In this document: one piece after another, positions 1 through 35,919 of the stretch
Position numbering within the stretch: position 1 is the first letter of the stretch
Layout: the number at the start of each line of letters is the position of its first letter
Virus record (IMG/VR): IMGVR_UViG_3300042906_000160
Coordinates: 1 to 35,919 of that record
DNA: 35,919 bases
Strand: one strand, 5' to 3'
Origin: a virus
Notes under the pieces: model-generated
Databases searched by the model: none
Told to the model about the DNA's origin: nothing
Seen by the model: only the letters and a program-made list of their open reading frames with translations
Translations under genes and position numbers: made by a program

Positions 1-5
1 TGTTG

Positions 6-23
6 AATAATTCGTGAATTATT
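6..23. promoter_or_regulatory. Inverted repeat upstream of pqqA
   Basis: AATAATTC-GT-GAATTATT is a perfect 8-base inverted repeat with a 2-base spacer. It ends 19 bases before the pqqA start and 7 bases before the AAGGA ribosome-binding site. It could be a repressor operator or, in RNA, an AU-rich hairpin next to the Shine-Dalgarno. It is repeated unchanged at 35678-35695. Confidence 0.5.
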
Positions 24-42
24 ACAGACAAAGGAAATTACC

Positions 43-114
43 ATGTGGACTACACCAGCAGCTACTGAAATGCGTTTTGGCTTTGAAGTTACAATGTATG
101 TAATGAATAAATAG
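43..114 (+). CDS. pqqA: PQQ precursor peptide PqqA (phage-borne)
   Basis: This 23-residue ORF has the canonical PqqA length and layout: an N-terminal MW-T-P, then MRFGFEVTMY. Glu15 and Tyr19 sit in the E-V-T-M-Y motif; in known PqqA these two residues are cross-linked by the radical SAM enzyme PqqE (held by PqqD) and later excised to become PQQ. The Shine-Dalgarno AAGGA lies 7 bases before ATG. No pqqB, C, D, E or F is in the window, so host enzymes would have to process the peptide. PQQ is the redox cofactor of periplasmic methanol dehydrogenases, which points to a methylotrophic host. The gene sits between the phage spanin genes and the end of the early operon across the circular junction, so it belongs to the phage rather than to a stray host flank. 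The family call is firm; the role in infection is inferred. Confidence 0.93.
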   Translation: MWTTPAATEMRFGFEVTMYVMNK

Positions 115-121
115 TCTAAAA

Positions 122-138
122 CTAAACTATTAGTTTAG
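122..138. repeat. Inverted repeat in the variable segment after pqqA
   Basis: CTAAACTA-T-TAGTTTAG is an 8-base inverted repeat with a 1-base spacer, 8 bases after the pqqA stop. It exists only in the left terminal copy; the right copy lacks it. It has no T-tract of its own, so I do not call it a terminator. Confidence 0.5.
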
Positions 139-170
139 AAGCGCAATAAAAAATAAACCTTAAGGCGGTT

Positions 171-230
171 AAGCCGACATTAGAGGATGTAGTAAGTAAC
201 GAGTTTTTCGGCTTTCTGCGTTACATGTAA
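171..230. promoter_or_regulatory. Hairpin and palindrome between pqqA and early operon
   Basis: AAGCCGA (171-177) can pair with TCGGCTT (208-214). GTAACG (196-201) can instead pair with CGTTAC (219-224); the two pairings cross. A 10-base perfect palindrome TTACATGTAA follows at 221-230. The block is kept in both terminal copies. Read on the minus strand, the hairpin follows the last early gene and is followed by a T-rich stretch, so it may help end leftward transcription. It may equally serve pqqA as a 3' structure. Confidence 0.4.
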
Positions 231-242
231 TAACTACCAAAT

Positions 243-344
243 CTACGCCTTACTTGTTTTATAAGCAATAAACGCTCCGCAAATCATTCCCAACCCAAAT
301 GCTGTGCTGTAGCATAGGACATATTCAGCTATCGTTTGTATCAT
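243..344 (-). CDS. Small predicted membrane protein (33 aa)
   Basis: This ORF runs from ATG at 344 to TAG at 243 and encodes 33 residues. An uninterrupted hydrophobic, glycine-containing stretch (about residues 9-28: YVLCYSTAFGLGMICGAFIA) could span a membrane, followed by a positive tail YKTSK. It overlaps the 3' end of the preceding DUF3310 gene by 20 bases, as is usual in this operon, and has a weak GGACGG ribosome-binding site. It is the last gene of the leftward operon and faces pqqA. I do not recognise its family. Confidence 0.5.
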   Translation of the reverse strand: MIQTIAEYVLCYSTAFGLGMICGAFIAYKTSKA

Positions 345-594
345 GGTATACCGTCCGTAAAATTAGTTCACAATAGTGTATAGCTTTTCTAACATCGTCA
401 GCACCATTCTTAGCATGATGCCTAGATATATACTTAACCACATTACCCTCAAGAAAAGTTAGGTTGTTAGCCACTATAAATTCTACTGGCTGTATGGCCA
501 TACTAGCGTAGTGATTACCACCTACCTGTTTCATTAAAGCGTCTACTTGCTCCATAGACTCTTCCCATGCTTGTTCTGACATACCATCACTCAT
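325..594 (-). CDS. DUF3310 family protein
   Basis: The product carries the DUF3310 pattern: a GGNHY start, then the I-Q-P-V-E-F-I stretch, L-E-G-N-V-V-K-Y-I-S-R-H and D-V-R-K-A-I-H-Y-C-E. Related domains occur in many phages and in T7 gp1.7, a nucleotide kinase, so a role in nucleotide metabolism is possible but not shown here. I place the start at 594 (MSDGMSEQ) because AGGAG lies 6 bases upstream at 601-605; an in-frame ATG at 615 would lengthen it by 7 residues. It overlaps the upstream gene by 8 bases. Confidence 0.8.
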   Translation of the reverse strand: MSDGMSEQAWEESMEQVDALMKQVGGNHYASMAIQPVEFIVANNLTFLEGNVVKYISRHHAKNGADDVRKAIHYCELILRTVYHDTNDS

Positions 595-805
595 AGTGTT
601 CTCCTGTAGGGCCATTCTGACCTATAACATCAACTCTTTTTTCGTCTTCTTCAGTCCACCATTCTGGGTTTTTCTTTAATGCTTCTGACATCAAAGAATT
701 AAAACCTCGCTCAATCAACCATCGTTTAGCTTCTTTATCCATGTATAACTCGCAAACTACGCTACCGTCAGCAAGCTCCTCTATGTCGTTCACCTCAATA
801 ATCAT
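587..805 (-). CDS. Hypothetical early protein (72 aa)
   Basis: This small acidic protein (MIIEVNDIEELADG start) has no family I recognise. A GGGAGG ribosome-binding site lies about 10 bases upstream. Its ATG overlaps the stop of the upstream gene (ATGA at 805-802), and its 3' end overlaps the DUF3310 start, which supports it as a translated member of the early operon. Confidence 0.75.
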   Translation of the reverse strand: MIIEVNDIEELADGSVVCELYMDKEAKRWLIERGFNSLMSEALKKNPEWWTEEDEKRVDVIGQNGPTGEHYE

Positions 806-972
806 CTGTTTTTAGCCTCCCTGGCATCTCTCTCAGCTTCCCGTTGAAACCGTAAATATACATTCTCAATCAACTGGCCCAAGTTACTGCTTGTCGTGTT
901 TGGCAAACTTAACACTATCCTGCGGACAGACTCACCAAAGCTATCAACATTCCTATCATCAAGCTTGTCCAT
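802..972 (-). CDS. Hypothetical early protein (56 aa)
   Basis: I choose ATG at 972 (MDKLDDRNVDSFG) over an in-frame ATG at 1017. AGGAG sits 8 bases before it, and its A is shared with the TAA of the upstream gene (TAATG), a typical coupling arrangement. The product is charged, with a helical C-terminal half rich in Arg and Glu (FQREAERDAREAKNR). No function is recognised. Confidence 0.65.
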   Translation of the reverse strand: MDKLDDRNVDSFGESVRRIVLSLPNTTSSNLGQLIENVYLRFQREAERDAREAKNR

Positions 973-1181
973 TAGGTCTGCTCCTGCACCGTGTAATAAC
1001 TTAACAAGACTTTGCAAGCTTTGATGTTTGCTTTATACGCAGCCTTGTCATCTTTATGAATAAACCTTTCAAGATACATCTCGTTGTCTGCTAATTCAGC
1101 TTTGAGCAAAGTAACAAACAAAGCCTCCCTAATATCCAGCAGCACATTGTCGTTATCCTCAAAATCCATTTGTATTTTCAT
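972..1181 (-). CDS. Hypothetical early protein (69 aa)
   Basis: The start MKIQMDFEDND is preceded by GAGG at 5 bases. The protein looks all-helical, with mixed charge and no cysteine cluster or membrane segment. It is coupled to the next gene by TAATG. I do not recognise the family. Confidence 0.7.
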   Translation of the reverse strand: MKIQMDFEDNDNVLLDIREALFVTLLKAELADNEMYLERFIHKDDKAAYKANIKACKVLLSYYTVQEQT

Positions 1182-1183
1182 AC

Positions 1184-1366
1184 CTACCTCATTTTGATGT
1201 GTTTAACGAAGTTTTCAGGGTGCAGACGATACTTACTATCAAGTTTAATTTTTAACAGCTCTACGGCCTCTCTACGAGCCTCTACGAGGTGTTCTGGAGG
1301 TGCTGAAAGTAGTCTTAAATCATTAATCATGCCTACTGATGGATAATACGGTAAGATATTTAACAT
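1184..1366 (-). CDS. Hypothetical early protein (60 aa)
   Basis: An open frame extends back to 1477, but that part overlaps the upstream gene. ATG at 1366 has an excellent GGAGG site 5 bases before it, so I take MLNILPYYPSVGMINDL as the start. The middle resembles an amphipathic helix (PPEHLVEARREAVELLKIKL). Function unknown. Confidence 0.65.
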   Translation of the reverse strand: MLNILPYYPSVGMINDLRLLSAPPEHLVEARREAVELLKIKLDSKYRLHPENFVKHIKMR

Positions 1367-1378
1367 ATTGCCTCCTAG

Positions 1379-1399
1379 AAGGGCTTTCGCCCTTTTTTT
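1379..1399 (+). terminator. Intrinsic terminator-like hairpin, plus-strand polarity
   Basis: AAGGGC-TTTC-GCCCTT is followed by a run of seven T (1393-1399) when read on the plus strand, the pattern of a rho-independent terminator. The genes on both sides run on the minus strand. There, the same sequence folds as a GGGC-GAAA-GCCC hairpin with a GNRA loop, without a T-tract, just before the GGAGG site of the next gene. It could block antisense transcription or protect or process the early mRNA. Confidence 0.55.
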
Positions 1400-1649
1400 A
1401 AAATGGAATAGAATCTTCATAGTCAGATTGTTTGCCACTATCTTTAGCTGGCTCACCATCTTTAACATACGGCTCACTAAATGAAAAACTAAAGAACTTG
1501 CCTGACTTGCCTTCTTTTAACCAGGCTGACATACGCATCTCTTTACCATTAACCATGCAGTTACCTGTGTAGTCAGGATGTGTTTCTTTTTCTTTGCGGT
1601 TGTTTTTGAAAAGACTGCCGCTGTTATCTCGTTGTTCGTATTGTGCCAT
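1398..1649 (-). CDS. Small protein with SSB-like acidic C-terminal tip
   Basis: The 83-residue product starts [20 protein letters not shown] and ends DYEDSIPF. That ending closely resembles the acidic D-D-I-P-F tip by which single-stranded DNA-binding proteins recruit partners. The body ([21 protein letters not shown] followed by FFSFSF) is short and beta-rich. The gene lies directly downstream of the ERF annealing gene, 1 base apart, which fits a single-strand DNA role in recombination or replication. A complete canonical SSB fold cannot be assured at this length. Confidence 0.6.
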
Positions 1650-1650
1650 G

Positions 1651-2271
1651 TTAGTTCCCTTTTTGATATTTCTTAAATGTTGACCGTGTCTTGCTATCTA
1701 ATAAGCCCCACATAAATGTCTTTTGGTCATTGTCTAGTGAGTCCCATGTTACTTTAGCCTCTTGCGGATTGCCTTCAGCTACAAATGTTGTAAAACCTTC
1801 TGCCAAGCTGTGCAGTATATCTTTTTCCTCATCGCTAAACTCTGGTTGCTTTAGCTCTAGCGTTTCAGACTTTTTTGCTGGTGTGCCTGTGTCCGTTCCT
1901 GTAACAGCATCTAATACATCATGCTCTACAATTTCCATCGCTGAAACCCACAAGTATCTGCGCTGGTATGTTTCCACAGCACCCACATTCTGCACTTCGT
2001 GGCAGCCTTTTAACGCTGCACTACCCATAGGGCTAGTGATAGTTATTTGTGAGCCATCATCTATGTCGGTGATGGTTAGTGTTGCTAAGTCTGATGTAAA
2101 GCTAACTGTGCCACACAAACCTAAGTTCCAAAAGATTGTGTTGATTGTAGGTAAGAAGTCACCAAGTTCAAAGTATCTATAACCAGCAAACTTGTTATGA
2201 CCAGACTTGTTAAGCTTGGTGTTTTGCAGCTGGATTCTAGCGTCCATAAGCTTTTTGTAAACATTACTCAT
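1651..2271 (-). CDS. erf: ERF-type single-strand annealing protein
   Basis: This is a 206-residue member of the ERF superfamily (P22 Erf-like). The typical N-terminal K-L-x-x-A-R start and the Y-x-Y-x-x-L-G-D-F-L-P motif (about residues 31-41) are present. The diagnostic stretch [13 protein letters not shown] (about 97-109) follows. ERF proteins anneal complementary single strands, aiding circularisation and recombination of phage DNA. The C-terminal part is charged and variable. GGAGG lies 6 bases before ATG. It overlaps the upstream gene by 8 bases. Confidence 0.9.
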
Positions 2272-2494
2272 CTATTGCCTCCATGTTTGCTACTAAAATT
2301 AAATTAAGCTCGTTATATAAGCCTAATGCACGAATCAATGGCAATACATCAACGCCTAGATACAAAGCTGATTTAGACTCTGCTCGTGGCTCTGTTAAAG
2401 CTTCCAAGTCACCAAAATAAGCGTATGTTGGTTGCTCGTAATCGTATTCAACTTCTAAAGTAACGCCAGCTTCTAAATTTAAATGTGTAATCAT
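2264..2494 (-). CDS. Hypothetical early protein (76 aa)
   Basis: I place the start at 2494 (MITHLNLEAGVTLEVEYDYE) because GGAGG lies 7 bases upstream; earlier in-frame ATGs sit on or before that site. The start overlaps the stop of the HTH gene by ATGA. The protein looks like a small alpha-beta domain with an acidic beta-rich N-terminus. No family recognised. Confidence 0.7.
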   Translation of the reverse strand: MITHLNLEAGVTLEVEYDYEQPTYAYFGDLEALTEPRAESKSALYLGVDVLPLIRALGLYNELNLILVANMEAIDE

Positions 2495-2628
2495 TTCCAT
2501 GCCTCCAATATGACCCAAGAATGGCCGTGTTTAATTGCTTTTAATTTGCCTTGTGAGCATAAATACCTCACCCAGCGACCTGATTTGCCCATCTGTGTTG
2601 CGATTTCGTCTACTGTGTAAATCGTCAC
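2491..2628 (-). CDS. Small helix-turn-helix DNA-binding protein (45 aa, GTG start)
   Basis: The ORF begins at GTG 2628, with GGAG 6 bases upstream and no ATG available before an in-frame stop. It ends in an ATGA overlap with the next gene. The product reads YTVDEIATQMGKSGRWVRYL, then QGKLKAIKHGHSWVI: the layout of a MerR/excisionase-type helix-turn-helix followed by a short beta wing. Such proteins act as excisionases or small regulators. It could be the protein that binds the inverted repeats at 2643 and 3198, though nothing proves that. It overlaps the 2531-2716 ORF in another frame over 98 bases. Confidence 0.7.
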   Translation of the reverse strand: MTIYTVDEIATQMGKSGRWVRYLCSQGKLKAIKHGHSWVILEAWK

Positions 2629-2716
2629 TACCTTCTCCTGTTATTCCAAAATTGGAATTATACTCTCGTTGCATTAACTCGTCCATTACTTCCGCTTGAT
2701 ATTGAGCTTGTGACAT
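2531..2716 (-). CDS. Hypothetical protein overlapping the HTH gene
   Basis: This 61-residue ORF starts one base after the stop of the upstream membrane protein (TAATATG), which argues for a real start. Its first 29 codons (MSQAQYQAEVMDELMQREYNS...) do not overlap any other gene. The remainder runs across the HTH gene in another frame and is Arg/Asn/Ser-rich, so it may be a chance extension. It may be a true overlapping gene, or a small protein that lost its original stop. The Shine-Dalgarno (GGCGG) is weak. Confidence 0.4.
   Translation of the reverse strand: MSQAQYQAEVMDELMQREYNSNFGITGEGSDDLHSRRNRNTDGQIRSLGEVFMLTRQIKSN
2643..2658. promoter_or_regulatory. Operator-like inverted repeat, copy 2
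   Basis: ATTCCAAAATTGGAAT has 7-base arms around 2 bases. It shares ATTCCA-N4-TGGAA with the repeat inside the early promoter at 3198-3213, with the same spacing. It sits 15 bases upstream of the GTG start of the HTH gene. Confidence 0.5.
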
Positions 2717-2717
2717 A

Positions 2718-2834
2718 TTAAACCGCCAATAACAAAAATAAAAAAATTGATAATAAGACTACACCAACAAAGCAAATGCCTTCTATCCATGGTGTTAAGT
2801 CTGTTTTAGGTTTGTAGTTTTTGTAATCAGTCAT
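2718..2834 (-). CDS. Small predicted membrane protein (38 aa)
   Basis: The ORF from ATG 2834 to TAA 2718 encodes a polar N-terminus (MTDYKNYKPKTDLTPWIEG), then a long hydrophobic helix (about residues 20-38, rich in Leu, Val, Ile and Phe). GGAGG lies 6 bases before the start. It overlaps the upstream gene by 8 bases (ATGACTGA) and touches the next. It would be a single-span inner-membrane peptide expressed early; host-takeover or membrane roles are possible but only guessed. Confidence 0.7.
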   Translation of the reverse strand: MTDYKNYKPKTDLTPWIEGICFVGVVLLSIFLFLLLAV

Positions 2835-3162
2835 CTTGAGCCTCCTTTTCAATACCAGTCATACATACACGAGCAAATGATTTAGCAAACACAATAAAGT
2901 CTTGCTCACTTTGCTCACGGTTTACTTTTTTACTTGCATTAACAGAATTGTCGTATGCAATAATCATTGCTTTTAATGTTTCTGCTATTTTTGTTTGGTC
3001 AGCGTAATCTAACACTATTGAAAATACATCGTTAGCTGGTAGCTGTAATGTTTCAGTAACACGGTCATACACACGCTCATCATGGTTGTCGTAATGATTA
3101 TCACGGTCTTGCCAGTCTGGGTCGTTTGTGCAACCTGGGTACCAATCTGCGTTATAGTCCAT
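2827..3162 (-). CDS. Hypothetical early protein (111 aa), first gene of leftward operon
   Basis: I choose ATG 3162 (MDYNADWYPGC) over ATG 3174, because the GGAG ribosome-binding site lies between them, 6 bases before 3162. The N-terminus is rich in Asp, Asn, Trp and Tyr; the C-terminal half (QLPANDVFSIVLDY onward) looks helical. It is the gene nearest the early promoter, about 24 bases from the expected transcription start. No family recognised. Confidence 0.75.
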   Translation of the reverse strand: MDYNADWYPGCTNDPDWQDRDNHYDNHDERVYDRVTETLQLPANDVFSIVLDYADQTKIAETLKAMIIAYDNSVNASKKVNREQSEQDFIVFAKSFARVCMTGIEKEAQDD

Positions 3163-3192
3163 TTTTATCTCCATTGCGTTGTTGATGTGTCC

Positions 3193-3220
3193 ATTATATT
3201 CCAGCCTTGGAAGCTGTCAA
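3193..3220 (-). promoter_or_regulatory. Early leftward promoter with operator in its spacer
   Basis: On the minus strand TTGACA (3220-3215) and TATAAT (3198-3193) are separated by 16 bases: a full sigma-70 consensus. The spacer contains the inverted repeat ATTCCAGCCTTGGAAG (3198-3213, TTCCA/TGGAA arms), so a repressor bound there would directly block polymerase. It drives the early operon 3162-243. Confidence 0.85.
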
Positions 3221-3275
3221 GCATTATTTAATACTATTTACTTATAAACAAATAACTAATCATAAGTAAAACTAA

Positions 3276-3305
3276 TTGGACTTTTAGGGGTATTTGTGCT
3301 AGACT
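3276..3305 (+). promoter_or_regulatory. Rightward promoter for replication genes
   Basis: TTGGAC (3276-3281) and TAGACT (3300-3305) lie 18 bases apart, with an extended -10 TGC just before TAGACT. Transcription would start near 3312, giving a leader of about 160 bases before the YdaU-like gene. Confidence 0.55.
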
Positions 3306-3339
3306 GTTTCTAGTTGGCTTGATAACCCAATTCCATTTA

Positions 3340-3470
3340 CAGGATGTATCAATGTTACACAATTATATTAGCTTTTATTCAATAGCGGAGTCAGTAATTA
3401 CTCTGTGCGCATCCTGGCGTGGTTTTTACTTGTTGGACTTATCATCCAGCCCGCTACTGAATAGGAGCTA
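3340..3470 (+). promoter_or_regulatory. Structured leader that buries the ribosome-binding site
   Basis: A 20-base left arm (3369-3388) pairs almost fully with a right arm (3451-3470), with two G-U pairs and one mismatch. The right arm contains the AGGAG site of the gene at 3473. A competing pairing, CAGGATG (3340-3346) with CATCCTG (3410-3416), covers the AGGA site of the leader ORF and crosses the first stem. TGATAA (3320-3325) can also pair with TTATCA (3439-3444). Translation of the leader ORF would be expected to open the long stem. Confidence 0.6.
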
Positions 3471-3471
3471 A
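3352..3471 (+). CDS. Leader ORF (39 aa) upstream of replication genes
   Basis: ATG 3352 is preceded by AGGA at 7 bases. The frame stays open for 39 codons and ends TAA one base before the ATG of the YdaU-like gene (TAATATG), the same coupling seen elsewhere in this genome. The product (MLHNYISFYSIAESVITL...) is Ser- and Leu-rich with no recognised domain. It runs through the long hairpin that hides the downstream ribosome-binding site, so its translation may be what matters rather than its product. Confidence 0.5.
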   Translation: MLHNYISFYSIAESVITLCASWRGFYLLDLSSSPLLNRS

Positions 3472-3472
3472 T

Positions 3473-4120
3473 ATGCATTACTATCAATTTAATATAGGTG
3501 ACTATTCAAGTCACACTAAACATCTTACGCCATTAGAAGATATTTGCTATCGCAGACTTCTTGACTGGTATTACCTGCACGAAAAGCCAATTCCTAAAGA
3601 TACTAATATGGTAACTCGTATGCTTATGTTGAACGGATGCTCAACGGAGGTTGAACAAGTGTTGAACGAGTTTTTTGTGTCTAGTAAATCTGGATGGATT
3701 AATCCAAGAGCAGATAAAGAGATACACGCCTATCATAGCAAAGTTTTATCAAGTTCTAAAGCTGGTAAAATAAGTGCTGAAAAAAGAAAGGCTTACAAGC
3801 AACAGCCGTTGAACGAGCCTTTAACGGATGTTCAACCAACCATAAACCATAAACCATTAACCAGTAAACATAAAACAAATAACAAGCTTGATTATGAAAT
3901 TGGTTTTGGCTGGGTAAATTACGAGGCTTTTTTAGAGAAGGCTGAAGTTGATTTTCCTTATGTGGATATTTTGAAAGAGTTTGACAAGGCTGGTGCATGG
4001 ATTAAACAAAAGCCTAGCCAAAGGCAAAAAACTGATTACAACAAGTTTATGCTTAACTGGATTAAGCGAGTGGCTGAAGTAACACCTAATCCTAATGATA
4101 TATTCTTGGGGGCTATATGA
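3473..4120 (+). CDS. YdaU/DUF1376-family replication protein
   Basis: The N-terminal 90 residues match the DUF1376/YdaU pattern: YYQFNIGDY, then H-L-T-P-L-E-D-I-C-Y-R-R-L-L-D-W-Y-Y, and a winged-helix-like region with GWINPRADKEI. These proteins stand where lambda O-type or DnaD-like initiators stand, ahead of primase and helicase genes, and are thought to organise the replisome. A charged linker rich in Lys, Pro and Asn follows (about 95-145), then a conserved C-terminal helical part ending KRVAEVTPNPNDIFLG. It overlaps the next gene by ATGA. Confidence 0.8.
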   Translation: MHYYQFNIGDYSSHTKHLTPLEDICYRRLLDWYYLHEKPIPKDTNMVTRMLMLNGCSTEVEQVLNEFFVSSKSGWINPRADKEIHAYHSKVLSSSKAGKISAEKRKAYKQQPLNEPLTDVQPTINHKPLTSKHKTNNKLDYEIGFGWVNYEAFLEKAEVDFPYVDILKEFDKAGAWIKQKPSQRQKTDYNKFMLNWIKRVAEVTPNPNDIFLGAI

Positions 4121-4521
4121 TAAACAATCTATTAGGCCGTTTAAACAAGGTCAAGTCTACTGGTCGCAACTCTTACCTAGCGTGCTGCCCAGCTCACGAT
4201 GACAGAAGCCCTAGCCTATCCATTAAAGAGGAAGCAGACGGCCACATACTATTGCATTGCTTTGCTGGGTGCAGTGCTATTGATGTTGTCGGGGCAATAG
4301 GCGTTGACATTGGTGACTTGTTTCCAGAGCAAGTGCATCACAAAGCACCAGTTAAGAAAAAGTTTTACGCTACAGACATCTTAGAAGCCATTAAGTATGA
4401 GTCGCAAATCGTTCTCCTAGCTGCGTTTGAGCTAAAGAAAAATAAACCGCTTGACGAAACTGACTTACAGCGTTTACAGTTAGCTTACGAAAGAATTAGA
4501 GAGGCGGTTGATTATGAGTAA
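4117..4521 (+). CDS. CHC2 zinc-finger primase-like protein
   Basis: The protein holds a DnaG-type CHC2 zinc-binding module. C24-P-A-H27, the D-D-R-S-P-S-L-S-I motif, and H47-C48-F-A-G-C52 are the metal-binding and fold signatures. No TOPRIM catalytic domain follows in its 134 residues, so it is either a stand-alone primase DNA-recognition module or a helicase helper. The C-terminal half is helical. It sits between the initiator-like gene and the helicase, which suggests action at the replication fork. Confidence 0.8.
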   Translation: MINNLLGRLNKVKSTGRNSYLACCPAHDDRSPSLSIKEEADGHILLHCFAGCSAIDVVGAIGVDIGDLFPEQVHHKAPVKKKFYATDILEAIKYESQIVLLAAFELKKNKPLDETDLQRLQLAYERIREAVDYE

Positions 4522-5482
4522 CCTAGAGAGAGGCGCTACAGCTTTAGACGAGGCTAGACGCAAACGAGCAAGCATGATGTTGCCTAAGGTTGACTTTGAA
4601 GGCTTTATGAAAGCTAGGGAAGAAGACAAGGCCAATGTTAAGTCAGCAAGCCAGTATCAGTCAGAGGTTATAGACTACTTTTACAAAGACGAGCAGATGC
4701 AAGGCGTTAAACTTCCGTGGGAAAAGACATTTGACCAATTTAGGTTGCGTTTAGGTGAGGTAAGTCTGTGGTCGGGTATTAACGGCCATGGTAAAAGTCA
4801 GCTAGTGGGACAAGTAATCAACTCTATCGTGCAACAGGATTTTAAGGTATGCGTAGCGTCTTTTGAGATGCACCCATACTCAACCCTACAGCGAATGACT
4901 AGACAGGCCACAGGGACAGAAAAGCCTACCGAAAAGTTTATCGGCGAATACTTTACATTCCTAGACAACAGGCTGTATATGTATGACCAGCAAGGGACTG
5001 TAAACGGTGAGCGTGTAATTGCTGTTTTATATTATGTGGCTGAAACGCTAGGTGTGCAGCATTTTGTGATTGACAGCTTAATGAAGTGCGGTGTAAGGTC
5101 TGATGACATGAACGCTCAAAAGGAGTTCTTGGATAAGCTATGTGCAGCGGCTAGGGATTTGAATGTCCATGTGCATTTGATTGCTCACAGCCGCAAAGGT
5201 GAGGATGAGTTTAGCCCACCTAACAAGATGGATGTGGCTGGCTCTGCAGACATTACTAACCAGGTAGACAATGTAATGACTGTTTGGCGTAACAAGAAAA
5301 AAGAAAAGTTAATTCGTAGTGGCAAGGCGAAAGAGGAAGAGTTAAACGCACCTGATTGCTTGTTGATATGTGATAAGCAGCGTCATGGTGAGTGGGAGGG
5401 CGAAATTGCATTGTGGTTTGATGCACCGTCTATGCGATACAAGGGAAGCCAACACGAAAAAGTGTGGCAATTAAAATTTTAG
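4514..5482 (+). CDS. DnaB/T7 gp4-type replicative helicase
   Basis: This is a RecA-fold hexameric helicase of 322 residues. Walker A is G88-I-N-G-H-G-K94-S95; Walker B ends at D187 in HFVIDSLM. A downstream HLIAHSRK segment is the DnaB motif near 'IAQLSR', and D-V-A-G-S-A-D-I-T-N-Q-V-D-N is typical of the family. There is no N-terminal primase domain, consistent with a separate CHC2 gene. I choose ATG 4514, with AGAGGCGG 6 bases upstream; a TTG at 4508 is possible. It overlaps the previous gene by 8 bases. Confidence 0.88.
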   Translation: MSNLERGATALDEARRKRASMMLPKVDFEGFMKAREEDKANVKSASQYQSEVIDYFYKDEQMQGVKLPWEKTFDQFRLRLGEVSLWSGINGHGKSQLVGQVINSIVQQDFKVCVASFEMHPYSTLQRMTRQATGTEKPTEKFIGEYFTFLDNRLYMYDQQGTVNGERVIAVLYYVAETLGVQHFVIDSLMKCGVRSDDMNAQKEFLDKLCAAARDLNVHVHLIAHSRKGEDEFSPPNKMDVAGSADITNQVDNVMTVWRNKKKEKLIRSGKAKEEELNAPDCLLICDKQRHGEWEGEIALWFDAPSMRYKGSQHEKVWQLKF

Positions 5483-5491
5483 GAGATTGAT

Positions 5492-5707
5492 ATGCCGTGT
5501 AACCAAAATTGTAACCAAGGCCGTAACTGTAATTGTAATAGAGCTAGTGACAGAGCCGTAGTAATCATAGCAACATTGATGTTGATTGCGATAACTGCGT
5601 TTGGATGGGGTGTATATAAATTAATTCATGGCACCAAAGGACAAGACTGTGCAGTAGAAGTGCAATTTAAAGACAGCAAAGCTACCTACATAGGGCAAAG
5701 TATATGA
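5492..5707 (+). CDS. Cys-rich small membrane protein (71 aa)
   Basis: The N-terminus has five cysteines in 15 residues, alternating with Asn (CNQNCNQGRNCNCN). A single membrane helix follows (about residues 22-44, VVIIATLMLIAITAFGWGVYKLI), and a short soluble tail. AGGAG lies 6 bases before ATG. The cysteines could bind a metal, but no known motif is matched. It overlaps the next gene by ATGA. Confidence 0.7.
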   Translation: MPCNQNCNQGRNCNCNRASDRAVVIIATLMLIAITAFGWGVYKLIHGTKGQDCAVEVQFKDSKATYIGQSI

Positions 5708-5934
5708 GATTTGACGAAACAGAATTCTACAAACATTTTGGCAATAATGCCGAAGAATGGAAAGTTGTAACCAATGATGGCAAGGTTTACATTGGTAAAG
5801 GTTGGAAAAAAGAATACGAAGACTCAAATTACAAGGAGGCAACGCTATATGTTGCAGAAAAGCCAACCGAAAGTCTGTCAATTGTGCGGTCAAAGTCAAA
5901 GACGGTCATTACCCCAAAATTCAAGGCTACATAA
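5704..5934 (+). CDS. Hypothetical protein (76 aa)
   Basis: The small basic protein begins MRFDETEFYKHFGNNAEEW and contains a beta-like stretch VVTNDGKVYIGKGW. It is coupled to the preceding gene by ATGA. Its last 86 bases overlap the NinB-like gene in another frame. No function recognised. Confidence 0.6.
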   Translation: MRFDETEFYKHFGNNAEEWKVVTNDGKVYIGKGWKKEYEDSNYKEATLYVAEKPTESLSIVRSKSKTVITPKFKAT

Positions 5935-6172
5935 GCTGTTTCAATTAATGGCTGAAAGCTTGAAAGGTAAAGATGGGTTACATCATCCACATCAATGGTG
6001 GAAAGTAATGGCTAAAGACCAATGGCTGGGCTACAATGAATACGCAGCACCTGATGGCCGAACAATATACGCTTTAAAGTCTACTGCTGATTTAAGCGTA
6101 GAAGAACTTAATAACTTTATGAATGAAGTTGAACGATACTGCGCTGTGCGTGGTGTTTATTTACAGGATTAA
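5849..6172 (+). CDS. NinB-like recombination protein
   Basis: The motif R-S-L-P-Q-N-S-R-L-H (residues 19-28) and the following W-W-K...A-L-K-S-T-A-D-L-S-V-E-E-L-N-N-F-M-N-E-V-E...G-V pattern match the lambda NinB/Orf family. That family works with RecA-type or annealing proteins at single-stranded DNA. A CxxC pair (C10, C13) precedes the core. At 107 residues it is shorter than lambda NinB. I start at ATG 5849, where AGGAGG lies 9 bases upstream; longer in-frame starts have no better site. It opens a lambda nin-like block. Confidence 0.75.
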   Translation: MLQKSQPKVCQLCGQSQRRSLPQNSRLHKLFQLMAESLKGKDGLHHPHQWWKVMAKDQWLGYNEYAAPDGRTIYALKSTADLSVEELNNFMNEVERYCAVRGVYLQD

Positions 6173-6174
6173 TC

Positions 6175-6666
6175 ATGGCAAACCCAAACAATTTAGAAAA
6201 AGCTCACAAACTAAAAGAAGAAAACAAAGCTTTAAATTTGGCGGTAGTGTATTTACATTTAAAAGATGAGCCATCTGTTGCAGTAAATCTTGCTATAAAA
6301 ATGAATTTAACGCCAGCTATTATTACTGAATACTGTAAACATCTTGAAGCTGAAGGCTATTTGTGGTCTGAATTTATAACAGAAGGAAGAGCTAGGTCAA
6401 AGCTGTATCACACAACAGAAAAAGATAACTTCCCATGGCCTAAGCAATGTAAAGATTTAACAAACTTAAAAAGAGCATACTTTGACGCTAATTATCCTGG
6501 AATACACCAAGCATTACGGGATGCAATTTATGAAGGTCGTATTAATCCTGATATTATAAAAACACATAAAGAGGCAGACGCTCCTCATTGGGAAATACCT
6601 AAGAAAAACAATTCAAAATATACAGCAAACTTTCAATCAAGCTTAAGTGGGGAATACAGTGCCTAA
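6175..6666 (+). CDS. Hypothetical protein, possible winged helix
   Basis: The N-terminal 75 residues (NLAIKMNLTPAIITEYCKHLEAEGYL, then LYHTT) read like a winged helix-turn-helix in which residues about 44-60 would be the recognition region. The C-terminal part is rich in Lys, Asn and His with no known motif. It lies between NinB-like and YbcO-like genes. A DNA-binding role is plausible but unproven. Confidence 0.6.
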   Translation: MANPNNLEKAHKLKEENKALNLAVVYLHLKDEPSVAVNLAIKMNLTPAIITEYCKHLEAEGYLWSEFITEGRARSKLYHTTEKDNFPWPKQCKDLTNLKRAYFDANYPGIHQALRDAIYEGRINPDIIKTHKEADAPHWEIPKKNNSKYTANFQSSLSGEYSA

Positions 6667-6952
6667 TTACAGAAACAAGAAGCTGCTGGAGCTATGCCGT
6701 GAAATACCTTGTCAATCATGTGGCGCTATGGATGGCACAGTATGTGCAGCACACTCCAATCAACTGCGTGACGGTAAAGGCACAGGAATTAAGGCCAGCG
6801 ATGCTATGGTTGCCGCTATGTGCAGTAGATGTCATTTTGAGCTAGATAACGGTATGGCGTTAAATAAGCAAGACCGTAAGGATATGTGGGATTTGGCTCA
6901 TAGGATGACTATGCAATACTTTATTGAGCATGATATGCTGGTGGTCAAATGA
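6659..6952 (+). CDS. YbcO/DUF1364 HNH-like nuclease
   Basis: C18-x2-C21, H32 and C55-x2-C58-H59 form the zinc-binding pattern of DUF1364/YbcO, an HNH-type putative nuclease. The conserved A-A-H-S-N-Q-L-R-D-G-K-G-T-G-I-K-A-S-D motif sits between them. It begins at GTG 6659, 5 bases after a GGGGA site; GTG 6647 is an in-frame alternative. It overlaps the previous gene by 8 bases and the rusA gene by ATGA. The order ybcO-rusA-Q is as in the DLP12 prophage of E. coli. Confidence 0.8.
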   Translation: MPNYRNKKLLELCREIPCQSCGAMDGTVCAAHSNQLRDGKGTGIKASDAMVAAMCSRCHFELDNGMALNKQDRKDMWDLAHRMTMQYFIEHDMLVVK

Positions 6953-7332
6953 TTAAACTGACACTGCCATGGCCGCCTAGCACCAACCACTCGCACCACT
7001 ACGGAGGCAAGCGCAAGTTTTTAAGCAAGCCTACACAAAAGTTTAGAGAGGCTGTGCAAGACATAGTTGTAGACGCTAAGGCTAAGATAGATGGAAGGCT
7101 GGCTGTGTTCTATGCTTTTTACCCACCAGACCGCAGACGCAGGGATATAGCTAACTACGAAAAGCAAGCTACAGACGCATTACAAGCTGCTGGGGTATTC
7201 TTAGACGATGAGCAGATAGACTTTATATGGCTAGTGCGTAGGCACATTGTCAAGGAAGGTATGTGTAAGGTTGTCATTGTGCCATATACCGAGGTACACC
7301 AAATGCTAGAAAAATACGAGGATTACATTTAA
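6949..7332 (+). CDS. rusA: RusA-type Holliday junction resolvase
   Basis: The N-terminal LPWPPSTNH and the core D-R-R-R-R-D-I-A-N-Y (61-70), T-D-A-L-Q-A-A-G-V-F-L-D-D-E-Q-I (75-90) are the RusA signature. The acidic residues in these motifs supply the metal site. RusA cuts four-way junctions made by phage recombination, which here pairs with ERF and NinB. Length (127) is normal for the family. Its stop overlaps the next start. Confidence 0.92.
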   Translation: MIKLTLPWPPSTNHSHHYGGKRKFLSKPTQKFREAVQDIVVDAKAKIDGRLAVFYAFYPPDRRRRDIANYEKQATDALQAAGVFLDDEQIDFIWLVRRHIVKEGMCKVVIVPYTEVHQMLEKYEDYI

Positions 7333-7658
7333 TGGAACTAGGTCGAGTAATATATTATTTAGATATGTGGCGTGAGTACATGAAATCAGATAACAACAAG
7401 CTAGGCTACAAGTCTAGATCATCTGGCTTTCATACAGGTGGTGTACATTCGTTTGATGACATAGCTGACGAGGTAGACAACCACAGCGTAAGAGTTGTGG
7501 ATAAGGTGATAGACGATTTGCCAGCCTTTCAGCGCAATGCTATCTATGTGATTTACCTGGGCCAAAAGACTATGATGGACATGAAGGTGCTAGACCGCTA
7601 TTACGACAATGCAATGGCCATGTTGCAGCAAAAACTGACAGAAAAAAACCTATATTAA
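7332..7658 (+). CDS. Q-like late transcription regulator
   Basis: The protein has the pattern of small phage antitermination/Q-type or sigma region 4-like regulators: a Trp-containing N-terminal helix (YYLDMWREYMKSDNNKLGYKS), an S-S-G-F-H-T-G-G segment, and a C-terminal region (VDKVIDDLPAFQRNAIYVIYLG) like the sigma-4 helix 'LP...R.AI...YLG'. It is the last gene before a strong promoter and a prompt terminator, where Q genes of lambdoid phages lie. The position supports the call as much as the sequence does. Confidence 0.65.
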   Translation: MELGRVIYYLDMWREYMKSDNNKLGYKSRSSGFHTGGVHSFDDIADEVDNHSVRVVDKVIDDLPAFQRNAIYVIYLGQKTMMDMKVLDRYYDNAMAMLQQKLTEKNLY

Positions 7659-7665
7659 ATACTAC

Positions 7666-7694
7666 TTGACAAACAAGCCATTTTGTGGTAATAT
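7666..7694 (+). promoter_or_regulatory. Late promoter (pR'-like)
   Basis: TTGACA (7666-7671) and TAATAT (7689-7694) are 17 bases apart, with an extended -10 TGG. Start would be near 7701. It faces the late operon. Confidence 0.85.
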
Positions 7695-7700
7695 ACGCCT

Positions 7701-7795
7701 GCTGGTATAGTTGCGTCTATATGATTCATATACCAAGCTTTAGCCTAATCTTCGTTGGGTTCGGACTCTCCTAAAAGCTGAGTCCATTTTTTTTG
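7701..7795 (+). ncRNA. Predicted short leader RNA of the late promoter
   Basis: Transcripts from 7666-7694 that stop at the terminator would be about 90 bases, like the lambda 6S RNA. The leader includes TGGTATA/TATACCA arms (7702-7734) and AGCTTTAG (7736-7743), which can pair, with one bulge, with the terminator loop CTAAAAGCT (7771-7779). This offers a possible anti-terminator fold. The boundaries are estimates. Confidence 0.5.
7763..7794 (+). terminator. Intrinsic terminator after late promoter (tR'-like)
   Basis: GGACTC (7763-7768) and GAGTCC (7780-7785) enclose an 11-base loop and are followed by A and eight T (7787-7794). Placed before any late gene, it would stop transcription unless a regulator such as the Q-like protein lets polymerase through. 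Confidence 0.85.
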
Positions 7796-7860
7796 GGTGA
7801 AATTAATATACATACTACTGGTATTGGTTGAAAGTAGCCCATCTATTCAAGGATAACTAT

Positions 7861-8019
7861 ATGCCATATACATCATCACAGCACAGACTGTTTCAAGCTG
7901 CTGCTCATGATCCGTCTATTGCAAAGCGTGTAGGTATTCCACAAGACAAGGCAGCTATGATGGCTTCAGAAGGCGTAAAGAAAGACCCTAAGAAGTTAGC
8001 GGCTGCATTAATGAAGTAA
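7861..8019 (+). CDS. Hypothetical late protein (52 aa)
   Basis: The start MPYTSSQHRLFQAAAHDP is preceded by AAGGAT. The basic, Ala-rich product continues with SIAKRVGIPQDKAAMMASEG and a Lys-rich tail. Similar small Ser-x-x-Q-x-R-L-F proteins are frequent near phage terminase genes, but I know of no function. An upstream in-frame TTG at 7828 is less likely because it has no ribosome-binding site. Confidence 0.65.
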   Translation: MPYTSSQHRLFQAAAHDPSIAKRVGIPQDKAAMMASEGVKKDPKKLAAALMK

Positions 8020-8035
8020 CTTAACAATTATGGGG

Positions 8036-8053
8036 CATAAGACCACTCTTATG
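8036..8053 (+). promoter_or_regulatory. Hairpin upstream of ParB-methyltransferase start
   Basis: CATAAGA-CCAC-TCTTATG is a perfect 7-base stem ending 7 bases before ATG 8061. It occupies the place where a Shine-Dalgarno would lie, and none is visible there. The nearest G-run (GGGG, 8032-8035) is brought near the start if the hairpin forms. Confidence 0.5.
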
Positions 8054-8060
8054 TACATAT

Positions 8061-9272
8061 ATGGATCAACAAATAGAATATATAGAAGTCAGCAAACTAA
8101 TTCCGTACGCTAACAACGCTAGAACGCATGATGACAACCAGGTTACTCAAATTGCATCTAGTATTCGTGAGTTTGGTTTTAACAATCCCATTTTAATTGA
8201 TGATAATTACGGGATTATTGCTGGCCATGGTCGCTTAATGGCTGCTAAAAAGCTAGGGCTATTAGAAGCGCCAACTATAAAGTTATCCCATTTAAGTGAT
8301 GCCCAGCGTAAAGCATACATACTTGCGGATAACCGTATAGCTATGAATAGTGGCTGGGATAATGAATTGCTTGCGTTAGAGCTAAAAGAACTAGACGATG
8401 ACATAGACTTGTCGTTGCTAGGCTTTGACGCTGATGAGCTAAATGCGTTGCTAAACCCTGTAGAGCTAACAGATGGCTTAACAGATGAAGATGCTGTGCC
8501 TGAAGTGCCTGATGAGCCTGTTACTAAGCTAGGGGATATATACCAGTTAGGCAACCATCGTTTAATGTGTGGTGATAGCACTAGCATTGATGCGTTTGAT
8601 AAGTTAATGGACGGCCAAAAAGCTGACATGATATTTACTGACCCACCTTACGGCATGAGCTATGGTGGCGGTAGAGCAGGTGCAATTGGTAGCAATGATG
8701 GAACAGTTAAAAAATTTGGTGTAATTAAAGGCGATGATAAAATTGGTGACGATTTAATACAGCTAATAAGAGATGCGTTGTTATCTGCTGTAACCACAAG
8801 TAAATCAGGTTCATCTGTTTATGTATGTTTTCCTTGGCGAACTTACAGCGAATTTGAAACAGCTATGCTTGAATGCGGATTAAAAGCATCTGCTTGTATT
8901 GTATGGGATAAAAAGTCTATTGGTTTAGGTCTATCTAATTACAGACCACAACATGAATTTATATTTTATTGTAAGGGTGGCGCTTGGTACGGTGATAAGG
9001 CGCAATCTGATGTATGGTATATGAGTAGAGGTGCTACTGGCCAATATGTACATCCAACACAAAAGCCCGTTGAGCTAATAGAAAAAGCTATAAATAATAG
9101 TAGTAAAGCAGGCGATATAATTATTGATTGCTTTGGTGGTTCAGGTTCTACTATGATTGCGTCTGAAAAACTAGGCAGGTATTCACGCTTGATGGAACTA
9201 GACCCTAAATACTGTGATGTTATAGTAAAGCGTTGGGAAGAGTTTACAGGTAAGAAAGCGGTGCTACTATGA
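8061..9272 (+). CDS. ParB-like/adenine or cytosine-N4 DNA methyltransferase fusion
   Basis: Residues 1-110 form a ParB/Srx-like domain (VSKLIPYANNARTH; IAGHGRLMAAKKLG at 53-66). Residues about 155-403 form an amino-methyltransferase with catalytic D194-P-P-Y197 and, much later, the SAM-binding F358-G-G-S-G-S363. That motif order is the beta class. The protein should methylate adenine or cytosine N4 in phage DNA, likely as protection against host restriction. The ParB part may bind or cut nucleotide-rich targets. No matching endonuclease is nearby. It precedes terminase, and overlaps the next gene by ATGA. Confidence 0.9.
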   Translation: MDQQIEYIEVSKLIPYANNARTHDDNQVTQIASSIREFGFNNPILIDDNYGIIAGHGRLMAAKKLGLLEAPTIKLSHLSDAQRKAYILADNRIAMNSGWDNELLALELKELDDDIDLSLLGFDADELNALLNPVELTDGLTDEDAVPEVPDEPVTKLGDIYQLGNHRLMCGDSTSIDAFDKLMDGQKADMIFTDPPYGMSYGGGRAGAIGSNDGTVKKFGVIKGDDKIGDDLIQLIRDALLSAVTTSKSGSSVYVCFPWRTYSEFETAMLECGLKASACIVWDKKSIGLGLSNYRPQHEFIFYCKGGAWYGDKAQSDVWYMSRGATGQYVHPTQKPVELIEKAINNSSKAGDIIIDCFGGSGSTMIASEKLGRYSRLMELDPKYCDVIVKRWEEFTGKKAVLL

Positions 9273-9463
9273 TATTCAAACGCTGGACTATACGATATAA
9301 GCATGACAAATCACCAATAGACGGTGGTGCTTATGTGCATAAAGATGCGGCTATAAAGGCTTTAGACGCTATGGCTAACAAAGATAAGCTAGAAGTGGCC
9401 CTAATAGCTATTATGAGCGTAGAGCTTGCAGAGCATTTAGCTGGCAATCTTTCGGAGTTATAA
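9269..9463 (+). CDS. Hypothetical protein (64 aa)
   Basis: The product (MIFKRWTIRYKHDKSPIDGGAYV) is small with an Ala/Leu-rich C-terminal half (ALIAIMSVELAEHLAGNLSEL) that looks like an amphipathic helix rather than a membrane segment. It is coupled by ATGA to the methyltransferase gene and lies just before the small terminase gene. Function unknown. Confidence 0.65.
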   Translation: MIFKRWTIRYKHDKSPIDGGAYVHKDAAIKALDAMANKDKLEVALIAIMSVELAEHLAGNLSEL

Positions 9464-9465
9464 AG

Positions 9466-9783
9466 ATGGCTCAAGGAAAAGAACATAAACCTACAGAGGA
9501 AAGCAAGAAGGTTGCTCGTACCTTATCTGCTGTGGGTATTACATACGAGGACATAGCCAATAAGCTAGATATAAGCTCTGATACGCTTGTTAAGTATTAT
9601 AAGAAAGAATTAGATGCTGGCCGTGTAGATGCTAACGCCTCTATTGGGCAGACATTGTTTCAACAAGCTAAAGACGGTAACACTAGCGCTGCAATCTTTT
9701 GGTTAAAGACAAGGGCTGGCTGGAAAGAAACGCAAGTAAACGAACACGCTGGTAGTGTTGCAATATACGCATGGGAAGAATAG
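9466..9783 (+). CDS. terS: Terminase small subunit
   Basis: This is a 105-residue DNA-binding protein. An N-terminal helix-turn-helix (about residues 23-45: VGITYEDIANKLDISSDTLVKYY) is followed by a helical oligomerisation part, ending with the typical F-W-L-K-T-R-A-G-W-K-E-T. Small terminases recognise the packaging site and hand DNA to the large subunit. GGAG lies 8 bases before ATG. It overlaps terL by 13 bases. Confidence 0.82.
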   Translation: MAQGKEHKPTEESKKVARTLSAVGITYEDIANKLDISSDTLVKYYKKELDAGRVDANASIGQTLFQQAKDGNTSAAIFWLKTRAGWKETQVNEHAGSVAIYAWEE

Positions 9784-11099
9784 TAATACCCTATAAGCCT
9801 CGTCAAGCGTTTATGCCTTTGCATAATAGCAATAGGCGCTGGAAGGTAATAGTTGCCCACCGTAGGGCAGGTAAGACAGTAGCTTGTGTCAATCAGCTGA
9901 TCAAAGAAGCTGTAATGACTAAGCGTAATGACTTTCGTGCAGCATACATAGCGCCATTCTACAAGCAAGCTAAGTCTGTAGCATGGGATTACTTTAAATA
10001 CTTTACTAGGGTAATTGATGGCATCGTCATTAATGAGTCAGAGCTACGCATTGATTTTAAGAACGGTGCAAGGATTCAGCTATTTGGTGCTGATAATGCT
10101 GACAGCCTTCGCGGTCTTTACCTTGATAGCATTGTGTGTGACGAGTATGGGGATTGGCGCGCTAATGTATTCCAGTACATCATCCGTCCTGCATTGGCTG
10201 ATAGACAAGGTAAAGCGGTCATAATCGGAACGCCTAAGGGCAGAAACGCCTTTTGGCAGACATACGATAGAGCTATACACTCCGATGATTGGCTGGCTTT
10301 AAAAATAACAGTTAGTGATTCAGGCATACTACCGCAATCAGAGATTGACTCATTAAAGCAAGAGTTATCTGAAGACGCATGGCGTCAAGAGATGGAATGT
10401 GACTTTGATGCTGCATTGCCTGGTGCTATATGGGGTCGTGAGTTATACCAAGCAGAGCAAGATGGTAGAGTAACTGGCGTAGAGTATGATGAGTTTGCCC
10501 CTGTGTTTACTGCATGGGATTTAGGTTACTCTGATGACACTGCTGTGTTCTTCTATCAAGTAGTGCAAGGTGAGGTTCACTTCATTGACTACTACGCTGC
10601 TAGTGGCAAGTCTATTGACCATTACGCTGCACACATACTAAGCAAGCCTTATAAATACAAGACGCACTTCTTACCACACGATGCTAGAGCTAAGACCTTA
10701 GCCTCTGGTGGTAAATCAGTCATTGAGATGTTGGCCGAACACTTGAGCATAACTAAGATGGCAATCACACCTAGTCTATCACTACATGATGGCATACAGG
10801 CGGTAAGACAAATGATGCCTAAAGCATGGTTTGATAAAGAGCGTTGTTATGATGGCCTAGAGGCTCTCAAACAGTATCAGCGTGAGTGGGATGATGACAA
10901 GAAAATGTTTAGGGATAAACCTAGGCACGATTGGACATCTCATGCGGCAGATGCTATGCGTTATGCTGCTATCAACTGGCGTGAAGAACACAAGCCTGTG
11001 ATAGAAGACAAACCAATTAGAGGCATTATGGTCGGACAGACCGATGTCACACTCAATGAACTATGGGCCACACAGCCTAAACAACCTAAAAGGATTTAA
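9771..11099 (+). CDS. terL: Terminase large subunit
   Basis: A 442-residue packaging ATPase and nuclease. Walker A is H30-R-R-A-G-K-T36, Walker B is I-V-C-D124-E125-Y-G-D, followed by the coupling region with I-I-G-T-P-K-G (151-157). The RNase H-like nuclease begins at A-W-D250-L-G with further Asp at 255-256, and a late H-A-A-D-A-M-R-Y holds another metal ligand. The length is usual for the family. No clear ribosome-binding site is seen, so translation is likely coupled to terS. Confidence 0.95.
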   Translation: MGRIVIPYKPRQAFMPLHNSNRRWKVIVAHRRAGKTVACVNQLIKEAVMTKRNDFRAAYIAPFYKQAKSVAWDYFKYFTRVIDGIVINESELRIDFKNGARIQLFGADNADSLRGLYLDSIVCDEYGDWRANVFQYIIRPALADRQGKAVIIGTPKGRNAFWQTYDRAIHSDDWLALKITVSDSGILPQSEIDSLKQELSEDAWRQEMECDFDAALPGAIWGRELYQAEQDGRVTGVEYDEFAPVFTAWDLGYSDDTAVFFYQVVQGEVHFIDYYAASGKSIDHYAAHILSKPYKYKTHFLPHDARAKTLASGGKSVIEMLAEHLSITKMAITPSLSLHDGIQAVRQMMPKAWFDKERCYDGLEALKQYQREWDDDKKMFRDKPRHDWTSHAADAMRYAAINWREEHKPVIEDKPIRGIMVGQTDVTLNELWATQPKQPKRI

Positions 11100-11101
11100 C
11101 T

Positions 11102-11377
11102 ATGAGCGGTATTGCTAATTATGTTGGTGGTTACAAACAAATCACTGCAACAGGTAATGTATCACCTATCGGCTGCAAGCTATTGGGTATCTTAGTATCA
11201 GCGTCATCAAGCGGTACAGTAACCATCTACGACTCAGCTACGACTACAACATCTACTAAAGTAGTAGACACAGTAACATTGACTGCTGGCACATGGTTGC
11301 CTATGCCTATTGGCTTTGCATCAGGCGTATACATCGTTGTTGGTGGCACACTAAGCGCAACTGTAGTTTACGCATAA
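11102..11377 (+). CDS. Probable virion decoration protein (91 aa)
   Basis: A beta-rich, Thr/Ser/Gly-rich small protein (TIYDSATTTTSTKVVDTVTL) with the character of head decoration or fibre-associated domains. It resembles in composition, though not clearly in sequence, the 20906 product. It starts 3 bases after terL. A precise role cannot be assigned. Confidence 0.6.
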   Translation: MSGIANYVGGYKQITATGNVSPIGCKLLGILVSASSSGTVTIYDSATTTTSTKVVDTVTLTAGTWLPMPIGFASGVYIVVGGTLSATVVYA

Positions 11378-11386
11378 GGATAACTC

Positions 11387-13552
11387 ATGGCTAAGGTTTC
11401 GCAAATAATGTCAGAGGTACAAACATACCTTGATATGTTTAGCCAGTACGACAAGGAGTTTGCTAAGTGGGAAGGTCGTGTAGAGAAGATTCTCAAACGC
11501 TACCGTGATGACCGTACAACAACTACGGCTCAATCTCACTACAACATCTTGTGGGCTAATGTACAGACTCTGAAGGCTGCAACCTTTAGCCGTATGCCTA
11601 AGCCTGATGTGTCACGCAGACACAAAGACAGTGACCCTGTTGCTCGTGTTGCGTCTATGTTGTTAGAGCGTGCCTTAGACTTTGAGATAAGCAATACAGA
11701 GGACTTTTATCATTCTCTTAACTCATGCGTCTATGACCGCTTTCTAGGTGGTCGTGGTACATCATGGATTCGTTACGAGCCTATCATTGAAACAGATGAC
11801 ACTTTCGTGTCTGAAGACGAACTAGACAGTGACTCTGTATCTGAATACCTAGACATTGAGCAAACGCCAGTAGACTATGTGCATTGGCGTGACTTTGGTC
11901 ATAACTCTGCCAGGACATGGGATGAGGTGTCTTGTGTATGGCGTAAAGTCTACATGACTCGCCAAATGCTTAAAGAGCGTTTCCCTGAAGACAAGTTTGA
12001 TGACTTGTGGAAAAGAATACCACTAGACGCTTCACCTGACGAGCCTCGCACTAAGATGACAGAGGGTGTCACTAAGCGTGGTCTAATCTACGAGGTATGG
12101 GATAAAGAAGAGAAGTGCGTCTATTGGATTAGTAAATCCATGGGCAAAATACTAGACAAGCGTGAAGACCCATTGCAGTTAGAGGAGTTCTTTCCATGTC
12201 CAGAGCCTATATTCTCTACATTGACCAATGAGTCACTTGTACCAGTTCCTGACTTCACTCTATACCAAGACCAAGCTAACGAGTTAGACACGCTATCAGA
12301 CCGTATTAAGGGTCTAGTAGACGCTATGAAGGTTCGTGGCTTCTATGACGCTGCAAATGCTGACCTAGGCCGTCTATTTACAGAGGGTGACAACAATACA
12401 CTTATCCCTGTTAAGAACTACGCTGCCTTTGCTGAAAAAGGTGGCTTGGGTGGTGCTGTAGAGTTCGTTGACTTAACACCTATTGCTAACGCATTGAACA
12501 TGGCTTATCAAGCTATGGGTCAAGTTAAACAGCAAATCTACGACATTACAGGTATCTCTGACATTGTTCGTGGTGCAAGTAACGCTAACGAAACAGCTAC
12601 TGCTCAACAAATCAAAGGCCAGTACGCTACATTGCGTCTTAAAACTTACCAAGACGAAGTGGCACGCTTTGCCTCACAAATACTTAAGATTAAAGCGCAG
12701 ATTATCTGTCAACACTTCCAACCTGAAACCATTATGAAGATTGGTGGTGCAGAGTTGTTAAGTCAAACAGACCAACAGTTAGTGCCACAAGCTATTCAAC
12801 TGTTGCAAGACAGTCCTATGCGTACATTCCGCATTGAGATTGCTACTGACTCTATGCTATACGCTGATGAAGCCCAAGAGAAACAAGACCGTGTAGAGTT
12901 CTTGCAAGCTACAAGCTCATTCATTGAGAAAGCCATACAAGGCGCTCAAGCTGTGCCTGAATTGACTCCATTGTTGATGGACTTGCTCAAGTTTGGTGTC
13001 CAAGGCTTCCGTGTTGGTCGTACTTTAGAGGGTGAGTTTGATACATTCGCTGATGCAGAGAAAGAAAAGCAAATGCAAGCGGCTGCTAACCCACAACCAC
13101 CAGCTCCAGACCCTGAAATGATTAAAGCCCAGGCTGAACAACAAAAAATGCAGATGGAAGCTCAACTAGAGCAAATGCGTATGCAGTTGGAAGGTCAAAA
13201 GCTAGAGTTTGAGAAGTATAAAGCTGACTTAGATAACCAAACTAAAGTCGTTGTAGCCGAGATTAACGCTAAGACAGACCTACAGCTTAAGTCGCTTGAT
13301 ATTAACGCTGGTAAAGAGCAAGAAGGTCTTACTGAAATCAGTATGGGTGGCGTTGAGCAACCTACATCTGCGTTATCAGGCTTGGTTGAGGCTATCAACA
13401 ACAACATGGCTACTATGGTGGCCGTACAAGCTCAACATAACACTGACCTATTGACGCAACAACAAATGGCTCATGAGAACTTGGTGCAACAATTAACTAA
13501 ACCTAAGCAAGTGGTAAGAGGCGCAGACGGTAAAATAGTCGGGGTGGCATAA
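11387..13552 (+). CDS. Portal protein (podovirus type)
   Basis: A 721-residue protein in the portal position right after terminase. The N-terminal half (MFSQYDKEFAKWEGRVEKILKRYRDDR; NILWANVQTLKAATFSRMPKPDV) and the central GLVDAMKVRGFYDA and YDITGISDIVRGASNANETATAQQ stretch match large podovirus portal proteins. The C-terminal part from about residue 550 is Gln/Met/Lys-rich coiled coil, such as forms the long barrel in P22-like portals. It forms the dodecamer through which DNA is packed. It overlaps the next gene by TAATG. Confidence 0.9.
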   Translation: MAKVSQIMSEVQTYLDMFSQYDKEFAKWEGRVEKILKRYRDDRTTTTAQSHYNILWANVQTLKAATFSRMPKPDVSRRHKDSDPVARVASMLLERALDFEISNTEDFYHSLNSCVYDRFLGGRGTSWIRYEPIIETDDTFVSEDELDSDSVSEYLDIEQTPVDYVHWRDFGHNSARTWDEVSCVWRKVYMTRQMLKERFPEDKFDDLWKRIPLDASPDEPRTKMTEGVTKRGLIYEVWDKEEKCVYWISKSMGKILDKREDPLQLEEFFPCPEPIFSTLTNESLVPVPDFTLYQDQANELDTLSDRIKGLVDAMKVRGFYDAANADLGRLFTEGDNNTLIPVKNYAAFAEKGGLGGAVEFVDLTPIANALNMAYQAMGQVKQQIYDITGISDIVRGASNANETATAQQIKGQYATLRLKTYQDEVARFASQILKIKAQIICQHFQPETIMKIGGAELLSQTDQQLVPQAIQLLQDSPMRTFRIEIATDSMLYADEAQEKQDRVEFLQATSSFIEKAIQGAQAVPELTPLLMDLLKFGVQGFRVGRTLEGEFDTFADAEKEKQMQAAANPQPPAPDPEMIKAQAEQQKMQMEAQLEQMRMQLEGQKLEFEKYKADLDNQTKVVVAEINAKTDLQLKSLDINAGKEQEGLTEISMGGVEQPTSALSGLVEAINNNMATMVAVQAQHNTDLLTQQQMAHENLVQQLTKPKQVVRGADGKIVGVA

Positions 13553-15930
13553 TGGCATTAGTCCTAGCGGATAGAGTATTAGAAACGACTACTGTCGCTG
13601 GTACAGGGAACGCTGCATTATCAGGCGCTCAAGCAAACTATCAACCATTCTCCGTAATCGGCAATGGTTCTACTACCTACTACACGATTGTAGACAATAC
13701 AAACAACGAGTGGGAAGTGGGTGTTGGTACTTATGTGCTTGCAGGTAACTATATCTCTCGTGACACAGTGCTGTCATCATCTAACGGTGGTGCATTAGTC
13801 TACTTTGGTAGCGGTGACAAGGATATATTCCTAGACCTACCATCAGAGGCTGTGTTATTGAGTGCTGGTGATGTAACTGGCCCTGCTAGTGCTGTAGCCA
13901 ACAACTTTGCTGCGTTCAACATGACCACTGGTAAGTTGATTAAGGATAGTGGCTATAACGCTTCTAGCTTTGCTACTGCTGCTCAAGGTGCATTGGCTGA
14001 CACTGCTATACAACCAGGTGACTTAGGCACTGCTGCCTACTTAGACGCTGGTTCTGCATTAGGTGTAGCTACACTAGACGCTGGTGGTAAAGTGCCAACA
14101 AGTCAAATCCCACAAATGGGTGACTTAAACTATCAAGGCACATGGAACGCTTCTACTAACACGCCTACATTGACTAGCTCTGCTGGCACTAAAGGCTTTT
14201 ACTATGTCGTGTCAGTTGCTGGCTCTACTAACCTAAATGGCATTACCGATTGGAAAGTAGGCGATTGGGCTGTGTTTAACGGCTCTGTATGGGAAAAGAT
14301 AGACAACACTGACGCTGTGACATCTGTAAACGGTTTTACAGGCACTGTGGTGCTAACTACTACCAATATAGCAGAAGGCACTAACGAATACTTTACGACA
14401 GCCAAGGCTAGGGCATCAGTAAGCGCTGGCACAGGCATAAGCTACGATAGCGGCACAGGTGTAATCAGCAACACATCCCCTTCATTGGGTGGTGATGTAG
14501 TAGGCCCATCAAGCGCTACGGATAACGCTGTGGCTCGTTTTGATACGACCACTGGCAAGCTAATACAGAACTCTGTTGTAACGATTGACGATAGCGGTAA
14601 CATTAGCGGTGCTAATTCTATCTCTACTATTGACTACGCACAGTTAGATACGACTGCTGCTGCATCTATTGCGGTAGGTAAGTTGCGTTGGAATGTAGAC
14701 ACAGCAACTGCGGCCTTCGGTATTATTGATGGCACGACAGAAGTCAACATCGGTCAGCAAATGTATGCCTATGTGACCAACGCTGAATCAGTAACAATCA
14801 CTGCTGGTCAAGCCGTATACTTGTATCAAGCCACAGGCAACCGTGCATCAGTTAAGTTAGCCTATAACACAGGCGATTCTACTTCTGCCAAAACATTAGG
14901 CTTGGTTACGCAAGACATTGCTGCTGGTGCAACAGGATTTGTGACAACGCAAGGTGTATTAGGCAAGTTAAACACAGGCTCTTATGCTGAAGGTGACACT
15001 CTTTACTTAGGTGCAACTGCTGGTAGCTTAACTACTACTAAACCTAAAGCACCTAACCACCTTGTTTATATCGGGGTGGTTGAGAGAGCAAACAATGGCA
15101 ACGGTCAAATCTATGTTCGTGTGCAAAACGGTTACGAACTAGACGAGATACACGATGTGCAGATTAACAGCCCTGCTAATGGTCAAACTCTTTTGTATGA
15201 CGCATCAACAAGCCTTTGGAAGAACGCTAACCTAACGGCTGGCACAGGTATTAGCATTAGCAATGGTGCAGCGTCAGCGACCATAACTAACTCAGCTCCA
15301 GACCAAACAGTAGCCATTACAGGTGCTGGTGGTGCAGTAGTGACAGGCACTTACCCTAACTTCACTATCACGACACCTAGCGGCACAGTAACTAGCGTAA
15401 CAGGCACAGCGCCTATTGCGTCTAGTGGTGGTGCTACACCTGCTATTAGCATTAGCCAGGCTACTACAAGCACTAACGGTTACTTGTCTAGTACCGATTG
15501 GAATACCTTTAACGGTAAAGGCTCAGGCACTGTAACTAGCGTAGGCGGTACAGGCACAGTCAATGGTATTACGCTAACAGGCACAGTCACTAGCTCAGGC
15601 AACCTTACATTAGGTGGCACATTAGGTGGCATTGGTAACAGTCAGCTAACTAACTCTGCTGTAACGGTAGGTACGACAGCGATCAGCTTAGGCAGTAGCT
15701 CTACTACACTAGCTGGCTTGACTTCAGTTACCTCAACTAACTTAACAGCAACGGCTGCGGTAACAGGTTCAGTAGTATCAGCAACAAATGGGTTAGTAAT
15801 TAACAACATGACAATTGGTGCAAGCTATGCCATCCCTTCAGGCTACTCAGCTAGTTCTGTAGGCGCAGTAACGATAGCAAGTGGTGTAAGTGTAACCGTG
15901 CCTAGTGGCTCTAGATGGGTAGTTTTATAA
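13552..15930 (+). CDS. Tail fibre-like structural protein (792 aa)
   Basis: A long Ser/Thr/Gly-rich, beta-structured protein. The N-terminus (MALVLADRVLETTT, then GNYISRDTVLSSSNGG) is a common virion-attachment module. Two copies of a repeated unit, GDVTGPASA...TTGKLIKDS (about 105-135) and GDVVGPSSA...TTGKLIQNS (about 313-343), follow. The C-terminus ends VTVPSGSRWVVL, a cap shared with the 31720 product. It probably forms a trimeric fibre that contacts the cell surface. Confidence 0.8.
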   Translation: MALVLADRVLETTTVAGTGNAALSGAQANYQPFSVIGNGSTTYYTIVDNTNNEWEVGVGTYVLAGNYISRDTVLSSSNGGALVYFGSGDKDIFLDLPSEAVLLSAGDVTGPASAVANNFAAFNMTTGKLIKDSGYNASSFATAAQGALADTAIQPGDLGTAAYLDAGSALGVATLDAGGKVPTSQIPQMGDLNYQGTWNASTNTPTLTSSAGTKGFYYVVSVAGSTNLNGITDWKVGDWAVFNGSVWEKIDNTDAVTSVNGFTGTVVLTTTNIAEGTNEYFTTAKARASVSAGTGISYDSGTGVISNTSPSLGGDVVGPSSATDNAVARFDTTTGKLIQNSVVTIDDSGNISGANSISTIDYAQLDTTAAASIAVGKLRWNVDTATAAFGIIDGTTEVNIGQQMYAYVTNAESVTITAGQAVYLYQATGNRASVKLAYNTGDSTSAKTLGLVTQDIAAGATGFVTTQGVLGKLNTGSYAEGDTLYLGATAGSLTTTKPKAPNHLVYIGVVERANNGNGQIYVRVQNGYELDEIHDVQINSPANGQTLLYDASTSLWKNANLTAGTGISISNGAASATITNSAPDQTVAITGAGGAVVTGTYPNFTITTPSGTVTSVTGTAPIASSGGATPAISISQATTSTNGYLSSTDWNTFNGKGSGTVTSVGGTGTVNGITLTGTVTSSGNLTLGGTLGGIGNSQLTNSAVTVGTTAISLGSSSTTLAGLTSVTSTNLTATAAVTGSVVSATNGLVINNMTIGASYAIPSGYSASSVGAVTIASGVSVTVPSGSRWVVL

Positions 15931-15940
15931 AGGAAAAAAT

Positions 15941-16519
15941 ATGGCTTCAATAATTAATGCCTCTACAAGCGGAGTTGGTGGTGTCATCACTACAGCCGAC
16001 AATAGCGGTGACTTAAACATACAAAGCGGTGGCTCTACTAAGATTGCTGTAACATCAGCAGGTGTAGCGGTAACTGGATTGAGCAAAGGCTCTTTGCCTA
16101 CAGGTAGCGTGTTGCAGGTGGTAAGTGCAAATTACAGCACATCTGTATCTACCACATCAACTAGTTTTGTAACGGCTGGATTAAGTGCGTCAATTACACC
16201 AACAAGTGCTACAAGTAAAATAATGATTATTGTAAACATTGGTTTATATAACAATGGTACAAGTGGCAATAGTATGGGGGCAACAGTATTTAGAGGCACA
16301 GTTGCAGGAACAAATCTTGGTGAAGCAACTTGGGGCTTTGGTTTGGTTGGTTCAGCTATTACTGGTACTTTGGGTTCAATAACTTATTTAGATTCTCCAG
16401 CAACTACATCAGCAACTAGTTATACAGTAGGTATTAGAACTCAAAATGCAGCCAATTTAGTTTATGCTCAATATCAAAATACAAGTTCAAACATCACTCT
16501 TATGGAGATAGCAGCATGA
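15941..16519 (+). CDS. Fibre or receptor-binding-like protein (192 aa)
   Basis: The N-terminal part holds a short fibre motif (DLNIQSGGSTKIAVTSAGVAVTG). A beta-sandwich-like C-terminal domain follows, ending NITLMEIAA. Proteins with this ending occur in many aquatic phages as fibre tips. AAGGA lies upstream of ATG. It overlaps the next gene by ATGA. The receptor is unknown. Confidence 0.65.
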   Translation: MASIINASTSGVGGVITTADNSGDLNIQSGGSTKIAVTSAGVAVTGLSKGSLPTGSVLQVVSANYSTSVSTTSTSFVTAGLSASITPTSATSKIMIIVNIGLYNNGTSGNSMGATVFRGTVAGTNLGEATWGFGLVGSAITGTLGSITYLDSPATTSATSYTVGIRTQNAANLVYAQYQNTSSNITLMEIAA

Positions 16520-16773
16520 TAGAAGCAATCTATAAACTATATCCACAAGTGGTTCGCACAGTTGGCGATGAAGCCTTTGATGCTGGCGGCAACCTAGTCG
16601 CATACGACCTAGACCTAGTTAAAGCAGAACAAGCAGCAGAAGCTAAGCGTCAAGAGGCAAGAGCCTACCTAGCATCTACAGATTACATGATGACTGCTGA
16701 CTACGACAAAGACACAACAGCAGTTCGTGCATTAAGGGCTGAAGCTCGTAATGTAATAAGAGGAGTTAAATAA
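16516..16773 (+). CDS. Small fibre-associated protein, XkdW/assembly-like
   Basis: The 85-residue acidic protein ends with a helical QEARAYLASTDYMMTADYDKD...LRAEARNVIR. This resembles the C-terminal part of tail-fibre assembly chaperone and XkdW-like proteins. It lies between fibre genes, which supports a role in folding or attaching a fibre. The match is partial. Confidence 0.55.
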   Translation: MIEAIYKLYPQVVRTVGDEAFDAGGNLVAYDLDLVKAEQAAEAKRQEARAYLASTDYMMTADYDKDTTAVRALRAEARNVIRGVK

Positions 16774-17852
16774 TGCCTTTATTGTTAGCAGGAGCGACAA
16801 GCGGTGTAACGACTGTACAAGCTACAGACACGGTGACTGCTACAATGACCTTGCCATCTGTAACGGGTATTGTACCAACACAAAACAGCACAACAGGTGC
16901 ATTGACATTACCTACTGGCACAACAGCACAACGACCAACAGCCTCAACAGGTATGGTTAGGTATAACTCAACACTAGGCGTTATGGAATACTATAATGGC
17001 ACAGCTTGGTATAGCGTGAGTTATGTGCCTCCTCCTTCTACCGTAGAGTATTTGGTAGTTGCTGGTGGTGGTGGTGCTGGTGGTGGTGGAGCTAACCCAA
17101 GTGGTGGTGGTGGTGCTGGCGGATATCTAACAGCTACTGGATTATCAGTAAGTGCTGGAAGTGCTATTACAGTAACAGTAGGTGCTGGTGGTACAGGTGG
17201 CGGAAGCGGAAGCAATGGTGGAAGTTCAGTATTTGGCGCAATTTCAACTACTGGTGGTGGTCGTGGTGGTTACTTAGATACTAACGGTTCTTCTGGTGGT
17301 TCAGGTGGTGGTGCAGGTTGGGGTGCAGGTTATCCAGCTGCATATCCAGCTCCAGCTGGCACATCAGGTCAAGGCAATAATGGTGGTTTAGGCACAAGCG
17401 GAAGAAACAACCAAGATACTGGTGGTGGTGGTGGCGGTAAAGGTGCTGTTGGTGGAAACGCTACTTATAATGTAAGCGGTGGTGCTGGTGGTGCTGGTAC
17501 AGCTAGTTCTATATCAGGCTCTAGCGTAACTTACGCAGGTGGTGGTGGCGGCGGTTCTCCTAACATAATCACAGCAACTCCTGGCGCAGGTGGTTCAGGC
17601 GGTGGAGGAACAGGCGGAACTTATGCTGGCGGACTTGGAGCTTCTGGAACTGCCAATACTGGTGGCGGTGGTGGTGGCGGTGGGGGCTCTAACGGTAGTA
17701 CTGCTGGCGGTGCTGGCGGTTCAGGAGTTGTCATCATCCGTTACGCTGATACATACGCTGCTGCGACCTCTACTACAGGCTCACCTACTATAACAGTTGC
17801 TGGTGGCTACCGTGTCTATAAATGGACAGGTTCAGGTTCAATTACATTCTAA
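16773..17852 (+). CDS. Glycine-rich adhesin, copy 1 (359 aa)
   Basis: The N-terminal 85 residues carry the LPTGTTAQRPTASTGMVRYN...NGTAWYS fibre module. After VEYLVVAGGGG the remaining ~260 residues consist of glycine runs broken by short strands, a glycine-rich domain of the kind found in phage tip adhesins such as the gp38 of S16-like phages, where polyglycine helices pack side by side. The C-terminus ends RVYKWTGSGSITF. It is paralogous to the gene at 18229. Likely receptor binding. Confidence 0.8.
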   Translation: MPLLLAGATSGVTTVQATDTVTATMTLPSVTGIVPTQNSTTGALTLPTGTTAQRPTASTGMVRYNSTLGVMEYYNGTAWYSVSYVPPPSTVEYLVVAGGGGAGGGGANPSGGGGAGGYLTATGLSVSAGSAITVTVGAGGTGGGSGSNGGSSVFGAISTTGGGRGGYLDTNGSSGGSGGGAGWGAGYPAAYPAPAGTSGQGNNGGLGTSGRNNQDTGGGGGGKGAVGGNATYNVSGGAGGAGTASSISGSSVTYAGGGGGGSPNIITATPGAGGSGGGGTGGTYAGGLGASGTANTGGGGGGGGGSNGSTAGGAGGSGVVIIRYADTYAAATSTTGSPTITVAGGYRVYKWTGSGSITF

Positions 17853-17863
17853 GGATTTACAAG

Positions 17864-18229
17864 ATGGCTTATTTTGCACGATTAGATGAAAACGATGTCG
17901 TGATAGATGTTCACGCATTAAACAACATTGAGATGCTAACCGCTGAAGGTTTAGAGTCCGAGGACATGGGTAAAGCTTTCTTTGTCCGTTGGTCAGGTGG
18001 CTACTCTAAATGGGTGCAAACATCTTACAACGGCACAATCCGTAAAAACTACGCAGGTATTGGTTACACATACGACCGTGTTCGTGATGCTTTCATTGCA
18101 CCTCAACCTTTCCCTAGTTGGACATTAGTAGAGGACACTTGTCAATGGCAAGCTCCTACACCTATGCCTACAGACGGTAAAGTCTATGTTTGGGACGAAG
18201 CTACAACCGCTTGGGTAGAAGCTAAATAA
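17864..18229 (+). CDS. Conserved fibre-region protein (121 aa)
   Basis: I start at ATG 17864 (MAYFARLDENDVVIDVHAL), preceded by AAGGA; the frame is open from 17822, but that part overlaps the previous gene. The sequence SYNGTIRKNYAGIGYTYD...D-A-F-I-A-P-Q-P-F-P-S-W-T-L is a conserved stretch seen in many aquatic phage proteins of unknown function. It ends TAATG into the second adhesin gene. Its position between two adhesins suggests a structural or assembly role. Confidence 0.65.
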   Translation: MAYFARLDENDVVIDVHALNNIEMLTAEGLESEDMGKAFFVRWSGGYSKWVQTSYNGTIRKNYAGIGYTYDRVRDAFIAPQPFPSWTLVEDTCQWQAPTPMPTDGKVYVWDEATTAWVEAK

Positions 18230-19290
18230 TGGCTAACTTGCTCATCAATGGAGCTACATCGGGGACTACCTCAATAGCCCCTACAGACAACGCTACGGCT
18301 ACTATAACGCTACCTGCTACATCAGGTGTGTTTCCTGTGCAAACAGCTACTACAGGCGCTCTATACTTGCCTACAGGCACTACTGCTCAACGACCTACAG
18401 CAGCAACTGGTCAATGGCGCTATAACACTGACTTAGGTGTTATGGAGTATTACAACGGCACGGCTTGGTACAGTATTACAGGGACTCCTCCTGTTCCTGT
18501 TGAGTATTTAGTAGTAGGCGGCGGTGGTGGCGGTGGAGCTTGGAGGTCAGGTGGTGGCGGAGCTGGCGGTGGTGGCGCCGGCGGCTTTAGAACGGCAACT
18601 GGATTGGAATTGCCAACTGGCGTATCTATAACCGTAACTGTAGGTGGTGGTGGAGCTGGTGGCTCAACAAATAATACAAATGGTGTAAGTGGTAGCAATT
18701 CAGTGTTTGCCTCTGTTACATCATTAGGTGGTGGTTTTGGCAGCACAGGGAATTACACAGCAGAGCCTGGTGGTTCAGGTGGTGGTGCTGGTGGTGGTAC
18801 AGGTATAGTAAAAACAGGTGGAGCTGGTACAAGTGGACAAGGTAACAATGGTGGTTCATGCAGCTCTGGAGATGCTGGTGGTGGTGGCGGAGGTGCAGGT
18901 GCAGTAGGCGCAAACGCTTCTGGAACTACAGGTGGCGCTGGTGGTAATGGTACAGCCTCATCAATCTCTGGCTCATCTGTAACTTATGGCGGTGGTGGCG
19001 GTGGAGCAGGAAATGTTGGCACAAGCTCTGGCGGTTCTGGTGGTGGGGGTAATGCTGGTGTTTTTGGCTCAACAGCCGCTTCAGCAGGTACAGCCAATAC
19101 TGGTGGCGGTGGTGGCGGTGCAGCAGGTAATGTATCAGTAGCAGGTGGAGCAGGTGGTTCAGGCATTGTCATCATTCGCTATGCAGATAGTTACCCAGCA
19201 GCCACATCAACTACAGGTTCACCCACTATCACAGTAGCTGGCGGTTACAGAGTCTATAAATGGACTGGTAGCGGAACGATTACTTTTTAA
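18229..19290 (+). CDS. Glycine-rich adhesin, copy 2 (353 aa)
   Basis: Same architecture as the 16773 product: the N-terminal module LPTGTTAQRPTAATGQWRYN...NGTAWYS, then VEYLVVGGGGGG and a long glycine-rich domain, ending RVYKWTGSGTITF. The first ~95 and last ~50 residues align closely with copy 1; the glycine-rich centre differs in length and spacing. The loops between the glycine strands would hold receptor specificity. Confidence 0.8.
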   Translation: MANLLINGATSGTTSIAPTDNATATITLPATSGVFPVQTATTGALYLPTGTTAQRPTAATGQWRYNTDLGVMEYYNGTAWYSITGTPPVPVEYLVVGGGGGGGAWRSGGGGAGGGGAGGFRTATGLELPTGVSITVTVGGGGAGGSTNNTNGVSGSNSVFASVTSLGGGFGSTGNYTAEPGGSGGGAGGGTGIVKTGGAGTSGQGNNGGSCSSGDAGGGGGGAGAVGANASGTTGGAGGNGTASSISGSSVTYGGGGGGAGNVGTSSGGSGGGGNAGVFGSTAASAGTANTGGGGGGAAGNVSVAGGAGGSGIVIIRYADSYPAATSTTGSPTITVAGGYRVYKWTGSGTITF

Positions 19291-19299
19291 GGAAATAAT

Positions 19300-19464
19300 A
19301 TGTCAATGGTCTTAGACGGAACAAATGGTAGTGGTAGCCCAGTAGTCACCACTACACAAAAAAATGCTTTAACTCCAGCAGCAGGTTATGTTGTATTTGA
19401 CAGCACATTAGGAAAGTTATGCGTTTACACAGGCTCTGCTTGGCAAACCATAACATCTGCATAA
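19300..19464 (+). CDS. Small fibre-module protein (54 aa)
   Basis: ATG 19300 follows a GGAAA site. The product (AGYVVFDSTLGKLCVYTGSAWQTI) carries only the strand module that opens the two adhesins (STLGVMEYYNGTAWYS), without any glycine-rich tip. It may be a collar or a remnant of a third fibre gene. It ends TAATG into the next gene. Confidence 0.65.
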   Translation: MSMVLDGTNGSGSPVVTTTQKNALTPAAGYVVFDSTLGKLCVYTGSAWQTITSA

Positions 19465-19748
19465 TGGAAAAGATAATCGCTAAACTTAACGCTTTCTTAA
19501 GCCAATTCTGCATTGTGTGCAAAGTACCTTGCGATAAGCAAATGCACTTTATATCAGGCTTTATCATAGCTGCTATACTGACACCATTCATCGGCTTTTA
19601 CGCTGTTGTTGTCGTGGCTATCATTGCGCTACTTAAAGAGATATACGATGCACTACATCCTGACAAGCACACTGCTGACTTTTGGGATTGGGTAGCAACG
19701 ACTTTAGGCGGATTAGTAGGATTTGTTACCGTTAGCTTAATAGGATAA
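19464..19748 (+). CDS. Membrane protein (94 aa), putative holin-like
   Basis: ATG 19464 shares its A with the upstream stop. Two hydrophobic segments (about residues 28-57 and 78-93) flank KEIYDALHPDKHTADFWDWVATTLGG. A Lys-His pair (DKQMHF) precedes the first. Such small two-span proteins are often placed among holins or VanZ-like membrane proteins. A lysis role is uncertain, since a better holin candidate lies beside the endolysin. Confidence 0.55.
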   Translation: MEKIIAKLNAFLSQFCIVCKVPCDKQMHFISGFIIAAILTPFIGFYAVVVVAIIALLKEIYDALHPDKHTADFWDWVATTLGGLVGFVTVSLIG

Positions 19749-19751
19749 TTT

Positions 19752-20108
19752 ATGTTTGGATTTAACGCATTTGCATCTACAGCGTTTAATTCACTATTAA
19801 GTGCAATCACACCTCCACCTCCAGTTACATGGGGGACTACAGGCGGCATAGGTAAGAAAAGACACATACGCAAGTCAGCTAGAGCTGAAATGCAAGACCA
19901 TGTAAAAGAGTTATTTGCAGAGCCAGTAGCAGCAGAGTTAAAACAAGAAGTCGCTAAGTATGTTAAGCCCTCACAAGGCTTGTCTATCCATTCCATTGAT
20001 TACGGTAAGTTAGCTCAAGATGCAGAGCTAGTGCAACGGATTATTGGCAGATTTAAAGAAATGCAACAAGAGCAAGAAGACGAAGCTCTTTTATTAATGT
20101 TAATGTAA
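19752..20108 (+). CDS. Hypothetical structural-region protein (118 aa)
   Basis: The N-terminus MFGFNAFASTAFNSLLSAIT with a Pro run is followed by a basic segment GKKRHIRKSARAEM, then acidic helices ending EDEALLLMLM. No family recognised; it lies in the cassette between portal and scaffold genes. Confidence 0.6.
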   Translation: MFGFNAFASTAFNSLLSAITPPPPVTWGTTGGIGKKRHIRKSARAEMQDHVKELFAEPVAAELKQEVAKYVKPSQGLSIHSIDYGKLAQDAELVQRIIGRFKEMQQEQEDEALLLMLM

Positions 20109-20116
20109 GGAACGAT

Positions 20117-20458
20117 ATGTCATTTTTACCAGAGTGGTACTCCAAAGGTGTTACAGCACAAGATGCAAACGGTGGCATGGGTACTGCTGCAATGTTTAAC
20201 AAGCCTACAGCAGCGCAACAAGGTGACTTTGGCGGTTACTTGCCTAAATTGATTGCTATGTTGCGTAGTGGTGGTGAAAAACCTGCTGACGATGGTATGC
20301 CTACGCAATCTATGCCTATGTCTAACGCTATGCCTAACTACACACCACAACAAACTCAACCAATTGGCCCTAACATGAATCAAGTAAACAATCCTAACAC
20401 TATGAGTCCTAATGGGCAGATTATGCCTAACTGGAATAAAACCTATGGCGGCTATTAA
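20117..20458 (+). CDS. Hypothetical Met/Pro/Gln-rich protein (113 aa)
   Basis: AAGGAACG precedes ATG. After a short N-terminal FLPEWYSKGVTAQDANGG, the protein is low complexity, rich in Met, Pro, Asn and Gln (PTQSMPMSNAMPNYTPQQ). It resembles linker-like virion proteins. Function unknown. It overlaps the next gene by 14 bases. Confidence 0.6.
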   Translation: MSFLPEWYSKGVTAQDANGGMGTAAMFNKPTAAQQGDFGGYLPKLIAMLRSGGEKPADDGMPTQSMPMSNAMPNYTPQQTQPIGPNMNQVNNPNTMSPNGQIMPNWNKTYGGY

Positions 20459-20891
20459 TGAGATAACAGGCGATTCTATACAGACTCGCATGAAGGGTAA
20501 AACCTTTGATGACAATTACGACAAGATAGACCGCACAGTAAGGTTAGAAGAAAAGAAAGACGAGCAAGAAGACGATTTAGTAACAATGAAAGCTGACTTC
20601 CTAGAACGATGGAATCTTAGTGGTGAAGAAGGCGAAAAGGTTTGGCAAGAAAAGCTAACCATGATGTACAGACAAGGCACTGTATCGTTGCCTTATGTTC
20701 GTGAAGACTACAAGCCCTATCAGTCAATGATTGATGGTCGCATGATAGAGGGCAAGAAAGCCCATAGAGAGCATCTAAAGCGTAACAACTGCATAGAGGC
20801 AGGTGATATGCCTATAAAGAATCCAGAAAGACCTAGGGATAACTTGAAAGAGCAAATTGCAAGAGAAGTTTATAACAAATTGCGTTATTAA
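20445..20891 (+). CDS. Hypothetical charged protein (148 aa)
   Basis: I choose ATG 20445 (MAAINEITGDSIQTRMKGKT) within the end of the previous gene; the frame is open from 20412, without a better start. The protein is very charged and helical (EEKKDEQEDDLVTMKADF...). It contains neither Cys clusters nor membrane segments. It could be an internal or assembly protein; no family recognised. Confidence 0.6.
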   Translation: MAAINEITGDSIQTRMKGKTFDDNYDKIDRTVRLEEKKDEQEDDLVTMKADFLERWNLSGEEGEKVWQEKLTMMYRQGTVSLPYVREDYKPYQSMIDGRMIEGKKAHREHLKRNNCIEAGDMPIKNPERPRDNLKEQIAREVYNKLRY

Positions 20892-20905
20892 TAAGGGAGC
20901 AACAA

Positions 20906-21271
20906 ATGGCAAAAGTTTCAAATTTAACAGGTTCAGGTATCGCTGGTGGTGCTGCACAATCTGTAGTTGGTTATGTATCATTGGCTCAAACAGCTAGTGG
21001 TGCTACACAAGGCGCACAAACCGCTGTTAGCGACATCGTGCAATACACAACATCTACATCTAACTATGGCCCTACATTGTCAGCCACAGCAGCACCTGGT
21101 GACACAGTAACTGTAATCAACGGCTCAGCTAACACAATTAAAGTATGGCCAGCTAGTGGTTACAAAATCAATAACGGTACAGCAGACGCTGCATTGTCTA
21201 TTGCTACATTAATCACAGCACAATTCATCTCTTTAGGTGATGGCAACTGGGCAGCAATCAAATCAGCTTAA
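20906..21271 (+). CDS. Probable capsid decoration protein (121 aa)
   Basis: AAGGGAG precedes ATG. Ala/Thr/Ser-rich beta protein with GDTVTVINGSANTIKVWPASGYKINNG and a final DGNWAAIKSA, the pattern of small proteins that decorate phage heads. It lies upstream of scaffold and capsid genes, now separated from them by the GIY-YIG gene. Confidence 0.6.
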   Translation: MAKVSNLTGSGIAGGAAQSVVGYVSLAQTASGATQGAQTAVSDIVQYTTSTSNYGPTLSATAAPGDTVTVINGSANTIKVWPASGYKINNGTADAALSIATLITAQFISLGDGNWAAIKSA

Positions 21272-21274
21272 TCA

Positions 21275-21301
21275 ATCGACATAACTTAGTTATGTGTCGA
21301 T
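21275..21301 (+). other. Hairpin after the decoration gene
   Basis: ATCGACATAAC (21275-21285) pairs with GTTATGTGTCGAT (21289-21301) with a 2-base bulge and a 3-base loop. An A-run follows instead of T, so on the plus strand it is a poor terminator; it may stabilise an mRNA end. Confidence 0.5.
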
Positions 21302-21339
21302 AAAAATCAGTTTCATAAACACAAGGAAAGCAAAATAAT

Positions 21340-21795
21340 ATGAATGCTCATATTTATTTAGTTACAAATGTGTTAAATGAAAAGCAATATGTAGGACAGA
21401 CCATAATTGATAAAAACAAATATGGTCATGGAATGGCGCTGGGCAGAGCTTATAAAAAGCATGGTAAGGAACATTTTACTTATGAAAGAATTTGCTCTGG
21501 CATTGACAATTTTAATCTGCTTAATTATTTAGAGCGATTTTGGATTGCCACTTTTAATACAATTAGACCTAACGGCTATAACATTGAAAGCGGTGGACAA
21601 GATGTTAAATCATGTCAAAAACATTCTGAAGAAACTAAACAAAGACTAAGTTTAATTAATCAAGGTGAAAATCATCCATTTTTTGGAAAAAAACACTCTG
21701 AAGAAACTAAGGCAAAGATTAGGTCTTCAATGATTGGAAGAAAACATACTGAACAAGCTAAATTAAATATGAAAGCAGCTGCAAAGAAAAAATAA
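21340..21795 (+). CDS. GIY-YIG homing endonuclease
   Basis: A 151-residue free-standing homing nuclease. The GIY-YIG domain shows H4-I-Y6, Y17-V-G19, R36 and catalytic E65 (YLERFW). Three NUMOD3-type DNA-binding repeats follow (KHSEETKQRLS, GKKHSEETKAKI, GRKHTEQAKLN). Such enzymes cut uninvaded genomes and spread by repair. It sits between decoration and scaffold genes. A near-copy of its ribosome-binding region (AAGGAAAGCAAAAT) precedes the scaffold gene. Confidence 0.92.
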   Translation: MNAHIYLVTNVLNEKQYVGQTIIDKNKYGHGMALGRAYKKHGKEHFTYERICSGIDNFNLLNYLERFWIATFNTIRPNGYNIESGGQDVKSCQKHSEETKQRLSLINQGENHPFFGKKHSEETKAKIRSSMIGRKHTEQAKLNMKAAAKKK

Positions 21796-21809
21796 CATAA
21801 GGAAGCAAA

Positions 21810-22844
21810 ATGGATATTAACCAGACTACTCTGGAAGAGCCAATTAGCCTTCGAGATACAATCGAAAATGCTATTGAATCAACAGAATCAGCAGTAACAG
21901 AAAATACGACCTCACAGGACGCTGTAGAAAGCGATAAAACCTCTCGCCCTAGGGATGAGTCAGGCAAATTCGCTAAAACCTCTCAAAACGCTTCAAAAGA
22001 GCTTACAGAGGCATCTGATGACAATGTTGTAGAAAATGATACAAATGTAGCAGAAATTAACACAAAACCTCGTCCTAGTTCTTGGAAAAAGGACTATGAA
22101 GAGCATTGGGGTAAGTTAGACCCAACTTTGCAGGATTATATACAGCAAAGGGAAGCTGATTACGCTAAAGGCGTGTCAACTTACAAGAATCAATGGGATA
22201 TGGCGCAACCAGTAATGGAAAGCTTGCGTCAATTTGAACCCTTGTTACAGCAATATGGCGTAGCTCCACAACAATGGATTACGCAGCTAGGTAATGCTCA
22301 TGCTAAATTGGTTATGGGTACACCTGAGCAAAAGATGCAAACATTCCAACAATTAGCTAATGACTATGGTATTAACCTTGGCGCAGTATCAGGTCAAACA
22401 GGTTACGACCCACAGTTCTCACAATTAGCTCAAGAGTTGGCGCAAATAAAGAATCAATGGTCAAGCTTTCAGAGTTCGCAAGAACAATTAGAGCAAGCCC
22501 AATTGCAGAATGAGATTTCGTCATTTAAAGATGACAAACCTTATTTTGAGGAAGTTCGTGAAACCATGGCTGGACTACTCCAAAGCGGAATGGCAAACGA
22601 CCTTCAATCAGCTTATGACAAAGCTATCCGATTAAACGATGATGTATTTCAGAAAGTAAATGCTGAACAAGCGCAGAAATCTGAAGCAGCTCAACGAGAA
22701 AAGGTAGCCCAAGCCAAAGCAAAGGTACTTTCACCGAAGTCAACAACGCCTACAGCGTCAGCGTCTAGTGGTGGTAAGTCCGCAAGCTCTGCTAGAGATG
22801 CAATTATGCAAGCTTTTGAACAGCACTCTAGTGGTTTAATCTGA
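21810..22844 (+). CDS. Scaffolding protein
   Basis: The protein lies directly before the capsid gene. It is acidic and disordered at the N-terminus (about residues 1-90), and helical after that (SSWKKDYEEHWGKLDP, QQREADYAKGVSTYKNQWD, then Gln-rich helices). The Ser/Lys-rich C-terminal tail is the usual capsid-binding end. These traits and the position match phage scaffolds, which guide capsid assembly and then leave. Confidence 0.82.
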   Translation: MDINQTTLEEPISLRDTIENAIESTESAVTENTTSQDAVESDKTSRPRDESGKFAKTSQNASKELTEASDDNVVENDTNVAEINTKPRPSSWKKDYEEHWGKLDPTLQDYIQQREADYAKGVSTYKNQWDMAQPVMESLRQFEPLLQQYGVAPQQWITQLGNAHAKLVMGTPEQKMQTFQQLANDYGINLGAVSGQTGYDPQFSQLAQELAQIKNQWSSFQSSQEQLEQAQLQNEISSFKDDKPYFEEVRETMAGLLQSGMANDLQSAYDKAIRLNDDVFQKVNAEQAQKSEAAQREKVAQAKAKVLSPKSTTPTASASSGGKSASSARDAIMQAFEQHSSGLI

Positions 22845-22865
22845 CAATAAATAAGGAGTGACATT

Positions 22866-23861
22866 ATGGCTTTTGCCAATTCAACCGTGTCAGACATTAT
22901 TGCAACTACCATTCAAAGTCGTAGTGGCAAATTGGCTGACAACGTAACATTAAACAATGCGGTTTTAGACCGCTTACGCAAACGTGGTAACGTACGCCCA
23001 TTCTCTGGCGGTAACGTGATTTTAGAAGAAATCATGTACAACGATTCCAATACAAACAACACTAACTCATACAGCGGTTACGAAACTTTGAACATTGCGC
23101 CTAACAGCCCAATCTCAGCAGCTCAATTCTCTATCGCTCAATATGCGTCTGCTGTTACCATCTCTGGCTTGGAAATGTTGCAAAACAGTTCTAAAGAGGC
23201 AATCATTGACTTGTTAGAAGGTCGTGTACAAGTTGCTGAAGGTCAATTGATGAATCGTATCCAAACTGACATCTACGGTGACGGTACTGGTAACGGTGGT
23301 AAAAACTTAACTGGTTTGGCTGCTGCTGTTGCAGATAGTCCAGCTACTGGTGTTTACGGTGGTATTAACCGTGCAACATGGTCATTCTGGCAAAACCAAG
23401 CTTTCTCTGGCGTAACCAATGGCGGTGCTGCTGTTTCTGCTGCTAACATTCAATCTTACATGACTCAACTAGCTATTAAATTAGTTCGTGGTCAAGATAA
23501 GGCTGATTTGATTGTAGCTGACAACAACTACTACTCACTATATGTAAACTCATTGCAAGCTATCCAACGCGTAACTTCAGTTGATGAAGGCGCTGCTGGT
23601 TTTGCTTCATTGAAATTCTACGGTGGTGGTACATCTGCCGATGTAGTTTTAGGTGGTGGTATTGGTTCTCAAGCAACTGCAAACCATATGTGGTTCTTGA
23701 ACACTAACTACATCTACTTCCGTCCACATACAGACCGTAACTTTGCCCCTATCGGTGGCGAGCGTCAATCTGTAAACCAAGACGCTGTAGTTAAACTAAT
23801 CGGTTGGGCTGGTAACTTAACTAGCTCTGGTCCTCAATTCAGTGGCGTTCTTAAGGCTTAA
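22866..23861 (+). CDS. Major capsid protein
   Basis: A 331-residue HK97-fold-type capsid protein, with strong ribosome-binding site AAGGAGTGA. Typical parts are IIATTIQSRSGKLADNVTLNNAVLDRLRKRG at the N-terminus, EDYE-like NSPISAAQFSIAQYASAVTISGLEMLQNS, and a late RQSVNQDAVVKLIGWAGNLTSSGPQFSGVL. No delta-domain extension is seen, consistent with a separate scaffold gene upstream. Confidence 0.92.
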   Translation: MAFANSTVSDIIATTIQSRSGKLADNVTLNNAVLDRLRKRGNVRPFSGGNVILEEIMYNDSNTNNTNSYSGYETLNIAPNSPISAAQFSIAQYASAVTISGLEMLQNSSKEAIIDLLEGRVQVAEGQLMNRIQTDIYGDGTGNGGKNLTGLAAAVADSPATGVYGGINRATWSFWQNQAFSGVTNGGAAVSAANIQSYMTQLAIKLVRGQDKADLIVADNNYYSLYVNSLQAIQRVTSVDEGAAGFASLKFYGGGTSADVVLGGGIGSQATANHMWFLNTNYIYFRPHTDRNFAPIGGERQSVNQDAVVKLIGWAGNLTSSGPQFSGVLKA

Positions 23862-23872
23862 GGAGATATATT

Positions 23873-24172
23873 ATGGCATATTCAGTAACCCCTATCTCTG
23901 GCGTAGACCTTAGCTCTGCTACTCAAACACAACTAGCTTCTGATGGTACAACCTTAATCCCAGCAATGGGCCCATTAGGTAACGAAGTGTTTGGTTCAGA
24001 CGGTAAACGCTATGTTTTCGCTAAAGCGGGTAATGACTTCACAGCAAGTCAAACACTATGCTCTATCAGCGCATCTACATTTGTAGCAACTTCAACAGGT
24101 GGCGCATACATCGCTCCTCCAGTTGCATTGCTTACAGGTCAATATGGCTGGTTCGGTGTAGCTTCAGTTTAA
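23873..24172 (+). CDS. Head decoration-like protein (99 aa)
   Basis: AGGAGATAT precedes ATG, 12 bases after the capsid gene. The beta-rich protein (GVDLSSATQTQLASDG...GSDGKRYVFAKAGNDF) ends YGWFGVASV. Small proteins of this kind next to capsid genes usually decorate the head. A hairpin follows it. Confidence 0.65.
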   Translation: MAYSVTPISGVDLSSATQTQLASDGTTLIPAMGPLGNEVFGSDGKRYVFAKAGNDFTASQTLCSISASTFVATSTGGAYIAPPVALLTGQYGWFGVASV

Positions 24173-24186
24173 TAGCTGATGATTCT

Positions 24187-24202
24187 CTCCCCTTCGGGGG
24201 AG
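24187..24202 (+). terminator. Hairpin after capsid block
   Basis: CTCCCC-TTCG-GGGGAG is a very stable stem with a UUCG-type loop, followed by GGTTTCT. The T-tract is short, so it may be a weak terminator or an mRNA 3' end that keeps capsid mRNA abundant relative to downstream genes. Confidence 0.65.
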
Positions 24203-24265
24203 GGTTTCTAGGTTGCTTTCATTCCGAGAGTTACCTACAAACCCCAAACCACTTTGGAGATTCAA

Positions 24266-24859
24266 ATGCAATACAACACTGATGTAAATAACCCCGATTC
24301 ACGATTAAATGTTAAGTTTTATCAACGAGCAGTAAGTAACGAGTTTAAGAGTGCTTTAGAAGGCCGTCCTATCATGGAAATGGCAGACTTTATTCTTATA
24401 GAAGTTCCAGGCAACACTCACACAGTAATTGACACCTTTGCAGCAGCAGAGCATAAAACTCGCTTCCCTATACAATGGGCAAGGTATCAGAACGAGAAAA
24501 CAGATGGCGATATTGAAGGCACATTGCTTCACGATTGGCCAGTTTTAAATGCAGCTTCAGCGGCAGAGTTAAAACACTTTAAATTTTACACAGTAGAGCA
24601 AGTAGCACAAGCGTCTGACGCTCAATTAGGTGCAATGGGTATGGCAGCAGGTATGTCCCCACTAGCTCTGCGTGACAAGGCAAAAGCTTTCTTATCTAGC
24701 GCCAAAGGCACAGCATTAGTTCAACAACAAGCAGACGAGCTTCGTAAGCGTGATGAAGAACTAGCAGCAGTTAAGGCTCAACTAGCAGAGTTAGCACAAA
24801 AAATGAATCAACCTAAAGCTGCGCCTAAAAAGGCTAAAGCAGAGGAATTAGAGGAATAA
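24266..24859 (+). CDS. Conserved head-region protein (197 aa)
   Basis: I start at ATG 24266 (MQYNTDVNNPDSRLNVKFYQ), with GGAG 6 bases upstream. The protein has an alpha-beta N-terminal domain (HDWPVLNAASAAELKHFKFYTVEQVAQAS) and a helical C-terminus, Lys/Ala/Glu-rich (RKRDEELAAVKAQLAELAQ), likely coiled coil. The position after capsid suggests a virion or assembly protein; I do not recognise the family. Confidence 0.65.
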   Translation: MQYNTDVNNPDSRLNVKFYQRAVSNEFKSALEGRPIMEMADFILIEVPGNTHTVIDTFAAAEHKTRFPIQWARYQNEKTDGDIEGTLLHDWPVLNAASAAELKHFKFYTVEQVAQASDAQLGAMGMAAGMSPLALRDKAKAFLSSAKGTALVQQQADELRKRDEELAAVKAQLAELAQKMNQPKAAPKKAKAEELEE

Positions 24860-24860
24860 T

Positions 24861-25778
24861 ATGGCAACAACTCTCTTGCAATTAGTGCAACAAGCGTCAG
24901 CAGAAATGGGCTTGGCTGTCCCCAATGCGGTGGTAGGCAATACTGCTGCTGATGTTACTCAACTTTATTACTTGATTAATGCGGCTGGTAACGAAATTGC
25001 GAGAGAGTACCCATGGGAAGCTCTAAATGTTGAATACGATTGGTATTCACAGTACTCCGAATCAGACGGTGCTATTATTTATGGCACTAGCGTAATTACA
25101 GGTGTAGACCCTGCTACAGTAGCGTTTATCAATGCTGCTGGCGCAACTAACTTCCAAGTGCAAGGTGAAGGTGTCATTCAAAGCACTGCTGTGGTGTCTG
25201 CTACTGGAACTACCGTTACAATCAATAGTGCCGCTACTAGCGATGGTTCAGGCAACTATGTATTTGGTCAAGTTATGTATGACTTGCCTACAGGCTTTGA
25301 CCGTATTACAGACCGTACACAATACGACAAATCTAAACGCTGGGAGATGTTAGGCCCTGAAACACCCCAACAATGGCAATGGCTCAAGTCTAGCTACATC
25401 TCAACTGGCCCTCGTATTCGTTGGCGTATTATGGGTCAGAAGTTTCAAATATGGCCACTTACATCTACTAACGAATACCTAAGCTTTGAGTATATCTCAA
25501 CGAACTGGGCAACATCTGCCACAGGCACAACACAATCACAATTCTTAGCGGATACTGATACTTGTATCTACCCTAACCGTTTGATGGTGTTGGCGCTTAA
25601 AAAGAAATACTTTGAAATAAAAGGTTTTGATACATCATCATTCCAGCGTGATTATGATATGCAACTTAACATCGCTAAAGCTAACGATGCAGGTTCTGCT
25701 ACACTATCACTAGCACCAAGAACAGCCAATGTCTTAATTGGTTGGGAGAACATTCCAGACGCTAACTACGGAGCTTAA
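24861..25778 (+). CDS. Head-tail adaptor protein
   Basis: A 305-residue protein with the adaptor-like start LLQLVQQASAEMGL, N-A-A-G-N-E-I-A-R-E-Y-P-W-E, and later LPTGFDRITDRTQYDKSKRWEMLGPETPQQWQWLKSS. This pattern is typical of podovirus proteins that ring the portal (P22 gp4 or T7 gp11-like position). It lies 1 base after the previous gene and 2 before the tail-hub gene. Confidence 0.75.
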   Translation: MATTLLQLVQQASAEMGLAVPNAVVGNTAADVTQLYYLINAAGNEIAREYPWEALNVEYDWYSQYSESDGAIIYGTSVITGVDPATVAFINAAGATNFQVQGEGVIQSTAVVSATGTTVTINSAATSDGSGNYVFGQVMYDLPTGFDRITDRTQYDKSKRWEMLGPETPQQWQWLKSSYISTGPRIRWRIMGQKFQIWPLTSTNEYLSFEYISTNWATSATGTTQSQFLADTDTCIYPNRLMVLALKKKYFEIKGFDTSSFQRDYDMQLNIAKANDAGSATLSLAPRTANVLIGWENIPDANYGA

Positions 25779-25780
25779 TA

Positions 25781-27301
25781 ATGGCTAGAGCTAAAAGAGC
25801 TGTATCACAGCCAGTATCATTACCAGCACCAGTAGGTGGATGGAACGCTAGGGATGCTTTACCAGCAATGGCCCCTACTGACGCAGTTGTATTAAATAAC
25901 TGGTTTCCAGCTACAACAGAATGTGTAATGCGTAAAGGTTATACAAAACACGCAACAGGTATCACAGGCCAAGTAGAAACCATCATGGCATACTCTGGAG
26001 GCGCTACAGACGAGTTATTTGCTATCGCTGGAGGCAGTGTATACGATGTAACAACAGAAGGCGCTGTAGGCGCTGCTGTGCTAACTGGGCTAACTAATTC
26101 TAAATGGGGTTATTGCAACATTGCAACTTCTGGTGGCAACTTCTTATCCATGGCCAATGGTGTAGATGCCCCTCGTAACTATAACGGCACAGTATGGTCT
26201 ACTCCTGCAATTACAGGCGTTACAGCCACTACATTGCGTGACCCTATACTGTATGCTGAAAGACAGTTCTTTATACAAGACAACAGCCTTAAAGTTTGGT
26301 ATCTAGGTGTAGATTCAATTGCTGGTGCTGCGGCTGCTGTAGACATAGCTCCATTCATGACCAAGGGCGGTTACATTGTAGCTCACGGCACATGGACAAT
26401 TGATGCTGGCCAAGGTGTAAACGACCACTATGTAATTATGACCAACAAAGGTCAAATTATCGTGTATCAAGGCATAGACCCGACATCTATAACAACTTGG
26501 TCTATGGTAGGTGTATGGGATATTGGTGCGCCAATAGGCCGTAGAAGCTTATACAAATACGCTGGCGATATACTTATTATTTGCCAAGACGGTGTAGTGC
26601 CATTATCAGGTGCTTTACAATCATCTAGGGTTCAACCTAGAGTAGCTATTACCGACAAAATACAATACGCAATTAGTACGGCTGTTAGTGATTATGCTGC
26701 TAACTTTGGTTGGCAATTAATGTATGTGCCAACGGTCAATCAGTTATGGTTAAATGTTCCTGTGCAACAAGGGCAAAACCAACAACAATATGTAATGAAC
26801 ACAATTACAGGTTCATGGTGTAACTACACCAATTGGAACGCCAATTGCATGGAGATGTTTAATGATGAGCCTTACTTTGGTGGTAATGGTTATGTTGCTC
26901 ATGCTTATTACGGCAATACAGACGGTGGCAATAACATCTCAGCCTTTGGCTTGCAAGCGTTCAATAACTTTAACAACGCAGGTACACTAAAACGCTTTAC
27001 TATGTCACGCCCTATACTAAGGGCTGATGGAGCGCCTTCTGTATATGCTGGTATCAATATAGACTTTGACTTATCTGACAACTCTACAATTTTAAACTAT
27101 GTGCCTGTAAACTACGGTGCATGGGATAGCGGAACTTGGGATGCGTCATTATTTGGTGGTGGTCAAACTGTTTATCAAAACTGGCAAGGTTTGAATGGTG
27201 TTGGCTATTATGGCGCACCTGTTGTTAAGACTTTATCAGCACAGTTAAATGTTAGCTGGGTAGGTACTGACATTGTTATTGAAGGCGGTGCAATCTTATA
27301 A
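25781..27301 (+). CDS. Tail hub/nozzle, DNA stabilisation protein (P22 gp10-like)
   Basis: A 506-residue beta-propeller-like protein. It begins with the conserved LPAPVGGWNARDALPAMAPTDAVVLNNWFP, and repeats short strands with YNGTVWSTP and GYVAHAYYGNT. It comes right after the adaptor, as the stabilisation/hub gene does in P22-like phages. It would extend the portal-adaptor channel and carry fibres. It ends TAATG into the next gene. Confidence 0.75.
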   Translation: MARAKRAVSQPVSLPAPVGGWNARDALPAMAPTDAVVLNNWFPATTECVMRKGYTKHATGITGQVETIMAYSGGATDELFAIAGGSVYDVTTEGAVGAAVLTGLTNSKWGYCNIATSGGNFLSMANGVDAPRNYNGTVWSTPAITGVTATTLRDPILYAERQFFIQDNSLKVWYLGVDSIAGAAAAVDIAPFMTKGGYIVAHGTWTIDAGQGVNDHYVIMTNKGQIIVYQGIDPTSITTWSMVGVWDIGAPIGRRSLYKYAGDILIICQDGVVPLSGALQSSRVQPRVAITDKIQYAISTAVSDYAANFGWQLMYVPTVNQLWLNVPVQQGQNQQQYVMNTITGSWCNYTNWNANCMEMFNDEPYFGGNGYVAHAYYGNTDGGNNISAFGLQAFNNFNNAGTLKRFTMSRPILRADGAPSVYAGINIDFDLSDNSTILNYVPVNYGAWDSGTWDASLFGGGQTVYQNWQGLNGVGYYGAPVVKTLSAQLNVSWVGTDIVIEGGAIL

Positions 27302-27708
27302 TGCTAGTTCATGGCGAATATGTAGCTCGTTGGGTAATGGAAAAGGTAGGCTCTTATACCGAAGGCATGACTGCTCTTGGATGGGAAATAGATGGTGTTA
27401 TTGTTGCTGGTACAGCTTTTGAGAATTGGAACGGCAATAATATGTTTGGCCATCAAAGAATAGACTCACCACCACCTAAAGGCTATTGGCTTACAGTAGT
27501 AGATTACATTTTTAACCAAATAAAAGTTAAACGCTTTACAGCTACTGTAGAAGCCGACAACCACAAAGCAATAAGCCTTAATCATAAGATTGGGTTTGTA
27601 ATAGAAACAACTTTAAAAGACGCAGGTCGTAACGGTGATTTACTTATAATGACCCTATGGCCTGAAAACTGCAAAATGTTAAATTGGAGTAAAAAAAATG
27701 TTAGGTAA
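27301..27708 (+). CDS. GNAT-like acetyltransferase fold protein
   Basis: The C-terminal half, RFTATVEADNHKAISLNHKIGFVIETTLKDAGRNGD, has the late GNAT motifs: an Asn-rich turn, helix, then G-F-V-I-E-T and a final strand. The N-terminal half lacks an obvious Q/R-x-x-G-x-G/A loop for acetyl-CoA, so activity is doubtful. GNAT-like proteins occur at this place among podovirus internal virion genes. It overlaps the next gene by 11 bases. Confidence 0.65.
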   Translation: MLVHGEYVARWVMEKVGSYTEGMTALGWEIDGVIVAGTAFENWNGNNMFGHQRIDSPPPKGYWLTVVDYIFNQIKVKRFTATVEADNHKAISLNHKIGFVIETTLKDAGRNGDLLIMTLWPENCKMLNWSKKNVR

Positions 27709-28783
27709 ATTCGTGCAATTAAGATTGCAAGGTGTTCGTGACCCATTCATATCAATGGCTAATGGTAAAGCCAAAGCTCCTGCAACACCTGATTATGCTG
27801 GTGCAGCAACTGCTACTGCTGCTGGTAATTTAGAAGCTGCAAGGGCTACTGCTGCGGCTAATCGCACAAACCAAGTAACACCATACGGCAATTTAACTTA
27901 CACAGCCAATCCAGGCACAGACCCTTACGGCAATACTCTGTATACAGCCACACAAACATTATCTCCAGAACAGCAAGCTATTTACGAGCAAGAAAGCAAA
28001 CTTAACCAAGGCTTGATGTCTACAGCTAATAAAGGTTTAGATTACGCTAATGAGGTATTAAGCAAGCCTGGTGTAGATACATCTAAACTACCATCTTATG
28101 GCATTAATCCTGGCGAAACATACTCTGACGCTATTATGCGTAGACTAGCTCCACAAATTGCTCAAGAGAGTGAGATGTCTGATGCTCAATTAGCTAACCA
28201 AGGTATTGCTCAAGGCACAGAAGCTTATCAAAACGCTAAACGCCAGTTAGCTATGAGTCAAAACGACAGACAACTTGGCGCTATCACAAGTGGCATGAAT
28301 GTAGGTTTAGGCGCAAATCAACAAGCCTTCCAACAAGAAGCTTACAACCAAATGCAACCTATCAATGTCATCAACGCATTGCGTACTGGCTCTCAAGTGC
28401 AAAACCCAAGTTATGCTTCTACACCTCAGCAAGCTAATACTGCTGGCGCTGACATAATGGGCGCTACTCAAGCAGGTTACAATGCCGATTTAAGTGCAGC
28501 AAATGCAAAAAATGCAGCGTCAGGTAATTTTATGAGTGGTTTAATGGGTCTTGGTGGCGCTTATTTAATGTCTGATGTTAATGTTAAAGAAAACATTAAA
28601 AAAGTTGGCTCATTAGATAACGGCCTTAACCTTTACTCATACAACTACAAAGACGGTTACGATTTGCCTGAAGGCAGACAAGTTGGTGTTCTTGCTCAAG
28701 AGGTTGAAGCTATTATGCCAGAAGCGGTTGCTGAAATGCCTAATGGGTTTAAAGGTGTTAATTACTCAATGCTAGGACTTTAA
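27698..28783 (+). CDS. Virion protein with C-terminal S74 intramolecular chaperone
   Basis: Residues 1-275 are Ala/Gln/Asn-rich, typical of an internal virion/ejection protein. A Gly-rich hydrophobic segment (about 277-291, MSGLMGLGGAYLM) follows. The last 70 residues form a short peptidase S74-type domain: S292-D-V-N-V-K-E-N-I, G-L-N-L-Y-S-Y-N-Y, G-V-L-A-Q-E-V-E, M-P-E-A-V. In such domains the Ser cuts the chain before itself with the conserved Lys. The domain usually ends tail fibres; here it ends a protein in the ejection cluster. Confidence 0.7.
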   Translation: MLGKFVQLRLQGVRDPFISMANGKAKAPATPDYAGAATATAAGNLEAARATAAANRTNQVTPYGNLTYTANPGTDPYGNTLYTATQTLSPEQQAIYEQESKLNQGLMSTANKGLDYANEVLSKPGVDTSKLPSYGINPGETYSDAIMRRLAPQIAQESEMSDAQLANQGIAQGTEAYQNAKRQLAMSQNDRQLGAITSGMNVGLGANQQAFQQEAYNQMQPINVINALRTGSQVQNPSYASTPQQANTAGADIMGATQAGYNADLSAANAKNAASGNFMSGLMGLGGAYLMSDVNVKENIKKVGSLDNGLNLYSYNYKDGYDLPEGRQVGVLAQEVEAIMPEAVAEMPNGFKGVNYSMLGL

Positions 28784-28784
28784 T

Positions 28785-30053
28785 ATGAATCTTGCAAAAT
28801 ACTTATCAACATCATTACAAGGCTTAATGCCTGGTGAGTCTAGCGGTATACCTCAAGACGATGCAATGATGGAACTTGAGCTAAAGCGTAAAATGAAATT
28901 TGCTGATGCTTTACGAGGTCAAGAAACTCCTCAAGGTCAAATGGTGTCGGGTCATTATGTAGCTCCATCATGGACGCAACATTTATCTAATTTAGTTGGC
29001 AAATATCAAGCTGGTCAGCAAGAAAAAAAAGGCATAGAGCAATACGGTGAATACACTAAAGGCAAGCAAGCTAAGATGGCTGAAGCTTTAGGGCAATATC
29101 AAAAAGACTTAATGCCTCGCACTGAGCAAGCCCCTCAACAACCTACAACTCTAACTGGTTCAACTGGTGAGATAGCGCCTAACATGGGCATGGTTAATGA
29201 GCCGCCTCGTCAAGTGCCTTTAACTGCTGGTGACCGTTATGCTGCATTGTTAAAATACAGCTCTGCGACTAACAATCCACAGTTAATGCAACAAGCTATG
29301 ATAGGCGGTTTAGAATCTGCTAACAAAGCAGAGGATGTTGCTGGTGAGCGTGCTTTTCGTGAAAAACAAACTGCAGGTGAACAAGAATTTCAACGCATAC
29401 AAGCTAAAGAGCGCAACAACCAAGACCTTACTATGCAAGAAAGAAGTTTTGCTAATCAGTTTGCATTACAAAAATCTAATCAAGGCTTTCAAGCTGGTCA
29501 AAATGCACTTTCTCGTCAAGCTTCACAAGGTGCTGCACCTAGTGGCTATACCAAAAATGCTGATGGTAGCTTAAAGCCTATTAAAGGTGGCCCTGCTGAC
29601 CCTGACATGAAACCTTTGAATGAAGGTCAAGCTAATGCTCGTTTGTATGGCAATCGTATGACAACCTCACATAACATTGTGAACAAGCTTGAGGCAAGTG
29701 GCAAGACTAAATACAACCCACTAGCGGTAAAAGCCATTCTTACTGGCCCAGGTGGTATATCTGATATTGCTTATGCTCAATCAAATGCTGATACACAAAG
29801 TGCTGCACAAGCTATGCGTGACTTTATTAACGCTACATTAAGGCGTGAATCAGGTGCTGCAATCTCTGCTAGTGAGTATGACAACGCTATGAAACAATAC
29901 TTCCCACAAATAGGTGAAGACAAAACAGTAACAGCGCAAAAACGAGCAAACAGAGAAACTGCTATCCAAGGTATTATGGACGCAGGTTATATGCCAGGTC
30001 AAACACGACCTTCTACTGGTCAAGGTGGCTGGAAAATGGAGAAAGTACAGTAA
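28785..30053 (+). CDS. Internal virion/DNA ejection protein (422 aa)
   Basis: The N-terminal part holds MNLAKYLSTSLQGLMPG and the YVAPSWTQHLSNLVGKYQAGQQEKKGIEQY stretch. A Gln-rich helical centre (EREQ-type repeats) follows. The C-terminal LRRESGAAISASEYDNAMKQYFPQIGEDK is found in many podovirus ejection proteins. It lies between two other ejection genes. It likely leaves the virion with the DNA to cross the envelope. Confidence 0.7.
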   Translation: MNLAKYLSTSLQGLMPGESSGIPQDDAMMELELKRKMKFADALRGQETPQGQMVSGHYVAPSWTQHLSNLVGKYQAGQQEKKGIEQYGEYTKGKQAKMAEALGQYQKDLMPRTEQAPQQPTTLTGSTGEIAPNMGMVNEPPRQVPLTAGDRYAALLKYSSATNNPQLMQQAMIGGLESANKAEDVAGERAFREKQTAGEQEFQRIQAKERNNQDLTMQERSFANQFALQKSNQGFQAGQNALSRQASQGAAPSGYTKNADGSLKPIKGGPADPDMKPLNEGQANARLYGNRMTTSHNIVNKLEASGKTKYNPLAVKAILTGPGGISDIAYAQSNADTQSAAQAMRDFINATLRRESGAAISASEYDNAMKQYFPQIGEDKTVTAQKRANRETAIQGIMDAGYMPGQTRPSTGQGGWKMEKVQ

Positions 30054-31720
30054 TGGCTAAATATCGTATTACATCCCCTAGTGGTGAGAAATTTGATATT
30101 ACTGCGCCTGATGATGCCTCACAAGAACAGGTCATGTCTTATGCTCAACAGCAATTTTCCGCCAAACCTCAAGCACCATCAATGCCTGAAGCTCCTAAAA
30201 GCTATACTGGCGGTGAAGCTGCAATGCAAGGTCTTAGGAACTTGCCAGGAGGCATTGTAAGCTCTGCTGTAGAAACAGGCAAAGCGTTATTGAATCCTAT
30301 TGACACAGGTAAAGCATTGCTTGATTTGGGTGCTGGTGAATTGCAAAAAGTTTTGCCTAAATCAGTAACAGGTGCAATCAATCGTGCTGATGAATACTTG
30401 ATGGGCAAAGAACAAGCTCAAAAAGCACAAGAAAAAATGGCCATGACTGCCAATGCTGTTAATGAGCAATACAAGAACAGATACGGCTCAATGGAAGGCT
30501 TTAAGCGTGACTTAGCAGAAAACCCTGAAGCTGTGCTTGCTGACATATCTACCGTTCTTACAGGTGGTGCCAGCTTGGCTGGCAAAGCCCCTAAATTAGC
30601 GTCTGCATTAAAGACTGCTAGTAATGTAACAAATCCATTAGTAATGGCAGAGAAAGCTATAACAGGCCCTGCTAGTTTGGCTGCGTCACTAACTAAAGGC
30701 AGCTTAGGGGTTACTACTGGTGCAGGTGGTGAAGCCATTGGCCAAGCAGTTAAAGCTGGTGAAACAAGCAACAAAGCTTTCTTAGGCAACTTGCGTAAAG
30801 CAAGCAATATGGAGGACGCTGTAGATGTTGCTAAGTCTGGTTTAAATAAAATGCGTAATGAGAAAAACGCAGCTTATCGTTCTGGTATGTATGACATCTC
30901 TCAAGATAAATCAATCTTAAACTTTGACGATGTTGATGCAGCAATACAAAGTGCTAAAGATAAAAACATCAAGTTTGGTGAATACATTGACGAGGATGCA
31001 CACAAAGCTTTAGTTAAAGCTGAAGGCATTGTCAATAAATGGAAGTCTAAAACAGGTGATGCACACACTCCAGAAGGTTTTGATGCGCTTAAGCAAAAGG
31101 TTTACAACGAAGTTTTAGGAAAACTAGACTTTCAAAAAGACGCATTTGCTCGCAACATTGTTGGTGACATTTACAGCGGTATTAAAGGTTCAATAAACAG
31201 ACAAGCGCCTGAGTATGCCAAAGTAATGAAAAACTACGGTGAAGCTGCTGATACGATTGATGAGATTAAAAAAGCATTGTCATTGGGTGAGAAAGCGTCT
31301 GCTGACACTTCACTTAAAAAATTGCAATCTATATTGCGTGATGATGTAAGTTCTAGCTTTGGTCATCGTAAACAGTTAGCTGAAAAACTTATAGAAAGCG
31401 GTGCAGAAGATTTAATGCCAGCACTAGCAGGTCAAGCTTTAAGCCCATTTAAACCAAGGGGTTTAGGTGGTCAATTAGAAACTTACGGTGGTTTAGCTTA
31501 TTTACTAGCTAACCCTGCTGCATTAGGAAGTGCTGTTATGGCCGCTCCATTTGCCATGCCTAGGGTTGTAGGTGAAGCCGCTTATGCTTACGGAAAAGGT
31601 AAAGGCGCAACTAAAAAATTAGGACAAAAACTACCTGTCAATAAAGAACAAGCACGCAAAATTGGTTTAATGCTAATGCAAGCAAACCAAGCTAATGAAG
31701 CACAACAAGGGGAGCAATAA
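30053..31720 (+). CDS. Internal virion/DNA transfer protein (555 aa)
   Basis: The start MAKYRITSPSGEKFDITAPDDASQEQVMSYAQQQF is common in podovirus DNA transfer proteins. The body holds Ala/Gly-rich hydrophobic helices (about 180-240 and 475-510) that could insert in membranes, separated by charged helices. It shares TAATG junctions with both neighbours. Function is by family position: pore formation during injection. Confidence 0.7.
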   Translation: MAKYRITSPSGEKFDITAPDDASQEQVMSYAQQQFSAKPQAPSMPEAPKSYTGGEAAMQGLRNLPGGIVSSAVETGKALLNPIDTGKALLDLGAGELQKVLPKSVTGAINRADEYLMGKEQAQKAQEKMAMTANAVNEQYKNRYGSMEGFKRDLAENPEAVLADISTVLTGGASLAGKAPKLASALKTASNVTNPLVMAEKAITGPASLAASLTKGSLGVTTGAGGEAIGQAVKAGETSNKAFLGNLRKASNMEDAVDVAKSGLNKMRNEKNAAYRSGMYDISQDKSILNFDDVDAAIQSAKDKNIKFGEYIDEDAHKALVKAEGIVNKWKSKTGDAHTPEGFDALKQKVYNEVLGKLDFQKDAFARNIVGDIYSGIKGSINRQAPEYAKVMKNYGEAADTIDEIKKALSLGEKASADTSLKKLQSILRDDVSSSFGHRKQLAEKLIESGAEDLMPALAGQALSPFKPRGLGGQLETYGGLAYLLANPAALGSAVMAAPFAMPRVVGEAAYAYGKGKGATKKLGQKLPVNKEQARKIGLMLMQANQANEAQQGEQ

Positions 31721-32415
31721 TGGCAAGAAACGGCAGTGGGGTATACTCTTTACCAGCAGGTAATCCTGTTATTACGGGAACTACAATTTCCTCAACTTGG
31801 GCTAACAGCACATTAAACGACATTGCATCGGCACTTACAGCATCGCTTACATCAGACGGTCAAACTACACCTACGGCTAACTTGCCTATGGGTGGGTATG
31901 TATTGTCGGGTGTAGGCTCGGCTACTCTGCGAACTCAATCTGCATCGGCAGGTCAGATACAAGATTCAGTCTTTCAATACTTAACTGGCATTAGCGGTAC
32001 AGATACTATTGTAGCTACGGCTGCTTTAGGTATGACAGCCTACGCTGCTGGTCAAGTGTTTAGGTTTATATCAGCAGGTGCTAACACAGGCGCTGTAACA
32101 CTTAACATCAACGCTATTGGTGCTAAAGCTATCACTAAGAATGGCACAGTTGGTTTAGTAGCAGATGACATTGTAGCTGACGCTGTTATTCAAGTAGTTT
32201 ACGATGGCACACAGTTTCAGTTGTTAAGCGGTGCAGGTTCAGGTGGTGGTGCTACTGGCGGTGGTTCAGATGAGATATTCATTGAGAATGACCAAACAGT
32301 CACAACAAGCTATTCTATTCCAGCAACTAAAAATGCTATGAGTACAGGGCCAATCACTATTGATTCTGGCGCAACCGTAACCGTTCCTAGCGGCAGTCGC
32401 TGGGTTATTCTTTAA
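31720..32415 (+). CDS. Tail fibre/tailspike-like protein (231 aa)
   Basis: The N-terminus NGSGVYSLPAGNPVITGTTISSTWANSTLNDIASALTASL is a conserved attachment module of podovirus fibres. A beta domain (FRFISAGANTGAVTLNINA) follows, then a Gly-rich linker. The C-terminal 40 residues, ending VTVPSGSRWVIL, match the end of the 792-residue fibre at 13552. It is short for a spike with enzyme activity. Confidence 0.75.
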   Translation: MARNGSGVYSLPAGNPVITGTTISSTWANSTLNDIASALTASLTSDGQTTPTANLPMGGYVLSGVGSATLRTQSASAGQIQDSVFQYLTGISGTDTIVATAALGMTAYAAGQVFRFISAGANTGAVTLNINAIGAKAITKNGTVGLVADDIVADAVIQVVYDGTQFQLLSGAGSGGGATGGGSDEIFIENDQTVTTSYSIPATKNAMSTGPITIDSGATVTVPSGSRWVIL

Positions 32416-32424
32416 GAGAGTGCC

Positions 32425-32658
32425 ATGGAATCCCAAAGCTTAATTAACATAGTAATTGGTACGGTTCTTTCGGCTCTAGGCTGGTTTGCTAGACAGCTAT
32501 GGGATGCCGTCCAAGACCTTAAGCGTGATGTTAAGGCCATTGAGGTTGACTTACCTACAACTTATGTGCGTAAGGAAGACCTAGAGGCTAGGCTAGATCG
32601 TTTAGAGGCCGTTCTTAATCGTATATTTGAGAAGCTTGACCACAAAGCTGACAAATGA
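32425..32658 (+). CDS. Small membrane-anchored coiled-coil protein
   Basis: One N-terminal membrane helix (LINIVIGTVLSALGWFARQLW) precedes a charged helical tail (LKRDVKAIEVD, then RKEDLEARLDRLEAVLNRIF) with heptad spacing. The topology fits a holin-like or i-spanin-like protein, but a closer lysis set lies at 34696-35579. It overlaps the next gene by ATGA. Confidence 0.6.
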   Translation: MESQSLINIVIGTVLSALGWFARQLWDAVQDLKRDVKAIEVDLPTTYVRKEDLEARLDRLEAVLNRIFEKLDHKADK

Positions 32659-32831
32659 ATCAACAACAAAAATTAGAGGCATTATTTGACAAGTTGGTAG
32701 GTCAAAGAATAGAAGAAGTGGGTATTGACAACGATGAGTTTGTAATGTATACAGAGGATGGCACTTGCGTAGTGCTTTTCTCTGATGAGGACTTACAACT
32801 ATATTATGAGCTTCCTGACAAAACCCACTAA
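32655..32831 (+). CDS. Hypothetical acidic protein (58 aa)
   Basis: The ORF starts at ATGA and encodes MNQQQKLEALFDKLVGQRIE, then EVGIDNDEFVMYTEDGTCVVLFSDEDLQ. It looks like a small beta-hairpin-rich acidic domain. It ends TAA at 32831, inside the start of the phosphoesterase gene. No family recognised. Confidence 0.65.
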   Translation: MNQQQKLEALFDKLVGQRIEEVGIDNDEFVMYTEDGTCVVLFSDEDLQLYYELPDKTH

Positions 32832-33585
32832 GACACATTTTGTGTTGCCTGATGTCCAGGCTAAAGATGGTAATGACTTTACATTTTTAACTTGTATAGG
32901 CAAATACATCGTTGACAAAAAGCCTGATGTAATTATATGTATAGGGGACTTCGCTGATATGGAGTCCCTTTCTTCTTATGATGTGGGTAAAAAGTCATTT
33001 GAAGGTCGTAGCTACCAAAAAGATATTTGGGCTGCTAGAGAGGCTATGGATGCCCTTCTACAGCCTATATATGAGTACAACAAACAAGCTAAAAGTTTTA
33101 AACACAAGCAATACAAGCCTAGAATGGTTTTAACCCTAGGCAACCATGAAGACCGTATTAATCGTGCTATCAACGAGGATAGGAAGCTAGACGGCCTTAT
33201 CTCCATTGATGACTTGCCTTACCAAGATTGGGAAGTTATCCCATTTTTAGAGGTAATAGTGATTGATGGCATAGCTTACGCTCACTACTTTACATCGGGT
33301 GCTATGGGCAGACCTATTGGCTCTAGTGCAGCACTACTATCTAAAAAGCACATGAGTTGTTTTGCTGGTCACCAACAAGGCAGACAAATCTCTTACGCTA
33401 TGAAAGCTAATGGCCAAGAGATGACAGCCATTATCTGTGGGTCGTGTTATCTGCATAACGAGGACTATTTAGGCGCTCAAGGCAATAACCATTTTAGAGG
33501 TTGCTATATGCTCTACGATGTAGAGGATGGCCGTTTTGACGAATTGCCGTTGACGCTTAAGTATTTAATGAATAAATACGGCTAA
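32806..33585 (+). CDS. Calcineurin-like metallophosphoesterase
   Basis: Metal-binding motifs appear in order: D16 (LPDVQ), G47-D48-F-A-D51, G112-N-H114-E115, then a His-containing YAHYF and G-H-Q-Q-G-R. This is a phage phosphoesterase of about 260 residues; substrates could be phosphate esters of nucleotides, proteins or DNA ends, unknown here. I prefer ATG 32806 (MSFLTKPTKTHFVLPD); ATG 32785 is possible. The 3' end meets the HNH gene tail to tail. Confidence 0.82.
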   Translation: MSFLTKPTKTHFVLPDVQAKDGNDFTFLTCIGKYIVDKKPDVIICIGDFADMESLSSYDVGKKSFEGRSYQKDIWAAREAMDALLQPIYEYNKQAKSFKHKQYKPRMVLTLGNHEDRINRAINEDRKLDGLISIDDLPYQDWEVIPFLEVIVIDGIAYAHYFTSGAMGRPIGSSAALLSKKHMSCFAGHQQGRQISYAMKANGQEMTAIICGSCYLHNEDYLGAQGNNHFRGCYMLYDVEDGRFDELPLTLKYLMNKYG

Positions 33586-34070
33586 CCATTATTAGCGTAA
33601 TCGCCATGTAATTTTTTTCTAAAAGAAATTGCTTGGCAACAAGCTTCAAAAAAATCATTTGTAACGCAAATATGAGTTTTTATGTAATTGGCTTGAATTT
33701 GAACAATCCATTTATTTAGTTTTTTGTTCCAAGAAACGCCTTTAATTTTAGTTTTATTGTTTTTTCTAATGCTGGAATTAAAATTATTTTGCTGATGAGT
33801 AACTTGGCGTAAATTACATAATCTATTATCAAGTTTATTATTATTTATATGGTCAATAGATGTTGGCCATTCGCCATAAGTATATAACCATGCAAGGCGA
33901 TGAGCTAAATATAACTTATGATTAATGCTTATATTAATATAACCACGATTGTTTGGGCTTCCAGCTATTTCACCAACTTTAACAAGATGATGATTTGACA
34001 CTAGCCTAGTAAAAATTCCAGTTTCAGGGGCGTAATGTAATTGTGCTTGTAATTCTGCTTGTGTGAGCAT
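33582..34070 (-). CDS. HNH homing endonuclease with AP2 domain
   Basis: Residues 70-90 hold the HNH motif: D73-H74-I-N-N-N-K-L-D-N-R-L-C-N-L-R. The early part (HRLAWLYTYGEWP) is the usual lead-in. An AP2-type DNA-binding region follows (about 110-150: KGVSWNKKLNKWIVQIQ). It lies on the minus strand in a plus-strand region, with its own promoter and AAGGA site. This is a mobile intronless endonuclease gene. Stops of the two convergent genes overlap. Confidence 0.9.
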   Translation of the reverse strand: MLTQAELQAQLHYAPETGIFTRLVSNHHLVKVGEIAGSPNNRGYINISINHKLYLAHRLAWLYTYGEWPTSIDHINNNKLDNRLCNLRQVTHQQNNFNSSIRKNNKTKIKGVSWNKKLNKWIVQIQANYIKTHICVTNDFFEACCQAISFRKKLHGDYANNG

Positions 34071-34078
34071 GATGTATC

Positions 34079-34162
34079 CTTGTACGAAATTGAGTGAGTG
34101 TGTTGGCTATCTAATGGTACAAGCAAAAGATACTTACCTGCTCTCCAGCAACCAACACTCTC
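34079..34162 (-). promoter_or_regulatory. Structured leader of the HNH gene
   Basis: Two long pairings are visible: 34096-34106 with 34152-34162 (10 of 11 bases), and CTTGTAC (34079-34085) with GTACAAG (34117-34123). The second covers the start of the AAGGATAC ribosome-binding site. The pairings cross. They may limit nuclease translation. Confidence 0.5.
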
Positions 34163-34190
34163 ATTATACACATTTTGAGGAAAAAGTCAA
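34163..34190 (-). promoter_or_regulatory. Promoter of the HNH endonuclease gene
   Basis: On the minus strand TTGACT (34190-34185) and TATAAT (34168-34163) are 16 bases apart. Transcription would start near 34156, about 85 bases before the HNH start codon. Confidence 0.75.
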
Positions 34191-34199
34191 GGCAAAAAT

Positions 34200-34340
34200 A
34201 TGATTAAGGTTAAAGTGTGCGAATGTTGTGGAGAGCCATACCAAGTAGACGATGTTGACGAGGATTTAGGTGTTTGTGGCGAATGTAATCCATTTGACCC
34301 AGATTTAATTGGAATTATTGATATTGAGGATGAGATATGA
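34200..34340 (+). CDS. Small zinc-ribbon-like protein (46 aa)
   Basis: ATG 34200 opens 46 codons ending ATGA into the next gene. C7-E-C9-C10 and C26-G-E-C29 form a likely four-cysteine metal site; the rest is acidic (YQVDDVDEDL, IGIIDIEDEI). It resembles truncated zinc ribbons of phage proteins with unknown partners. Confidence 0.6.
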   Translation: MIKVKVCECCGEPYQVDDVDEDLGVCGECNPFDPDLIGIIDIEDEI

Positions 34341-34699
34341 TTGGTGAATTTATAGCAACATTGTTTTTAGCTCGTGATGTAGCACACAGAGAACACCTAC
34401 GCACTAAAAGTTATTCTCAACACAAGGCTTTAGGCCACTTTTATGAAGACATAGCAGAGTTAGCTGACAAGCTAACAGAGGCTTATCAAGGCCGTCATGG
34501 CATCATTAAAGAAATACCCATATTGACCGAGGAAGAGAAGTATAAAGAGCCTATCTACTGCATAGCTGAAAAACTAGCTTATGTTGAGAAGAATCGTTAC
34601 AAGTGCATACCTAAAGATGACTCTGCATTACAGAACATTGTGGACGAAATAATAGGTGAATTCTTGAGCCTAATTTACAAGCTGGAAAACCTTAAATGA
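34337..34699 (+). CDS. DUF5856-like helical protein (120 aa)
   Basis: The four-helix pattern FIATLFLARDVAHREHLRTKSYSQHKALGHFYEDIAELADKLTEAYQGRHG resembles DUF5856, a phage family with ferritin-like helical look. Conserved His and Glu lie in the first two helices. No function is known. It overlaps the endolysin gene by ATGA and the zinc-ribbon gene upstream. Confidence 0.65.
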   Translation: MIGEFIATLFLARDVAHREHLRTKSYSQHKALGHFYEDIAELADKLTEAYQGRHGIIKEIPILTEEEKYKEPIYCIAEKLAYVEKNRYKCIPKDDSALQNIVDEIIGEFLSLIYKLENLK

Positions 34700-35133
34700 A
34701 GTTGAGCGAGCATTTTACGCTTGAGGAGCTAACCTTCTCACAAACAGCAGTTCGTAACGGCATTAACAACAACCCATCCCAAGCAGTTAGAAACAATTTA
34801 AAAACACTAGCTGACAACCTTGAGAAAATACGCACATTTTTAGGCCATCCATTACGGATCAGCTCTGCCTTTCGTTGCATGGAACTTAATCGCAAAATAG
34901 GCGGTTCAGTAAACTCTGCTCACATGGACGGTCTAGCTGCTGACTTTACTTGCGCTGGGTTTGGCAAGCCTATTGATGTAGTAAAAGCTTTATTTAAGTC
35001 TGGCATTAAGGTTGACCAAGTTATTGAGGAAGGCGCTTGGGTTCATGTATCGTTTGACCCTAAAATGCGTCAGCAATTCTTAACAGCAACCTTTATGAAC
35101 GGCAAACCATCTTACAAACCTTTTAAGGAGTAG
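34696..35133 (+). CDS. Endolysin, peptidase M15A type
   Basis: A 145-residue zinc peptidase of the M15 family. The residues H76-x6-D83 (SAHMDGLAADF) and H117 (WVHVS) are zinc ligands; E111/E112 stands where the catalytic Glu is. ISSAFRCMELNRKIGGS is the family's conserved lead. M15 endolysins cut peptide cross-bridges of peptidoglycan. No signal peptide is seen, so it needs a holin, probably the next gene. Confidence 0.88.
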   Translation: MKLSEHFTLEELTFSQTAVRNGINNNPSQAVRNNLKTLADNLEKIRTFLGHPLRISSAFRCMELNRKIGGSVNSAHMDGLAADFTCAGFGKPIDVVKALFKSGIKVDQVIEEGAWVHVSFDPKMRQQFLTATFMNGKPSYKPFKE

Positions 35134-35135
35134 TT

Positions 35136-35303
35136 ATGAAAGCATTTTTATTAGCTCGTGGCAAAGAATCATCTACATGGAGGGGTCTAGTAGCCCTTTT
35201 AACAGCCGTAGGCTTGACTTTATCACCAGAGCAAGGTGAAGCTATTGTCGCACTCGGTTTAAGCGTTATAGGCGCTTTAGGCGTGTTTACAGCAGACAAA
35301 TGA
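35136..35303 (+). CDS. Probable holin (55 aa)
   Basis: AAGGAG precedes ATG 35136. The product has a polar start (MKAFLLARGKESSTWRG) then two hydrophobic segments (LVALLTAVGLTL; IVALGLSVIGALGVF) parted by SPEQGEA, a hairpin holin pattern. It lies directly after the endolysin and overlaps the spanin gene by ATGA. Confidence 0.72.
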   Translation: MKAFLLARGKESSTWRGLVALLTAVGLTLSPEQGEAIVALGLSVIGALGVFTADK

Positions 35304-35506
35304 AATACCTGTTAGCAATCATAGATAGGCTGCTTGCTCTATACCAAGAGTGGGCAGCTAAAAAGGAGCAGAAAGATGTGCAACAAGAGAGTGAGCAAAT
35401 TGAGGCAGCTCCTGCTGATTGGTTTGAGCAGCACTTTGATAGCTTGCACGACTACCATGCCAAAGCCGTATCCCCTCAAACCGACCCTCAACATCCAAAA
35501 GGTTGA
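35300..35506 (+). CDS. Rz-like inner-membrane spanin candidate (68 aa)
   Basis: A short hydrophobic N-terminus (MKYLLAIIDRLLALYQEW) and a charged helical stretch (KKEQKDVQQESEQIE) match a minimal i-spanin. It is short for the family, and the membrane segment includes charges, so the call leans on the lipoprotein gene overlapping it. Confidence 0.5.
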   Translation: MKYLLAIIDRLLALYQEWAAKKEQKDVQQESEQIEAAPADWFEQHFDSLHDYHAKAVSPQTDPQHPKG

Positions 35507-35579
35507 TGGCGGTATGTGTCTAAGCAAAGAGGACACAGCAAAGCTTGGTAAATATATACTTGAATTGGAAAGACGCTAA
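35376..35579 (+). CDS. Rz1-like outer-membrane spanin lipoprotein (67 aa)
   Basis: ATG 35376 has GGAG 7 bases upstream. A basic start (CNKRVSKLR) leads to a hydrophobic signal (QLLLIGLSSTLIA) and a lipobox L-I-A-C24, followed by TTTMPKPYPLKP, a Pro-containing tail like Rz1. It lies largely within the i-spanin gene, in another frame, the classical Rz/Rz1 arrangement of Gram-negative phages. Confidence 0.75.
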   Translation: MCNKRVSKLRQLLLIGLSSTLIACTTTMPKPYPLKPTLNIQKVDGGMCLSKEDTAKLGKYILELERR

Positions 35580-35677
35580 TTAGTGCTTTTCACTAGCTTG
35601 CATTAATAGTTCCACCGATGTGTAAAAACCTTGATTCTGTTACTATGTATTCATTCAATGCAAAAAAGTTTGTGTTG

Positions 35678-35695
35678 AATAATTCGTGAATTATT
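35678..35695. promoter_or_regulatory. Inverted repeat upstream of pqqA, right copy
   Basis: Same AATAATTC-GT-GAATTATT as at 6-23. Here the true upstream region is present: about 98 bases after the spanin stop, AT-rich, without a clear sigma-70 promoter that I can defend. Confidence 0.5.
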
Positions 35696-35714
35696 ACAGA
35701 CAAAGGAAATTACC

Positions 35715-35786
35715 ATGTGGACTACACCAGCAGCTACTGAAATGCGTTTTGGCTTTGAAGTTACAATGTATGTAATGAATAAGTAA
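35715..35786 (+). CDS. pqqA: PqqA precursor peptide, right terminal copy
   Basis: Encodes the same 23 residues as 43-114, with Glu15 and Tyr19, and the same AAGGA site. The final Lys codon is AAG and the stop TAA, instead of AAA and TAG. It follows the spanin genes by 135 bases. In a circular genome this and 43-114 would be one gene seen in two variants. Confidence 0.92.
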   Translation: MWTTPAATEMRFGFEVTMYVMNK

Positions 35787-35874
35787 TTGTTTTTAGGCGG
35801 TTAAGCCGACATTAGAGGATGTAGTAAGTAACGAGTTTTTCGGCTTTCTGCGTTACATGTAATAACTACCAAAT

Positions 35875-35919
35875 CTACGCCTTACTTGTTTTATAAGCAA
35901 TAAACGCTCCGCAAATCAT
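35875..35919 (-). CDS. Partial second copy of the 33-aa membrane protein
   Basis: This contains the last 14 codons and the stop of the ORF at 243-344, cut by the window end. The base sequence is unchanged. It supports an overlap of contig ends rather than an additional gene. Confidence 0.5.
   Translation of the reverse strand: MICGAFIAYKTSKA

Follow-up and report, generated by a model that had tools for sequence, protein, structure and literature searches.

Why would a phage with a genome of about 36 kb carry a 23-codon gene for the peptide from which PQQ is made, and is this gene kept for that peptide? The question is raised by a plus-strand ORF at positions 43 to 114 of the window, by which we mean the whole 35,919-nucleotide stretch of viral DNA analyzed here (IMG/VR record IMGVR_UViG_3300042906_000160). 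The ORF translates to MWTTPAATEMRFGFEVTMYVMNK. The original prediction, made from the sequence and without database searches, was that it is PqqA, with the exact length, the E-x3-Y core, and a good Shine-Dalgarno sequence, and each of these points stands: the peptide has 23 residues and contains E15-x3-Y19, AAGGA lies a few bases ahead of the ATG, and both PqqA family models are exceeded at nearly twice their cut-offs, with 40.3 bits for Pfam family PF08042 (cut-off, 21.1; E value, 3e-10) and 38.8 bits for the NCBIfam equivalog TIGR02107 (cut-off, 20). The two scores therefore place the match far beyond chance, and no PHROGs family covers the peptide. Judged by its sequence, the ORF is a genuine, full-length pqqA.

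The same peptide is the PqqA found most often in the Methylophilaceae (53 of 128 host loci), and the nearest host pqqA DNA that we found differs from the window copy at 3 of 69 bases; we therefore infer that the host of this phage is a member of the Methylophilaceae. A methylotroph host had been predicted, and a search with the PqqA profile and a comparison with Methylophilaceae pqqA had been proposed as checks; both came out in favor of the prediction, and the phage records that contain PqqA are nearly all from Methylophilales phages. The host family itself is rich in this gene. All 120 of the 120 Methylophilaceae genomes contain pqqA, 117 of them in more than one copy, with a mean of 4.6, a median of 4, and a maximum of 12 copies per genome, in agreement with an earlier report that cultured strains have multiple pqqA genes with single pqqBCDE sets (PMC4109929). 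Since many copies accompany a single pqqBCDE set, precursor dosage probably matters in the Methylophilaceae. In Gluconobacter, overexpression of pqqA alone was reported to raise PQQ, as cited in PMC7936290. A prophage origin of the multiple host copies was considered and rejected, as phage-like neighbors occur at only 1 of 118 host loci. At one locus in the host genome collection (L318), the neighbors of pqqA match many phage genes, which suggests that it is a prophage or a phage contig binned with the host.

The prediction that the gene sits on a phage is borne out by the family content of the rest of the contig, which includes terminase, portal, major head protein, endolysin, single-strand DNA-binding (SSB), Erf, primosomal, helicase, NinB, and RusA families, while PqqE and PQQ-dehydrogenase domains are absent from the window. 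The predicted placement between lysis and early genes is correct across the junction of the contig ends, as the endolysin gene precedes the second pqqA copy and the SSB and Erf genes, on the minus strand, follow the first (Table 1). Elsewhere in the window, two neighboring proteins (17056 to 19293) contain long glycine-rich repeats, share a repeat that is about 150 bp long and 76% identical, and are perhaps tail or adhesin variants; a single protein (8061 to 9272) consists of a ParB-like domain fused to a DNA methyltransferase; and GIY-YIG-type and HNH endonucleases are encoded within the structural and lysis regions (21340 to 21795 and 33582 to 34070).

Table 1. Features of the window that bear on the pqqA locus
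Feature	Position	Strand	Basis
pqqA, contig-start copy, 23-aa PQQ precursor with Glu15 and Tyr19	43..114	+	family profiles
Shine-Dalgarno sequence AAGGAAA (core AAGGA, 31-35), upstream of the ATG at 43	31..37	+	sequence
pqqA, contig-end copy, same peptide	35715..35786	+	sequence
Endolysin (M15-like peptidase) of the lysis module, which precedes pqqA	34696..35133	+	phrog_894, E 6.7e-40
Single-strand DNA-binding protein of the early module, which follows pqqA	1398..1649	-	phrog_18154
Erf-like single-strand annealing protein	1651..2271	-	phrog_155
Terminase large subunit, used for finding relatives	9771..11099	+	phrog_2
Terminal overlap, left arm	1..287	.	matches 35673-35919 except for an indel of about 40 bp after pqqA
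Terminal overlap, right arm	35673..35919	.	matches 1-287 except for an indel of about 40 bp after pqqA
Block upstream of pqqA, kept in close relatives; candidate promoter or regulatory site	35615..35646	+	sequence comparison

There are two pqqA copies in the window because its ends have the same sequence, apart from the indel directly 3' of the gene. The second copy is most likely the first locus read again where the contig ends overlap, and the window is likely a circular or terminally redundant phage genome from a mixed population; alternatively, there may be a real tandem duplication of pqqA at the window ends. In a relative of 36,459 bp (G026; loci L390 and L391), the pqqA alleles near the two contig ends differ from each other, as do their leaders; either the population was mixed or the gene is truly present twice. 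The block upstream of pqqA is present in nine phage loci and in none of the host loci. A scan for canonical sigma-70 promoters at pqqA gave no match, that block included, no canonical terminator was found at the window pqqA, and an element downstream of the gene folds no better than shuffled sequences. The leader contains a perfect inverted repeat, AATAATTC-GT-GAATTATT (6 to 23 and 35678 to 35695), which is retained with an altered loop in close relatives with the same leader type and is a possible regulatory site.

The gene is not confined to this phage. When 50,697 phage records were searched by tblastn with the peptide as query, ten real phages matched: nine Methylophilales phages (P19250A, Venkman, MEP301, MEP401, MEP402, and four Melnitz phages) and one from Manatee Spring that lacks a host label. 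PqqA is thereby present in 9 of the 9 cultured Methylophilales phage records found. Pelagibacter phages were not among the matches, although, by terminase, most of the closest named relatives of the window are pelagiphages of the HTVC010P type (42 to 45% identity). Related phages had been expected to hold the gene unannotated, and this proved to be the case: beneath the pqqA match, no feature is annotated in P19250A, Venkman, MEP301, MEP401, or MEP402, and the ORF that is annotated there in the Melnitz and Manatee Spring phages is encoded on the other strand. A phage pqqA goes unmentioned in the publications on Venkman, MEP301, the OM43 phage groups (PMC10580990), and Melnitz. In IMG/VR, at least 120 contigs contain the Methylophilaceae-type core pattern and 75 further contigs contain variants of it at residue 18, compared with six contigs for a PqqA pattern typical of other bacteria, the patterns differing somewhat in degeneracy. 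Of the longer contigs that terminase or portal similarity links to the window, many carry pqqA and some do not; three terminase relatives that gave no pqqA match (G009, G021, and G022) may be incomplete or infect other hosts.

Two records that match PqqA were set aside. CAKLQF020000010.1 (L209), labeled "Acinetobacter phage MD-2021a," is a bacterial contig with a pqqABCDE operon and was dropped as phage evidence; it is likely mislabeled. IMGVR_UViG_3300025120_009955 (G039, locus L117) encodes proteins that, as named from their sequences, are a formate dehydrogenase, an adenylate-cyclase-like protein, and a XoxF-like protein, which point to a host, and it looks like a fragment of a methylotroph chromosome filed as viral. 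It is the one record, among 35 pqqA-positive records, with a PQQ-dehydrogenase domain; with G039 taken as a host fragment, no other record checked has this domain. Given that at least one IMG/VR pqqA contig looks like host DNA, contamination or misassembly, in which a host pqqA became joined to a phage contig, has to be weighed for the window as well. However, pqqA is found in cultured, complete phages, it lies inside the contigs of close relatives behind leaders known only from phages, and, G039 aside, the neighbor families of the phage loci match those of host pqqA loci only at one phage-like locus in the host collection. We give contamination a negligible probability, and for the phage group as a whole the cultured phages refute it.

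Within phages, pqqA is found in diverse surroundings. It adjoins a recombination module (SSB, YqaJ, and Erf) in some loci, lies directly 3' of a major head protein gene in others, adjoins RegA and Hsp20 genes in T4-like phages, adjoins a gp23-like head gene, or is located near structural genes of Zobellviridae. When loci are joined by any common neighbor family, nine unconnected groups remain, seven of them with at least two loci, and this lack of connection points to repeated acquisition or transfer of the gene. Turnover is also visible at close range. Among relatives of the window with about 93 to 99% identity in terminase or portal, three unrelated leaders precede pqqA, relatives with different leaders also differ in peptide allele and trailing sequence, and there are several indels at the locus. 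Thus, pqqA is retained while its flanking sequence is swapped among close relatives. None of the phage leaders was found when they were sought in host loci.

PqqE joins residues Glu15 and Tyr19 of PqqA. As the patterns used for scanning fix most core residues, core conservation in the pattern-derived sets is no evidence of selection, and pN/pS was therefore taken from codons outside the pattern and from a set found by profile. It is 0.275 in the pattern-derived phage set, next to a host value of 0.28, and 0.10 in 12 distinct sequences found as terminase or portal relatives with the PqqA profile. A Shine-Dalgarno motif is present at 128 of 128 phage loci, compared with 9% of shuffled leaders. 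Codon usage differs between phage and host copies: Arg11 is encoded by AGA in 32 of 111 phage copies versus 1 of 112 host copies (Fisher's exact P of about 3e-10) and Tyr19 by TAT in 52 of 111 versus 9 of 112 (P of about 3e-11), both P values ignoring relatedness. The IMG/VR scan yielded no contig in which Glu15 is replaced through a codon that does not start with G (a range that leaves Asp, for example, outside the scan) and none in which Tyr19 is replaced through a codon that does not start with T (Phe, for example, lies outside), while the same kind of codon change at residue 18 accounts for the 75 variant contigs. By these comparisons of coding sequences, phage pqqA is under purifying selection and has retained its reactive residues. 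As a host-derived metabolic gene that is found on phages and maintained by selection, it has two of the characteristics of an auxiliary metabolic gene, the third being expression in infection with a change in host metabolism.

These observations bear on two other explanations. The segment could be kept as DNA and not for its peptide, either as an attachment site or as an anchor that recombines with the multicopy host pqqA, and both the conservation and copy number of the host gene and the hotspot character of the phage locus, with its unrelated leaders and indels, would fit such a role. Yet synonymous sites diverge and phage codons are adopted while the protein is kept, the phage leaders are absent from host loci, the Shine-Dalgarno motif is kept in all loci, and no integrase is among the window proteins scanned. 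The synonymous divergence and the phage-only leaders weaken this explanation to the point that we regard it as very unlikely. One form of it, a partial gene at an attachment site, was rejected in view of the full ORF with its own Shine-Dalgarno sequence, the lack of an integrase among the scanned proteins, and the differences from the nearest host copy. The original prediction had also allowed that the peptide might act as a decoy that occupies PqqD or PqqE, which would lower PQQ synthesis by the host. Any PqqA competes for these two proteins, and stand-alone carriage without pathway enzymes agrees with this idea, but a decoy would work best without the reactive residues, neither of which is lost under the codon changes scanned, and a peptide that is the host's own should simply become PQQ. 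Because the reactive residues are fixed and the peptide is identical to that of the host, the decoy is disfavored, and we see only a slim chance that it is correct.

Genes pqqB to pqqE were not found near pqqA at any phage locus examined, compared with 29 of 118 host loci, and PqqE did not score above its cut-off in any of 35 pqqA-positive records; therefore, the phages bring the precursor alone. We consider it quite probable that the gene works as pqqA, stems from a host, and is maintained by a Methylophilaceae phage as a stand-alone auxiliary metabolic gene that resupplies a consumed precursor. The phage would contribute nothing but the peptide; binding it and linking its Glu15 to Tyr19 would fall to PqqD and PqqE of the host, after which host proteases, together with host PqqB and PqqC, would complete PQQ for the methanol dehydrogenases of the host. 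Cross-linking of the phage peptide by PqqE with PqqD, so as to yield PQQ, is likely because it is identical to the host peptide. PqqA is the sole component of the pathway that is consumed, at one peptide per PQQ, so that its replacement would be enough to keep up the supply of PQQ. Once host transcription falls, with the host pathway enzymes presumably persisting, phage pqqA would replace the missing peptide, and by keeping up the PQQ supply it would sustain the energy and formaldehyde that phage synthesis draws on, for about 70 bp of sequence. We infer that the gene is expressed during infection, that host enzymes process its product, that supply is limiting, and that the phage benefits.

The many pqqA copies that hosts already hold speak against resupply, since added supply may then not limit PQQ. 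Two further points on that side are the terminase relatives that gave no pqqA match and the lack of a canonical promoter or terminator at the gene. The many host copies also leave room for the peptide to be made and processed for a benefit other than more methanol oxidation, such as service to another PQQ enzyme, redox protection, or the replacement of a shut-off host message without a net rise in PQQ, and the evidence presented here covers the identity of PqqA and selection on it only. The distribution in phages nevertheless closely tracks methylotroph hosts, whose core energy enzyme is the PQQ-dependent methanol dehydrogenase (PMC4109929), and a benefit of another kind appears unlikely to us. 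Our results thus suggest that pqqA is a standard tool of methylotroph phages for sustaining methanol oxidation in infection.

If the peptide feeds PQQ synthesis, viruses of abundant freshwater and coastal methanol oxidizers would steer methanol turnover, and a 69-base gene passed over by gene callers would do the steering. An auxiliary metabolic gene could then encode a substrate rather than an enzyme and be kept by small, streamlined phages, which suggests that very short ORFs belong in surveys of phage metabolic genes. Phage isolates with hosts (Venkman, Melnitz, MEP301, MEP401/402, and P19250A) make the idea directly testable.

The original prediction named no earlier description of a phage pqqA, but the T4-like virus population VP_266 from Lake Baikal was reported in 2020 to encode PqqA and a methanol dehydrogenase (Coutinho et al. 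2020, PMC7678222), and this kind of gene was therefore already known in phages; a 2026 reservoir study likewise lists pqqA among virus genes (PMC13188868). VP_266 resembles the window in that PqqA is carried by a predicted Methylophilaceae phage, with a proposed support of methanol oxidation, and differs from it in being T4-like and encoding a methanol dehydrogenase, whereas in the phage of the window, at about 36 kb, pqqA stands on its own. Beyond VP_266, pqqA is found here in several unrelated neighborhoods and in all nine cultured phage records found, and the breadth, stand-alone form, and missed annotation of phage pqqA were not found in the openly readable papers searched. Compared with host pqqA, the phage gene of the window encodes an identical peptide, E15-x3-Y19 included, and host orphan copies are also located away from pqqBCDE; in contrast to host genes, the leaders and codons of phage copies are specific to phages, and no phage copy examined adjoins pqqB to pqqE. 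A functional parallel is psbA of cyanophages, which encodes D1, a host-derived, quickly used-up component of the energy system of the host, and is widespread in the phages of that host group. By analogy, phage pqqA would likewise provide the fast-consumed component of a host energy system, although psbA encodes a protein subunit and PqqA is a consumed precursor of 23 residues. On balance, we lean toward the view that pqqA is near-universal in Methylophilaceae phages, repeatedly acquired, and largely unannotated, and that it is the methylotroph counterpart of psbA, through which the phage supplies the consumed substrate of a RiPP pathway while every processing enzyme comes from the host.
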